From contig JACVCO010000012.1 in assembly GCA_016741995.1 (NCBI GenBank), forward strand, positions 1 through 64,000: DNA of 64,000 bases. The letters run 5' to 3'. Shown here in pieces: positions 1 to 64,000 of the stretch. The notes below the pieces were generated by a model that saw only the letters and a list, made by a program, of their open reading frames with translations, was not told the origin of the DNA and did no database searches. The position numbers and the translations under genes are program-made. Source of the stretch: Hydrogenophaga sp. (GTDB lineage Bacteria > Pseudomonadota > Gammaproteobacteria > Burkholderiales > Burkholderiaceae_C). Numbering within the stretch: position 1 is the first letter of the stretch; each line of letters begins with the position of its first letter.

Positions 1-673
1 CCTTCTTCGCGCGGCGCGCCTGCGCCTCGCCGACCGCGACTTCCCGGTTGATCTCCTTGATGTCGTGGATCACGAGGTGCATCTGCTCCTCGAGGTCCTT
101 GATCTTCTGCTGGCGATCGAGGATGTCCGGCTTCAGGCGCGCGAGCGCCGCCGAGTGCTTGCGCTTCAGCTTGATCTGCTTGTCGATCCAGCCGGGGCGC
201 GTCTCGTTCTTCGGGAAGATCGCGATGAAGTCCTTGCGCGGCATGCCGGCGTGCTTCACGCAGATCTGCATGATCTCCTTCTCGAGACCGCGGATCGTCG
301 CGACGTGGTCGCGCAGGTTGTTGATCAGCGCGTCGAACATCTTCGGCGCGAGCTTCAGCTCCATGAACTGGCCGGCCAGCTTCTTGCGGAGCTTCTGCGT
401 CTTCGGGTCCTTCGGCCCGACGCCGTCGAGCGCCTTCACGACCTGCTGGTGCAGCTTCGCGATGCCCGCGAAGCGGCGCGCCGCCTCCTCGGGATCCGGG
501 CCCGTCTCGAGCGCTTCTTCCTCTTCGCCGCCTTCCTCGTCCTCGGCTTGGCCGCGTTTCATGAGCAGAAAGGCGCCCAGACCGCCGCCGATCACCAGCA
601 CCAGCACCAGCGCGGTGATGATGATCAGCGTCTTTTTGCCCTTGGGCTTGGCGGCGGGAGCTTCGGTGGCCAT
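1..673 (-). CDS. FliL N-terminus joined to RpoD core segment (partial, chimeric frame)
   Basis: The frame opens at an ATG at 673 and runs without a stop past the left edge (224 codons visible). Residues 1 to about 55 look like flagellar basal-body protein FliL: a basic Ala/Lys/Pro-rich start, one membrane helix (about residues 15-38, containing LIIITALVLVLVIGGG) and an acidic Glu/Asp/Gly linker. From about residue 60 the sequence is the middle part of the housekeeping sigma factor RpoD (for example MFDALINNLRDHV, GLEKEIMQICVK, MPRKDFI, INREVAVGEAQARRAKK), leading toward region 2. Codon use shifts at the junction: the RpoD part uses GCG for almost every Ala, and often CTC and CCG, unlike the GCC/CTG style of the rest of the window. 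The switch lies in a run of GAG/GAA codons shared by both families. An assembly chimera at a contig end is the simplest reading; a real fusion cannot be excluded. Confidence 0.6.
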   Translation of the reverse strand, partial: MATEAPAAKPKGKKTLIIITALVLVLVIGGGLGAFLLMKRGQAEDEEGGEEEEALETGPDPEEAARRFAGIAKLHQQVVKALDGVGPKDPKTQKLRKKLAGQFMELKLAPKMFDALINNLRDHVATIRGLEKEIMQICVKHAGMPRKDFIAIFPKNETRPGWIDKQIKLKRKHSAALARLKPDILDRQQKIKDLEEQMHLVIHDIKEINREVAVGEAQARRAKK

Positions 674-741
674 GTCGCGAATCCTGTGTATGGGTGCCTG
701 GAGCGGTTGGTCAGAGCCAATGCCCCATATTCGAAGCGATT

Positions 742-1245
742 ATGGCCCCACGCACCGCGGGGGGCCGGGGGGGACTGGGGGCGGTGCAGTTGCCCGATTC
801 GGACGACGCGCCCCCGCGCCAGCGCCTGTGGCGCAACGCCGGCGAGGCGCTGCCCGCGGCCGAACCGCCACCCGCCGTACAAGCCGCCATCGCGGGCGTG
901 CAGGCGCTGATGGCCGGCGAGCGGCGCGACCTGCTGGAGGTCGAACTCGACACCGCGCGCCTCACCCCGTTCCACCAACGGGTCTACGACTTCGCGCGCC
1001 GCATCCCGCCCGGCCAGACGCGCACCTACGGCGAAGTCGCCCAGGCCCTGGGCGACCCGCAACTGGCACGTGCCGTGGGCCGGGCCATGGGCGCCAACCC
1101 GTTCGCCCCCATCGTGCCCTGCCACCGCGTGATGGCCGCGGGCGGCAAACCCGGCGGCTTCTCGGCGCGCGGCGGCGCCGCCACCAAGCTGCGCATGCTG
1201 GCGATCGAGGGGGCGCTGGCACCGGACCTGTTCGGTCACGGCTGA
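742..1245 (+). CDS. methylated-DNA--protein-cysteine methyltransferase (MGMT/Ogt family)
   Basis: A 167-residue suicide DNA-repair protein that moves the methyl group from O6-methylguanine (or O4-methylthymine) to its own cysteine. The hallmark IVPCHRV motif is present, with the acceptor Cys at residue 127 and the helix-turn-helix part (GQTRTYGEVAQALGDP...RAVGRAMGANP) just before it. The N-terminal half is short and low in conservation, as in many single-domain MGMTs. An upstream in-frame GTG at 694 would add 16 residues unlike the family, so I prefer ATG 742; no clear Shine-Dalgarno is visible, so a very short leader is possible. It is divergent from the frame starting at 673. Function is well supported by family; whether it is Ogt or Ada-C type cannot be told. 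Confidence 0.85.
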   Translation: MAPRTAGGRGGLGAVQLPDSDDAPPRQRLWRNAGEALPAAEPPPAVQAAIAGVQALMAGERRDLLEVELDTARLTPFHQRVYDFARRIPPGQTRTYGEVAQALGDPQLARAVGRAMGANPFAPIVPCHRVMAAGGKPGGFSARGGAATKLRMLAIEGALAPDLFGHG

Positions 1246-1249
1246 GGCG

Positions 1250-2287
1250 TCATGCCCGCGCGAACAGCTCCGCCAACGCCACCGCCGACAGCGGCGCACA
1301 CCCCTCGGCCTTGTTGCTGATGGTCACGTAGGCGTTCTGCCCCGCGCCGGTGATGCCGCGCACCGTGCGCACGATCAGTTCGCGCGTGTCGGCGTCCACG
1401 TCGTGGATGCGGTCGTAGGGGCTGTATTCGCGCTGCGCGTCTTCGTAGCCGTAGGCGCCGTGCAGCGGGTTGAGGTTCCAGCGGCACACCATCGGGCCGG
1501 GCCAGAGCGCGCGCAGCAGGGGCAATTGATCGGCCATGCGCGGCATCTTGGCGTGCAGGCCCAGGCAGTAGGTGGCGCCAGCGTCGCGCAGCACGGCGGC
1601 CAGGGCCGGGGCCGCGGTGGGCGCAAGCCATTCGCGGTCGCGCACCTCCACGGCGATCACGCCATCGGGGGTGGCGCTGCGCACATCCGGCAGGGCCTTG
1701 AGCAGGGCGCGCAGGCGCTCCAGCAGCAGCGGCAGCCGATGCAACTGCGCAAAGGGCAGGGGGCTGAGCTGGAACACCAGCGCACCTGTCTTGTGGCCCA
1801 GGCCGGCGAGCGCAGGGAGCACGAACTCGTTCACGGCCACGGTCGGATCCAGGAACAGCGGGTTGGGCTGGCGGCCTTGCCCGTCCTCGCCACGCACCTG
1901 GGCGTCGCACACCAGCGCGGGCGCTTTCACCACGAAGCGGAAATCGTCGGGCACCTGCTGCGCGTAACGCGCGAACTGCGCCTCGGTGAGCGGGCGGTAG
2001 AAGCTGCGGTCGACGCAGACGCTGCGCAGCAGCGGGTGCCGCGCGTAGGCGGTGAGCCCCTGGCGGGAGAGCGTTGCTTCCGGGTAGCCGCGTTCCCACA
2101 CCAGGCCGGCCCAACCCGGGTAGCTCCACGACGAGGTGCCCAGGCGCAGGCGGGGTGGCAGCGCGGTGGCCAGGGTGTGCAAGGTCTCGTCGTGGGCGGC
2201 CGGCTGCACGCCGGTTCGCGCGCGCGGCGGCGGGGCACCGGCGGGTGGCGGTGCCGGCGGTTCACCCCCGAAGAAGTCGTCCTGCAT
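1250..2287 (-). CDS. DUF72 domain-containing protein
   Basis: A 345-residue protein of the DUF72 (YecE-like) family, a TIM-barrel-like fold of unknown biochemical role. Family features seen: LRLGTSSWSYPGW near the start of the domain (about residue 50), SFYRPLTEAQFARYAQQVPD (about 95), DFRFVVKAP, a VFQLSPLPF segment and a C-terminal MVCRWNLNPLHGAYGYEDAQ followed by ISNKAEGCAPLSA. The first 45 residues are Pro/Ala-rich and probably disordered. The start at 2287 (MQDDFFGG) is chosen because upstream codons read into the leader of the divergent tex gene. It ends 4 bases after the MGMT stop, tail to tail. Confidence 0.8.
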   Translation of the reverse strand: MQDDFFGGEPPAPPPAGAPPPRARTGVQPAAHDETLHTLATALPPRLRLGTSSWSYPGWAGLVWERGYPEATLSRQGLTAYARHPLLRSVCVDRSFYRPLTEAQFARYAQQVPDDFRFVVKAPALVCDAQVRGEDGQGRQPNPLFLDPTVAVNEFVLPALAGLGHKTGALVFQLSPLPFAQLHRLPLLLERLRALLKALPDVRSATPDGVIAVEVRDREWLAPTAAPALAAVLRDAGATYCLGLHAKMPRMADQLPLLRALWPGPMVCRWNLNPLHGAYGYEDAQREYSPYDRIHDVDADTRELIVRTVRGITGAGQNAYVTISNKAEGCAPLSAVALAELFARA

Positions 2288-2398
2288 CGGGCGATCTTCG
2301 CTCAAGGCCGCCGTTGCCCGGGCCGCCGCGCGCCTGTGGCAGACTCCGGCGCTTCGTTTTTCGTGAGGGGCGCCATGGGGCGCCCGGGTCTTTTCGTC

Positions 2399-4729
<2,331 letters not shown>

Positions 4730-4768
4730 TCGCCGCCCGAGCGGCGCGCCCGCGCCGCCACCGCGGGC

Positions 4769-4795
4769 TCAAGTTCGTCGCGCAATTGCCGATCA
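4769..4795 (+). promoter_or_regulatory. predicted sigma-28 (FliA) promoter for first HDOD gene
   Basis: TCAAGTTC, an 11-base spacer, then GCCGATCA. This matches the FliA consensus (TAAAGTTT, 11 bases, GCCGATAA) at 6/8 and 7/8 positions with exact spacing. The site lies 40 bases upstream of the start codon at 4835, with a GGAGG just downstream at about 4798. It suggests expression with late flagellar and chemotaxis genes. Confidence 0.6.
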
Positions 4796-4834
4796 GGGAG
4801 GAAGAAATCCCTGAATCTCCGCCCGCGTCAACCG

Positions 4835-5662
4835 ATGGACTTACAAGCCCTGCTCAATTACCCGGGTGCCTTGCCCGCGATGTCGCGCACCGTCGCCGAT
4901 CTGATGTCGGAGATGAACAAGGAAGACCCGAGCCCGAAACGGGTCGGGGAACTGGTGGCGCAAGACCCCTCGCTCACCACGCGGGTGCTGCGCCTCTCGA
5001 ACTCGTCCTTCTTCCGCTCCAGCCGCAAGATCGGCAACCCGCACGAGGCCGTGGCCATGCTGGGCATGACGCACGTGCGTTCGCTGGTGATGGCCGCCGC
5101 GCTCGGTTCGAGCTTCAAGAACGTGCCGGGCGTGAACCTGAACCAGTTCTGGCGCTACAGCCTGCGTGCGGCCGATATCTCCAAGTCGCTCGCCGAGGTG
5201 CTGCGCCAGAACACCGGCAACGCCTACACCGCCGGCCTGATCCATGCCATCGGCGACCTGGTGATGCACATCGCCATGCCCGATGAGGTGGCGCCGCTGG
5301 ACATGGGCACGCCGCCGCTGGACCTGAACCGCGCCGCGGCCGAACGCAACCGTTTCGGCTACACCTACGCCGAGGTCGGCGCGGGCATGGTGGAGCGCTG
5401 GAACTTCCCCGAGGCGATCGTCAACGCCCTGCAGCACCAGACGCAGCCCTTCGAGGGCGATGCCTACGAGCCGCTGGCCGGCGTGGTGCACCTGGCGTCG
5501 TGGCGCGCGCGCGCCGAAGAGATCCAGCTCGACGACACCGGCCTGGCCGCCACCTTCCCCGACATGGTCGGCATCGCGCTCGGGCTGGACCTGGGCGCCG
5601 TGCTCGGCAAGGACCCGGAGGAGTGGTCTTTCGACGACGCACTGGCGGCCTTCGTCGACTGA
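4835..5662 (+). CDS. HDOD domain-containing signalling protein 1
   Basis: A 275-residue protein made almost wholly of one HDOD domain, a metal-ligand-poor relative of HD phosphohydrolases used as a scaffold in bacterial signalling. Typical elements: VGELVAQDPSLTTRVLRLSN at about residue 50, FRSSRKIGNPHEAVAMLGMT, LNQFWRYSL, and AYTAGLIHAIGDLVMH near residue 140 in place of the catalytic HD pair. No output domain or membrane segment is visible. A second HDOD gene follows 78 bases downstream and shares the LNQFWRYSL, YTAGLIH/FTAGLIHGIG and SWRARAEE segments, so the pair is a tandem duplication. Both have a FliA-like promoter of their own, which points to a job in motility or chemotaxis; this is inference. 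Confidence 0.85.
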   Translation: MDLQALLNYPGALPAMSRTVADLMSEMNKEDPSPKRVGELVAQDPSLTTRVLRLSNSSFFRSSRKIGNPHEAVAMLGMTHVRSLVMAAALGSSFKNVPGVNLNQFWRYSLRAADISKSLAEVLRQNTGNAYTAGLIHAIGDLVMHIAMPDEVAPLDMGTPPLDLNRAAAERNRFGYTYAEVGAGMVERWNFPEAIVNALQHQTQPFEGDAYEPLAGVVHLASWRARAEEIQLDDTGLAATFPDMVGIALGLDLGAVLGKDPEEWSFDDALAAFVD

Positions 5663-5674
5663 ACCCGAAAGGCC

Positions 5675-5701
5675 TCAAGTTCGCGTCACGGGTTTCGATA
5701 T
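5675..5701 (+). promoter_or_regulatory. predicted sigma-28 (FliA) promoter for second HDOD gene
   Basis: TCAAGTTC, an 11-base spacer, then TTCGATAT. The -35 octamer and spacer length are identical to the site before the first HDOD gene; the -10 keeps the CGATA core but is weaker. It lies 39 bases before the ATG at 5741. Confidence 0.45.
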
Positions 5702-5740
5702 TCCATTCAGCCATCCCGCCCGCCACCATCGAGTCACGCC

Positions 5741-6649
5741 ATGCACCTCGAAAAACTCCTCAAGCAACCGCAGGCCCTGCCGTCGGTCCCGAAGGTGGTG
5801 CGCAAACTCATCGACACCTTCGAACAGCCCGACGTCGACCCGATGCTGGTGGCCTCGCTGATCGAGGAAGACCCGGTGCTCACGGCCAAGCTGCTCAAGA
5901 CGGCCAACTCGGCCTTCTTCGGCCTGTCGCGCAACGTGACCAATGCGCGCGAAGCCATGAACATCCTGGGCCTGATCAAGGTGCGTGCCCTGGTGGTGGC
6001 CAGCGCCCTGGGTGAAGGCTTTCACACCGTGGGTGGCGTGAACCTGAACCAGTTCTGGCGCTACAGCCTCAACAGCGCCAACCTGGCGCGCTACATCGCG
6101 CTGCCGATCCGCATCGACGAGAACACCGCCTTCACCGCGGGCCTGATCCACGGCATCGGCGAACTCGTGATGCACGTGGGCATGCCCGAGGCCATGATCG
6201 ACCTCGACCGCAGCATCCCGATGCTCGACCTCAAGCGCTCGCGCGCCGAGCGCAGCGTGTTCGGCTACAGCTACGCCGAGGTGGGCGCCGCGCTGGCGCG
6301 CGAGTGGAAGTTCCCGCGCCGCATGATCAACGCCATCGAGCACCAGACCGCGCCGTTCGACAACGACGTGTACGAGCCGATCGCGGGTGTGATCCACATC
6401 GCTTCCTGGCGCGCCCGCGCCGAAGAGCAGGACATGCGCGGCGAGCTGCTGATCAACACCTACCCCGACCCGGTGGGCCTGGTGCTGGGCATCGACCCGG
6501 ACACCGTGGTGGCCGACCGCATTCCCTCGATCTCGCGCGAAACCGATTTCGACGAGCCGACGCCGCCGGCCGAGGCCGAACCGGTGCCTTTCAAGGATTC
6601 GGTGCCGTTCCGCCATTCCGTGCCGTTCAAGGACTCGGTGCCGCACTGA
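5741..6649 (+). CDS. HDOD domain-containing signalling protein 2 with repeat tail
   Basis: A 302-residue HDOD protein paralogous to the gene just upstream (shared LLKTANSAFFGLSR-type helix, VNLNQFWRYSLN, FTAGLIHGIGELVMH, YEPIAGVIHIASWRARAEE). The HDOD domain occupies roughly residues 10-255. It differs from its neighbour by a 40-residue acidic and Pro-rich C-terminal extension ending in three copies of a six-residue unit (VPFKDS, VPFRHS, VPFKDS) plus VPH. The extension has no recognised fold and may be a partner-binding tail. The start at 5741 gives the conserved MHLEKLLKQPQALPSVP opening. A predicted FliA promoter precedes it, and the gene could also be read through from the first HDOD gene. 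Confidence 0.85.
   Translation: MHLEKLLKQPQALPSVPKVVRKLIDTFEQPDVDPMLVASLIEEDPVLTAKLLKTANSAFFGLSRNVTNAREAMNILGLIKVRALVVASALGEGFHTVGGVNLNQFWRYSLNSANLARYIALPIRIDENTAFTAGLIHGIGELVMHVGMPEAMIDLDRSIPMLDLKRSRAERSVFGYSYAEVGAALAREWKFPRRMINAIEHQTAPFDNDVYEPIAGVIHIASWRARAEEQDMRGELLINTYPDPVGLVLGIDPDTVVADRIPSISRETDFDEPTPPAEAEPVPFKDSVPFRHSVPFKDSVPH
6584..6637 (+). repeat. three tandem 18-base repeats in HDOD2 3' end
   Basis: Three consecutive 18-base units, gtgcctttcaaggattcg, gtgccgttccgccattcc and gtgccgttcaaggactcg, encode VPFKDS/VPFRHS/VPFKDS. A partial fourth unit (gtgccgcac) runs into the stop codon. Units 1 and 3 are the closest pair. Confidence 0.9.
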
Positions 6650-6686
6650 ACGCGCGCCGAGGCCCGGGTCGCGGACAATCCGCGCC

Positions 6687-7781
6687 ATGCGAGCACTGCG
6701 CCTCTACGCCGGGCCCCTGGCCCTCCAGCACATCCGTGACCACGGCCTGAGCCCCGCGCATGTGGGCGTGATTCCCGCGGCCGCGGGCGGCCCCAAGGGC
6801 CTGATCCTCGGCCCCGTCGACCGGCTGCTGTTCGGCCACTGGCTGCGCGACGCGCCCCAGCCCATCCACCTCATCGGCGCGTCCATCGGCGCATGGCGCA
6901 TGGGCACGGCCTGCCTGGCGCAACCCATGGCCGCGCTCGAGCGGCTCGAGCACGACTACATCCACCAGCACTACGAACTGCCCGCCGGCCAGCGCCGCCC
7001 CACGGCCCAGCAGGTGAGCGACGCGTTCGCGTCCAACCTGCAGGCCTTCTACGGCGGGCGCGTCGACGAGGTGCTGCACCACCCGCGCTGGCGGCTGCAC
7101 ATCGTCACCTCGCGCGGGCGGCACCTGCTCGCGCGCGACGGCCGCTTGCGCACGCCGCTGGGCTACCTGGGTGCCTTCGCCGCCAACGCGCTGCGCCGCC
7201 GCTCGCTGGGCGACTGGCTCGAACGCGTGGTGTTCTCCGCGCCCGAGGCCGGCCGCGGCGGCATCAGCCAGCTGCCCTTCGGCACGCAGGACCTGCGCAC
7301 GCGCCAGATCCCGCTCGGGCAGCACAACTTCATGCCGGCCCTGCAGGCCAGCTGCTCCATTCCCTTTGTGCTGCGGCCCGTGGCCGACATCCCCGGCGCG
7401 CCCCAGGGCACGTACTGGGACGGCGGCATCACCGACTACCACCTGCACCTGCGCTACCACGCCCCGGCCGAGGCGCCGATCGTGCTGTACCCGCACTTCC
7501 AGAAGGCGGTGGTGCCGGGCTGGCTCGACAAGGCCTGGAAGCGCCGCCACCGCAGCAGCGACGCGCTGGACCACATGCTGGTGATCGCGCCCGACCCGGC
7601 CTGGGTGCGCGCGTTGCCCAACGGCAAGCTGCCCGACCGCAGCGACTTCGACCGCTATGGGCAGAACCTGGGCGCGCGCGTGAAAGCCTGGAGCGCGGCG
7701 GTGCAGGCCGCCCGGCAGCTGGCCGACGAGCTGGGCGAATGGCTCGCGAAGCCCGAGGCGGCGCGCGTCGAGGCGCTCTGA
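6687..7781 (+). CDS. patatin-like phospholipase family protein
   Basis: A 364-residue patatin-fold serine hydrolase. The oxyanion-type Gly-rich loop AAAGGPKG lies near residue 32, the nucleophile elbow GASIG has Ser66, and the catalytic Asp is in WDGGITDYH (Asp245), giving the Ser-Asp dyad of patatins. No signal peptide or membrane segment is evident, so it is probably cytosolic or membrane-peripheral. Substrate is unknown; family members cleave acyl chains from phospholipids. The ATG at 6687 follows a palindromic GC-rich element with an embedded ACAAT (6670-6684), leaving a very short leader. It is not clearly co-transcribed with the HDOD genes and ends 37 bases before the trhO start. Confidence 0.85.
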
Positions 7782-7800
7782 GCGAAGCCCCACCGGGGTG

Positions 7801-7817
7801 GGCGGGATAATCCCGCC
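7801..7817 (+). promoter_or_regulatory. perfect 17-base palindrome with embedded -10-like GATAAT
   Basis: GGCGGGAT, A, ATCCCGCC forms a perfect inverted repeat ending one base before the trhO GTG at 7819. It contains GATAAT, a good -10 hexamer, so it may be a promoter element or an operator for a very short leader. A similar palindrome, CGCGGA-CAA-TCCGCG, sits at 6670-6684 just before the patatin-like gene. Confidence 0.4.
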
Positions 7818-7818
7818 C

Positions 7819-8805
7819 GTGAACGCGCCTTACCTCACCGCTGCCCTCTACAAGTTCGTCGACCTGCCCGACCACGCCGCGCTGCGCGAGCCACTGCACG
7901 CGCTGTGCGAGGCGCAACGCGTCAAGGGCACGCTGCTGCTGGCGCGCGAGGGCATCAACGGCACCATCGCCGGGCCCGAGGCCGGGGTGCGTGCGGTGCT
8001 CGCGCACCTGCGCGGCGACGCGCGGCTGGCCGATCTGCAGCACAAGGAGGCCTGGGCCGACGCGCCGCCGTTTCACCGGCTGAAGGTGCGGCTCAAGCGC
8101 GAGATCGTCACGCTGGGCGTGCCGGGGCTGGACCCGACGAAGACCGTGGGGCAGTACGTGAAGCCCGCCGACTGGAACGCGCTGATCGCGCAGCCCGATG
8201 TGCTGTTGATCGACACCCGCAACGACTACGAGGTGAAGATCGGCACCTTCGAAGGCGCGATCGACCCCGGCATCCGCAGCTTCACCGAACTGCCCGCCTG
8301 GCTGGAACAACACGCCGCGCTGCAGGGCGAGCGCAAGCCGCGCGTGGCCATGTTCTGCACCGGGGGCATCCGCTGCGAGAAATCCACCGCGCTGCTGAAG
8401 ATGCGCGGCTTCGACGAGGTGTATCACCTCGAGGGCGGCATCCTGAAGTACCTGGAAGAGGTGCCGCCCGAGCAGAGCCGCTGGCAGGGCGAGTGCTTCG
8501 TGTTCGACGAGCGCGTGAGCGTGGGCCACGGCCTGCAGCCGGGTGCATCGGCGCTGTGCCGTTCCTGCCGCTGGCCCCTCACCGATGAAGACCGGCGCTC
8601 GCCCCTGTTCCAGGCCGGCGTGAGCTGCCCGCATTGCCACGACCAGCGCAGCGACGAAGAGCGCGAGCGCCTGGCCGAGCGCCAGCGCCAGGTGGAACTG
8701 GCCCGCCGGCGCGGGCAGCAGCACATCGGCACCCCGATGGCGACGCAGGCGCCCTCGGCACCCGCCGCAACTCAGGCGAAGGACGCGTCGAGCATCTCGC
8801 GGTAG
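7819..8805 (+). CDS. trhO: tRNA uridine(34) 5-hydroxylase TrhO (rhodanese family)
   Basis: A 328-residue YceA/TrhO-type protein. TrhO carries out oxygen-dependent hydroxylation of U34 in certain tRNAs, a step toward 5-carboxymethoxyuridine or methoxyuridine. Visible parts: an N-terminal acylphosphatase-like domain ([18 protein letters not shown]), a central rhodanese domain with [17 protein letters not shown] and the active-site loop [10 protein letters not shown] (Cys180), and a C-terminal extension with CRSC and CPHC that may bind a metal. The GTG at 7819 gives the family start; an in-frame ATG at 7798 would translate the palindrome before it. The last 34 bases overlap the 3' end of the convergent alcohol dehydrogenase gene. 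Confidence 0.9.
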
Positions 8806-9911
8806 TTCTCGGGGCTGGCCAGGCGCGGGTTGGTCTTGTGGCAGTGGTCGGCCAGCGCGCCTTCGATCACGCGGTCGAACACCGCCACCTCCACACCCAT
8901 GGCGCGCAGGCCGGGCGGCAGCCCCAGGCGCGCGCTCATGTCGCGCACGGCCTCGGCCACATCGCCCGCGGAACCCAGGCCCATGGCCTCGGCCATGCGC
9001 TGCAGGCGCTGCTCCTTCTGCATCGACTCGGTCTGGGCGTTGAAGCCGATGACCGCCGGCAGGAACACCGCGTTGAGCGTGCCGTGGTGCAGCCGCGGGT
9101 TGACGCCGCCCAGGCTGTGGCTGAGGCTGTGCACGCAGCCCAGGCCCTTCTGGAAGGCCATGGCGCCCTGCATGCTGGCGCTCATCATGTTCATGCGGGC
9201 CTCGCGGTCGGCGCCGTTCTTCGTGGCGCGTTCGATGTGCGCCCAGCCGCGGCGCAGGCCATCGAGCGCGATGCCGTCGGCCGGCGGGTTGAAAGCCGCG
9301 CTCATGAAGGTTTCCATGCAGTGCGCGATCGCGTCCATGCCGGTGGCGGCCGTCAGCAGCGGCGGCAGGCCCAGCGTGAGCTCGGGGTCGAGCAGGGCGG
9401 TTCTGGGCACCAGGTGCCAGCTGTGGAAACCCAGCTTGCGGCCGTCGTCCACGATGAGGATGGCGCCGCGCGCGACCTCGCTGCCGGTGCCGGCCGTGGT
9501 GGGCACGGCAATCAGCGGCGGCACGGCGGTGGTGATCTTGGGCGAGCCGCCTTCGATGGTGGCGTAGGTCTTGAGCGGGCCTTCGTGCGTGGCGGCGATG
9601 GCCACGCCCTTGGCGCAGTCGATGGCGCTGCCGCCACCGAGCGCGATCAGGCCGTCGCAGCCTTGCGCCTTGTAGATGGCGGCGGCCGCGCGCACCGCGG
9701 CTTCGGTGGGGTTGGAGGGGGTCTGGTCGAACACCGCGGGTTGCAGCCCGGGCAGGGCGGCCAGCAGGCGGTCGAGCAGGCCGACGGCTTTCACGCCGGC
9801 ATCGGTGACGACCAGGGGTCGGGCCATGCCCACGCGCTCGCATTCGGCCTTGAGCTGGGCGAGCGCGCCGAAGTCGATGACGATGTTTGTCACGTAGAGG
9901 ATCTGGGGCAT
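8772..9911 (-). CDS. iron-containing alcohol dehydrogenase
   Basis: A 379-residue member of the type III (Fe-dependent) alcohol dehydrogenase family. The NAD(P)-binding [11 protein letters not shown] motif is near residue 95, followed by [10 protein letters not shown], the [21 protein letters not shown] segment and the metal-binding His residues in AHCMETF and [22 protein letters not shown]. Substrate cannot be read from the sequence; relatives oxidise or reduce short alcohols, aldehydes or maleylacetate. The start MPQILYVTN at 9911 lies opposite the lipase gene, with about 105 bases of shared upstream region that holds a small TTCGCC/GGCGAA inverted repeat at 9938-9957. Its 3' end overlaps trhO. 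Confidence 0.88.
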
Positions 9912-10016
9912 GGTCGTCTCCGGTTATGTTTCTGCCTTTCGCCGAATCGGTGGCGAAGCTTTGCGAACTATAGGCACGCCGCCCGTGGGGGTGGTCGCCC
10001 AAAAGACAATCCACGC

Positions 10017-11000
10017 ATGTCCGACCCGCACAACCCGCGCGCCCGGCTCACGCCGGCCATGCGCGGCGTCATCGACCGCATCGCCCGCGCCGGGCACCCG
10101 CCTTTCCACGCGCTCACGCCGGCGCAGGCGCGCCAGGCCTACGAGCTGGGTGCCGGGGTGCTCGACATCAAGGCGCACGCGTTGCCGCGTGTGCAGGCCT
10201 TGCAGATACCCACGCGCGATGGCGCCAGCCTGAACGCGCGCCTGTTCGCCCCCACGGCGGAGCCGGGCCTGCCGGTGCTGCTGTACTTCCACGGTGGCGG
10301 TTTCACCATCGGCAGCGTGGCCACGCACGAACCGCTGTGCCGCGCGCTGGCGCACCAGGGGCGTTGCGCCGTGGTGTCGGTGGACTACCGGCTGGCGCCG
10401 GACGCGAAGTTCCCCACCGCCGTGAACGACGCCTGGGACAGCCTGCAGTGGTTGCGCGCGCAGGCCAGCGCGCTCGGGCTGGATGCGAACCGCATCGCCA
10501 TCGGTGGCGACAGCGCGGGCGGCACGCTGGCCACGGTGAGCGCCATCGCCGCGCGCGATGCGGGCCAGCCCCTGGCGCTGCAACTGCTGTTCTACCCGGG
10601 CTGCGCGGGCCACCAGAACACGCCCTCGCACACAACCTATGCGCACGGCTTCGTGCTCGACGAGCCGCAGATCAGCTACTTCTTCGGCCACTACCTGCGC
10701 GACGCGCGCGACCGCGACGACTGGCGCTTTGCCCCGCTCGATGGCCGCGACGAAACCGGCCAGTTGAAAGACCTCGACGGCGTCGCGCCGGCCTGGATCG
10801 GCCTGGCCGAGTGCGACCCGCTCACCGACGAGGGCATCGCCTGGGCCGACCGCCTGCGCATGGCTGGCGTGCCCGTCGACCTGGAGATCTACGCGGGCGT
10901 GGTGCACGGCTTCATCCAGTTCGGCCGCGCCATCCCGGAAGCCCTCACTGCCCACCAGGACGCGGCCCGCGCGCTGCGCCACGCCTTCGGAACCCACTGA
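10017..11000 (+). CDS. alpha/beta hydrolase of the hormone-sensitive-lipase family
   Basis: A 327-residue esterase/lipase. It carries the family signature HGGG in YFHGGGFTIGS (about residue 90), the nucleophile elbow GGDSAGG (about 165) and a C-terminal VVHGF with the catalytic His; the acid is probably the Asp in ECDPLTDEG. There is no signal peptide, so it is likely cytosolic. HSL-type enzymes hydrolyse short to medium acyl esters. It starts about 105 bases from the divergent alcohol dehydrogenase and ends 16 bases before the thioesterase-acetyltransferase gene, so the two probably share a transcript. A GACAATCC element precedes the start closely, fitting a short leader. Confidence 0.88.
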   Translation: MSDPHNPRARLTPAMRGVIDRIARAGHPPFHALTPAQARQAYELGAGVLDIKAHALPRVQALQIPTRDGASLNARLFAPTAEPGLPVLLYFHGGGFTIGSVATHEPLCRALAHQGRCAVVSVDYRLAPDAKFPTAVNDAWDSLQWLRAQASALGLDANRIAIGGDSAGGTLATVSAIAARDAGQPLALQLLFYPGCAGHQNTPSHTTYAHGFVLDEPQISYFFGHYLRDARDRDDWRFAPLDGRDETGQLKDLDGVAPAWIGLAECDPLTDEGIAWADRLRMAGVPVDLEIYAGVVHGFIQFGRAIPEALTAHQDAARALRHAFGTH

Positions 11001-11016
11001 CTTCCTGAACAACGAC

Positions 11017-11889
11017 ATGAGCCAGACCAAACACCAACGCAAAGACTTCCGCTTCTTCCACCGCCTGCGCGTGCGCTGGGCCGAGGTGGACATGCAGAAG
11101 ATCGTCTTCAACGCGCACTACCTGATGTATTTCGACACCGCCATCAGCGACTACTGGCGCGCGATGGCCCTGCCATACGAAGAGGCGATGCACAGCCTCG
11201 ATGGCGACCTCTACGTCGTCAAGGCCACGGTGGAGTTCCACGCCTCGGCGCGCATGGACGACCAGATCGAGGTGGCGATGAAGTGCGCGCGCATCGGCAA
11301 CAGCTCGCTCACCTTCCACGGCGCCATCTTCCGCGGCGACGAACACCTCATCAGCGGTGAGCTGGTCTACGTGTTCGCCGACCCGGCCACGCAGACATCG
11401 CGCCCGGTGCCCGAGCGCCTGCGCGCCGTGCTGCAGGGTTTCGAGGCCGGTGACGACGTGCTCGACATGCGCGTGGGTGCATGGGGCGAGCTGGGCACCG
11501 CCGCGAGCGGGCTGCGTGCGGCGGTGTTCGTGCAGGAGCAGGGCATTCCGCTCGAGCTGGAGATGGACGCCGCGGACGCCACCGCCACCCACGCCGTGGC
11601 GCACAACCGGTTGGGCCAGGTGGTGGGCACGGGCCGTTTGCTGCAGCCCGAACCCGGCGTCGGCAAGATCGGCCGCATGGCGGTGCACCGCGCGCTGCGC
11701 GGCGGCAGCGTGGGCCGCCGCGTGCTGCACGCGCTGATGGATGCGGCGCGTGCGCGCGGGGACCGCGAGGTGGTGCTGCACGCGCAGCGCAGCGCGGTGG
11801 GCTTCTACCTGCGGCTGGGCTTCGTGGCCCGCGGCGAGCCTTTCACCGAGGCCGGCATCGAACACCTGGAGATGTTCAAGCCACTGTGA
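11017..11889 (+). CDS. YbgC/FadM-type acyl-CoA thioesterase fused to GNAT acetyltransferase
   Basis: A 290-residue two-domain protein. Residues 10 to about 140 form a hotdog-fold thioesterase (RLRVRWAEVDMQKIVFNAHY, FHASARMDDQIEVAMKCARIG). Residues about 150-290 form a GNAT N-acetyltransferase of the ElaA type (LRAAVFVQEQGIP, LGQVVGTGRLL, KIGRMAVHRALRGGSVGRRV, LHAQRSAVGFYLRLGFV, the last being the acetyl-CoA-binding region). Both halves look complete, so this is a true fusion and not a frameshift. The join could channel acyl-CoA handling or simply co-regulate two activities. It follows the lipase by 16 bases. The last 14 bases overlap the convergent NRDE gene. Confidence 0.88.
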   Translation: MSQTKHQRKDFRFFHRLRVRWAEVDMQKIVFNAHYLMYFDTAISDYWRAMALPYEEAMHSLDGDLYVVKATVEFHASARMDDQIEVAMKCARIGNSSLTFHGAIFRGDEHLISGELVYVFADPATQTSRPVPERLRAVLQGFEAGDDVLDMRVGAWGELGTAASGLRAAVFVQEQGIPLELEMDAADATATHAVAHNRLGQVVGTGRLLQPEPGVGKIGRMAVHRALRGGSVGRRVLHALMDAARARGDREVVLHAQRSAVGFYLRLGFVARGEPFTEAGIEHLEMFKPL

Positions 11890-12697
11890 GTTGTTCGCGG
11901 CGGTGCCCGGCCACCGCGAACGAGGGGCGCTCGCCCGGCGCGGCGTGCGTCCATTCGTCGAACTGCACGCGGCCGTCGGCGTGCCAGCGCAGCACGCTGC
12001 TGCAGCGCGTGCCGTAGCCGCGCTGGGGCATCTGCACGAAAGGGCTGGAGAGCGCGCGCTCGATCTCGATCGGCACGCCCGAGTGCGGCAGCTCGGCGTC
12101 CGGCGCGGCCTGGGTGTCGGTCAGGGCCTGCGCGAGCCAGGCATCGGCCCGGGTGTGTTCGTTCAAGGCCCGGCCCATGGCATCGGCCAGGCGGCGCGTC
12201 TTGGGCCAGGGCGTGTCCAGGCTGGCATTGGACAGCGTGTGCAGGCCGGCGGCCACCGGCGCCAGGTGCAGGTGGGCGGGTACCGCCTCGTGCGGGCGCG
12301 CCGGGTCGCAATTGCTCATCCAGTGCCAGCGGCGCTGCCGCAGGTCGCCCACCACAAGGTTGAAGCCGCCGTAATCGGCCGCGGTGATGGCCGCGGCGAA
12401 GCCCTCGACATCGGTGCCCGCCTGCAGCCAGCGGGCCACGAGTTCGCCGCGGCTGCGCGCGCCGCGTTCAACGCCGGCCTGCCGCACGTTGGTGAGCCAG
12501 GCCACGCGGCCCCCGGGCGTGAGGCCCATCCAGGTGCCGCCCTCGCGCAGGTCGCGCCCGCCGACGATCTCGGTGCCGTCATCGAGCCGCCAGCGCTGCA
12601 GCGGCGCGGTGGGGCGCTCCAGGTACTCGTCGCGGTTGGCGGCCACCAGCAGCGGGCAGCCGGGCACGGCGTCGATCGCGAAGGCGATCAGGCACAT
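11876..12697 (-). CDS. NRDE family protein (TANGO2-like)
   Basis: A 273-residue protein of the NRDE/TANGO2 family. The name-giving motif is present as AANRDEYLERPTAPLQ near residue 20, after the conserved Met-Cys-Leu-Ile opening with Cys2, a potential N-terminal nucleophile as in Ntn-hydrolase folds. IVGGRDLREGGTWMGLT and the C-terminal YGTRCSSVLRW segment also fit. TANGO2 proteins have been linked to heme or lipid handling; the bacterial role is unsettled. The start at 12697 is fixed by the MCLIAF motif. It lies 10 bases downstream of ygfZ in the same direction, so the two are likely co-transcribed. Confidence 0.85.
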   Translation of the reverse strand: MCLIAFAIDAVPGCPLLVAANRDEYLERPTAPLQRWRLDDGTEIVGGRDLREGGTWMGLTPGGRVAWLTNVRQAGVERGARSRGELVARWLQAGTDVEGFAAAITAADYGGFNLVVGDLRQRRWHWMSNCDPARPHEAVPAHLHLAPVAAGLHTLSNASLDTPWPKTRRLADAMGRALNEHTRADAWLAQALTDTQAAPDAELPHSGVPIEIERALSSPFVQMPQRGYGTRCSSVLRWHADGRVQFDEWTHAAPGERPSFAVAGHRREQLTVA

Positions 12698-12707
12698 CGG
12701 TCGGCTT

Positions 12708-13631
12708 TCAGATGTCGTCGAGCAAGGGGTAGGGCAAGGGCAGCAGGGCGAGCGTGGCGTCGCCCGCGCGCAGCGGCTGGCCATCGGCGGCGCTGGTCTG
12801 CATCGAGATGATGGCGCGCCAGCCGCCCGCCGGATCTGCCCCGGCCTGCACCACCATGCCGACGGGCTGCTCGGCATCGGCGGGGTGGAAGACCTCTTGC
12901 CCGGTATGCACTTCGGCGTCGGCCTGCACCACGTAGGCGCGGCGCTTGAGCGTGCCGCGGAACTGGCTGCGCGCCACCACCTCCTGGCCGGGGTAACAAC
13001 CCTTCTTGAAGTTCACGCCCCCGACCGATTCGTAGTTGAGCATCTGCGGCACAAAGGCCTCGACCACCGGCTGCGACAGCGTGGCCACGCCGCTGGCGGC
13101 GTCGAGGAACTGCCACTGCGCGAGCGACAACGCGCCACCGGCGGGCGTGCTGCCCACGGGGCCAACCCACAGTGCGCGCGGCGTGCCGGCGCCGGGGTAC
13201 AGGCGCACGGTGCTGGCGCCGCCCTCGGCCAGGTGGCTCCACAGCGCGGCGGGCAGGGCGGCGGGCACCGCATCGCCGGCCAGGCCGTACACCGCGTGCG
13301 AGTCGCTCACGTCACTGAGCTTCACCTTGGCGCGCAACACGAACATCTGCAGGCGCTTGAGCGTGGGGGCAAGCAGGTCGCGGTTGCACACCAGCAGCAC
13401 GCTGTCGTGTGTGCGCTTGAAGACCACGAAGCTGGCCAGCATGCGGCCCTTGGCCGAGCAGAACGCCGCCAGGCGCGCTTCGGACAGGCCGAGCAGCGCG
13501 ACATCCTGCGTGAGCTGCCCTTGCAGGAATTTCGTGGCGTCCTCGCCGTCGGCGGCGATCACGCCGAGGGCGGGCAGCGCGGCAGCGCCGTGCAGGACGC
13601 GGGTGGTTTCGGAAGCGGGATGGGAGGTCAT
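12708..13631 (-). CDS. ygfZ: YgfZ folate-binding iron-sulfur cluster maintenance protein
   Basis: A 307-residue GcvT-like protein that supports activity of some Fe-S enzymes, such as the radical-SAM MiaB. The diagnostic motif is [17 protein letters not shown], with the conserved Cys at about residue 225; the N-terminal [13 protein letters not shown] and [13 protein letters not shown] segments are typical. The start MTSHPAS at 13631 was chosen over an upstream in-frame ATG at 13709 because the family begins shortly before the FLQGQ segment. It is divergent from mltG, a conserved arrangement in Burkholderiales; a GATAAT on the minus strand near 13705 could be its -10. Confidence 0.9.
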
Positions 13632-13768
13632 GCGGTCGATGAGGGGTCGTGGGCTGTGGACCGATGGCATGCGCGCGCCACAGGCCCCCGGGAACGTGCG
13701 AATTATCATGACGCGGTCCGCGCGCCGCCGCCGCCTGGCGCCTTCCCCCTGTCGACAACAAGTTCTCG

Positions 13769-14776
13769 ATGCGTGTTCTCAGAATCCTGGTGGTCTATCC
13801 ACTCCTGCTCGCAGGTATCGCCTACATGGTGGGCCAGTGGTGGGTGCTCAATCCTTTGTCGCTGCCCGCCACCGCCAGCGAGCAGTCGCCGCTCGAATTC
13901 GACATCCCGCCCGGCAGCTCGGCCCGCCAGGCCGCCAACCGCATCGCCGCGGCCGGGGTCGACGTCAACCCCACGCTGCTGTTCGCCTGGTTCCGCCTCT
14001 CGGGCGAATCTCGCGGCATCAAGGCCGGCGTGTACGAGATCGCGCCCGGCGTCACGCCGCGCAGCCTGATCGGCAAACTGGTTCGGGGGGAACAGGCGCT
14101 GCGCAACGCGCAGATCATCGAAGGCGTCACCGCGCGCCAGGCACTGGACGCCCTGCGGGCCTCGCCCGATCTCACGAACGATCTCGAGGGCCTGAGCCTG
14201 GAGCAGGTCATGGAACGCCTGGGCATGCCCGGCGTGCACCCCGAAGGCCGCTTCTTCCCCGACACCTACCGCGTGGTCAAGCACGCCAGCGTGTCCAGCG
14301 TGCTGCGCCAGGCCGCGCGGGCGATGGAGCAACGACTGGCCCAGGTCTGGGAGCAGCGCGACCCGTCGGTGCCGCTGCAGTCGCCCGAGGACGCGCTGAT
14401 CCTGGCCAGCATCGTCGAGAAGGAAACCGGTCGCGACCGCGACCGCGGTCTGGTGGCCGGCGTGTTCGCGAACCGCCTGCGCATCGGCATGCGTCTGCAG
14501 ACCGACCCGACCGTGATCTACGGCCTGGGCGACGCCTTCGACGGCAACCTGCGCCGGGTGGACCTGACCACCGACACGCCCTACAACACCTACACCCGCG
14601 CCGGCCTGCCGCCGACGCCGATCGCGCTGCCCGGCCAGGCCTCGCTCCTGGCCGCCGTTCAACCGGCCAGAACCAACGCGATGTATTTCGTCGCGCGCGG
14701 CGACGGCACCAGCCAGTTCAGTGCCACGCTGCACGAACACAACGCAGCGGTGCGCCGCTTCCAGCTGGGCCGCTGA
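13769..14776 (+). CDS. mltG: endolytic murein transglycosylase MltG
   Basis: A 335-residue inner-membrane lytic transglycosylase that cleaves nascent glycan strands and is thought to set glycan length. One N-terminal membrane anchor spans about residues 5-24 ([17 protein letters not shown]), followed by a LysM-like region ([17 protein letters not shown]) and the YceG catalytic domain with ASIVEKETG carrying the catalytic Glu, then [14 protein letters not shown] and [17 protein letters not shown]. It is first in a mltG-tmk-holB-pilZ run and ends 5 bases before tmk. Confidence 0.95.
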
Positions 14777-14781
14777 ACCGC

Positions 14782-15432
14782 ATGACCCTCCCCGCAGCCG
14801 GTCTGTTCATCACATTCGAAGGCATCGACGGCGCTGGCAAGTCCACGCACATCGAAGCCTTGGCGCGCGCGTTCGAAGCCACCGGCCGGCGCGTGGTGCT
14901 CACGCGCGAACCCGGTGGCACGCCCCTGGCAGAAAAGCTGCGCGCGCTCGTGCTCAACGACACCATGGACCCGCTGTGCGAATCGCTGCTGGTGTTCGCC
15001 GCCCGCCGCGACCACCTCGCGCAGGTGATCGAACCCGCGCTGGCCGATGGCGCGGTGGTGCTGTGCGACCGCTTCACCGACGCCACCTTTGCCTACCAGG
15101 GCCACGGCCGCGGCTTCGATCTCGCCGTGCTGACGCAGCTCGAAACCTGGGTGCAACAGGGCCCGCAAGGGAACGTGCGCCAGCCCGATCTCACCGTCTG
15201 GTTCGATCTGCCCGCCGCGGTGGCGGCCGAGCGGCTCGTATCGGCGCGCGTGCCGGACCGCTTCGAGGCCCAGCCGCAGGCGTTCTTCCAGCGAGTAGCC
15301 GAGGGCTACGCCGCACGCGCCGCGCAAGCTCCCCGGCGCTTCGCGCGCATCGACGCCCACCAGCCGCGCGAAGCGGTGGCCGCGGCGGTGCGACGCGCCT
15401 TTGTCCAACGCGGCTGGCTGCCCGACTCATGA
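14782..15432 (+). CDS. tmk: thymidylate kinase
   Basis: A 216-residue dTMP kinase (dTMP + ATP to dTDP + ADP), essential for DNA precursor supply. P-loop [11 protein letters not shown] near residue 12, [16 protein letters not shown] motif in [14 protein letters not shown], and a LID-like region late in the chain are all present. The ATG at 14782 is close behind the mltG stop. Its stop overlaps the holB start (ATGA at 15429-15432), which suggests translational coupling. Confidence 0.96.
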
Positions 15433-16436
15433 GCGCCCAGCCCCTGGCCCCCTGGCTGCAACGGCAGTTGCAGACGGTGCTCGCGCAGCGCGGGCACGCC
15501 GTGCTGCTCGCCGGCCCCTCGGGCCTGGGGCAGTACGAACTGGCCCAGTCCACAGCACGCGCCTGGCTGTGCGAACGCCCCGGCCCGCAAGGTGCCTGCG
15601 GCAGTTGCGCCAGCTGCCACGCCATCGACGTGCGCACGCACGCCGACCTGTGCGTGCTCATGCCCGAGACCATGTGCCTCACGCTCGGCTGGCCGATCGA
15701 TGAGAGCGACCAGCGCGAGATCGACGAGAAAAAGCGCAAGCCGAGCCGCTTCATCCGCGTGGAAGCCGCGCGCCAGGCGGTGGCCTTCACCCAGACCACC
15801 AGTGCGCGCGGTGGGCAGAAGGTGGTGATGGTCTACCCGGCCGATCGCCTCAACATCGAAGCGGCCAACACCCTGCTCAAGACGCTCGAGGAGCCCTCGC
15901 CGAGCGTGCGCTTCGTGCTTGCCACCGAAGCCGCGCACCAGTTGCTGCCCACCTTGCGCAGCCGTTGCCAGACGCTGCAACTGGCCTGGCCCGAACCGGA
16001 AGAGGGCATGGCCTGGCTGCAGGCGCAGGGCAATCTGAGCCTGTCGGCCGCGCTCGCCTGGTGGCACGCATCGGGTGGCCGGCCCGACATGGCATTGGCG
16101 CTGTCGCACAGCGGGCTGTCGCCGGAGCAATGGGTGCGGCTGCCCCAGGCTCTGGCCCGGGGCGACTGGAGCGCGCTGGCCGAGCAGCCACCCGCCACGC
16201 AACTCGACGTGCTTCAGAAGCTTTGCCACGACCTCATGGCCCGCGCCGCAGGCGCGCCGTCGCGCTTCTTCCCGCAGGACCACCTGCCGCCACCCCCACC
16301 GTGGCGCGTGCTCGCGCTGTGGTCGCGCGAACTGGCCATGGCCGCGCGCAGTGTGGAGCACCCGTACCACGCCGGCCTGCTGCAGGAAGCCTGGGCCGCG
16401 CGCGCCCGGGAGGCCTTGGGCACCGCCCGTCGCTGA
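15429..16436 (+). CDS. holB: DNA polymerase III subunit delta'
   Basis: A 335-residue clamp-loader subunit. The AAA+ fold is visible, but the P-loop is degenerate ([11 protein letters not shown], Gln in place of the Walker Lys), as expected for the non-ATP-binding delta' stator. A zinc module CGSCASCH (about residues 55-65) and the sensor-like [20 protein letters not shown] and [11 protein letters not shown] segments are typical. A charged insert ([21 protein letters not shown]) follows the zinc module. It overlaps tmk by four bases and is followed by pilZ after 95 bases, an order also common in gammaproteobacteria. Confidence 0.93.
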
Positions 16437-16531
16437 AAGGTGTCCGATCGTGACCCAATCCCCGGACAAGCCCTTGCTCTGCGGCTTGAATCCGTCCTTT
16501 CCACCCCGTCATCGACCTTAAACTGTCGCCC

Positions 16532-16897
16532 ATGAGTACCAACCCGAGCACCGCTGCGGCCCGGCCCAGCGTGATCCAGCTCTCGATCAAGGAGAAGGCG
16601 GCGCTGTACGCGGCCTATATCCCACTGTTCAACGACGGCGGCATCTTCATTCCTTCGTCGCGCGAGTACCGTTTGGGCGACGACGTCTATGTGCTGCTGA
16701 GCCTGCCCGACGACCCGCAGCGCTACCCGGTGGCCGGCAAGGTGGCCTGGGTGACGCCGCCCAAGGCGCAAGGTGGGCGCACGCAAGGCGTCGGCATCCG
16801 CTTCCCCGCGGACGAAAAATCCCGCCAGCTCAAGCTCAAGATCGAGGAAACCCTGGGCACCAACCTGAGTTCCGACCGCCAGACGCAGACGCTCTGA
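16532..16897 (+). CDS. pilZ: type IV pilus PilZ-domain protein
   Basis: A 121-residue single PilZ domain of the PilZ orthologue type: FNDGGIFIPSSREYRLGDDVYVLLSLPDDPQRYPVAGKVAWVTP, then QGVGIRFPADE. The RxxxR and D/NxSxxG c-di-GMP-binding motifs of other PilZ domains are absent, as in the original pilus-assembly PilZ, which acts through PilB and FimX-like partners rather than by binding c-di-GMP itself. Position directly after holB supports pilZ. A TTAAAC about 20 bases before the ATG could be a -10 for its own promoter. A strong intrinsic terminator follows its stop. Confidence 0.93.
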   Translation: MSTNPSTAAARPSVIQLSIKEKAALYAAYIPLFNDGGIFIPSSREYRLGDDVYVLLSLPDDPQRYPVAGKVAWVTPPKAQGGRTQGVGIRFPADEKSRQLKLKIEETLGTNLSSDRQTQTL

Positions 16898-16918
16898 CCG
16901 CGCGCCCTTTCCGGACAA

Positions 16919-16950
16919 CGCCTCGCCGCCGCCAGCTGCGAGGCGTTTTT
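16919..16950 (+). terminator. intrinsic terminator after pilZ, abutting tatD
   Basis: Stem CGCCTCGC (16919-16926) pairs with GCGAGGCG (16938-16945) across an 11-base loop, followed by TTTTT. The T-run ends one base before the first possible tatD codon (16952), so the hairpin both ends the mltG-pilZ transcript and occupies the normal ribosome-binding zone of tatD. Confidence 0.85.
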
Positions 16951-16966
16951 CATGGATCATTCCCGG

Positions 16967-17788
16967 ATGTTCACCGACTCGCATTGCCACCTGAGCTTTC
17001 CCGAACTGCACGAGCAGGTCCCGGCCATCCTTGACGCCATGGACAAGGCGCGTGTGGATCGGGCCCTGTGCATCTGCACCACGCTGGAGGAGTTCGACAC
17101 CGTTCACGCGCTGGCCATGAACCACGACGCACTCTGGGCCACGGTGGGTGTGCACCCCGACAACGAGGACGTGCGTGAACCCACGCTGGACGATCTGCTG
17201 GCGGGCGCCGCGCGCCCGCGCGTGGTGGGCATCGGCGAAACCGGGCTCGACTACTACCGCCTGGGCGAGCGCACCGTGGCCGACATGGCCTGGCAGCGCG
17301 AGCGCTTTCGGGTGCACATCCGCGCGGCGCGGCACACGGATCTGCCGCTGGTGATCCACACCCGCTCGTCGTCGGCCGACACGCTGGACATCCTGCGCGA
17401 GGAGGGCGGCTTCGGCACCACGGCCGGTCCGCAACCGGTGGCGCGCGGCGTGTTCCATTGCTTCACCGAGACCAGCGCGGTGGCGCGTGCGGCGCTCGAT
17501 CTGGACTTCTACATCTCGTTCTCCGGCATCCTGACCTTCCGCAACGCGACCGACCTGCGCGAGACGGCGCGGCTTGTGCCGCTGGATCGCCTGCTGATCG
17601 AAACCGACAGCCCCTACCTCGCCCCGGTGCCGTACCGCGGCAAGGTCAACACGCCGGCCCTGGTGCCGCACGTGGCCCAGCAGGTGGCCGAACTGCACGG
17701 GGTGTCGGTCGAAACGGTGGCCGAGGCATCCACCCGCAACTTCCTGCGCCTGTTCAATCGGGTCACTTCAACTTCAAGTGAATCTTGA
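16967..17788 (+). CDS. TatD family metal-dependent deoxyribonuclease
   Basis: A 273-residue TIM-barrel metallohydrolase of the TatD/YcfH type. Metal ligands and signatures are visible: MFTDSHCHL at the start, VGVHPDN, GIGETGLDYYR, LPLVIHTRSS, GVFHCFTET, and ETDSPYLAPVPYRGK near the C-terminus. TatD enzymes act as Mg-dependent 3'-5' exonucleases or DNA-repair nucleases. I chose the ATG at 16967, which gives the canonical MFTDSHCH opening; an in-frame ATG at 16952 adds MDHSR and lies almost on the terminator T-run. Neither has a good Shine-Dalgarno. The stop lies just before the ankyrin gene start. Confidence 0.9.
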   Translation: MFTDSHCHLSFPELHEQVPAILDAMDKARVDRALCICTTLEEFDTVHALAMNHDALWATVGVHPDNEDVREPTLDDLLAGAARPRVVGIGETGLDYYRLGERTVADMAWQRERFRVHIRAARHTDLPLVIHTRSSSADTLDILREEGGFGTTAGPQPVARGVFHCFTETSAVARAALDLDFYISFSGILTFRNATDLRETARLVPLDRLLIETDSPYLAPVPYRGKVNTPALVPHVAQQVAELHGVSVETVAEASTRNFLRLFNRVTSTSSES

Positions 17789-17793
17789 AGATC

Positions 17794-18459
17794 ATGAAAA
17801 AGCGCCATGTTTTAAAGGGGATTTTTCTCCTGACCTTCTGGCCCACCAGCTGGGCCAATTCTTACGACGACTTCTTCGCCGCCCTCAAGCGCGACGATGC
17901 ACCCGCGCTGCAAGCGCTGGCCGCGCGCGGGTTCGACCTCAACACGCTCGACCCCCAGGGCCAGCACCCGCTGTTTCTGGCGCTGCGCGACGAATCCGAC
18001 CGCGCCGCGACCTACCTTCTGGGGCAAGCCACCGTCCAGGTGGAATACCGCAATGCCAAGGGCGAGTCGCCGCTGATGATGGCCGCGCTCAAAGGCAAGC
18101 TCGATCTGGTGCGCCGCCTGATCGAGCGCCGGGCCGAGGTGAACAAACCCGGTTGGGCGCCACTGCACTACGCCGCCACCCAGCCGGGGGAGCGCAGCCT
18201 GCCGGTGGTCCGGCTGCTGCTTGAGCACCACGCCTTCATCGACGCGCAGTCGCCCAACGGCAGCACGCCCCTGATGATGGCCGCGCTCTATGGCCACCCC
18301 GGTGTGGTGCGGCTCCTGCTGGAAGAGGGGGCCGACCCCTTGATGAAGAACGAGCAGGGGCTCACCGCGATCGATTTCGCCCGCCGCGCCAGCCGCGAAG
18401 ACGCGGCCGAGGCGATTGCGGCGGCGGTTCGGGCCCGCCAGTCAACCGGTCGCTGGTAA
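17794..18459 (+). CDS. exported ankyrin-repeat protein
   Basis: A 221-residue protein with a signal peptide (KKRHVLKGIFLLTFWPTSWA, likely cut before NSYDD) and about five ankyrin repeats covering residues 30-210 (for example GESPLMMAALKGKLDLVRRL, WAPLHYAATQ, GSTPLMMAALYGHPGVVRLL). It is probably periplasmic and works by protein binding; the partner is unknown. ATG 17794 is preferred over a TTG at 17785. The tatD stop is 6 bases upstream, and a CTTCAAG/CTTGAAG stem-loop (17772-17790) covers the junction, so translation may be coupled. The codons at the very start are AT-richer than the rest, as is common at starts. Confidence 0.85.
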   Translation: MKKRHVLKGIFLLTFWPTSWANSYDDFFAALKRDDAPALQALAARGFDLNTLDPQGQHPLFLALRDESDRAATYLLGQATVQVEYRNAKGESPLMMAALKGKLDLVRRLIERRAEVNKPGWAPLHYAATQPGERSLPVVRLLLEHHAFIDAQSPNGSTPLMMAALYGHPGVVRLLLEEGADPLMKNEQGLTAIDFARRASREDAAEAIAAAVRARQSTGRW

Positions 18460-18540
18460 GACAGGCGTAGGTGAATCCCACATGACGTCCGGTGGGACAT
18501 CGCCCCACAATGCGGGGCTTTGCATCCCCGAGGAGACGTC

Positions 18541-19026
18541 GTGAAAGCCAGAAGCCAGAAGGACTTCGTGTCCGGTCTCATGTTCACCGCCGTGGGCATC
18601 GCCTTCGCGGTGGGCGCCACCAACTTCGACATTGGCGGTGCGGCCCGCATGGGCCCCGGCTACTTCCCCCTTTTGCTCGGCATCGTGCTGGCCATCCTGG
18701 GCCTGATCGTGACGCTGCAATCGTTCGGTCGCTCGGCCGCCAAGGACGAGATCGGCGAGATCGCCTGGCGCCCGCTGGCCTACATCCTGGGGGCCAACCT
18801 GGCCTTCGGCGTGTTGCTCGTGGGTGTGCCGGCGCTGGGCATCCCGCCTTTCGGCCTGATCGTGGCGCTGTACGCCCTGGTCATCATCTCGGGGTTCGCG
18901 CGCCCCAACAGCAGCATCAAGGAGTCCGTGATCCTGGCCACCATCCTCGCGGTGGGCAGCTACGGCGCCTTCGTCTACGCCCTCAACCTGCAGTTCCCGG
19001 TTCTGCCGTGGTTCCTGGGCCACTGA
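18541..19026 (+). CDS. tctB: tripartite tricarboxylate transporter small membrane subunit TctB
   Basis: A 161-residue membrane protein with about four helices (FVSGLMFTAVGIAFAVG, GYFPLLLGIVLAILGLIVTL, PLAYILGANLAFGVLLVGV, a final pair near the C-terminus) and the family element GPGYFPLLLG. It is the small permease subunit of a TTT uptake system for carboxylates. The GTG at 18541 is preceded by GAGGAGA, a good Shine-Dalgarno. tctA follows 16 bases later. No tctC (periplasmic binding protein) gene is found on either side, so the binding protein must be encoded elsewhere. Confidence 0.88.
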   Translation: MKARSQKDFVSGLMFTAVGIAFAVGATNFDIGGAARMGPGYFPLLLGIVLAILGLIVTLQSFGRSAAKDEIGEIAWRPLAYILGANLAFGVLLVGVPALGIPPFGLIVALYALVIISGFARPNSSIKESVILATILAVGSYGAFVYALNLQFPVLPWFLGH

Positions 19027-19042
19027 TCACGGAGACAAGAAC

Positions 19043-20554
19043 ATGGAACTGATCGAACACCTCTCACTGGGCTTCAGCGTCGCCTTCACGGCGCAGAACC
19101 TGCTGTACGCCTTCATCGGCTGTCTGCTGGGCACCCTCATCGGCGTGCTGCCCGGTCTGGGCCCGGTGGCCACCATCGCCATGCTGCTGCCCGTCACCTA
19201 TGGCCTTGAGCCGGTGTCGGCGCTGATCATGCTGGCCGGTATCTACTACGGCGCGCAATACGGCGGCTCCACCACCGCCATCCTGGTCAACCTGCCGGGT
19301 GAATCGTCCTCGGTGGTGACCGTGATCGACGGTTACCAGATGGCGCGCAAGGGCAGGGCAGGCCCCGCGCTCGCGGCCGCAGGCATTGGCTCGTTCTTTG
19401 CCGGTTGCGTGGGTACGCTGGTGCTGGCCGCCTTCGCCCCGCCGCTGACCGAGGTCGCCCTGAGCTTCGGCCCGGCCGAGTACTTCGCGCTCATGATCCT
19501 GGGCCTGATCGGCGCCGTGGTGCTGGCCTCGGGCTCGCTGGTCAAGGCACTGGCCATGATCGTGCTGGGCCTGCTGCTGGGCCTGGTCGGTACCGACATC
19601 AACTCCGGCGTCGCGCGCTTCTCGTTCGACGTGCCCGAACTCACCGACGGCATCAGCTTCGTCGTGGTGGCCATGGGCATCTTCGGCTACGGGGAAATCA
19701 TCGCCAACCTGGCGCAAGACGAATCCAAGCGCGAGGTGTTCACCGGCAAGGTCAAGGGCATCATGCCCACCGCCGAAGACTTCAAGCGCATGTTCCCGGC
19801 CATGATCCGCGGCACGGCGCTGGGCTCGGCCCTGGGCATCCTGCCCGGCGGCGGCGCGCTGCTGTCGTCGTTCGCGGCGTACACCGTGGAGAAGAAGACC
19901 AAGCTCAAGCCGGGCGAAGTGCCGTTCGGCCAGGGCAACATCCGCGGTGTGGCGGCGCCCGAGTCGGCCAACAACGCCGGTTCGCAAACGTCCTTCATCC
20001 CGCTGCTCACGCTGGGCATTCCGCCCAACGCCGTGATGGCCCTGATGGTGGGTGCGATGACCATCCACAACATCCAGCCGGGCCCGCAGGTGATGACCAG
20101 CAACCCCGATCTGTTCTGGGGCCTGATCGCCTCGATGTGGATCGGCAACGCCATGCTGATCATCCTGAACCTGCCCCTGATCGGCATGTGGATCAAGCTG
20201 CTGACGGTGCCTTATCGCTGGCTGTATCCGGCCATCGTGCTGTTCTGCGCCATCGGCGTGTACTCGACCAACAACAACAGCTTCGACATCTGGATGGTGG
20301 CGCTGTTCGGCCTCATCGGCTATGCCTTCATCAAGCTCGGTTGCGAACCCGCGCCGTTGCTGCTGGGCTTCATCCTCGGGCCCATGATGGAGGAATACCT
20401 GCGTCGGGCGCTGCTCATCTCCCGTGGCGACTGGTCCGTGTTCGTCACCCGGCCCATCTCGGCCTCGCTACTGGCCGCTGCGGCGCTGTTGCTGGTGATC
20501 GTGCTGTTGCCGGCGGTGAAGAAGAAACGCGAAGAAGCCTTCGTGGAAGAGTGA
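19043..20554 (+). CDS. tctA: tripartite tricarboxylate transporter large membrane subunit TctA
   Basis: A 503-residue polytopic permease with about 11-12 helices. Family hallmarks include GVLPGLGPVATIAMLLPVTY near residue 35, IYYGAQYGGSTTAILVN (about 70), LGILPGGGALLSSFAAYTVE (about 270) and APESANNAGSQTSFIPLLTLGIPPNAVMA (in pieces, about 310). It forms the carboxylate/proton pathway with TctB. The substrate cannot be read from the permease. The gene ends in a Lys/Glu-rich tail and is followed by a strong terminator. Confidence 0.95.
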   Translation: MELIEHLSLGFSVAFTAQNLLYAFIGCLLGTLIGVLPGLGPVATIAMLLPVTYGLEPVSALIMLAGIYYGAQYGGSTTAILVNLPGESSSVVTVIDGYQMARKGRAGPALAAAGIGSFFAGCVGTLVLAAFAPPLTEVALSFGPAEYFALMILGLIGAVVLASGSLVKALAMIVLGLLLGLVGTDINSGVARFSFDVPELTDGISFVVVAMGIFGYGEIIANLAQDESKREVFTGKVKGIMPTAEDFKRMFPAMIRGTALGSALGILPGGGALLSSFAAYTVEKKTKLKPGEVPFGQGNIRGVAAPESANNAGSQTSFIPLLTLGIPPNAVMALMVGAMTIHNIQPGPQVMTSNPDLFWGLIASMWIGNAMLIILNLPLIGMWIKLLTVPYRWLYPAIVLFCAIGVYSTNNNSFDIWMVALFGLIGYAFIKLGCEPAPLLLGFILGPMMEEYLRRALLISRGDWSVFVTRPISASLLAAAALLLVIVLLPAVKKKREEAFVEE

Positions 20555-20586
20555 AGCCGCACAGGCAGATGCCTGTGTGCCAAGCC

Positions 20587-20620
20587 AAAGCCCCGCGTGA
20601 GCCATCACGCGGGGCTTTTT
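20587..20620 (+). terminator. intrinsic terminator after tctBA
   Basis: A 14-bp stem (AAAGCCCCGCGTGA, 20587-20600, with TCACGCGGGGCTTT, 20605-20618) and a GCCA loop run into TTTTT. A smaller CACAGGC/GCCTGTG hairpin sits just upstream at 20560-20577. Confidence 0.92.
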
Positions 20621-20675
20621 GCTGGGAGGCTGGATCGGTGTCGAGCGTTTGGAGCTACTTTAAAACATTCTACGA

Positions 20676-20696
20676 TGTATATTATGTAAATATACA
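20676..20696. promoter_or_regulatory. orphan AT-rich palindrome, possible ModE-like box
   Basis: TGTATATT, ATGTA, AATATACA forms a perfect 8-bp inverted repeat in an AT-rich patch between the tctA terminator and the 3' end of modE. It resembles ModE-type operators in composition but has no gene start downstream on either strand. It may be a relic, a site for a small RNA promoter, or unrelated. Confidence 0.35.
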
Positions 20697-20732
20697 ATCC
20701 GACATCCCAAGCTATCAAGCAGCGATCTCCTA

Positions 20733-21557
20733 TCAGCTCGCCACCGCCAGCACGATGTCCGACGCCTTCACCAGCGCCGTGACCTCCACCCCCGGCCGCA
20801 ACCCGAGGTCTGCCACCGCCGATTGGGGCACCACAGCCACCACATCCACGCCGCTGGCGGCGCGGACGACGACCTCGGCGTTGACCGAGCCGGGTGTGAC
20901 CGAGAGCACCTGCCCCGGAATCTGGTTGCGCGCCGAGACGCGTGCGCCGGCCAGATCGACCGCCAGCAGCACGGCCGACGACTTGACCAGGGCGATCACC
21001 GTGAGCTGGGTGCGCAGCGCCAGGGCCTCGGTGCTTTCCCGCGTGACGATGGCGGCCAGGCGCAGCCCACCAGGCAAGCCCACCTCGATCTCGTCGTTCA
21101 CCGCGCCGGCGCGCACCGCCGTCACCTTGCCCACCCACTGGTTGCGTGCACTGGTCTTCATGTTCAACACCTTGAGCAGTGAAAATTCCTGGTCCAGGTC
21201 CATGGCGTCCTGCTCGATCAGGTGCAGAAAACGCCGGTGCGCTTCGTTCACCTGCTCGAAACGATCAATGAGCCGGCGCCCGAACTCGGTGACCTGGGTG
21301 GAGCCGCCGCCCCGGCCGCCGATCACACGCGCCACCACGGGTTGGCTGGCGCGCTGGTTCATGGTGTCGATGGCGTCCCAGGCGGCCTTGTAGCTCATGC
21401 CGAAAGCCTTGGCGGCCTGGGTGATCGAGCCGTGTTCGGCAACAGCACGCAGCAGTTCGATGCGGCCATGGCCGGCGATGCTGGCACCGTCCACCGAAAG
21501 CCAGAGCGCGCCATGCACTTCCAGCTTGTCTTTGCGCCTGCGTTGTCTTGTCGCCAT
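20733..21557 (-). CDS. modE: molybdate-responsive transcriptional regulator ModE
   Basis: A 274-residue full-length ModE. The N-terminal winged helix-turn-helix (GHGRIELLRAVAEHGSITQA, MSYKAAWDAIDTMN) is followed by a linker and two Mop/TOBE molybdate-binding modules, about residues 133-200 (SARNQWVGKVTAVRAGAVND) and 205-272 (SARNQIPGQVLSVTPGSVNA). With molybdate bound, ModE usually represses mod transport genes and activates some molybdoenzyme genes. It sits downstream of modABC and the TrmO-like gene in the same direction, with a 91-base gap that could hold its own promoter. ModE-box-like sites lie upstream of modA and the DUF2325 gene. Confidence 0.93.
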   Translation of the reverse strand: MATRQRRRKDKLEVHGALWLSVDGASIAGHGRIELLRAVAEHGSITQAAKAFGMSYKAAWDAIDTMNQRASQPVVARVIGGRGGGSTQVTEFGRRLIDRFEQVNEAHRRFLHLIEQDAMDLDQEFSLLKVLNMKTSARNQWVGKVTAVRAGAVNDEIEVGLPGGLRLAAIVTRESTEALALRTQLTVIALVKSSAVLLAVDLAGARVSARNQIPGQVLSVTPGSVNAEVVVRAASGVDVVAVVPQSAVADLGLRPGVEVTALVKASDIVLAVAS

Positions 21558-21648
21558 CGGGTGTCCACTGCTGCTGCCACGCCGGTGCCACGGGCATCCG
21601 GGGATCGGCCTGCGAGGATAGCAGCCACCCCCTCGCCACGGCGACGGA

Positions 21649-22182
21649 TCAACCGCCCTCGCCGCCCGAACCGTTGTCGGCGGTCATGCGTTGATCGGCT
21701 CGCGTGGTTTCCAGGTACTGCAGGCGCTCGGCGAACCAACCGATGCGCTCGGTGTGCCGCACATCGAAGTGCGGCACGAAGGGTTTGATGTCGAGCACCG
21801 GCGTGCCATCCACCAGGTCGTTGCCGAGGCAGAACAGCGTCGTGCCGTCGACATGCACCAGTTGCACGAGGCTCATGCCGATGCGGTTGGGCCGCGCCGG
21901 CGAACGGGTCGCGAACACGCCGTGCGAGCGAGTGTCGAGAAAAGGCACCACATCCAGCGGTGCCGAGCGGGCCAGGTGCAGGTGGGTCAATACCCAGAGG
22001 TATTCGAAGCCCTCGAGATCCTTGAGGCCGGCGCCGTAGTCCGCTTGGACCTCGATCTGAAGCGGCTGATCCGCTGCCGCGGCCGTCTGCAGGGGCATGC
22101 CCGCAGGCGAGCTGTACCGGCTGCTGACGCGGCCGATCGGCCGGTACGACACGAGCGACGCATCGGGCTGCGGCGTTTTCAC
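21649..22182 (-). CDS. TsaA/TrmO-like protein (SAM-dependent methyltransferase family) in mod operon
   Basis: A 177-residue protein of the TrmO (YaeB/TsaA, UPF0066) family. TrmO methylates N6 of t6A37 in some tRNAs. Family segments seen: RPIGRVSSRYSSPAGMPLQ at the start, LEGFEYLWVLTHLH, GVFATRSPARPNRIGMSLVQL, and TPVLDIKPFVPHFDV. The C-terminal half domain of E. coli TrmO is missing, as in the short subfamily. The start overlaps the modC stop by 4 bases (22179-22182), so it belongs to the modABC transcript and is translationally coupled to it. Why a TrmO-like protein travels with molybdate uptake is not known; a SAM- or metal-linked role is possible. Confidence 0.8.
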   Translation of the reverse strand: MKTPQPDASLVSYRPIGRVSSRYSSPAGMPLQTAAAADQPLQIEVQADYGAGLKDLEGFEYLWVLTHLHLARSAPLDVVPFLDTRSHGVFATRSPARPNRIGMSLVQLVHVDGTTLFCLGNDLVDGTPVLDIKPFVPHFDVRHTERIGWFAERLQYLETTRADQRMTADNGSGGEGG

Positions 22183-22925
22183 CGGCTGTCCTTCGGCACG
22201 GTGGCCGGCGAAGGCGTGGCGCCCGGGTGGTGCTGCACCACCCTGCCCGCCTCCAGGCAGACCACCTCTTCCGCCAGGGCACGAACATCGTCATCGTCGT
22301 GCGTGATCAGCAGCATGGGCAGGCCGAGCTGGATCTGCAGCGCTTTCAACTCTTCGCGCAAACGCTCGCGCAGGCCTTTGTCGAGCGCAGCGAAAGGTTC
22401 GTCGAGCAACAAGGCCGTGGGCTCGGACACCAGCGCCCGGGCCAGTGCGGTGCGCTGGCGCTGCCCACCCGAAATCTGGTGCGGATAGTGGCCGGCGACG
22501 GCTTCAAGACCGAAGCTGGCGATCCAGCGATCGACCGCCTGGTGCGCCACCGCCCGCGCGGGATTGAGCAGCCCGTGGTTCACGGCAAAGGCCACGTTCT
22601 GCCGCACGGTGAGGTGCGGGAACAGCGCGTAGTCCTGGAACATGTAGGCCAGGTGCCGCTGCTGCGGCGTGGTCCGGATGCCCTGCGCGCTGTCGAACAA
22701 CACACGCCCGGCCACCGCCACGCGGCCCTGATCGGGCGCCACGATGCCCGCGATCATCTTGAGCGTCTGCGTCTTGCCCGCGCCCGACGGGCCGAACAGC
22801 ACGACCCGCCGGGCCGACGACTGGAGTGCGACATCGAGCTCGAATGTGGAGGCGCCCTGCCGCAGCGTTTTGCGCAACGCCACATCCCAGATGCGGTTGG
22901 CGGCTTGTGTCGCGGGAATGTGCAT
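22179..22925 (-). CDS. modC: molybdate ABC transporter ATP-binding protein ModC (short form)
   Basis: A 248-residue ABC ATPase. Walker A GPSGAGKT (about residue 40), Q-loop YMFQDYALFPHLTV, signature ISGGQRQRTALARAL, Walker B ALLLDEPFAALD and the H-loop LLITHDDDD are all present. The usual C-terminal Mop/TOBE domain of ModC is absent, so molybdate sensing at the transporter is likely lost and left to ModE. ATG 22925 (MHIPATQ) is preferred to longer in-frame starts that would overlap modB. It sits 25 bases after modB and overlaps the TrmO-like gene. Confidence 0.9.
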   Translation of the reverse strand: MHIPATQAANRIWDVALRKTLRQGASTFELDVALQSSARRVVLFGPSGAGKTQTLKMIAGIVAPDQGRVAVAGRVLFDSAQGIRTTPQQRHLAYMFQDYALFPHLTVRQNVAFAVNHGLLNPARAVAHQAVDRWIASFGLEAVAGHYPHQISGGQRQRTALARALVSEPTALLLDEPFAALDKGLRERLREELKALQIQLGLPMLLITHDDDDVRALAEEVVCLEAGRVVQHHPGATPSPATVPKDSR

Positions 22926-22950
22926 GTCGGAACGGTACACCGCCCTCTCC

Positions 22951-23625
22951 TCAACCCCGGGCGGGAATGCGGCCGGGCACCAGGCGGCCCGCGGTGAGCA
23001 ACACCGCCACACAGGTGATCGAGGTCACGATCACCAGGAAGTTGGCCGTGTTGTCCTGCCCCGCCTGCACCGCTTCGTAAACGGCAATGGACAAGGTCTG
23101 CGTCTTGCCGACGATGCTGCCCGCCACCATCAGCGTGGCGCCGAACTCGCCGAGTGCGCGCGCAAACGACAGCAGCAGGCCCGCAAGGATGCCGCGCCAG
23201 GCCAGCGGCAAGGACACGCGAAAGAAGATCGCCCACTCGTTGATGCCCAGCGTGCGCGCCGCGTCCTCAAGTTGCGGATCAACCGTTTCGAAAGCGGCCC
23301 GCGCGGCCTTGAACACCAACGGAAAGGCCACGATGGTGGCGGCGATGATGGCCGCCTCCACGGTGAAGATGAGGCGGATGCCGAAGTGCTGCAGCAACCA
23401 GGCGCCAAGCACGCCCTGGCTGCCGATGACCACCAGCAGGTAGTACCCGAGCACCGTGGGCGGCATCACCATCGGGAGCGTGAAGGCGGCGTCCAGCAGA
23501 TCGCGCCCGGGGAAACGCCAGCGCGCAAGCGCATAGCCCACCCCCGTGCCCAGGAACAGGTTGATCAGCGTGGCCCAGCCAGCCACCTTCAGGGTGAGGG
23601 CCAGCGGAACCCAGGCGTCGGCCAC
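22951..23625 (-). CDS. modB: molybdate ABC transporter permease ModB
   Basis: A 224-residue permease with about five helices and the ABC-permease EAA loop (AARTLGINEWAIFFRVSLPLA). Other ModB features include TLPMVMPPTVLGYYLL and FARALGEFGATLMVAG. The GTG start at 23625 gives the family length (about 225) and has a CGGAG Shine-Dalgarno 7 bases upstream; longer readings run into modA. modA ends 22 bases upstream, so the two are in one operon. Confidence 0.93.
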   Translation of the reverse strand: MADAWVPLALTLKVAGWATLINLFLGTGVGYALARWRFPGRDLLDAAFTLPMVMPPTVLGYYLLVVIGSQGVLGAWLLQHFGIRLIFTVEAAIIAATIVAFPLVFKAARAAFETVDPQLEDAARTLGINEWAIFFRVSLPLAWRGILAGLLLSFARALGEFGATLMVAGSIVGKTQTLSIAVYEAVQAGQDNTANFLVIVTSITCVAVLLTAGRLVPGRIPARG

Positions 23626-23647
23626 GTGCGCTCCGTGGGGTGTGGAT

Positions 23648-24403
23648 TCAGGGCTTGCCGAAACCGTACTTGGCCAGCACGGCCTGGGCCGGCGGCGTGA
23701 ACAGGAAGTCGACAAACTTTTCGCCCATGGCGGCGTTCGGGCCGGCCGGCAGCGGCGCCACCGGGTACAGGATGGGCTTGGGCGTCGGCACGGTCAGCGC
23801 CACCTTCACTTTGTCGAGCATCAGGGCCGCGTCGGTGGAATACACGAAGCCGGCATCGGCCTCGGCGCGCTGCACGTAGTCCAGCGCTTGCCGCACATTG
23901 GTGGCACCCACCATCTTGGGTTCGATCGCACCCCACAGGTTGGCGCCTTCCAGCACGCTCTTGGTGTAGCGGCCCACGGGCACGCTCGCCGGCAGGCCGA
24001 TGGCGATGCGGGCGTAGGCGGGCTGGGTCAGGTCGGCCACCGCCTTGGGCACGTTCGCGCTGGCGCCGGGCACGATCACGACCAGGCTGTTGGACACGAA
24101 GTCGCGGCGCTTGTCGGCCTTGATCAGGTTCTGCGCCTGGGCCTGATCCATCGTTTCCTGGTCGGCGCTGGCGAACACATCGGCCGGTGCTCCCTTGGCA
24201 ATCTGCTGCAGCAGCACGCCCGACGCCGCGAAGTTGAAGTTCACCTTGGTGCCCGGGTTGGCCGCTTCGAACAGGGGCGCGACTTCGCGGAACGCGTTGG
24301 TCAGGCTCGCGGCGGCGGACACGGTGAGGTCGGCGGCCTGGGCGGTCAGTGCGGCGCTGGCGGCGAGTGCCGCGGCCAGGGTTCGGATCAGTCGGTTTTT
24401 CAT
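23648..24403 (-). CDS. modA: molybdate-binding periplasmic protein ModA
   Basis: A 251-residue substrate-binding protein with a Sec signal peptide (NRLIRTLAAALAASAALTAQA, mature start near ADLTVSAA). ModA signatures: VSAAASLTNAFREVAPLFE, VNFNFAASGVLLQQIAKGAPADVFASAD (given here as two adjacent pieces), and VYSTDAALM. It captures molybdate (and probably tungstate) for ModBC. Start at 24403; an in-frame ATG at 24436 would precede the signal peptide. Two ModE-box-like palindromes lie 25-55 and 105-134 bases upstream. Confidence 0.93.
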   Translation of the reverse strand: MKNRLIRTLAAALAASAALTAQAADLTVSAAASLTNAFREVAPLFEAANPGTKVNFNFAASGVLLQQIAKGAPADVFASADQETMDQAQAQNLIKADKRRDFVSNSLVVIVPGASANVPKAVADLTQPAYARIAIGLPASVPVGRYTKSVLEGANLWGAIEPKMVGATNVRQALDYVQRAEADAGFVYSTDAALMLDKVKVALTVPTPKPILYPVAPLPAGPNAAMGEKFVDFLFTPPAQAVLAKYGFGKP

Positions 24404-24427
24404 GGAGGTCTCACTCGGGTTTCGGGG

Positions 24428-24458
24428 ATTTCGCAATGTCAGAGTTTATATAGCGAAT
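24428..24458. promoter_or_regulatory. ModE-box-like site proximal to modA
   Basis: Imperfect palindrome with outer arms ATTTCGCAAT and ATATAGCGAAT and a 24-base CGC...GCG core (24432-24455). The right half on the minus strand reads ATTCGCTATATA, nearly the E. coli ModE half-site ATCGCTATATA. It lies 25-55 bases before the modA ATG, where bound regulator would block transcription. Confidence 0.55.
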
Positions 24459-24507
24459 TCAAGCCTTCTCATGGAATTACCCCTCAGCGGCTTGGTAAAG
24501 GGGACTC

Positions 24508-24537
24508 ATTCGCTATTTATTTGTGAATATAGCGAAT
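24508..24537. promoter_or_regulatory. ModE box upstream of modA
   Basis: ATTCGCTAT (24508-24516) and ATAGCGAAT (24529-24537) are perfect 9-bp arms around a 12-base AT-rich centre, giving a 24-base CGC...GCG core like the proximal site. Sequence and spacing match the known ModE operator type (CGCTATATA...TATATAACG). The position, 105 bases upstream of modA, suggests repression of modABC when molybdate is plentiful. Confidence 0.75.
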
Positions 24538-24606
24538 CCCAAGCCAAGTGATCGACCGCAGCGGCACCCACGCCCTCGCGGGCGTGGCTTGGAGTGCCTC
24601 AGCCCC

Positions 24607-24993
24607 TCAATCCTTCAACAGGCCCAGCAGTCGACGCAAATCCGTCGCGCAGGCACTGGCCGCCGTCTGCTCGATGTGGCGGTAGAGCGAGACGACCTCC
24701 TGCCCCACCTCGGTCAGGGTGGTGGTCCCACCGGCGGCGCCGCCTTTGGCGGATTCGATGGCCGGGCTTCGCAGCGAGCCGTTGAGCTCGTCGAGCAACA
24801 ACCAGGCACGCCGGTACGACATGCCGATCGACTTGGCCGCGGCCGTGATCGAACCCGTCTGTTGCACCGCCTCCAGCAACGTCACCTTGCCGGGGCCGAT
24901 CGCGATCACGTCGTCGAGCGTGACCCGCAGCCGAAAAGCAGCCTGGGCGCGGGAGGCGCGGGGAGCGCGGCGGGCGGTCTTGGAAGTGCTCAT
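24607..24993 (-). CDS. ModE N-terminal-type winged HTH regulator without molybdate domain
   Basis: A 128-residue stand-alone winged helix-turn-helix of the LysR/ModE-N type: LRVTLDDVIAIGPGKVTLLEAV, GSITAAAKSIGMSYRRAWLL, then LTEVGQEVVSLYRHIEQ. It has no Mop/TOBE domain, so it cannot bind molybdate as ModE does; it may dimerise with ModE, compete for the same boxes or respond to another signal. It lies upstream of modA in the same direction, with about 200 bases holding the ModE boxes between them. A CCACGCCC/GGGCGTGG hairpin (24567-24587) follows its stop. Divergent from the DUF2325 gene. Confidence 0.82.
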   Translation of the reverse strand: MSTSKTARRAPRASRAQAAFRLRVTLDDVIAIGPGKVTLLEAVQQTGSITAAAKSIGMSYRRAWLLLDELNGSLRSPAIESAKGGAAGGTTTLTEVGQEVVSLYRHIEQTAASACATDLRRLLGLLKD

Positions 24994-25096
24994 CGAACAA
25001 CGGTGTCGTGGGAGGCCTGCGGAGGATAGCCGCCGGGATGCGCATCACCAACGCCACGGCACCTCTCCCCGTTCATATCGGCCTGCGTTTGCCCAT

Positions 25097-25120
25097 CGAT
25101 ATATTCATGTGTATATTTCG
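25097..25120. promoter_or_regulatory. ModE-box-like palindrome upstream of DUF2325 gene
   Basis: A 24-base palindrome beginning CGATATAT and ending TATATTTCG, with 9 of 12 position pairs symmetric. It is the same length as the CGC...GCG cores before modA and shares the TAT...ATAT pattern. It ends 6 bases before the ATG at 25127, so regulator binding would cover the promoter or initiation region. Confidence 0.5.
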
Positions 25121-25126
25121 AAAACC

Positions 25127-26467
25127 ATGCCTCACCAAGCACCGTTCGCGAGCACCGCCCCGGGCGATGCGCCCCAATCCGCCCTTCTGCCGATCGCCCG
25201 GGCATGGACACAAGGCAACACCGTCGCCTCAGGCGACGCTTGCTGTGCCAGCGCCGATGCAGCAGCTGTGCCCGTGCAACTGGGGGCACGCGCGCGCCTG
25301 GCCGAGCTGGATCCCCATTTGCACTGCTCCGTCATCGGCACCTGCTGCTCCACCGCAGAACTGCGCAAGCTGCTCGCCCGATTCGTCGAGGTGGACGGGC
25401 TGGACGAACTCACGCTGCACCACGAGGCGGTGCGCCTGGCCGCTCAAGGCGGCGAACCCGCCAAGGCCATCCACAAGGCGCTGGACCGGCGTCACGACGC
25501 CGCGCTGCAGCGCTTTGCGCGCGCTCGCGATGAAGCCAGCCTGCTGACTCTGTGGAAGGATTCGCTCGGCGCGGGCGATGTACCCGGTGCCTACTGGGCC
25601 GTGCTGACCCACCGCCGCAGCACCGAACCGCTGCGTCAGCGCGCATTCGGCGATGTGCACATGCTTTCCCACCTGGTAGGGGCCGCCAACCGGGCCGACA
25701 TCCGCCGCCTGATGACCCTCGAGCGCGATAACAGCGAACTGCGCGAACGGCTTGAGCGCGCGCAGGAACGCCATGGCGAGCTGTGCCAGGAACGCGACGC
25801 AGCGCTGCAGGCTCGGGACGAGATCCGGGCCGAGGCCAGCCGGTTGCGGCTCGCACCGCCTCGCCCGTCAGCACCGAGATTGCGGGCCCTCGAGCAGCGG
25901 CTCAACGCGAAGGAGGACGCCCTGCAGGCCGAAGCCGAGCGCTACCACGCGCTTGAACTCAGCGCACGCGTGTCGCGTCTGGAAGCCTTGCGCCTGTCCG
26001 AGGAACTGCAGCAACTCGGCGAGCATGCGGAGGCGATTTCCCGCGAACTCGCGGCCACCGAACAGCACGTGCGGGCCACCGCAGGGAACGAATCGCAGCA
26101 AAGTCTCGCCGTGCAGCGCCTGCGTGGCCAGCGGCTGCTCTATGTGGGCGGGCGTCCGAGCTCCACGCCCGCGATCCGCGCGCTCGTCGAATCGGCCGGC
26201 GGCGAATTCCGCCGCCACGACGGCGGCATCGAAGACCGCAAAGGCATCCTCGGCGCATCGCTTGCCTGGGCCGATCTCGTGGTGTTCCCCGTCGATTGCG
26301 TCGACCACGACTCCGCGCTCGCCCTCAAGCGCGATTGCAAGCGCCACGGCCGCCCCTTTCTCGCGCTGCGCAGCGCCAGCGTCACCAGCCTGGTCGGCGC
26401 ACTCGTGCAGGACGACACCGCCACAACCGCCGATCTGCCCGCACTGCGCTGCCTGCGTCACGCCTGA
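25127..26467 (+). CDS. DUF2325 domain-containing protein, linked to molybdate locus
   Basis: A 446-residue cytosolic protein. Residues 50-80 carry a conserved Cys/His cluster (LDPHLHCSVIGTCCSTAELR) that could bind metal or sense redox state; residues about 196-330 are a long, charged coiled coil (LERDNSELRERLERAQERH and onward); residues about 334-430 are the DUF2325 domain (LLYVGGRPSSTPAIRALVES, RHDGGIEDRKG, AWADLVVFPVDCVDHDSAL). No biochemical function is known to me for DUF2325. The palindrome just upstream and the divergent ModE-type regulator place it in the molybdenum regulon by inference. ATG 25127 is the only Met before residue 190 in frame; no Shine-Dalgarno is seen, so a leaderless or box-overlapping start is likely. 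Confidence 0.8.
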   Translation: MPHQAPFASTAPGDAPQSALLPIARAWTQGNTVASGDACCASADAAAVPVQLGARARLAELDPHLHCSVIGTCCSTAELRKLLARFVEVDGLDELTLHHEAVRLAAQGGEPAKAIHKALDRRHDAALQRFARARDEASLLTLWKDSLGAGDVPGAYWAVLTHRRSTEPLRQRAFGDVHMLSHLVGAANRADIRRLMTLERDNSELRERLERAQERHGELCQERDAALQARDEIRAEASRLRLAPPRPSAPRLRALEQRLNAKEDALQAEAERYHALELSARVSRLEALRLSEELQQLGEHAEAISRELAATEQHVRATAGNESQQSLAVQRLRGQRLLYVGGRPSSTPAIRALVESAGGEFRRHDGGIEDRKGILGASLAWADLVVFPVDCVDHDSALALKRDCKRHGRPFLALRSASVTSLVGALVQDDTATTADLPALRCLRHA

Positions 26468-26543
26468 GTGCAGCGCCGCGGCGAGCGGCAATGGCATTCT
26501 TCTTGCTGGCCTGCAAAGGTGCCACTTTCGGCCCGTTACGCTT

Positions 26544-26558
26544 GGTGGAAATACCACC
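26544..26558. promoter_or_regulatory. inverted repeat upstream of amino-acid importer
   Basis: GGTGG, AAATA, CCACC lies in the 183-base gap before the binding-protein gene at 26651. A TACAAT hexamer at about 26592 could be the -10. The repeat may be an operator; the regulator is unknown. Confidence 0.3.
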
Positions 26559-26650
26559 GTCCCGCGCCCGGAACCCTTCGGGCCCCAGACCTACAATCCA
26601 CGGGCGTTCCAACATCGGCGCCACAAGCGCCACTTACGAAACCCATCGTC

Positions 26651-27493
26651 ATGAAGCACGCCATCCTGACCGCCACCCTGATCGCCGCCGCCACCCTGGT
26701 CGCCTGCGGCAAGAAGGAAGAAGCCGCCCCCGCGGCCTCTGCACCCGCACCGGCCGCCGCCCCAGCCCCGGCGCCCGCCCCCGAAATGCCGGAGCTCAAG
26801 GTCGCGATCGACCCGACCTACGAGCCCTTCACGTTCAAGACGGCCGACGGCAAGCCCACCGGTTTCGACGTCGACATCGCCGAAGCGCTGTGCAACGAAA
26901 TCAAGCGCAAGTGCACGTACGTCGAACAGGTCTGGGACAGCATGATCCCCGGCCTGCAAGCCAAGAAGTACGACGTGATCATCAGCTCGATGTCGATCAC
27001 CGAAGAGCGCCAGCAGGTCGTCGACTTCACCGACAAGTACTACTTCACCCCGAGCCGCATCGTCGTCAAGAACGGCACCGCCTACACCGACCACGCGTCG
27101 CTCAAGGGCAAGAAGATCGGCGTGCTCAAAGGCAGCACGCAAGAGAAGTACGCGCTGGGTGAACTCAAGCCCGCTGGCGTGAGCGTCGTGCCCTACGAAG
27201 CGCAGGACCAGGTCTACCTGGACATCAAGTCCGGCCGTCTGGATGGCACCGTGGCCGACCAGGTGGAAGTCAACGGTGGCTTCCTGAGCAAGCCCGAGGG
27301 CAAGGACTTCGGTTTCGTGGGCCCGGTGCTCAGCGAGGCCAAGTACTTCGGCACGGGCGTCGGCGTCGCGCTGCGCAAGGGCGAAACCGAACTCAAGGAT
27401 TCGCTAAACGCCGCCATCAAGGCCATCCGTGGCAATGGCGTCTACGAAACGGTCAGCAAAAAATACTTCGACTTCGACGTGTACGGCAACTAA
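26651..27493 (+). CDS. amino-acid ABC transporter substrate-binding lipoprotein (HisJ/ArgT type)
   Basis: A 280-residue binding protein. The N-terminus is a lipoprotein signal with lipobox LVAC (Cys about 19), then an Ala/Pro-rich linker of about 25 residues, then a family 3 binding protein: LKVAIDPTYEPFTFKTADGK, GFDVDIAEALCNEIKRKC, DVIISSMSITEERQQVVDF, VLKGSTQEKYA. The pattern is closest to binding proteins for arginine, lysine, ornithine or histidine. The unusual part is the lipid anchor in a Gram-negative, which keeps it at the membrane. First gene of a five-gene operon. Confidence 0.9.
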   Translation: MKHAILTATLIAAATLVACGKKEEAAPAASAPAPAAAPAPAPAPEMPELKVAIDPTYEPFTFKTADGKPTGFDVDIAEALCNEIKRKCTYVEQVWDSMIPGLQAKKYDVIISSMSITEERQQVVDFTDKYYFTPSRIVVKNGTAYTDHASLKGKKIGVLKGSTQEKYALGELKPAGVSVVPYEAQDQVYLDIKSGRLDGTVADQVEVNGGFLSKPEGKDFGFVGPVLSEAKYFGTGVGVALRKGETELKDSLNAAIKAIRGNGVYETVSKKYFDFDVYGN

Positions 27494-27505
27494 GCCGAGC
27501 GCGTT

Positions 27506-28192
27506 TTGTCTGGTTACTACCTGCTGATCCTGCAAGGCGCCCTCCTCACGGTGGGCGTCTCTCTGGCCGCCCTCGTGGTGGCCATTTTGTTGGGGCTGGC
27601 GGGTGCGGCGGCCAAGCTCTCGGGCCGCCCGCCCCTGGTGGCGCTGGCCACCGTGTACACCACGGTGGTTCGCGGCGTGCCCGAGCTGGTGCTCATGCTG
27701 CTCATCTTCTATGGCGGCACCATCGGCCTGAACCACCTTCTCGAAGCCTTCGGCAGCCGGCGCAGTGTGGACATCAACCCGTTCATGGCCGGCGTGCTCA
27801 CCATCGGCTTCATCTACGGCGCCTACATGACCGAAACCTTCCGCGGCGCCATCCTGGCCATTCCCCGCGGGCAGATGGAAGCGGCCTGGGCCTTCGGCAT
27901 GGGCAACCTGCGCACCTTCGTGCGCATCACGCTGCCGCAAATGGTGCGCTACGCCATTCCCGGCTTCACGAACAACTGGCTGGTGCTCATCAAGACCACC
28001 GCGCTCGTGAGCCTGATCGGCCTGCACGAGATGACCTACCTCGCCAAGCAGGCCAGTGCCGCCACGCGCGAGCCCTTCACTTTCTTCCTGTTCGCGGCCG
28101 CGCTGTTCCTGATCTACACCTCGGTGTCGCTGTGGGCGCTGCGCTGGGTCGATCGGCGCTTCAGCCTGGGCGTCAAGCGCAGCGCGGTCTAG
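27506..28192 (+). CDS. amino-acid ABC transporter permease (HisQ/ArtQ type)
   Basis: A 228-residue permease with about five helices and the EAA motif (MEAAWAFGMGNLRTFVRITLP). It contains TVVRGVPELVLMLLIFYGG, typical of polar amino-acid importers. The frame opens with TTG at 27506, 12 bases after the binding-protein stop; no better start exists in frame, so TTG is accepted with some doubt. Pairs with the next permease as a heterodimer. Confidence 0.9.
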   Translation: MSGYYLLILQGALLTVGVSLAALVVAILLGLAGAAAKLSGRPPLVALATVYTTVVRGVPELVLMLLIFYGGTIGLNHLLEAFGSRRSVDINPFMAGVLTIGFIYGAYMTETFRGAILAIPRGQMEAAWAFGMGNLRTFVRITLPQMVRYAIPGFTNNWLVLIKTTALVSLIGLHEMTYLAKQASAATREPFTFFLFAAALFLIYTSVSLWALRWVDRRFSLGVKRSAV

Positions 28193-28202
28193 GAACGCGG
28201 CC

Positions 28203-28916
28203 ATGCGCTGGGAAATCATCTTTCAAGCCAAGCACCTGGCGATGTACGCGCAGGGCGCGCTCACCACGTTGAGCCTGCTGTTCTCTTCGCTCGTCATCGG
28301 CGCCGTGCTCGCGCTGGTGTTCGCCGTTGCGCTCACGCAGGGCCCGCGGCCGTTGCGCTGGCTGGTCGGGGCGTACACCTACGTCATCCGCGGCACGCCG
28401 CTGCTGATTCAGGTCTACCTCATCTACTACGGGCTCGCGCAGCTCGAATGGATCCAGGCGCGCTGGGACGCGGTCTGGCCCTGGACGCTGTTCAAGGACG
28501 CCTTCTTCTGCATCGTGCTGGCCTTCACGCTCAACACCGCGGGCTACACCGCCGAAATGCTGGCCGGCTCGATCCGTGAAACGGCGGCCGGCGAGATCGA
28601 GGCCGCCCAGGCCATGGGCATGAGCCGCTGGCTGGCGCTGCGCCGCATCGTGCTGCCCAGCGCCGTGCGCCGCACCCTGCCCGCCTACAGCAACGAGGTG
28701 GTGATGATGCTGCACAGCACCAGCCTGGCCAGCGCCGTGCCGGCCATGCTCGACATCACCGCCGCGGCCAGCCGCATCTACTCCGACTTCTACCTGCCCT
28801 TCGAGGCCTACCTCTTTGCAGCGGCCATCTACCTGACGATCACGTTCAGCCTGGTGGGCCTGTTCCGGATCGGCGAACGCCGCCTGCTCGCGCACCTGGC
28901 GCCGCGCACGCACTGA
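28203..28916 (+). CDS. amino-acid ABC transporter permease (HisM/ArtM type)
   Basis: A 237-residue permease, five helices, with YTYVIRGTPLLIQVYLIYYG and the EAA loop IEAAQAMGMSRWLALRRIVLP. It is the second membrane subunit of the importer, 10 bases after the first. The helix-rich segments TLSLLFSSLVIGAVLALVFA and TLNTAGYTAEMLAGSIRET are family-typical. Confidence 0.92.
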   Translation: MRWEIIFQAKHLAMYAQGALTTLSLLFSSLVIGAVLALVFAVALTQGPRPLRWLVGAYTYVIRGTPLLIQVYLIYYGLAQLEWIQARWDAVWPWTLFKDAFFCIVLAFTLNTAGYTAEMLAGSIRETAAGEIEAAQAMGMSRWLALRRIVLPSAVRRTLPAYSNEVVMMLHSTSLASAVPAMLDITAAASRIYSDFYLPFEAYLFAAAIYLTITFSLVGLFRIGERRLLAHLAPRTH

Positions 28917-28926
28917 GGCCCCGCGC

Positions 28927-30063
28927 ATGGTCCGCACCGAACACCCCTTGCCGAGCCCGAGCCTGGGCAGCCAGAAGACGCTGGTGTCCTTCCAGGTCGG
29001 CAACCCGTCGGCGCGGCCCAAGGTCTACCTGCAGGCCAGCCTGCACGCCGAGGAACTGCCCGGCATGCTGGTGGCGCACCACCTGCGCCCCGCGCTGGAA
29101 CGCGCCGAGCGCGAGGGCCGCGTGCGCGGCCACGTGGTGCTGGTGCCCGCGGCCAACCCCATCGGCCTGGCGCAACGGCTCGACCACAAGGCCATGGGCC
29201 GCTTCGAGTTCGACACCGCGCAGAATTTCAACCGCCACTACCCCGATCTCGCGGGCGCCGTGCTCGACGCCGTGCGCGATCGCCTGGGCCCGGATGGCGC
29301 GGCCAACGTGGCCCTGGTGCGCAGCGCCGTGACGAAATGGCTGCAGGCCTGGGCGCCCCGGACCGAACTGGAGGGCCTGCGCCGCCAGTTGCTGCTGCTC
29401 GCCCACGACGCCGACGTGGTGCTCGACATGCACTGCGACTGGGAGGCCGTGCTGCACCTGTACGCCGAGGAAGCCTGCTGGAAGCCGCTGGCCCCGCTGG
29501 CCTGGCTGCTGGGCTGCCGCGCCGTGCTGATCGCGCGCGACTCGGGTGGCGGCCCGTTCGACGAATGCCTCTCGGGCCTGTGGTGGCAACTGGCCGAGCG
29601 CCTGAAGGCGGCGGGCGTGAAGCACCCGCTGCCCCAGGGCTGCGCGAGCACCACGCTCGAGTTCCGCGGCGAGCTCGACGTCGCCCACGAACACGCCGAG
29701 CGCGACGCGGCGGCCATCCTGGCGTACCTGGTGCACCTGGGCGTGCTCGATGGCCCACGCCCCGCCATCCCCGCGCCCAGTTGCCAACCCACGCCGCTGG
29801 CCGGCTCCGAAACGCTGAACAGCCCGGTGCCGGGCGTCGTGGTCTTTCGCGCGCACGTGGGCGATGTGCTGGCCGTGGGCGATCTGGTGGCCGAGGTCAT
29901 CGACCCCACCGCGCCCGGCGCATCGCGCGTGCACCGCATCACCGCCGGCGTGGCCGGCGTGCTCTATGCCACCGTGGGTGAACGCTACTGCGTGGCCGGT
30001 GGCGAGATCGGCAAGATCGCCGGCGCCCAACCTTTTCGCACCGGGGCCTTGCTCGGCGCCTGA
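28927..30063 (+). CDS. succinylglutamate desuccinylase/aspartoacylase family protein
   Basis: A 378-residue zinc-hydrolase-like protein of the AstE/AspA (M14-related) family. Candidate zinc ligands are the HAEE motif in [14 protein letters not shown] (about residue 38) and His in [16 protein letters not shown] (about 160); the general base Glu may be in TTLEFRGE. Residues about 290-370 form a biotinyl/lipoyl-like beta domain ([22 protein letters not shown]). It lies inside the importer operon between a permease and the ATPase, so it probably deacylates an N-acyl amino acid after uptake; the substrate is not shown by the sequence. Confidence 0.85.
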
Positions 30064-30074
30064 AACACCCTGCC

Positions 30075-30866
<792 letters not shown>

Positions 30867-33356
30867 TCAGGGAACGAGCTCGAGCGCGCTCGTCCACGCG
30901 CCCGGGTTCAGGCTCAACACGCGCGACTCGTTGGCGGCCCAGCCCGCGCTCATGTCGCGGTAGCGGCTGGAAAACACGTTGCCGCTCTGCCCCGTCTGGT
31001 AGATGAAGCGCGAGCGGTCGAGGTCGGCCAGGTCGTAGAGGGCGCGCAGGCTCGCCGCGTGGCGGTTCGCGTACGGGGCGTCGGCCTTGTCCAGGTGGTA
31101 CTGGCCCACGTTCACCGTGAACGGGTCGCCGCCGGTGGGCACGCGCACCTCGAACAGCCTGGCCAGCGGTTTCACGTTGGACATCGGCCGGTGCACCGAG
31201 ATCGCGGGGTGGGCATCGCCCCAGCGCCACTTGGACGCGTCGTCGCCGTGCGTTGCCTTCAGGCGCTCCAGCGCCCGCGTAAGCGCGGCCCCGCTGGCGG
31301 CCGCGCAGCCCGCTTCGCCGCACCAGGCCTTGTTGTCCGATTCGAGGATGCCTTCGACCGCGTTGCGGAACAGCCGCTTGCCGTACATCGCTTCGAAGCG
31401 CTCCTTGCCGAGGCGCCCGCCCACCACACCGCGCGTGAACTCGTCCACCCACGCGCTGTAGATCAGCGGCGCGGCCGAGTCCGCGCGCAACTGGCCATCG
31501 AAGCCTTGCAGGGCCTGCAGCGCGGCCGCGGCCAGGGGGTGGTCGCTGCCGGCCTTCTGCAAGTGCGGCAGCAGGCGCAGCATGGCCTCGCCATGCAGGT
31601 CGCCCTGCATCGCCTGGAAGCTGGTCATGTCGTGCTTGGGCGTTTGCTCCAGCAGGCGCTCGATGCGCTCCTGCCGGTAGGGTGCCGCCCAGTCCTGTGT
31701 CAGGAAGTGCGGGTAGTCGGCCGCGTGGATGCGCTGGTTCGCCGTGGCGATCCAGCCGCGCGCGCCGTCGTCCTGTGGCGTCTGTTCGTAGGGCAGCCAG
31801 CCGCCCCAGTCGTAGCGCGTGTCCCAGCCAGGCGACGGCGCCACGCCGCGGATGTCGTTGTCGGCCGCGCGCACCGGCACGCGCCCGGCGGCCTTGTAGG
31901 CGATGCGCCCGGCGCGATCGGCCATCACCACGTTCTGCATCGGCGCCTGGAAGTCGCCAAAGGCCTTGAGCAGTTCGTCCACCGACTGCGCTCGGTTGGC
32001 TTCGATGGTGGCCACCACGTTGCCGTCGTCGGCTTCCAGCGCCGTCCAGCGCAGCGACAGCACGAAGCGGCCCGTGTCGAGCACCTGCCCGTGGCTGGCC
32101 TGCGCGTCGCTGAGCACAGGGCCGTGGCGCGTGCTGCGCACCAGGTGCGTCACGTCGGCCTGCCCTTTCACCTTGATGGTTTCGGCGCGCACGGCGAACG
32201 GTGCCCAGGCGGGCGTGCCGTCGGCCGATGGCACGCGGTATTCGCCCGCATTCGCCGGGTTGATCTGCTCGAGGTAGAGATCCTGCACGTCGGGGCCGGT
32301 GTTGGTGAAGCCCCAGGCCGCGTTGGCGGTGCGGCCCAGCACCACGAAGGGCGTGCCCGGCAGCGTCGCGCCGATCACGTCCATGCCCTTCTGGCCTTCG
32401 ACATCGGGCGCCTGCAGACGCGCGAAGTACCAGATCGCCGGCGCGCTCAAGCCCAGGTGCGGGTCATTGGCCAGCAGCGGCCGGCCACTGCGCGTGCGCG
32501 AACCCGCCACCACCCAGTTGTTGGAGCCCTTGCCTTCGGAATGGCCGAAGGTGTCCGTCCAGGTGCGCAGGTCCTGCGCGATGCGCGTGCGCAGATCGTC
32601 GGCGGGTGGCATCGGGGCTTGCGATGTTTTCGCGTCGCCATTGCGGTACACGCCGAGCTCGCGGTACAGCCGCGCCAGGTCGGCCGTGGCGGCGCGCGGC
32701 TCGCCCGGGTACGGCGGGAACAGCTCCCACAGCGCGTCGGTGTCGAGCACCTTGAGCGCGGACAGGCGCGCGAACTCGTTGCCCCAGTTGCCGCCCAGGT
32801 CCAGCGCCATCATGATCGACCAGCCCACGGTGCCGGCCGCGTCCCACCAGGTGCCCTGCGCCGCCTCGTCGCGCGGGTTCACGCCGAGCAGCAGGAACTC
32901 CGGCGTGCGGGCCTGGTCGCTGCTGGCAAAGAAGGCGTTGATGCCGGTGGCATAGGCCTCCATCGCCGTGCGCGCGTCGGGGGCCAGCGCCTTGAGCTGG
33001 CGTTGCGCGGCCTGGCGGATGCCCAGGGTGCGCATGAGCTTGTCGGTCTCCAGCGTGGCCGGCCCCAGGAATTCGGAAAGCCCGCCGCGCATCACCGCGC
33101 GGTTGAAGGCCAGCTGCCAGCCCCGTTCCTGGGCGTGCACGTAGCCCAGCGCCATCCACGCGTCCTGTGCGCGCGCGGCCTGGATGTGCGTGACGTCGCT
33201 GGCATCGCGCCGCACCTGCACCGGCGCGGACAGACCGCTCAGGCGCAGTTGGCCGTCGAGGGCGGGCAGTGTCTGGCGGGCGTACCAAAGGCCCAGGGCG
33301 GCCGCCAGCACGAGCAGCAGGCCAACGGCAGCGAACAAACGGCGGATCCAGCGCAT
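30867..33356 (-). CDS. penicillin acylase family protein
   Basis: An 829-residue Ntn-hydrolase precursor of the penicillin G acylase/AHL acylase/cephalosporin acylase superfamily. A signal peptide or anchor (about residues 4-25) targets it to the periplasm. The alpha-chain region has GYVHAQERGWQLAFNRAVM; the predicted autoprocessing site is GKG/SNNW with Ser278 becoming the beta-chain nucleophile, followed by RPLLANDPHLGLSAP and the oxyanion-type residues of TANAAWGFTNTGPDVQD. The order alpha-spacer-beta and the length fit. Substrate is open: beta-lactam side chains, acyl-homoserine lactones or other amides. It abuts hisP tail to tail and stands alone. Confidence 0.9.
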   Translation of the reverse strand: MRWIRRLFAAVGLLLVLAAALGLWYARQTLPALDGQLRLSGLSAPVQVRRDASDVTHIQAARAQDAWMALGYVHAQERGWQLAFNRAVMRGGLSEFLGPATLETDKLMRTLGIRQAAQRQLKALAPDARTAMEAYATGINAFFASSDQARTPEFLLLGVNPRDEAAQGTWWDAAGTVGWSIMMALDLGGNWGNEFARLSALKVLDTDALWELFPPYPGEPRAATADLARLYRELGVYRNGDAKTSQAPMPPADDLRTRIAQDLRTWTDTFGHSEGKGSNNWVVAGSRTRSGRPLLANDPHLGLSAPAIWYFARLQAPDVEGQKGMDVIGATLPGTPFVVLGRTANAAWGFTNTGPDVQDLYLEQINPANAGEYRVPSADGTPAWAPFAVRAETIKVKGQADVTHLVRSTRHGPVLSDAQASHGQVLDTGRFVLSLRWTALEADDGNVVATIEANRAQSVDELLKAFGDFQAPMQNVVMADRAGRIAYKAAGRVPVRAADNDIRGVAPSPGWDTRYDWGGWLPYEQTPQDDGARGWIATANQRIHAADYPHFLTQDWAAPYRQERIERLLEQTPKHDMTSFQAMQGDLHGEAMLRLLPHLQKAGSDHPLAAAALQALQGFDGQLRADSAAPLIYSAWVDEFTRGVVGGRLGKERFEAMYGKRLFRNAVEGILESDNKAWCGEAGCAAASGAALTRALERLKATHGDDASKWRWGDAHPAISVHRPMSNVKPLARLFEVRVPTGGDPFTVNVGQYHLDKADAPYANRHAASLRALYDLADLDRSRFIYQTGQSGNVFSSRYRDMSAGWAANESRVLSLNPGAWTSALELVP

Positions 33357-33457
33357 GGGTGTCTCTCTCGGGCTTGGAATGAGCCCGTGAGGATAAGGCG
33401 CGTTGCGGCGCTTGCGGTTCCGGGTTGTCGCGCACGCGGCGCGGTCTCAGCGGCGCT

Positions 33458-34402
33458 TCACCGCGTGGCCGGGTTGCGGCCGAGCACCATGCTGCCGTTG
33501 ACGAGCTTGAAGCTCACGGTGGGTGCGCTGAAATCGGAGAACGGCGCACCCAGCGCGATCTCGCCGTCGCTGGTGAGCATCACCTCCTGGCGGCGCAGGG
33601 CTACCACGGCGTCGCTGCCGGCAAAGCGCACCCAGGTGCCGTAGCTGCTCACGTCCTCCAGCACGTAGTTGCCGGAGCGCAGATCGATCTGCACGTGCAT
33701 GCGCGAGACACGCGGATCGGTCACCACGAAGCCGGCTTCCGGCACGCGGCCGATGCGCACCGGCAGACTGTCGGACGTGAACGTGCGCGATGCGTCGAGC
33801 CACGCGAGCTCGATGCCGGCGAAATCCGAATCTTCTTTCGGCGTGATGGCGTGCAGATCGGCCGGCATGGTGAGGAACTCGGACTGCATGTCGAGCTGCC
33901 ATTCGACGCGGAACACCTCGCACGGGTCGACCTTGCCCTTGATGCGCATGGCACCCAGGCTGCGGCTGCGCACGCCCGAGCGCGGCTCCAGGGCCTGCAC
34001 CACCGTGTCGCTCGCGAAGATCTGCTCGGGGCCGGCCAGGTCGCTCAGGCGCGAGGCCAGGTTCACCGCGTCACCGAAACAATCGCCATCGACCCACACC
34101 ACCGGACCGCGGGCCAGGCCGATCTGCATCAGCAGCTTCAGGTGCGCGGGCCACTGCTGCACGCGCTTGGCGTGCTCCTGCTGGATCTGGATCATCGCGT
34201 CCACGCAGGCGCGGTTGTCGCCGAAGGCCATGAGCACGCCGTCACCCAGCATCTTCACCACCGTGCCGCGGTGCGCCTGCCCGCGCGAGCCGATCCACTG
34301 GGTGAGCTTGGTCACCGCCTTGGTGGCGCGGTCGTTCCCCAGGGTCTCGAAAACCGAGGTACTGCCGGTGAGGTCGACGAAGGCGATCGTGAGGTCGGGC
34401 AT
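33458..34402 (-). CDS. class III adenylate/guanylate cyclase with C-terminal FHA domain
   Basis: A 314-residue cytosolic protein. Residues 1 to about 150 form a class III nucleotide cyclase (AFVDLTGSTSVFETLG with the first metal Asp, VVKMLGDGVLMAF with the second, GLARGPVVWVDGDCFGDAVNLASRL). After a linker, residues about 215-300 form a forkhead-associated phosphothreonine-binding domain (PVRIGRVPEAGFVVTDPRVSRMHVQI in two segments, SSYGTWVRF). The cyclase is at the N-terminus and short, so dimerisation is needed. The FHA domain implies control by a Ser/Thr kinase. A FliA-like promoter with a perfect GCCGATAA lies 52 bases upstream. Confidence 0.88.
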   Translation of the reverse strand: MPDLTIAFVDLTGSTSVFETLGNDRATKAVTKLTQWIGSRGQAHRGTVVKMLGDGVLMAFGDNRACVDAMIQIQQEHAKRVQQWPAHLKLLMQIGLARGPVVWVDGDCFGDAVNLASRLSDLAGPEQIFASDTVVQALEPRSGVRSRSLGAMRIKGKVDPCEVFRVEWQLDMQSEFLTMPADLHAITPKEDSDFAGIELAWLDASRTFTSDSLPVRIGRVPEAGFVVTDPRVSRMHVQIDLRSGNYVLEDVSSYGTWVRFAGSDAVVALRRQEVMLTSDGEIALGAPFSDFSAPTVSFKLVNGSMVLGRNPATR

Positions 34403-34700
34403 GTTGGACGCGGGTGCAAAACGATTAGAGCATGCGTGTCTTTCCGCCCTGTCTTATCGGCCGCTGGGCCACGGCGCTTCAACGACGCGCGGGCAAAACG
34501 TGTCTTGAACGATACAGCACCGGGTATGCCAATCGAGTGCAAAGGTATTACGTTTCTTAGACTTCGCCTCAAGGTTGAGCACTAAGCGCATGATTTGCCT
34601 GTTGTTTTTTTCTTCTATCAGGGCTGGCGTCATTGCATCGGCATGCACCAAACCGTATCCTGCGCTTCCCCTTGTGACGCATCCCCCAGATTTGCATCCC
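34403..34700. other. 298-base intergenic region between cyclase-FHA and hypothetical gene
   Basis: This divergent region is less GC-rich than its surroundings, especially 34520-34620 with a run of seven T at about 34605. It holds the FliA-like site for the cyclase-FHA gene on the minus strand. No convincing promoter or small gene was seen for the plus strand. Confidence 0.5.
34454..34481 (-). promoter_or_regulatory. candidate sigma-28 (FliA) promoter for cyclase-FHA gene
   Basis: On the minus strand a perfect FliA -10, GCCGATAA (34461-34454), is preceded after 12 bases by TGAAGCGC, a weak -35 (consensus TAAAGTTT, spacer 11). The transcript would begin about 40 bases before the ATG at 34402. 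Confidence 0.35.
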
Positions 34701-35036
34701 ATGCGTTGGTTCAAGCCCAGTCTTCGCAACAGCATTTCGGCCCTGATCGGGCCGCATGTGCGTGCGGACGAAGAAGACGCCCTGGAGCCGGTGCGCCGGG
34801 CGATGCTTGACGTGCTGGGCGAAGACGGGGCGCGCATGAACCCCGCTCTCAAGCGGCGCCTGAAATTCATGCACGACGCGCACAGCCTCTGGTACGCCCG
34901 TGGCGAACTCGTGGCCGTGCTGAGCCAGATTCACGGCGAAGCGCTGGCGGTGCACCGCGTGCACGGCCTCTCGCCCGTGTTCCAGGGCCTCGTTCCCAAA
35001 GCGCTGATCGACGCGTCCCGGGCCCGCCGCCTCTAA
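34701..35036 (+). CDS. hypothetical protein
   Basis: A 111-residue protein I do not recognise. It is charged, without signal peptide or membrane helix; Trp3 and an Arg/Glu-rich middle (EEDALEPVRRAMLDVLGE, NPALKRRLKFMHDAHSLWYA) predict an all-helical fold. Codon use is like its neighbours, which supports a real gene. ATG 34701 (MRWFKPSLRNS) is chosen over longer in-frame starts that extend into AT-richer leader sequence. The last 4 bases overlap the convergent LD-carboxypeptidase gene. Confidence 0.65.
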   Translation: MRWFKPSLRNSISALIGPHVRADEEDALEPVRRAMLDVLGEDGARMNPALKRRLKFMHDAHSLWYARGELVAVLSQIHGEALAVHRVHGLSPVFQGLVPKALIDASRARRL

Positions 35037-35992
35037 TGCCCGTGGTCGTGATCGCCGTGGTGGGCGTGCAGATGCCCCCAGTAGATCAGTGCGTCGCGCT
35101 TCTCCACCAGCAGTTCCACCCGTTGCCCCACGGGCAGCATCACCTTGGTCGGCACGTGCCCGAAGGGCAGCCCGGTGTAGACCGGCGTGCGGGTCTGTGA
35201 ACGGAACCAGTCCACCACCGTCTTGAGCGAAAAGCCGCGGTCGTAACCGGGCACGAGCTTGAAGCGGTTGAACGAGCCCAGCAACACCGCCTTCTGCGCA
35301 TCGACGATGCCCGAGCGCAGCAACTGCGTGAGCTGGCGTTCGATGCGGTAGGGGTGCTCGTTGACGTCCTCAAGGAACAGCACGCCGCCCTTCACCGCCG
35401 GCAGCCAGGGCGTTCCCACCAGCGCGCAGACCACGTTGAGGTTGCCGCCCCAGAGCACGGCGTCGCGCACGTGCCGCACGGGCTTGGCAGCGTGCGCCTT
35501 GGCATCGGCCACCGGCAGCGTCCAGCCCGAGCCCTCGGCCGAACCATCGAGCAGATCGGCGAAGCAGGCCTGCATGATCTCGTCGGGCTCGGCCTCGGTG
35601 CCGAAGTCCTCCCCCACGGCCGGGCCGGCCCAGGTGGTGGCGCCGGTTTTCGCGAGCAGTGCCAGCTGCAGGGCGGTGAAGTCGCTCAAGCCCACGAAAC
35701 GCGTGCCGCGTTCGATGGCTTTGGCCAACGCCTTGTAGGGCAGCGCGGGCAGGATGCGGGTGAGGCCGTAGCCACCGCGTGCGATCAAGGCAACGTCGGC
35801 ACCCGAGGCCGCGGCCCGGCCGATGGCGGCGAGGCGCGTCTCGTCGTCGCCCGCAAAGCGCTGGTGGCTGGCCAACGCGGCTTCGTCGACTTCGACCTCG
35901 TGCCCCAGGGCCTTGAGGCGCTTGATGCCGCGGCGAAAGGCCGCCTTGTCGCGCACCGCGCTGGAGGGGGAATAGATGTAGATGTGGCTCAT
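35033..35992 (-). CDS. ldcA: LD-carboxypeptidase (peptidase family S66)
   Basis: A 319-residue muramoyltetrapeptide LD-carboxypeptidase, which trims the terminal D-Ala from tetrapeptide in murein recycling. The Ser-Glu-His triad is visible: Ser in FVGLSDFTALQ, Glu in VLFLEDVNEHPYRIERQL, His in TGLPFGHVPTK; the ARGGYGLTRILP segment precedes it. No signal peptide, consistent with a cytosolic recycling enzyme. The C-terminus ends in an unusual His-rich tail (HLHAHHGDHDHGH) that could bind metal. It follows the tadA-fusion gene by 12 bases and is probably co-transcribed. Confidence 0.9.
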   Translation of the reverse strand: MSHIYIYSPSSAVRDKAAFRRGIKRLKALGHEVEVDEAALASHQRFAGDDETRLAAIGRAAASGADVALIARGGYGLTRILPALPYKALAKAIERGTRFVGLSDFTALQLALLAKTGATTWAGPAVGEDFGTEAEPDEIMQACFADLLDGSAEGSGWTLPVADAKAHAAKPVRHVRDAVLWGGNLNVVCALVGTPWLPAVKGGVLFLEDVNEHPYRIERQLTQLLRSGIVDAQKAVLLGSFNRFKLVPGYDRGFSLKTVVDWFRSQTRTPVYTGLPFGHVPTKVMLPVGQRVELLVEKRDALIYWGHLHAHHGDHDHGH

Positions 35993-36004
35993 GGGAAACG
36001 GGGA

Positions 36005-39811
<3,807 letters not shown>

Positions 39812-39837
<26 letters not shown>

Positions 39838-40642
39838 CTTCACGCCAGACGGCGTAGCCCGTGGGGTTGAGGTGCAGCCGGTCGGCGCCGAACAGATCGG
39901 CCTTGGGGCGCCCGTTGTCGTCGAGCATGGCGCTGTGCACGTCGATGAAATCCAGCTGCGGATGGCCATCCGAATAGGACTTCACCAAGCGGTTGGTGAG
40001 CTGGATCGCAGGCAGCAGCGACTCGCGCGCCGGGCTCGGCTTGATCGAAACGAAAGCGATACGCGTGTCGGGCGAGGCCTTGAGCACGTGCTGCACGAAG
40101 CGCTCGTAGCGCAGCAACACCTCGGCCGGTGAAGCGCCCTCGTCGAGATCGTTCTCGCCCGCATAAAGCACCACCTGCCGCGCCTGGTAAGGCAGCACGA
40201 GGCGGTCGATGAAGGCCACGCAATCGGCCAGGCGCGAACCGCCGAATCCGCGCTTGATGACCACCGGCTGCTGCTGGAACGCGGCCTCGAGGTTGTCCCA
40301 CAGGCGGATGGAGGAGCTGCCCACGAACAGCACGCCGCCGGGCTGCGGGCGCCCGCGTTTGTCCTGCTCGGCGAAGGCATCGAGGCTGGTGCGCCAGCGC
40401 AGCTCGGCCGCGGCCATGTTGTAAGCCACCGGGTTGGGCGACGGCCGGGCCACCGCGGGGGTGATCACCGCCGGCGGCAGCCTGACCAGCGGCGACGCGG
40501 CGCTGGAGGTGGCCGCCCCGGGCGGTGGCGCTGCCATGGAAAACTCGGTGCCCTGCGCCCAGGCCACGGGTGCCGACGGGGCCAGCGCGACGCCCAGCGC
40601 GCACACGGCCATCCACCGAACCATCGAAGAACGCTCAACCAT
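39812..40642 (-). CDS. exported SGNH/GDSL-type hydrolase
   Basis: A 276-residue esterase with a Sec signal peptide (hydrophobic stretch MAVCALGVALAPSAPVAWA, cleavage near AQG). SGNH blocks: VLFVGSSSIRLW (Ser nucleophile), RGFGGSRLADC (Gly), LYAGENDLDEG (Asn) and DRLHLNPTGYAVW (Asp/His). An Ala/Pro-rich linker follows the signal peptide. The substrate is unknown; such enzymes often remove acetyl or acyl groups from glycans, which fits the two OpgC-like acyltransferases next door. ATG 40642 overlaps the paiB stop; ATG 40624 is an alternative start directly before the signal peptide. Confidence 0.85.
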
Positions 40643-41297
40643 GCTGCGGGATTCCCAGATTCAAACGCCGCATCAAGCCTGCCAGGGCCCGCTCGTCCGG
40701 GGTGCCCTGCTCATAGGCGGCCAGCATCGCGGCGTGCGACTCGGGCCGGTGCTGATTGAGCTTGACCTTGCACGTGAGTTCCAGCACCCGCAGCTCGAAC
40801 GCATGGATTCCCTGCATCAACTTGTGCTGAAAGTCCTCGGGCAGGCCGCGCCACTGGTCCGCGTACGCCGGGTCGTGGTCGTGGATCAGGTGCTTCAGCA
40901 AACGGTCCTTGTCCTCGAAGCGCTCGATGAAGCGGGCCTCGACCCGGGCCTGCACCATGAGGTAGCTCCAGGTGGGCACGCGCGCCAGGTCGGGGTAGAC
41001 GCGAGGCGTCATGTAGGCGTGCGGGCCCTGGAACACCACCAGGGCCTGCGGCCGCGCGCGCAGGTGGCCCGCGTGCGGGTTCGGCCGGGCCACGTGGCCC
41101 AGCAGCGTGAAGCCGCCGTCTTCTTCGATCAGGTGCAGCGGCAGCGGCGTGACGAAGGGAAAGCCGCTGTCGTCGGCCGAGATCAGCTGCGCAAACGGGT
41201 GCGCGCGCATCAATTCGGGGGCGATCGACGGGTCTTTGGCGGCGAACTGAGGGGGCAGGTACACGGTCGGCGCGGGCGATACAGGCGGGGGTGCCAA
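40635..41297 (-). CDS. paiB: PaiB-type FMN-binding protein
   Basis: A 220-residue protein of the PaiB family, annotated as FMN-binding negative transcriptional regulator, with a split-barrel flavin fold. Typical segments: VYLPPQFAAKDPSIAPELMR, GFPFVTPLPLHLIEE, LGHVARPNPHAGHL, VFQGPHAYMTPRVYPD and VPTWSYLMVQARVEARFIE. A GTG at 41264 would give the more usual opening VYLPPQF and 209 residues; the ATG at 41297 is kept because both are possible. It overlaps the SGNH gene by 8 bases. Divergent from the membrane protein gene. Confidence 0.88.
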   Translation of the reverse strand: MAPPPVSPAPTVYLPPQFAAKDPSIAPELMRAHPFAQLISADDSGFPFVTPLPLHLIEEDGGFTLLGHVARPNPHAGHLRARPQALVVFQGPHAYMTPRVYPDLARVPTWSYLMVQARVEARFIERFEDKDRLLKHLIHDHDPAYADQWRGLPEDFQHKLMQGIHAFELRVLELTCKVKLNQHRPESHAAMLAAYEQGTPDERALAGLMRRLNLGIPQHG

Positions 41298-41373
41298 GCG
41301 TACTGCAAGCCCGCCGTCCGCAGGGCCACCGCCGTGGGCAAGGCGGTGCGATGATGCACATTCCCATCGCCTG

Positions 41374-42282
41374 GTGCTGCCCGTGTCCTGGCCATTTCTT
41401 CACCACCCCGCCTTCCAGAGCCTGCTGCTGCCGGCGCTGCTGTGCCTGCTGTGCACCGGCGCGCTGCGCTGGTGGCTCGGCCCGGCGCACCGCCCATGGA
41501 CGCCGCTGGGTGCCTCGCTCGGGCTGGCGCTGGCCATGCTGTGGTGGCCAGGCCTGGTCTGGCCCGCGGCCACGCAGGCGCAAAAGCTGCCATGGATCGT
41601 GCTCTTCGGCTTGCTGGCCGCGGCCGGTGCTCAGCGGCCCGCACGGGCCACCGCGCCTTCGCCGCGGCGCCCCTGGTTGCTGGCCACGATCGCCTGGGCC
41701 GCCAGCGCCGCGTGGTTGCTGGGCCTGGCAGCCCCACTGCCGCTGTTGACCGCCGTGGCCGGCGGGGCCGCTGTACTGGCGGCGTCGGCCTGGTCCACCC
41801 GCGCACCCAACGCCGAGCCCACGGCGGCGGCCGGCTCGGCCGCGGCCCTGGCGCTCGTCCTGCTCGGGCTGGCCGTTCTTGCGGTGGCTGCGGGCTCGCT
41901 GCTGCTGGCGCAACTGGCCTTGATGACCACCCTGGCCACCGCCGTGCTCGGGCTGTGGGCCTGGTGGTGGCCCCGCTCGGGCCCGCGCGTCACCGCCACT
42001 TCGCTCATGCCGCTGGGCATCGCGGCGCTCGCTCTGGCCACCTTGAACCTGGCCACGGGCCGGGTGCACGCGGGGGCGCTGGGCCTGCTGGCGGTGTCGC
42101 TCACCGCGCCGTGGTGGGCGGCTTCGGCACGCTGGACGGGGCGGTTCTGGCGCTGGCGGCCCGCCGTGGTGGCCCTGCTGGCGGCCCTGCCGGTGGCCGT
42201 GGCCCTGGGGTGGCAACTGGCCGCCCCCACCGAGGCCCCCACCGGCGACGCGGACGACCCTTACTACACGCCGCGCTGGTAA
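41374..42282 (+). CDS. hypothetical integral membrane protein
   Basis: A 302-residue very hydrophobic protein with about nine predicted helices, Ala/Leu/Trp-rich, no recognised domain. It opens with GTG at 41374 (another GTG in frame at 41383); a GATGATGC element lies about 12 bases upstream, like the one before the RibD-type gene. The cytosolic or periplasmic C-terminus is short and acidic (PTGDADDPYYTPRW). It lies 62 bases before the RibD-type gene in the same direction and may belong to that gene set. I cannot name a function. Confidence 0.65.
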   Translation: MLPVSWPFLHHPAFQSLLLPALLCLLCTGALRWWLGPAHRPWTPLGASLGLALAMLWWPGLVWPAATQAQKLPWIVLFGLLAAAGAQRPARATAPSPRRPWLLATIAWAASAAWLLGLAAPLPLLTAVAGGAAVLAASAWSTRAPNAEPTAAAGSAAALALVLLGLAVLAVAAGSLLLAQLALMTTLATAVLGLWAWWWPRSGPRVTATSLMPLGIAALALATLNLATGRVHAGALGLLAVSLTAPWWAASARWTGRFWRWRPAVVALLAALPVAVALGWQLAAPTEAPTGDADDPYYTPRW

Positions 42283-42344
42283 GCCCTGCCTCTGTAACGT
42301 TTTGGGGTAGGCGTTCGCCGCACCCGATGCGATGATGCCCCGCC

Positions 42345-43295
42345 ATGCGGCCATCGTCCGAACCTGCACGCGCCACCCTCCCTGCGGAACCCGCGGACCA
42401 CGCCCTCGCGGACGTGCCGGCCGACTGGCACGGGCTGTGGGCGCAGATCGTGGCAACGCGCGAAGGCCAGCCGGCCCCGGTGCGCCCGCGGGCCGCGATG
42501 CACTGGCAGCCCGATGCCGGCTGGTGCATCCAGGGCCCGGTGAGTGCGCGCAGCGCCGCCCTGTTCGACCTCTACAAGCCCCTGCTCGACGCGCGCTCGG
42601 CCGCCACGGCCACGCCCTGGGTGGTGGCACAGATGGGCCAGAGCCTGGATGGCTTCGTGGCAACCACCACGGGCGACTCCTACTACGTGAATGGGGCGCA
42701 CAGCCTGGTGCACCTGCACCGCCTGCGCGCGCTGTGCGACGCGGTGCTGGTGGGCGCCGGCACGGTGGCCATCGACAACCCGCAACTCACCACGCGCCGC
42801 GTGTATGGCGCCAACCCCGTGCGCGTGCTACTGGATCCGGACGCTCGGCTGGATGGCCATGCGCGCGCGTTGCACGACGGCCAGGCACTCACGCTGTGGG
42901 TGTGCGACGCGCTGCACGCCGCGACGGCGCGCAGCCGGTTGGGTGTCGCCACAGCGGCCGAGGTGTTGCCCGTTGAGGGCCTGCTCGACGGCATGAACGG
43001 GCACGAAGACCCCGGCGCCGGCGTTCACCGCGTGGTGGCGGCCCTGGCCGCGCGCGGCTTGCGCGTGCTGTTCGTCGAAGGCGGCGGGGTCACCGTGTCG
43101 CGCTTCTTTGCGGCCGGTGTGCTGCAGCGGCTGCACCTGTCGGTGGCACCGGTGCTGGTGGGCGAAGGCCGCCGCGGCCTGCGCGTGCCGGCGCGCGCGG
43201 TGATGGCCGACTGCCCCCGCCCGCCCGCGCGCATGGTGGTGCTGGGCGACGACATGCTCTGGGACCTGGATCTCGCGGCCGCGCCGCTGCGCTGA
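42345..43295 (+). CDS. RibD C-terminal-domain (DHFR-like) reductase
   Basis: A 316-residue protein whose residues about 85-310 form the RibD reductase domain, a dihydrofolate-reductase-like fold that reduces a ribosylated pyrimidine in riboflavin synthesis: WVVAQMGQSLDGFVATTTGDS, RLRALCDAVLVGAGTVAIDNPQLT, NPVRVLLDPDARLD, LRVLFVEGGGVTVSRFF and LHLSVAPVLVGEGRRGL. The deaminase half of RibD is absent. The first 85 residues are an unrelated, partly disordered region. As a stand-alone reductase near a PTPS homologue it may act on a pterin-type substrate. It ends 12 bases before the convergent methyltransferase gene. Confidence 0.82.
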   Translation: MRPSSEPARATLPAEPADHALADVPADWHGLWAQIVATREGQPAPVRPRAAMHWQPDAGWCIQGPVSARSAALFDLYKPLLDARSAATATPWVVAQMGQSLDGFVATTTGDSYYVNGAHSLVHLHRLRALCDAVLVGAGTVAIDNPQLTTRRVYGANPVRVLLDPDARLDGHARALHDGQALTLWVCDALHAATARSRLGVATAAEVLPVEGLLDGMNGHEDPGAGVHRVVAALAARGLRVLFVEGGGVTVSRFFAAGVLQRLHLSVAPVLVGEGRRGLRVPARAVMADCPRPPARMVVLGDDMLWDLDLAAAPLR

Positions 43296-43307
43296 ACGCC
43301 GCCCGGC

Positions 43308-44183
43308 TCACCGCGGCGGCAACGCCAGCAGATCGACATGCCCCACGCGCAGCGCGCCGTGGGCCGCTGCGTCGAGGCGCCGGTGCTGCCAGGCGGTGAC
43401 GGTGGCGGCACCGGCCGGGGCTTGTTCGATCGCCGCCCGCGCCATGCCATCGACCATCGCCCGCTGCATCGGCCCACTGTCCGCGGGAGACGACCCGGGG
43501 CCGATCCACCAGTCGCTGCGCGCAAGGGACACGCGCCAGCCCCGCTCGCGCAGGTGCTGCGCGAACACGAACGCCGCCTGCGGGCCCAGTGCGGGGCCCA
43601 GGCCCTTGTCGCGGCGCTGGTGCGCGGCGAACAGGTGTGCCACGCGCGCATCCCCGGCGTCCGCGGGTGTCCAGCGGTGGCGGCCATCCACATTGAGCGC
43701 AAACAGCAAGGCCGCGCGCGACGTGGCGGCCAGCGCCGCCAGCCGCTGCAGCCAGGCCGCGCCCGCGAGATCGAGCAAGGCCGAGGCCGTGATCAGGTGC
43801 GCCGCGCGCCAGGGCAAGGCGTCCAGATCGGTATCGATGGCGAGATCGGCGCGCTGCCGCCGCACCTCCACCGGCCCACCCGGGGTGTCCCGGCGCAGCC
43901 CGCCATCGGGCCGGCGGGTGAAGCCGGGCTGTGCGGACCAGCGGCGCAGCAGGCTGGCATCGCGATCCACCACCAGCCACTGCTGCGGCCCGCCCAGGCG
44001 CGGTGCCAGCCAGCGCAGGTTGGCGCCGGTGCCGCAGCCCAGGTCGATCACGCGCCAGGGGCCGTCCTCCGGGCGCCGGGCCTGCAGGCGGCGCACGAGC
44101 GCGGCCGATCGCTCGCGCGCGGCCGCATCGAACGGCTCGCGCAGGGCGAGCCAGTCGGCGCTGAAACGCGCGGCCGCCTTCAC
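43308..44183 (-). CDS. class I SAM-dependent methyltransferase
   Basis: A 291-residue methyltransferase. The SAM-binding motif I is VIDLGCGTGANLRWLAPRL (about residue 45), with an acidic loop LVVDRDAS, and a post-II region (LPWRAAHLITASALLDLAG). The C-terminal segment (ARSDWWIGPGSSPADSGPMQ) is specific to its subfamily. GTG at 44183 overlaps the glycosyltransferase stop (44180-44183), indicating translational coupling. Substrate unknown; in context it would methylate the product of the adjacent glycosyltransferase or pterin enzymes. Confidence 0.82.
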   Translation of the reverse strand: MKAAARFSADWLALREPFDAAARERSAALVRRLQARRPEDGPWRVIDLGCGTGANLRWLAPRLGGPQQWLVVDRDASLLRRWSAQPGFTRRPDGGLRRDTPGGPVEVRRQRADLAIDTDLDALPWRAAHLITASALLDLAGAAWLQRLAALAATSRAALLFALNVDGRHRWTPADAGDARVAHLFAAHQRRDKGLGPALGPQAAFVFAQHLRERGWRVSLARSDWWIGPGSSPADSGPMQRAMVDGMARAAIEQAPAGAATVTAWQHRRLDAAAHGALRVGHVDLLALPPR

Positions 44184-45262
44184 GCGGTGGCCTCGCCTGG
44201 TTGGGTGATGGCGGCCGCAAAGCGCGCCGCCTGCCCGGCCCACGACGGCAGGCGCAGCGCGGCGGCGCGCGCGCCCGCGGCAAGGCGCTCGCGCAAGCCG
44301 CCGTCCACGATCACCGTTGCCAGGGCTTCGCGCCAGGCAGCGGTGTCTGTGGCCGGCACCAGCATGCCGGCCTGTGGCGGCACGGTCTGCGCCAGTGCGC
44401 CGGCGCGGCTGGCCACCACGGGCAGGCCGTGCTGCAAGGCTTCGTTGATGACCATGCCGAAGCCTTCGTGGCGCGAGGCCAGCACGAACACGTCGGCCGC
44501 GGCATAGCGCGCCGCCAGGGCCGCGTCCACCAGTTCGCCGTGCCAGTGCACGCGGCCGGCGAGCGGGCCGGTGACGGTGCTGGCCTGCAAGCGCTGCGCC
44601 AGGGCCGCGTCGCGCGTGGTGCTGCCCACGCAGTGCAAGGTCCAGTCGAGATCGGTCAGGCCGGCCAGCGCGTGCAGCAGGCCGGCGTGGTTCTTGCGCG
44701 GCGTGAGCGTGGCCACGCACAGCAGTTGCACACCGTTGCCCGACCGTGCCGCCATGGGGCCGGGCGCGCCAGGGGCAATGGCGTCGGTGCCAGGCTCCAC
44801 CACCGCGATGCGCTCGCGGGGCACGCCGAGCGCGGCCACATCGGCCACCGTGCTCGGGCTGGTCACGATCACCCGCTGCGCAAATGCCAGCGCCTTGGTC
44901 TCGCGCTCGCGCAGGGTCTGCGCGCGCTGCGCGTCGAGCCCGGTTTCCAGGTGCAGCGGGTGGTGCACCAGCGCCACCCAGCGCAAGCGGTTTGCGTGCG
45001 GCGCCACCACGTCGTCGAGCACACCGAAAGCCAGGCCATCGGCGACCACGCAGCACCCATCGGGCAGCCCGGCGATGCGCTGCCGCGCTTCGGCCAGCGT
45101 GGCGTCGCCCGGCCACGGCCAGGTGCCATCGATGCGCAGCACGGACACCGCCCAGCCGCGCGCACGCAGGGATTCGGCCAGGCGCCGGTCGTACACGTAG
45201 CCGCCGGTGGGCGTGTGCAGATCGCCCGGAACCAGCAGCACGCAAGCCGGGGCGGTGTGCAT
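44180..45262 (-). CDS. glycosyltransferase family 4 protein
   Basis: A 360-residue GT-B glycosyltransferase. The N-terminal acceptor domain begins with CVLLVPGDLHTPTGGYVYDR, the C-terminal donor domain has LLCVATLTPRKNHAGLL and the E(x7)E motif RHEGFGMVINEALQHGLPVVAS typical of GT4 (retaining). Donor sugar unknown. No membrane segment is predicted. It lies 20 bases downstream of the PTPS homologue and overlaps the methyltransferase gene by 4 bases. Confidence 0.88.
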   Translation of the reverse strand: MHTAPACVLLVPGDLHTPTGGYVYDRRLAESLRARGWAVSVLRIDGTWPWPGDATLAEARQRIAGLPDGCCVVADGLAFGVLDDVVAPHANRLRWVALVHHPLHLETGLDAQRAQTLRERETKALAFAQRVIVTSPSTVADVAALGVPRERIAVVEPGTDAIAPGAPGPMAARSGNGVQLLCVATLTPRKNHAGLLHALAGLTDLDWTLHCVGSTTRDAALAQRLQASTVTGPLAGRVHWHGELVDAALAARYAAADVFVLASRHEGFGMVINEALQHGLPVVASRAGALAQTVPPQAGMLVPATDTAAWREALATVIVDGGLRERLAAGARAAALRLPSWAGQAARFAAAITQPGEATA

Positions 45263-45282
45263 GGTCGGCCGCGCCTTGCGGC

Positions 45283-45705
45283 TCAGGTGCCGAGCCCGGC
45301 TTCGTAGGCAGCCGAGGCCACGTGCGATTCCTGCAGCGACACGCGCAGGGCCGTGAGCCCACCCGTGGCACTGCCGGGCACCGCGTGCGGCCCCAGCGCG
45401 CCCGCCACCACGCGCTGCTCGATGCGTTCGAACAGCGCGTGCGCGAGGAACTCGGTGGTGGTGTTGCGGCCCGCGAACTCGGGCAGCTCGTCGAGGTTGC
45501 GGAAGTTCAGCCGGGCCAGTTCCTCGCGCAGCACCTGCGTGGCCAGCCCGATGTCAACCACCACGCCATCGGGGTCGAGCGCCGGCCGGCGCAGCTCCAG
45601 GTCGACCACGTAGGTGGCGCCGTGCAGGGCCTGTGCGGGGCCGAACACCGCCCCGCGAAAGCTGTGGGCGATCATGAAATGGTCTCGAACGGTGACGGTG
45701 AACAT
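45283..45705 (-). CDS. divergent PTPS/QueD-family protein (altered metal site)
   Basis: A 140-residue 6-pyruvoyl-tetrahydropterin-synthase fold protein: [55 protein letters not shown], and [15 protein letters not shown] with the conserved Glu. Normal PTPS/QueD binds zinc through AAH and HGH and has a catalytic Cys before HGH; here HGH is HGA (one zinc His lost) and there is no Cys in FGPAQALHG. The product is thus unlikely to be the classic QueD reaction. ATG 45705 gives the family start (MFTVTV). It is 7 bases after the MDR gene and 20 before the glycosyltransferase. Confidence 0.82.
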
Positions 45706-45712
45706 GGTGGAT

Positions 45713-46699
45713 TCAGGCGGGGTAGTCGATGCGTTGGCACAGGGTGTCGGTGTCGCCACCGGCCAGGCGCTGCAGCACTCGGGGCAGTTCGTCAAAGGTG
45801 GCGTGGTGGGTGATCAGGGCATCGAGAGCCGGGTCGGTGAGCATCAACAGCGCCAGCGCCAGCCGCCGCTGGTGGCTCCAGCGCGCGCGCTGCGCCCCGG
45901 CCACCTGCCCCACCTGCGAACTGCGCAGCGTGAGGCGCTGTGCGTGAAAGCCCTCGCCCAGCGGCACCTCCACAGCCCGCGTACCGTACCAGCTCAGCTC
46001 CAGCACGGTGGCTTCGAAGCCGGCCAGGCGCAGCGCGGTGGCCAGCCCGGCGCCCTGCCCGCTCGCGTGGATCACGAGGTCGGCCCCGGTGCGGGCCTGC
46101 GCCGGCAAGGCGAAGCCGGCGCCCAGCGCCTGCGCGACGCCGGCGCGTGTGGCCTGCGTGTCCACCACCTGCACATCGCAACCCGGCACACGCGCGGCCA
46201 GCCACGCCACCAGCAGGCCCAGCGGGCCGGCGCCCACCACGCTCACCCGGTCGCCCACGCGCGGCGGTGCATCCCACAACGCGTTGATGGCGGTTTCCAG
46301 GTACGCCGCCAGCACCGCACGTGCGGGGGGCACGCCCGCGGGCAAGGGCACCACCGCCGACGCCGGCACCTGGTAGTGCGTCTGGTGCGGGTGCAGGCAG
46401 AACACAGGCCGCTCAAGCAGCTCGGGCGGCCCCGCCTCGACCACGCCCACGTTCACGTAGCCGTACTTCACGGGCGCCGGGAACTCGCCGGCCTGGAAAG
46501 GCGCGCGCATGCGCTGCAGTTCGCTCGCGGGCACCTCGCCGCGGAACACCAGGGCTTCGGTGCCGCGGCTCACGCCGCTGTGCAGGCTGCGCACGCGCAC
46601 CTCGCCCTCGCGCAACGGGGGCAGCGTCTCGGTGCGGATCTCGGCCCGCGACGGGCCGACCACCCAGCAGGCACGGGCATTCGGTTGGGGGGATTGCAT
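45713..46699 (-). CDS. MDR-family dehydrogenase lacking catalytic-zinc cysteine
   Basis: A 328-residue medium-chain dehydrogenase/reductase-like protein. The N-terminal catalytic domain has [20 protein letters not shown] in place of the usual catalytic-zinc CxxSDxH loop, so the active site differs from zinc alcohol dehydrogenases. The Rossmann domain is normal ([21 protein letters not shown] then [10 protein letters not shown]). The motif SRGTE resembles BchC-like and related dehydrogenases. First gene of the minus-strand operon MDR-PTPS-GT4-methyltransferase, divergent from the CDP-alcohol phosphatidyltransferase; the 66-base gap between the ATGs must hold both promoters. Confidence 0.85.
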
Positions 46700-46765
46700 G
46701 GAAACGGCTTCGCGGTGAACCTCGCGACTGTCCGGCCATCTTAGAGGCCGCCACACCGCGCCGTC

Positions 46766-47560
46766 ATGAGCCCTGCCCTTGCACCCCCACCGCCCTCGGC
46801 CATCGCCCATGCGCAGGCGCTGCGCCGCGACGCCGCCCGGGCGCTGGCGGCCATGGCGCTGTTGCTGGGGCTGGCCGCGGGCGCGATGGGCGCCACCGGC
46901 CTCGGGGCGGATTTCGCGGCCAAGGCCCTGGCGGTGTACGCGGTCGGGGCTGCGCTGGTGTGGCGCGGTCTGGCGGGCGGCGCACACCCCCACGCCCGCT
47001 TCGGCGCGGCCAACCACATCACGCTCGCGCGCCTGGCGGGCATGGCCGCGGTGGCCGCGCTGCTGGGTGAAGCGGTGCCCGCCGCACCGCCTGCGGCCCG
47101 GGCCTTCGGCGGCTGGGTGCTGATCGTGGCGGCAACGCTGATCGCGGTGCTGGACGCGGCCGACGGCGCCCTGGCGCGCCGCCAGGGTCTGGCCAGCCGC
47201 TTCGGCGCGCGCTTCGACATGGAAACCGACGCGGCCTTCACGCTGGTGCTCAGCGCCCTGGTGTGGCAAGCCGGCCAGGCGGGCGCCTGGGTGCTGGCCT
47301 CGGGCCTGATGCGCTACGCCTTCGTGGCCGCCGCGTGGGCGCTGCCGTGGCTGGGCGGCGCGCTGCCGCCGAGTTGGCGGCGCCAGGCCGTGTGCGTGGT
47401 GCAGATCACCGCGCTCATCGTCTGCCTCGGGCCCATCGTGCCGCCCGCGCTGGCCACCGTCATCGCGGCCATCAGCCTGCTGCTGCTGAGTGCCTCGTTC
47501 GCCATCGACATCCACCACCTGGCGCGCCAGCGCGCCACCTTCCGGGAGAGCCGCGCATGA
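46766..47560 (+). CDS. CDP-alcohol phosphatidyltransferase family protein
   Basis: A 264-residue membrane enzyme with about six helices and the complete family motif in VLDAADGALARRQGLASRFG followed by ARFDMETD, that is D(x2)DG(x2)AR(x8)G(x3)D(x3)D, which binds two metal ions and transfers a phosphoalcohol from a CDP-linked donor. NHITLARLAGM before it is typical. Substrate alcohol unknown. Its stop overlaps the yceI start (ATGA, 47557-47560). It faces the MDR gene head to head. Confidence 0.88.
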   Translation: MSPALAPPPPSAIAHAQALRRDAARALAAMALLLGLAAGAMGATGLGADFAAKALAVYAVGAALVWRGLAGGAHPHARFGAANHITLARLAGMAAVAALLGEAVPAAPPAARAFGGWVLIVAATLIAVLDAADGALARRQGLASRFGARFDMETDAAFTLVLSALVWQAGQAGAWVLASGLMRYAFVAAAWALPWLGGALPPSWRRQAVCVVQITALIVCLGPIVPPALATVIAAISLLLLSASFAIDIHHLARQRATFRESRA

Positions 47561-48156
47561 AACCCCCGCCCACCCTGACCGCGTTCGTGCTCGCCGCATG
47601 GCTGGTCGCGCCGGCCGCGCAAGCCCAGGCCCAACGCTACGAGATCGACCCCGACCACCTCTCGCTCGGTTTTCTGGTTGACCACGTGGGCTACGCCAAG
47701 GTGCTGGGCATGTTCCGCTCGGCGCGCGGCAGCTACCGTTTCGACGAAGCCAGTGGTGCGTTGTCGGACGTGCGCATCGAGGTCGACACGGCGAGCGTGT
47801 TCAGCAACCAGCGCAAGCGCGACGACCACCTCAAAGGGCCGGACTTCCTCAACAGCGGCGAATTCCCGCGCATGGTGTTCACCGCCAGCAGCGCACGCCG
47901 CACGGCCGATCGCCAGTACGAGATCACGGGCCAGCTCGAGCTGCTGGGCAAGACACAACCGCTGACGCTGCAGGCCACCTGGAACAAGAGCGCCGATTCC
48001 CCCGTGGCCGGCTTCGGCCGCAAGCCGTATGTGATGGGCGTGTCCGCGCGCGGCGGCTTCAAGCGCAGCGCCTACGGCATGAACTACGCGGTGGCCAACG
48101 GCTGGGTTGGAGACACGGTCGATCTGATCATCGAGTTCGAGGCGGTGCGCCAGTGA
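47557..48156 (+). CDS. YceI family periplasmic protein
   Basis: A 199-residue exported beta-barrel lipocalin-like protein. Signal peptide (LTAFVLAAWLVAPAAQAQA) is followed by the YceI domain: YEIDPDHLSLGFLVDHVGYA, VLGMFRSARGSYRFDE, VFSNQRKRDDHLKGPDFLNS and a late SARGGFKRSAYGM segment. YceI proteins bind polyprenoid or amphiphilic lipids, so here it may carry a lipid made by the neighbouring genes. Overlaps the gene before and the gene after by 4 bases each. Confidence 0.88.
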   Translation: MKPPPTLTAFVLAAWLVAPAAQAQAQRYEIDPDHLSLGFLVDHVGYAKVLGMFRSARGSYRFDEASGALSDVRIEVDTASVFSNQRKRDDHLKGPDFLNSGEFPRMVFTASSARRTADRQYEITGQLELLGKTQPLTLQATWNKSADSPVAGFGRKPYVMGVSARGGFKRSAYGMNYAVANGWVGDTVDLIIEFEAVRQ

Positions 48157-49706
48157 GTGCGGCCGGCTGGCTGCGCGCGGGCCTGGCCTTCTTCGTTCTC
48201 AACACCCTGCTCACGTTCGAGAACCGCTGGCCGGGCCTGGGTGTGCGGTTCATGCCGCGGCTTTCGTTCGAGCTCTGTCTGGGCGTGGCCCTGCTCGCGG
48301 GCTGGGTGGCGTGGCGCGGCGTGCTGTCGGCGCGCGCCGCCACCGCCCTGGCCGCGGGCTTCGTGGCCCTGGTGGCCGTGCGCTACGCCGACGTGACCGC
48401 CCCCGCGGTGATGGGGCGGCCCGTGAACGCCTACTGGGACGGCCGCCACGCGGTCGAGCTGATCCAGGTGGTGGGGCAATCCTGGTCGTGGTGGTATGTG
48501 GCGGGCGCTGCGGCGGCACTGCTGCTGGGCATGGTCTTGCTGCTGCTGGTGGCGCGCCGGGCCATCGCCACGCTGGCCAGCGCCCTGGCCTGGCCCGCGC
48601 TGCGGCGCGGCAGCGTGCTGGCCGCGGGCGCCCTGGCGCTGTGCTTCGCGGCCTACGTGCCCGATCGGCGCGACACGCGCTGGTTCTTCTCGTTGCCGCT
48701 CACGCCCACGGTGCTGCACCAGGGCCTGCTGCTGTCGCAAGCGATGTGGCCCGAGCAAGCGGACGCCGCACTCGGCCCGGGCCCGGCCTTCGACACCGAC
48801 CTGCACGCCCTGCACACACCGCAAGGCCCGGCCGACGTGGTGCTGCTGTTCGCCGAGTCCTACGGCGCCGTCACGCTCGACGAACCCGCGCTGTCGGCCG
48901 CGCTCGCGCCCGCGCGCGACCGGCTGCAGGCCGCCATCGAGGCCAGCGGGCGCCAGGTGGTGTCGGCCCGCGTGCGCGCGGCCACCTTCGGCGGCGCGTC
49001 GTGGCTGTCGCACGCCAGCCTGCTCTCGGGCGTCGCGACCACCGACCCGATCCGCCACGACCTGCTGCTCACCAGCGACAAACCCACCCTGGTGCAGCAC
49101 TTCGCCCGCCACGGCTACCGCACCGTGGGCTGGATGCCGGGCATCAAGCGCCCCTGGCCCGAGGGCGCGTTCTACGGCTTCGAGCGCTTCGCCGACGACG
49201 CCCGCCTGGGCTACAGCGGCCCCGATGTCGGCTACTGGCGCATCCCCGACCATGCGGCGATGGATCTGTTGCAGTCGCAGGAGCTGGCCGCCCCACCCGC
49301 GACATCCGCCACGCGCCGGCCGGTGTTCGCCGTGTTCCCTACCGTGAGCACGCACGCGCCTTTTCATCCGCTGCCCGCGTTGCCAGGCGAGCCGGCCGGC
49401 AGCGGCTACACCGACAGCCTGCGCTACCAGTTCCACTGGCTGGCGCGCTACCTGGAGGGCACGGCCTCGAAGCGCCTGGTGCTGATCGTGGTGGGCGACC
49501 ACCAGCCGCCCGGCGGGCTCGCGGGCCGTGATGCGCCCTGGGATGTGCCGGTGCACGTGATCGCCAACGACCCGGCGCTGTTGCACCGCTTCCAGGCCCA
49601 GGGCTTCACGCCCGGCCTTCGGCCCGAGGGGCCGGCGCTGGGCGCCATGCACGAACTCACGCGGGTGTTGCTGCTGGCGTTCGACGGCCGCGCCGAGCCG
49701 CACTGA
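48153..49706 (+). CDS. sulfatase/phosphoethanolamine-transferase-superfamily membrane protein
   Basis: A 517-residue protein with about five N-terminal helices (residues 5-185) and a periplasmic alkaline-phosphatase-superfamily domain (about 220-510), like LtaS/EptA/OpgE-type phosphoglycerol or phosphoethanolamine transferases. Visible: DVVLLFAESYGAVTLDE (first metal acid), FGGASWLSHASLLSGV (position of the usual Thr/Ser nucleophile), YRTVGWMPGIKR, FPTVSTHAPFHPLP and IVVGDHQPPGG (metal Asp-His). GTG 48153 overlaps the YceI stop. It probably adds a head group to a lipid or glycan; substrate unknown. It ends 3 bases before the convergent FkbM gene. Confidence 0.85.
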   Translation: MSAAGWLRAGLAFFVLNTLLTFENRWPGLGVRFMPRLSFELCLGVALLAGWVAWRGVLSARAATALAAGFVALVAVRYADVTAPAVMGRPVNAYWDGRHAVELIQVVGQSWSWWYVAGAAAALLLGMVLLLLVARRAIATLASALAWPALRRGSVLAAGALALCFAAYVPDRRDTRWFFSLPLTPTVLHQGLLLSQAMWPEQADAALGPGPAFDTDLHALHTPQGPADVVLLFAESYGAVTLDEPALSAALAPARDRLQAAIEASGRQVVSARVRAATFGGASWLSHASLLSGVATTDPIRHDLLLTSDKPTLVQHFARHGYRTVGWMPGIKRPWPEGAFYGFERFADDARLGYSGPDVGYWRIPDHAAMDLLQSQELAAPPATSATRRPVFAVFPTVSTHAPFHPLPALPGEPAGSGYTDSLRYQFHWLARYLEGTASKRLVLIVVGDHQPPGGLAGRDAPWDVPVHVIANDPALLHRFQAQGFTPGLRPEGPALGAMHELTRVLLLAFDGRAEPH

Positions 49707-49709
49707 CAC

Positions 49710-50462
49710 TCAGTTCACCAACCACGCGTGCACGTCGCCGGAAGGCGCATCGGGCGGCAAGGCCTGCAGCCAGGCGCGCATGGCCTCGGCGGATTCGCCC
49801 TCGGGCTGCAACAGGCGCAGCCGCTCGCCGAGCGAGACGGCGTAGCGGTAGCGCCCCGGCCCGGCGAGCTGTTCCAGGCGATCGATGCAAGCGAGCGCCA
49901 CGTCATGCACCGCGGGCACGAACTCGAAGGACAGTGCGGGCAGCGGCTGGCTCAGGCCCAGCAGCACCTCCCACTCGAAACCCTCGACATCGATCTTCAC
50001 GAAGTCGGGCCGGCCGTGCTCGGCAATCAAGGCGTCCAGCGTGGTGACGGTCACCAGTGGCCCCGGCTGCCACCGCACACCCTCGAAAGATGCCGAGGCA
50101 CCGGCGCGCTGCACGAAGTCGGCGGACAAGGTGGCGACGGTGGGGTTGCGCTTGCTGGCCAACAAGCGCACCTGCCCCGGCACGCGGCCCAGGGCCTGCT
50201 CGAGCACCCGCACCTGCGGATCGCGCGCGAATTCCCGCCGCAGCAAGCGAGCGAACGCAACCTGCGGCTCCACCGCGACCACGCGCGCGCCCAGCGCCCG
50301 GAACGCCGCCACACGGTTGCCCGCGTGCGCGCCCACGTCGAAGGCCATCCCACCGGCCGGCACGAAGCGGCAGTAGAAGCGCCGCAGTTGCGCGCCACGC
50401 CAGGGGATGGCGCGATAGATCAGCAGCGAGCGCCAAAGGCCAAGGGTGGCGGGCCAGTCCAT
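49710..50462 (-). CDS. FkbM family methyltransferase
   Basis: A 250-residue SAM-dependent methyltransferase. Motif I is in MAFDVGAHAGNRVAAFRALG, with the acidic loop VVAVEPQVAF; the FkbM hallmark FVKIDVEGFEWEVLLGL and TLDALIAEHGRPD follow. FkbM enzymes usually O-methylate sugars or polyketides. ATG 50462 (MDWPATLG) gives the family length; longer readings upstream have no similarity. Three bases separate its stop from the sulfatase-like gene. It could modify the same glycolipid product, but it is transcribed apart from it. Confidence 0.85.
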   Translation of the reverse strand: MDWPATLGLWRSLLIYRAIPWRGAQLRRFYCRFVPAGGMAFDVGAHAGNRVAAFRALGARVVAVEPQVAFARLLRREFARDPQVRVLEQALGRVPGQVRLLASKRNPTVATLSADFVQRAGASASFEGVRWQPGPLVTVTTLDALIAEHGRPDFVKIDVEGFEWEVLLGLSQPLPALSFEFVPAVHDVALACIDRLEQLAGPGRYRYAVSLGERLRLLQPEGESAEAMRAWLQALPPDAPSGDVHAWLVN

Positions 50463-50624
50463 GGGTGGGTCTCCATCACGTGCACTGTATCGGCGGACGC
50501 GATTGACCCCACGAAAACCCGTGGCGAGAATGCTGCCGGGATGAGGAGAGGCACTGCCGGCAGCGCATCCGCTGCCGGGGCGGCCAGGTCTGCGACCACG
50601 CGGGTCCCGCACTGGGAGGGTCAG

Positions 50625-53072
50625 ATGTGTCCTGTGGATGAACCCAAAGCCCGTCGCTTCGGGTGGTGCAGGGTCTGGGCGCTGTTGCTGGCTGGTTGGC
50701 TGCTCAGCGGTTGCGAGCTCGAAGGCTTTCGCCTGCCGGCGGGCTTCCCGGTGAGCGACGGCGGCGCGGTCGAGCCGATCAACGACCGCACCACCTTTTT
50801 GTACGAAGACGGCCCGCTTCAGTTGTTCAGCCGCTTCGTGCGCGTCGCGCCACGGCGCTACGCCTGGGAGATGCTCACGGGTGACGACGCTGAGCGCATG
50901 TGGACCGTGACCGATGCCTTCTTCGTGCCGGCCGAATCGGGTTGGTACCGGCTGCATTGGCGCGATCTCTCCAACGGCCTCCAGGGCATGGAGCTGGTCC
51001 GCTTCGATGCGGGTCGGATGCTGGTGGCCGAGGCCCGCAACGCCCCGGGGGTGGCGGGCGCGGCGAACGCGGCCGGGGTGTCGGTACGCAAACTGCGGGA
51101 CACAGCCAGCCTGGAAGGGGTCGACCCCGCCCGGTTAGACCGTTTCGCTCGCGAGCTAAGCCGTGCGCCCCTGGCGGCCAAGCCGCACCGGCGCGTCCCG
51201 TCCATGCCGGCGGTTGCACGCGACAAGGCCATGGCCAATGCTGTCCAACACGTCTCGGCCATCGACCAGCCTCTGGTTCGCGACGCGGCGCTGACCCAGC
51301 GCATGCTGGCCTACTTCCGCCTCCTGCACGACGAAGGTGCCGGCCTCGGCAGCTATGGCTACGGACGTTTCGCCACCAACGGCTGGGGCATGGATGCAGA
51401 CCCCGCCCTGGCTCGCCGCCTGGCCCAGGCCGCTGTGGACCGGGGGGTTTCGCGGGGACACACTTCCCTGGGGGTGATGGCGTATCAGGGTGCTGGCGAG
51501 CCCGCCGATCCGGCCAAGGCCCTGCGCCACTTGAACATCGGTGCCGAAGCAGGCGATGCACGCGCATTCCATGTGCTTGGGTTGATGTACATGAACGGCG
51601 TGGGCGTGGCCAAGGACCCAGCGCGCGCCGTGCAATGGTTCAACCAGGCGGCCGAGCAAGGCCTCACCGCGTCTCGCGTGGCCTTGGCTGACCAGTTGAT
51701 CCTGGGCGAACACCTGCCGAAAGACGATGCGCGGGCCGTGGCGCTGCTCGACCAGGCCGTTGCGGCAACGTCCCCCATGGCCTACCAGTCGCGTGCATGG
51801 CTCCATGAGCAAGGACGGGGCGGCCCGGCAAACCCCAAGGAAGCGGTGCGCCTGTATGCGCTGGCAGCGCAGGACGGTATGTTGTTCGCGCAGTGGCGCC
51901 TGGGGGAGCTCCTGCTGGCGGGATCGGGCGTGGCGGCAGACCGGGCTGCTGGCCTGCGCTGGCTCGAAAGCGCTGCGGCCGGTGGTCAAGCACAGGCAAC
52001 CGAGCGGCTGGCCCAGTTGCGCCAGGGCGGCACGCCAGCCGTGCCCGCCCCGCAAGCCAGCGGCACGGACCCCAGCCTCGCCGCCATGGATCGCTTCATC
52101 GAAGAGGAGCGCAAAAGGCTCCTGGAGCGCGAGCGCCAGGCCAAAGCCAACATCGCGCGCATCGACGACGAGTTGGAACAACAGTACGCGGACCGGGACA
52201 AGCTGGTGCGCCGTTTGCGCGAATCCCTCGCACCCGAGATCCAGCGCCTGGACAGGTTGCGCGGCTCCGGCGCTGAATTCCAGCGCCAGGTGACCAACCT
52301 GGACAACCTGCTCAACGATCAGCCCACCCCTGCCCAGCGGCGCGACATCAACGATTTGCGAACCCGGACCCTCGCCTCGATCAGCGAAGTCAATCGCCTG
52401 GTGGCGCAAGGCGTCGGCGAACACCCGCACGCACTGGCCTGGCGGCTGCCCAACGGGCAACTGGTGCTGCCGCGCCCCGATGGGCGCCTGGTCGTCGCGG
52501 GCAAGGATGTGCCGGCCCAGCGTGTCGATACAGCCACCCTGCCCCGTCCCGGTGATCACTTCATCGAAGACCGGCACCGGATGGCCATGGTCAACTACGA
52601 AGACTCCTGGACCGGCGTCACAAGTCGCAACGCGCGCATCGCGGCCCTGGGGCGCACGCTCGACGAGCTGGTCGGCGGATCACACAGTTGCCAGACGCGC
52701 GTGATGGCGTCGATCACCACCACCAACACCGGGCCGCTGTCGGGCCCGTCCGTCACGGTGGACATCAACAAGGTGATGCGGCTACGCGAACGCATGTCCT
52801 ACGGGCAAGGGCAAACGCTCGAGGACAAGGAAGAGTTTGTGCCGCTGGCTCGCGTCGACAGGCTCGAGCCCCGGGCGGCCTCGGCCGACCGCAGCTGTCA
52901 CGCCATCCTGCTGCATTGCACCCAGGAGCGACGCGCCTGCGTCGCCAGGAACCAGTACCGGGCAGACGGCGGTATTGGCGAGATCCTGATGCTGCGCTTC
53001 GCCGACGAGTCGCGCGCCCAACGCGCCTTGCCGGTGCTGCGCGAGCTGCTGGAACTGGCCCGGCGACCCTGA
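50625..53072 (+). CDS. large Sel1-repeat lipoprotein with coiled coil and unknown C-terminal domain
   Basis: An 815-residue lipoprotein (lipobox LLSGC, Cys about 30). The N-terminal 250 residues have no recognised fold. Residues about 262-455 contain about five Sel1-like repeats (SLGVMAYQGAGEPADPAKAL, HVLGLMYMNGVGVAKDPARA, WRLGELLLAGSGVAADRAAG). Residues 484-547 form a charged coiled coil (FIEEERKRLLERERQAKANI, DDELEQQYADRDKLVRRLRE). The last 250 residues contain paired Cys (SHSCQTR, RSCHAILLHCTQERRAC) likely in disulfides and no family I know. GGGAGGG precedes the ATG closely. Probably a surface or periplasmic scaffold. Confidence 0.75.
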   Translation: MCPVDEPKARRFGWCRVWALLLAGWLLSGCELEGFRLPAGFPVSDGGAVEPINDRTTFLYEDGPLQLFSRFVRVAPRRYAWEMLTGDDAERMWTVTDAFFVPAESGWYRLHWRDLSNGLQGMELVRFDAGRMLVAEARNAPGVAGAANAAGVSVRKLRDTASLEGVDPARLDRFARELSRAPLAAKPHRRVPSMPAVARDKAMANAVQHVSAIDQPLVRDAALTQRMLAYFRLLHDEGAGLGSYGYGRFATNGWGMDADPALARRLAQAAVDRGVSRGHTSLGVMAYQGAGEPADPAKALRHLNIGAEAGDARAFHVLGLMYMNGVGVAKDPARAVQWFNQAAEQGLTASRVALADQLILGEHLPKDDARAVALLDQAVAATSPMAYQSRAWLHEQGRGGPANPKEAVRLYALAAQDGMLFAQWRLGELLLAGSGVAADRAAGLRWLESAAAGGQAQATERLAQLRQGGTPAVPAPQASGTDPSLAAMDRFIEEERKRLLERERQAKANIARIDDELEQQYADRDKLVRRLRESLAPEIQRLDRLRGSGAEFQRQVTNLDNLLNDQPTPAQRRDINDLRTRTLASISEVNRLVAQGVGEHPHALAWRLPNGQLVLPRPDGRLVVAGKDVPAQRVDTATLPRPGDHFIEDRHRMAMVNYEDSWTGVTSRNARIAALGRTLDELVGGSHSCQTRVMASITTTNTGPLSGPSVTVDINKVMRLRERMSYGQGQTLEDKEEFVPLARVDRLEPRAASADRSCHAILLHCTQERRACVARNQYRADGGIGEILMLRFADESRAQRALPVLRELLELARRP

Positions 53073-53102
53073 GTCGGGCTCAGTTGCGGGCTGTGTGTCG
53101 CC

Positions 53103-54719
53103 CTATTCCCACTCGATCGTCGCTGGCGGCTTGCTGCTCACGTCGTAGGTCACGCGGTTGATGCCGCGCACTTCGTTGATGATGCGGCCCGACACGCGCT
53201 TGAGCAGGCTGTAGGGCAGCTCGGCCCAGTCGGCGGTCATGAAGTCGCTGGTCTGCACGGCGCGCAGGGCGACCACGTAGTCGTAGGTGCGGCCGTCGCC
53301 CATCACGCCCACGCTCTTCACGGGCAGGAACACGGTGAAGGCCTGGCTGGTCAGGTCGTACCAGCTTTTGCCGCTGTTCGGCTCGATCGTGGAGCGCAGT
53401 TCCTCGATGAAGATCGCGTCGGCCCGGCGCAGCAGGTCGGCGTAGTCTTTTTTCACCTCGCCCAGGATGCGCACGCCCAGGCCCGGGCCCGGGAAGGGGT
53501 GGCGGTAGACCATGTCGTGCGGCAGGCCCAGGGCCACGCCCAGTTCGCGAACCTCGTCCTTGAACAGGTCGCGCAGCGGCTCCAGCAGTTTCAGGCCCAG
53601 TTGCTCGGGCAGGCCACCCACGTTGTGGTGGCTCTTGATGGTGACGGCCTTCTTGCTCTTGGCGCCGCCAGACTCAATCACGTCGGGGTAAATTGTTCCT
53701 TGTGCCAACCACTTGGCACCTTTTGTTGAAGCACCACTTGAAGTGAGTTTGGCTGCCTCGGCCTTGAAAACCTCGACGAATTCGCGGCCGATGATCTTGC
53801 GTTTGGCCTCCGGGTCGCTCACCCCGGCCAGGTGGCCGAGGAACTGGTCGGCCGCGTCCACGCGGATGACCTTGGCGTGCAGCTTGCCCACGAACATGTC
53901 CATCACCATGTCGCCCTCGTTCAGGCGCAGCAGGCCGTGGTCCACGAACACGCAGGTGAGCTGGTCGCCGATGGCGCGGTGGATCAGCGCAGCGGCCACC
54001 GACGAATCCACGCCGCCCGACAGGCCCAGGATCACCTCCTCGTCGCCCACCTGTTCCCGGATCTTCTCGACCGCCTCGGCGATGTGGTCGCGCATCACCC
54101 AGTCGGGGCTGGTGCCGCAGATCTGCAGCACGAAGCGCTCGAGCAGCGCCCGGCCCTGCACGGTGTGCGTGACCTCGGGGTGGAACTGCACGGCGTAGAA
54201 GCGGCGCGCCTCGTCGGCCATGCCGGCGATGGGGCAGCTGTCGGTGCTGGCCATGAGCTTGAAGCCCGGCGGCAGCTCGGTCACCTTGTCGCCGTGGCTC
54301 ATCCACACCTTGAGCATGCCGTGGCCTTCCGGGGTGTGGAAGTCGGCGATGTCTTTCAGCAGCGCGGTGTGACCGCGGGCGCGCACCTCGGCGTAACCGA
54401 ACTCGCGCGTGTGCGAGCCCTCGACCTTGCCGCCCAGTTGCTGCGCCATGGTCTGCATGCCGTAGCAGATGCCCAGCACCGGGATGCCCAGTTCGTAGAC
54501 CGCGTCGGGCGCCTTGTCGTCCACCTCGTACACGCTGGCGTGGCTGCCCGAGAGCACCACGCCCTTCAGGCGCCCATCGGCCGCAAACTCGCGCACCCAC
54601 TCGCTGCTCACGTCGCAGGGGTGCACCTCGCAGTACACGTGCGCTTCGCGGATGCGGCGCGCGATGAGCTGGGTGACCTGGGAGCCGAAATCGAGAATGA
54701 GGATCTTGTCGTGCTGCAT
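53103..54719 (-). CDS. guaA: GMP synthase (glutamine-hydrolysing)
   Basis: A 538-residue GuaA converting XMP, ATP and glutamine to GMP. The N-terminal class I glutamine amidotransferase has [17 protein letters not shown] (catalytic Cys) and [12 protein letters not shown]; the ATP-pyrophosphatase domain has [16 protein letters not shown]; the C-terminal dimer domain ends KPPATIEWE. Two short inserts relative to E. coli are seen, around [17 protein letters not shown] and [11 protein letters not shown]. The segment 53672-53755 uses A/T-ending codons unlike the rest of the gene and contains a small hairpin (53702-53719). It lies downstream of guaB after a terminator-like hairpin. Confidence 0.96.
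53702..53719. other. inverted repeat in AT-rich codon patch of guaA
   Basis: GTGCCAA, CCAC, TTGGCAC: a 7-bp perfect stem with 4-base loop, inside a stretch of about 28 guaA codons (53672-53755) that use A- or T-ending codons rare elsewhere in the window. On the plus strand it is followed by CTTTT. Confidence 0.6.
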
Positions 54720-54745
54720 GGTGGTCTGCGGGGCGGTCTGGAATG

Positions 54746-54770
54746 AAAAAGGCCGTCGCGGGGACGGCCT
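54746..54770 (-). terminator. intrinsic terminator or attenuator between guaB and guaA
   Basis: On the minus strand AGGCCGTC pairs with GACGGCCT across a 5-base loop and is followed by TTTTT. It starts 16 bases after the guaB stop and lies 27 bases before the guaA start, so guaA expression depends on read-through or an internal promoter. Confidence 0.8.
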
Positions 54771-54785
54771 GCGGGGCGGCGGCGC

Positions 54786-57290
<2,505 letters not shown>

Positions 57291-57294
<4 letters not shown>

Positions 57295-57737
57295 GCCACC
57301 CCGTACACCTGGTCGGCGCGCTTCACAAAGGCATCGACCAGATTGCCCGCGATGCGGTCGAACACCGGCCCCACCACAGCAGCCAGCGCGGCGCTGGCAA
57401 AGCCGTAGCGCAGCGTGAACTCCACCTTGCAGGCGCGCTGGCTGCCATCACCCAAGGGCGTGAAGGTCCAGTGGCCATCGAGTTGCGAGAACGGGCCGTC
57501 CACCAGCTCCATGAAGACCTCGCGGTCCGCCACGTGCCGGTTGCGCGTGGTGAAGCTCTGCTGCAGGCCGCCGATGGCCATGCCCACGCGCGCCACCATG
57601 CCGTGCTCGGACTGCTCGAGCACATCGCCCCGATCGCACCAGGGCAGGAACTGCGGGTAGTGCTGCACATCGGTCACCAGCGCGAACATCTCGTGCGCGC
57701 TGTGCCAGAGCAGCACCGACTTGTGAATCGTTTTCAT
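57291..57737 (-). CDS. ratA: RatA-type START/polyketide-cyclase-fold protein
   Basis: A 148-residue protein of the RatA/COQ10-like family: [38 protein letters not shown], and FGKA-like replacement VKRADQVYG at the end. In E. coli RatA is described as an inhibitor of 70S ribosome assembly; a ubiquinone-binding role is also proposed for relatives. ATG 57737 matches the family start MKTIHKSVL. It diverges from smpB (100-base gap with a TTGTAT-type -10 on the minus strand near the ATG). Confidence 0.9.
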
Positions 57738-57837
57738 ACAATCGCCGGTCCTCGCGCGCAGCCGCCGGGGCAAGTGCAAGGCCGCCGCGATTCTAGGTGG
57801 CCTTGAGCCAAGGCCTCGCGGCCCCATATCCAAGCCC

Positions 57838-58326
57838 ATGGCCACCTCGCAGAAATCCAAGCCCGGCACGGGCGACAGCCGCATCGCCGACAACAAGAAG
57901 GCGCTGTTCAACTACGCCATCGAAGAACGTTTCGAGGCGGGCATGGTGCTGCAAGGTTGGGAAGTGAAGGCCCTGCGCGAAGGCAAGGTGCAGCTCACCG
58001 ACGGCTATGTGGTCATCCGCGAAGGCGAACTCTTCCTCATCGGCTGCCAGATCAATCCCCTGCGCACCGCCAGCACCCACGTCTCGCCCGACTCGGTGCG
58101 CACCAAGAAACTGCTGCTGCACAAAGCGCAGATCAGCCGCCTGATCGGCAAGGTCGAGCAGAAAGGCTTCACCCTGGTGCCGCTGAACCTGCACTGGAAG
58201 AACAGCCACGTGAAGTGCGAGATTGCCCTGGCCAAGGGCAAGGGCGAGCACGACAAACGCGACACCATCAAGGACCGCGAAGGCAAGCGCGAGGTGGAGC
58301 GCGCGATGAAGAGCCGCCACCGCTGA
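57838..58326 (+). CDS. smpB: SsrA-binding protein SmpB
   Basis: A 162-residue RNA-binding protein that brings tmRNA to stalled ribosomes. [63 protein letters not shown] (in parts) and the basic C-terminal tail [18 protein letters not shown] are all typical. No ssrA gene was found nearby. ATG 57838 is the family start. Confidence 0.96.
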
Positions 58327-58371
58327 GGCGGGTGGGCGGGCTTTCGCGGACGCCTTGCCCGCGTTGGCGGA

Positions 58372-59466
58372 TCAGCCCAGATGCGCCAGCGGGTGCTCTT
58401 GCGCCGGCCAGGGCGGCTCGAAGAACGCGGCCACCTCGGCGGGCGTCACGTCTTCAATGCGCGCGGGTTTCCACTTCGGCGCGTGGTCCTTGTCCACCGC
58501 GAGCGCGCGGATGCCTTCGACGGTTTCGCTCTGCGCGCCGGGGCGCAGGTGAAAGCACTGGTGCACCAGGCCGCGCTCCATGCGCAGGTCATCGGCCAGG
58601 CCGAGCTTGCGGGCACGGCGGATCTGTTCCAGCACCACGTGCAGCATGAGCGGCGAGCGCTGGCGCAGCACCTTGGCGGTGGCTTGCGCCCAGTCGCTGT
58701 CGGTGCCTTCGAGGGTGGCCACGATCTCGCGCACCTTGGTCTGGGTGAAGATGCGATCGATCTCGGCCGCGGGCCACGGGGCTTTGGGTGCGGTGGTCTG
58801 CACATGGGTGGCCACCCAGCGCTGCACGGCCTCGCCGGTTTCAAACGGCGTGCTGATGAGCGTGTTCCACAAGCCGGCCAGTCGGCCCGATTCGATGAAG
58901 CCGTCGGCCAGGCCGGCGGCGATGGCGTCCTTGCCCTGCAGCATGTGGCCGGTGAGGGCCAGGTATTCGCCCAGGCGGCCGGTGCAGCGGCTCAGGAAGT
59001 AGCCGCCACCCACATCGGGGAACAGGCCGATGTTGGTCTCGGGCATGGCGAGCTTGCTGCGCTCGGTGACGACGCGCAGGCTTGCGCCCTGGCTGATGCC
59101 CATGCCCCCGCCCATGCAGATGCCGTCCATGAAGGCGATGTAGGGCTTGGGGTAGGTGTGGATGAGGTGGTTGAGCGCGTATTCCTCGGTGAAGAAGTCT
59201 TCGAGCTCGGGGTTGCCCGCCAGCGCGGCCTGGTGGAAGAAGCGGATGTCGCCACCGGCGCAGAAGGCACCGAAAGGGCCTTCCTTGCTGACGCCGCGAA
59301 TGGCCACGGCGAGCACGATCGGGTCGTCGCGCCAGGCCCGCAGCGTGGCGGTGAGCGTGCGGATCATCTCCAGCGACAGCGCGTTGAGCGCCTTCGGCCG
59401 ATTGAGGGTGATCAGGCCGACGCGACCCTGGATTTCGACGATGACGGTGGGCTCGGGCGACGACAT
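58372..59466 (-). CDS. enoyl-CoA hydratase/isomerase family protein (3-hydroxyisobutyryl-CoA hydrolase-like)
   Basis: A 364-residue crotonase-fold enzyme, about 100 residues longer than a simple hydratase and matching the HIBCH-type group. VGLITLNRPKALNALSLEMI, FGAFCAGGDIRFFHQAAL, FMDGICMGGGMGISQGASL (oxyanion region) and MPETNIGLFPDVGGGYFLSR (Glu and Asp of the HIBCH site) are seen. Such enzymes hydrolyse 3-hydroxyisobutyryl-CoA in valine breakdown, though some are hydratases. ATG 59466 has a GAGGAGA ribosome-binding site. It is 23 bases after the EamA gene in the same direction. Confidence 0.88.
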   Translation of the reverse strand: MSSPEPTVIVEIQGRVGLITLNRPKALNALSLEMIRTLTATLRAWRDDPIVLAVAIRGVSKEGPFGAFCAGGDIRFFHQAALAGNPELEDFFTEEYALNHLIHTYPKPYIAFMDGICMGGGMGISQGASLRVVTERSKLAMPETNIGLFPDVGGGYFLSRCTGRLGEYLALTGHMLQGKDAIAAGLADGFIESGRLAGLWNTLISTPFETGEAVQRWVATHVQTTAPKAPWPAAEIDRIFTQTKVREIVATLEGTDSDWAQATAKVLRQRSPLMLHVVLEQIRRARKLGLADDLRMERGLVHQCFHLRPGAQSETVEGIRALAVDKDHAPKWKPARIEDVTPAEVAAFFEPPWPAQEHPLAHLG

Positions 59467-59489
59467 GATCACTTCTCCTCGGGGAAAAC

Positions 59490-60503
59490 TCAGTCCGCGC
59501 GCTGGCTGGCTTGCAGCGTCTGGATGCGGGGGGCGCCGCTGCGCGAACGCCACCCCAGCAATTCGTTGATGAACAGCGCACCGATGACCAGCGTGCCGCC
59601 GACCAGCACCTCGCGCCCCGGCGCCTCGCCCGCCCCCAGCCAGGCCAGCAGGATGCCGAAGATCACCTCGAGCAGGGCCAGCAGCGAAACCTCGGGCGCC
59701 TTGAGCGAACGTGCGCAGACCACGGCCAGCGCGCAGGGAATGGCCAGTTGCACCAGGCCCAGCATGCCGAGCCAGGCCACGTCGGCACCGGTGGCGTTGA
59801 ACGGAAGCGCCAGGGGCAGCGTGAGCAGCGAGGAGATCACGCCGCCGAGCAGCACCGAGGGCACGAGGTCGATCTTCTCGCCCTGCGTCTGGCTGCGCTG
59901 CACCACCGTCCAGTTGATGGCGCCGGCGATGGGCACGCACAACGCGATGAGCGAGCCGGCGATGAGGCTGCCGGTGTCCACGGTGGCATCGCCAAACGCC
60001 TGCAGGAACTGGCTGCCGTACATGTAGACGATGCCCGCGCCCGCCGCCACGATGGCCAGCCAGGTGCGCACCGCCAGCGTCTGCCCGAGCATGAACCGCG
60101 CCAGCAACGCGGTGAACAGCGGGCCCACCGACATGATGATGAGCACGTTGGCCACGGTGGTGAAGGTCAGCGCCAGCATGAAGGCGGTGAACATCACGCT
60201 CCAGCACACGCCGCTGACCCAGAACGCGCGCGAGCGCGGCAGCACGCCCCAGTGGCGTTGCAGCAGGCCTTGCCCGGGTTCGCTGGCCAGCACGCCGTTG
60301 GCGCGGTCGGCCGCGCGCCACAGCGGCAGGATGACCAGCAACGACAACGCCGTGAACGCGCTGCGCCAGAAAGTCACCTCGAAACGCGCGGCCGATTCGA
60401 GCTGGCGCGAGACCACCCCGGCGATGGACCACATCAGGGTCACCGCGACCATCAGGAACACCGCCTGGGTGTGCGTCAGGCGGCTCAGCGCGCGAAACGG
60501 CAT
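59490..60503 (-). CDS. EamA/DMT superfamily transporter
   Basis: A 337-residue membrane protein with ten helices in two EamA repeats (AVFLMVAVTLMWSIAGVVSR; FTTVANVLIIMSVGPLFTAL; LIAGSLIALCVPIAGAINWT; LARSLKAPEVSLLALLEVIFG-like end). Such carriers export metabolites or amino acids; the substrate is unknown. The second half keeps the ALLEVIFGILLAWL signature. It starts 16 bases downstream of typA. Confidence 0.88.
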   Translation of the reverse strand: MPFRALSRLTHTQAVFLMVAVTLMWSIAGVVSRQLESAARFEVTFWRSAFTALSLLVILPLWRAADRANGVLASEPGQGLLQRHWGVLPRSRAFWVSGVCWSVMFTAFMLALTFTTVANVLIIMSVGPLFTALLARFMLGQTLAVRTWLAIVAAGAGIVYMYGSQFLQAFGDATVDTGSLIAGSLIALCVPIAGAINWTVVQRSQTQGEKIDLVPSVLLGGVISSLLTLPLALPFNATGADVAWLGMLGLVQLAIPCALAVVCARSLKAPEVSLLALLEVIFGILLAWLGAGEAPGREVLVGGTLVIGALFINELLGWRSRSGAPRIQTLQASQRAD

Positions 60504-60519
60504 GGGGCTGCGCCGGGTA

Positions 60520-62342
<1,823 letters not shown>

Positions 62343-62346
<4 letters not shown>

Positions 62347-63317
62347 GGTTGTGCCTCGCAGGCTTCGAGGATTTGCTGGATGTCGGTCGGGCTCAGCAAG
62401 CGGCCCGGGATGAGTTCGCCGCCTTGTGTGTGGGCGGTGCCCAGCAGAACGGCTTGTGGGGGGGCGTCGGGCGCCGGGCCGAAAACGGCCACGCGCGCCT
62501 GGTTGGGCCAGTCGCCACGGCGGCGCACACCACTGAGGAAGCGGCCCGCATGCTCGGCGTCGAGCGTGACGCGCTCGTGACCCGCCAGCAGCACCTCAAC
62601 GGGCTGCAGCGCGTCCAGGCGCTCGTCTTCGCCCAAGGCTTCGAGCGCCTCCAGGGCGATGGCATCGGCCACCGCGAACGGGCCGGTGGCCACGCGCCGC
62701 AACGCAGTGAGGTGGCCGCCACAGCCCAGGGCTTCGCCAATGTCTTCGCCCAGGGTGCGGATGTAGGTGCCCTTGCTGCACACCACGCGCAGGCGCAGGT
62801 GCGGCGCATCGCCCTGCAGTTGCATGCCGAGCAGCTCGATCTCGTGGATGGTGATCCGGCGCGGTTCGCGCTCGACGGTTTCACCCTCGCGCGCGTACTC
62901 GTACAAGGCCTTGCCGTCCTTCTTGAGCGCGCTGTGCATGGGCGGCACCTGATCGATCTCGCCCATGAAGCGGTCGAGCACCTCGACCACCTGGCCCACG
63001 GAGCATTGCACCGGGCGCGTGGCGATCACGTCGCCCTCGGCATCGGCCGTGCTGGTGCGAACGCCCAGGCACACCGTGGTCTCGTAGGTCTTGTCGGCGT
63101 CCAGGTGCAACTGGCTGAATTTGGTGGCGGCACCAAAGCACAGCGGCAGCACGCCGGTGGCCAGCGGATCGAGCGTGCCGGTATGACCCGCCTTCTCGGC
63201 ACGCAACAACCACTTGGCCTTTTGCAAGGCCTGGTTGCTGGAAAGGCCCAGCGGCTTGTCGAGCAACAACACCCCATGCACGGGGCGCCGTTGCACCCTC
63301 GTGCGTTGGCGCTGCAT
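62343..63317 (-). CDS. truB: tRNA pseudouridine(55) synthase TruB
   Basis: A 324-residue pseudouridine synthase for U55 of tRNA. The catalytic loop [20 protein letters not shown] carries the nucleophile Asp; [19 protein letters not shown] opens the domain, and [20 protein letters not shown] and a C-terminal PUA-like part follow. The start [15 protein letters not shown] at 63317 is close behind the rbfA stop. The typA start overlaps its stop. Confidence 0.95.
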
Positions 63318-63319
63318 GG

Positions 63320-63694
63320 CTATTCCTCGTTCTTGGAACGCGAAGCCACCGCCTTGGAAATCAAGGCGTTCATGTCGGACGCGCGCTCGGTGGTGCGGTC
63401 GAACACGAAGTGCAGCGTGGGCACGGTGTGGATGTGCAGGCGCTTGAAGAGCGCGCTGCGCAGGAAGCCCGCCGCGGCGTTGAGGCCTTCGGTGGCTTCC
63501 TCGGGGTTGCCCGTGAGTAGGCTGAAGAACACCTTCGCGTGCGCGTAGTCGGGCGTGACCTCGACCGCGTTGAGCGTGACCATGCCCACGCGTGGGTCCT
63601 TCAACTCGCGCGCGATCAGCTCGGCCAGATCGCGCTGGATCTGGTCGGCCACGCGGTAGCCGCGGTTGGGAACGGACGACGCCTTGCGGGGCAT
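63320..63694 (-). CDS. rbfA: 30S ribosome-binding factor RbfA
   Basis: A 124-residue KH-domain protein needed for maturation of the 30S 5' end. [40 protein letters not shown] and [19 protein letters not shown] are the usual blocks. It lies between infB (26 bases upstream) and truB (2 bases downstream), the conserved order. Confidence 0.95.
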
Positions 63695-63720
63695 GGTGTG
63701 CTCTTCGTGAACCGCGCGCC

Positions 63721-64000
63721 TTACAGCGTGCGCGCCACTTCCTTGACCTCAAAGAACTCGAGCTGGTCGCCCTCTTTGATGTCGTTGTAGTTGCGCAGCT
63801 TGATACCGCACTCGAAGCCTTCCTTGACCTCGCGCACGTCGTCCTTGAGGCGCTTGAGCGACTCGAGTTCGCCGGTGTTGACGACCACGTTGTCGCGCAG
63901 CAGGCGGTAGTGCGCCGAGCGCGTGACCATGCCGGAGGTGACCATGCAGCCCGCCACCGTGCCGATCTTGGACGCCACGAACACCGTGCGGATCTCGGCC
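63721..64000 (-). CDS. infB: translation initiation factor IF-2, C-terminal fragment (runs off window)
   Basis: The last 93 residues of IF-2: [60 protein letters not shown] and [20 protein letters not shown] form domain IV, which contacts fMet-tRNA. The frame continues past the right edge, so the start, GTPase domain and upstream nusA are outside the window. The rbfA start is 26 bases downstream. Confidence 0.97.

Follow-up and report, generated by a model that had tools for sequence, protein, structure and literature searches.

The closest known counterpart of the PTPS-like protein encoded in this locus is its ortholog SCO6650 of Streptomyces coelicolor, a PTPS homologue labelled "uncharacterized" in its PDB entry (3d7j) and described through the structure of the single protein. 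A related Streptomyces cluster holds genes for a CDP-alcohol enzyme, an MDR dehydrogenase, a PTPS homologue, a GT4 glycosyltransferase, a methyltransferase (MT), a creatininase and GTP cyclohydrolase II (GCHII). SCO6650 itself was reportedly found, in its 2008 structure paper, to contain no zinc and to have no PTPS activity. Two further described systems share enzyme families with the locus or with fuller versions of it elsewhere: head-group transfer from phosphatidylglycerol by LtaS, GacH or MdoB, and the early riboflavin pathway with GCHII, a BrbF-type formamidase and a RibD-type reductase. According to the BrbF study (PMC9478397), BrbF belongs to the creatininase family and acts as a formamidase on a GCHII-type intermediate.

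We searched the window (the whole 64,000-nucleotide stretch of Hydrogenophaga DNA analyzed here) with Pfam and NCBIfam models. Two back-to-back operons occupy positions 41374..49706, and all the enzymes named by the first-pass annotation were found in their places, with 66 bases between the operons:

41374..42282, + strand: uncharacterized membrane protein, without Pfam or NCBIfam match and absent from the first-pass annotation
42345..43295, + strand: RibD_C-type pyrimidine reductase (PF01872, 110 bits, residues 91-277)
43308..44183, - strand: class I SAM-dependent methyltransferase, MT (23.8 bits, below the Pfam cutoff of 27; fold backed by a structure model)
44180..45262, - strand: GT4 glycosyltransferase (PF13692, 89 bits)
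45283..45705, - strand: PTPS-like T-fold protein (PF01242, 77 bits)
45713..46699, - strand: MDR dehydrogenase (ADH_zinc_N, 26.4 bits, below the cutoff of 31.8)
46700..46765, no strand: divergent intergenic region of 66 bases between the two operons
46766..47560, + strand: CDP-alcohol phosphatidyltransferase (CDP-OH_P_transf, PF01066, 46.8 bits)
47557..48156, + strand: YceI-family protein (PF04264, 126 bits)
48153..49706, + strand: sulfatase-like membrane protein resembling phospho-head-group transferases of the LtaS/GacH type (20.6 bits, below the cutoff of 25; predicted fold agrees)
49710..50957, - strand: FkbM-family methyltransferase with an uncertain start (PF05050, 57 bits), just beyond 41374..49706

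Neighboring genes are 12 (reductase/MT), 20 (GT4/PTPS), 7 (PTPS/MDR) and 66 bases (MDR/CDP-alcohol) apart, or overlap by 4 bases (CDP-alcohol/YceI, YceI/LtaS-like, and MT, which has a GTG start, with the GT4 stop). At gathering thresholds, Rfam gave no match in positions 38000-52000, and no riboswitch was found in the window stretch or in seven loci.

We then evaluated the conservation of the gene set in the 80 loci around the best 80 of at least 584 confirmed PTPS-like matches, a sample that therefore leans to the relatives of the window. Genes were called with a purpose-made codon-score caller, and the HMMs that scored the loci were trained on these 80 loci themselves, with thresholds of our own; several loci are short, and counts over 80 are lower bounds. 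The loci span Pseudomonadota, Actinomycetota and MAGs labelled Gemmatimonadetes and Acidobacteria, a match occurs in 12 of 35 genomes of the genus besides the own genome of the window, and records from Streptomyces fungicidicus and Peteryoungia agree with the gene set. In a search that scored at most six candidates per genome at E <= 1e-20, the CDP-alcohol clade was present in 15 of the 27 PTPS-bearing genomes against 1.3 expected (p 1e-16) and, counted by genera, in 10 against 1.2 (p 1e-9), both values being uncorrected for relatedness. The gene set is a real conserved system, and in several phyla its two operons go together. A lack of co-occurrence in relatives, one of the outcomes that the first-pass annotation had named as fatal to its proposal, was looked for, and the result did not refute the proposal. 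Its statement that no known pathway holds this set agrees with our literature search, which found no description of it. The membrane protein at 41374..42282, whose family occurs in 9 of the best 80 loci, is an accessory of the Burkholderiales versions.

The PTPS-like protein is 61% identical to SCO6650 over almost its full length, and both carry an HGA motif. For the family alignment we took the PTPS zinc site to consist of three histidines (H, HxH) and assigned the presumed positions of the catalytic Cys and Asp-His. The HGHxY motif has become HGAT in 100 of 100 aligned members (one of the 101 rows is gapped); the first and second zinc-site histidines are retained, and the third ligand is lost. 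The catalytic Cys position is occupied by Ala in 100/100 members and by Ser in L016, the sole ordinary homologue aligned. Asn stands at the catalytic Asp position in 87 of 101 rows (Asp in two), and the catalytic His position holds Tyr, Phe, Leu or Met in all 101. A Glu that we take to be the pterin-binding residue is kept in 101/101 rows. Because a zinc ligand and the catalytic residues are lost, the homologue, judged by its alignment, cannot be a normal PTPS or QueD. This changes the earlier reading of the divergent PTPS homologue; the protein may hold the ring through its conserved Glu.

The MDR dehydrogenase, whose top NCBIfam profile is BchC (49 bits, far under that model's cutoff), appears to be zinc-less, in that our reading of its alignment reveals no recognizable ligands at the positions we presume to bind zinc. 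Of the 398 genomes sampled in the phylum, its gene and the PTPS-like gene occur in an identical set of 27. Among the best 80 of the at least 584 matches, the MDR gene lies directly 5' of the PTPS gene on the same strand in 67 loci and the GT4 gene directly 3' in 72, an arrangement therefore far from chance. The MDR is an invariant, inseparable partner of the PTPS-like protein.

Of the other ring-directed enzymes, GT4 is present in 75, MT in 71, the RibD-type reductase in 49, GCHII in 24 and creatininase in 16 of these best 80 loci. The reductase has RibD_C as its only Pfam domain, the deaminase domain being absent, and reaches 89 bits against the RibD equivalog, whose cutoff is 156. Its genome contains four RibD_C matches, the best of which, a 389-aa frame on contig 15, is presumably the housekeeping RibD. 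The predicted MT fold matches many small-molecule methyltransferases and points to no single substrate. The window cluster contains no dedicated GCHII, creatininase or flippase. A single GCHII match, RibBA-like, was found in its genome, which is incomplete, and each of the 14 genomes searched in the genus has a single strong match. An additional weak one, present in 2/8 PTPS-bearing and 2/6 PTPS-lacking genomes, shows no link to PTPS, and we rejected the idea that the genus encodes a dedicated GCHII at another site. Two creatininases of the same genome (298 and 281 bits) have unrelated surroundings; the cluster creatininases score 320-424 in 14 of 16 cases and 179 and 128 in the other two, below the own-genome pair, and family membership was shown for one cluster member.

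In the lipid half, the CDP-alcohol enzyme (49 of the best 80 loci) forms its own clade with a complete predicted catalytic motif: the residues of DxxDGxxAR-x8-GxxxDxxxD, which we take to be the catalytic motif of the CDP-alcohol phosphatidyltransferase superfamily, are invariant in 17/17 aligned members. Two CDP-alcohol subfamily models match the enzyme, both far under their cutoffs. YceI occurs in 21 of the best 80 loci. The LtaS-like protein combines N-terminal membrane helices with an alkaline-phosphatase-like ectodomain. In its alignment, for which the metal-ligand and nucleophile positions are our own assignment, E235, D449 and H450 are invariant in 8/8 sequences, and the likely nucleophile region GGxSW has an invariant Ser, not a proven Thr. 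No NCBIfam model matches the protein, and a sequence search of solved structures gave no match for the sulfatase-like family. Fuller sets in other members add an LPG-synthase-TM flippase. The FkbM methyltransferase, a recurrent accessory, is found in 12 of the best 80 loci; it adjoins the CDP-alcohol gene in Peteryoungia and lies between the reductase and the YceI/CDP-alcohol genes in genome G075.

We also found versions in which the PTPS-like gene is missing. In 11 of 12 PTPS-less, Rhodobacterales-type loci, the CDP-alcohol gene is accompanied by GT4 and an NMT1/THI5-type importer, a type seen in 0 of the 64 PTPS loci of at least 15 kb (from the best 80 of at least 584); the twelfth, L185, lacks GT4, has an importer of the sugar type and is labelled among the non-importer rows of the CDP-alcohol tree. 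PTPS absence refers to the plasmid record alone for plasmid-borne examples and to a full search for four whole genomes; of the 16 plasmid records with a CDP-alcohol match, 7 also have a PTPS-like gene, and 8 of the remaining 9 were read (all but NZ_CP022191). The GT4s of the importer versions are nested in the same tree as the biosynthetic ones, so that GT4 is common to both. One binding protein of this kind, a member of the Pfam family NMT1, is similar to the pyrimidine-binding 3ix1. Uptake thus appears to replace synthesis in these loci; that a pyrimidine is imported is suggested at the family level only, because some importers of the NMT1 family take up other compounds.

We tentatively propose, at somewhat less than even confidence, a conserved and previously undescribed envelope pathway in which a ring compound is made, glycosylated, coupled to a lipid and tailored. 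We infer each reaction, the order of the steps, the lipid coupling and its replacement by import. The ring probably starts from the GCHII (riboflavin-type) pyrimidine and not from dihydroneopterin triphosphate, since the fuller sets elsewhere hold GCHII, a creatininase-family enzyme and the LPG-synthase-TM flippase. This aminopyrimidine would come from housekeeping RibBA in the window organism and, elsewhere, from the dedicated GCHII, sometimes with a creatininase-family formamidase. The deaminase-less RibD-type enzyme would reduce its ribosyl chain, the MDR and metal-free PTPS-like pair would remodel the ring, and MT and GT4 would methylate and glycosylate it. The CDP-alcohol phosphatidyltransferase could then couple the ring-glycoside to a phospholipid, which would be flipped (by the LPG-synthase-TM flippase in other members), YceI may carry or protect the product, and the LtaS/GacH-like enzyme may tailor the phospho-head group or pass it on. 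Some Rhodobacterales would not make the ring compound but take it up through the NMT1/THI5-type ABC transporter.

The main rival explanation, rather unlikely in our estimate, is that the ring compound, or another polyol, sits on a phospholipid as a donor only and that the LtaS/MdoB-like enzyme moves it to a periplasmic glucan or polymer that comes from an MdoH-like glycosyltransferase and is modified by OpgC as well. The predicted fold of this enzyme is nearest to phosphoglycerol transferases, an MdoH-like glycosyltransferase gene adjoins the cluster in 7 of the 12 PTPS-only genomes and in Methylosinus, and two OpgC genes are present in the window (37478-39834). OpgC is also found outside the close relatives of the window, which led us to give this explanation more weight: besides four Hydrogenophaga, it occurs in L159 and in the Kiloniellales MAG L058, where the OpgC gene and an MdoH-like gene overlap by 4 bases and adjoin the CDP-alcohol gene. 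However, MdoH-like genes are found in only 6 and OpgC in only 5 of the best 80 of the at least 584 matches, and to our knowledge YceI and the LPG-synthase-TM flippase have no part in glucan synthesis.

Less probable still, we consider it unlikely that the locus combines two separate functions, with MDR, PTPS, GT4, MT and reductase producing a soluble modified pterin or pyrimidine (cofactor, pigment or signal) beside an unrelated phospholipid-modifying unit. The CDP-alcohol clade is missing from 12 of the 27 PTPS-bearing genomes; therefore, the lipid half is not obligatory. Fusions, scored as continuous reading frames in deposited contigs, are confined to each half (GT4-MT in three loci and creatininase-reductase in one; CDP-alcohol-LtaS-like in five and CDP-alcohol-YceI in one, L058), and no fusion across the two halves was found among the loci. 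On the other hand, the 15 co-occurrences against 1.3 expected speak for a link, and the two halves exchange partners where they are split: in G075, 65 kb separate reductase-FkbM-YceI-CDP-alcohol from MDR-PTPS-GT4-MT, and in G395, CDP-alcohol-LtaS-like-flippase-GT4 lies apart from GCHII-MDR-PTPS-MT-reductase. The 11 importer loci also pair the CDP-alcohol enzyme with GT4. In Actinomadura, GCHII, CDP-alcohol, MDR, PTPS, GT4, MT and flippase genes form one single-strand run. The earlier claim that both operons make up one pathway is thus supported by co-occurrence and needs correction in that the lipid half is optional.

It is quite improbable that the ring is a flavin- or pterin-like, lipid-anchored membrane electron carrier served by YceI and cytochrome b561. 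A prokaryotic cytochrome b561 gene adjoins the CDP-alcohol gene in 9 of the 12 PTPS-less loci (not in L155, L185 and L187) and lies between reductase and MT in L165, L166, L168 and L169, and the YceI count given above fits a carrier; yet just 2 of the main loci, the best 80 among at least 584, contain cytochrome b561, and none was called in the window cluster. Finally, it is very improbable that the locus is a side cluster of queuosine, folate or riboflavin synthesis whose lipid neighbors are misannotated: in NCBI records the PTPS homologue is named 6-carboxytetrahydropterin synthase, and the cyclohydrolase is named RibA, but the score of the PTPS homologue, 37.8 bits against the NCBIfam QueD equivalog (cutoff, 89.25), and the missing zinc ligand and catalytic residues rule out QueD or folate membership, and the other rib genes lie elsewhere in the genome.

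Returning to the envelope pathway, a bolder form of it, which we rate as possible but on balance doubtful, would be a new class of membrane lipids in several phyla. Their head group would be a pterin- or pyrimidine-like ring with sugar and methyl substituents, made from GTP by the metal-free PTPS homologue and MDR, or acquired as a common good where only importer and lipid-coupling genes are kept; it might be a redox carrier in the envelope that cytochrome b561 and YceI serve. A pterin is one candidate for the ring, and its coupling to a lipid is putative. If true, the pathway would give a biochemical context to SCO6650, whose structure is solved and function unassigned, would add a pathway to 27 of the 398 sampled genomes of the phylum of the window and to actinomycetes, and would connect ring chemistry of the vitamin type with the lipids of the membrane or with other molecules of the envelope. 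Judging by the importer versions, bacteria may exchange the ring compound. With its few, closely packed genes, the set is open to direct testing by deletion and lipidomics.

Compared with known systems, the window protein has the Pfam PTPS domain and the pterin-binding Glu in common with the QueD/PTPS T-fold enzymes, whereas the zinc site and catalytic residues are altered in the PTPS-like members aligned. The fuller clusters use the same enzyme families as the early riboflavin pathway (for BrbF, PMC9478397), but no deaminase, lumazine synthase or riboflavin synthase was seen among the conserved cluster families. As in the LtaS/GacH/MdoB systems, a CDP-alcohol enzyme is paired with an LtaS/GacH-like enzyme, whose gene comes next or is fused to its own; unlike in those systems, the CDP-alcohol enzyme of the window reaches no named subfamily cutoff, and the two genes are tied to genes for a ring compound.

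The first-pass annotation's gene list and spacing for the cluster at 41374 to 49706 were borne out by Pfam, NCBIfam and measurement of the gaps. From left to right, the cluster comprises:

Leftmost gene: membrane protein without a name
+ strand: reductase with RibD_C only, right of the membrane protein
− strand: methyltransferase, GT4 glycosyltransferase, PTPS-like protein and zinc-less dehydrogenase (MDR), transcribed from MDR to methyltransferase
Divergent from that operon: CDP-alcohol phosphatidyltransferase, YceI and a sulfatase-superfamily (LtaS-like) membrane protein
Opposite strand to the sulfatase-superfamily gene, 3 bases past it: FkbM methyltransferase

Pfam scores were under the curated cut-off for the names methyltransferase, MDR and sulfatase; models lend support to the first and third. 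Below, the MDR-to-methyltransferase genes with the reductase are termed the ring half and the divergent genes, with a flippase where present, the lipid half.

We looked into conservation among 60 genomes, our own and 59 close to it. The PTPS-like gene was found in 12/35 other genomes of the genus and in 1/24 of the order outside the genus, one further match being an ordinary PTPS kept out of these counts. Genus members retain MDR, GT4, methyltransferase and the divergent CDP-alcohol gene wherever the 3.4-kb stretch extends that far, and the order member outside the genus has a reductase upstream of MDR instead of the CDP-alcohol gene. Scanning one genome per species, we recovered at least 584 relatives, the best 80 of which (L019 to L098) cover Beta-, Gamma- and Alphaproteobacteria, Actinomycetota, and MAGs labelled Gemmatimonadetes and Acidobacteria. 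In these best 80, profiles built from the same loci gave counts that are lower bounds, since several stretches are short: GT4 (75), MDR and methyltransferase (71 each), reductase and CDP-alcohol enzyme (49 each), LtaS-like protein and flippase (25 each), GTP cyclohydrolase II (GCHII, 24), YceI (21), creatininase (16), FkbM (12), the window-type membrane protein (9), an MdoH-like glycosyltransferase (6) and cytochrome b561 (2). MDR lies directly 5' of PTPS in 67 of them, and GT4 directly 3' in 72.

We then evaluated co-occurrence in 398 genomes drawn evenly from the window's phylum. The PTPS-like protein was present in 27, always with at least 143 bits (the next match, at 61 bits, is presumably an ordinary PTPS/QueD protein), and the MDR clade was found in the identical 27 genomes. 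The CDP-alcohol clade was present in 19 genomes, 15 of them PTPS-bearing, versus 1.3 expected (Fisher p 1e-16; by genus, 10 versus 1.2, p 1e-9; relatedness not corrected in either), and its 6 families all fall among the 12 PTPS families. The two matches lie at most about 2.2 kb apart in 13 of the 15 genomes; they are 65 kb apart in G075 and on different contigs in G395. Among plasmid records with the PTPS-like gene, 7/20 also have a CDP-alcohol match.

In G075, the CDP-alcohol gene is grouped with YceI, FkbM and reductase genes, and MDR-PTPS-GT4-methyltransferase with an LtaS-like gene. In G395, GT4 is grouped with CDP-alcohol, LtaS-like and flippase genes, and GCHII-MDR-PTPS-methyltransferase-reductase lie at a separate place without GT4. 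Both halves stand together in Actinomadura, there on a single strand (GCHII, CDP-alcohol enzyme, MDR, PTPS, GT4, methyltransferase, flippase), and in two annotated records, a Streptomyces fungicidicus plasmid (CDP-alcohol, MDR, PTPS, GT4, methyltransferase, creatininase, GCHII) and Peteryoungia desertarenae (sulfatase, flippase, FkbM, CDP-alcohol, GCHII, MDR, PTPS, GT4, methyltransferase, RibD, cytochrome b). The two-family reading frames found were GT4-methyltransferase (3 loci), creatininase-reductase (1), CDP-alcohol-LtaS-like (5) and CDP-alcohol-YceI (1), none of which bridges the two halves.

Four genomes (G239, G264, G294 and G332) have the CDP-alcohol clade and no PTPS-like gene, and importer genes adjoin their GT4. 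Likewise, 7 of 8 PTPS-less Rhodobacterales plasmid loci (Alloyangia, Paracoccus sp. AK26, P. alcaliphilus, Paracoccus sp. TOH, Rhodobacter sp. CZR27, Roseicitreum and Tateyamaria) carry a binding protein, an ATPase and a fused permease adjoining GT4; that of P. alcaliphilus is without the LtaS-like gene, and the flippase is missing from 4 importer loci. The binding protein matches Pfam NMT1/THI5 (131 bits), its closest solved structures being 4nmy and 3ix1 (formyl-aminomethylpyrimidine-binding protein). This importer type was found in 0/64 PTPS loci that span 15 kb or more, among the best 80 of at least 584. Phylogenetic trees place both GT4 and the CDP-alcohol enzyme of importer loci within their families, together with the proteins of PTPS-bearing G395; GT4 also groups with Palleronia, next to Peteryoungia, both PTPS-bearing, in a tree whose bootstrap had not converged. 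Most simply, importer loci would take up the ring compound in place of making it. In the eighth plasmid locus, from Qingshengfaniella, the NMT1-type importer was not found; this CDP-alcohol/flippase/LtaS-like cluster also lacks PTPS and GT4 and has a sugar-type ABC importer instead. Cytochrome b561 adjoins the CDP-alcohol gene in 9/12 PTPS-less loci, a recurrence that hints at a redox role.

Judging each step by family membership, we propose that a GTP-derived aminopyrimidine, reduced without deamination, would be acted on by the MDR/PTPS-like pair, then methylated and glycosylated, and afterwards coupled to lipid and exported. We infer most strongly that MDR is functionally coupled to PTPS, and GT4 to both halves, and most weakly what the ring is and that it is attached to lipid. 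A PfkB/ribokinase-type kinase adjoins the MDR-PTPS-methyltransferase-RibD genes on plasmids of Palleronia and Rhodobacteraceae SC52, and an inositol-monophosphatase-like gene adjoins GT4 on the former. A GMP synthase (53103 to 54719, − strand) lies about 3.4 kb from the window cluster, probably by coincidence; guanine nucleotides are the presumed precursor.

The acceptor may instead be a periplasmic glucan, or depend on lineage, in view of two recurrent neighbors. The MdoH-like gene adjoins the cluster in 7/12 PTPS-bearing genomes without the CDP-alcohol enzyme, and in Methylosinus. OpgC, which modifies periplasmic glucans and thus fits glucan decoration, occurs in 5 of the best 80 of at least 584 loci, in the window and in a further locus, L159:

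Window, 37478 to 38605 and 38659 to 39834, + strand: tandem OpgC-family pair near the cluster (222 and 268 bits)
L058 (one of the 5), 3113 to 4390: OpgC, overlapping an MdoH-like gene, both next to the CDP-alcohol-YceI gene
L159, 3842 to 4993: OpgC

Between the window's OpgC genes and the cluster lie a GDSL hydrolase and an FMN_bind_2 protein (39815 to 41297, − strand), whose families stay nearby in genus relatives.

We found no published account of this gene set in the full-text literature, which leaves subscription journals mostly outside, so that an earlier description is possible. For SCO6655, the sole match in that literature is one line of a gene table (PMC2853524). The PTPS-like protein has an ortholog with a solved structure, SCO6650 from Streptomyces coelicolor. 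A Streptomyces anthocyanicus plasmid encodes a PTPS-like protein that is more distant (47% identity; L180, 8001 to 8426), beside cupin and MEKHLA proteins, the cluster genes being absent. The 2008 paper on the SCO6650 structure reportedly found neither zinc nor PTPS activity. We aligned 101 PTPS-like members with one ordinary homologue, at positions whose roles we take to be as follows. The third zinc ligand is Ala in 100/100 members aligned there; the catalytic Cys is Ala in 100/100 (Ser in the ordinary homologue); the catalytic Asp is replaced by Asn in 87 of 101 and retained in 2; the catalytic His gives way to Tyr, Phe, Leu or Met in 101/101; and the substrate glutamate is Glu in 101/101. 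This pattern points to a strongly constrained protein, yet one for which the known PTPS/QueD chemistry is unlikely.
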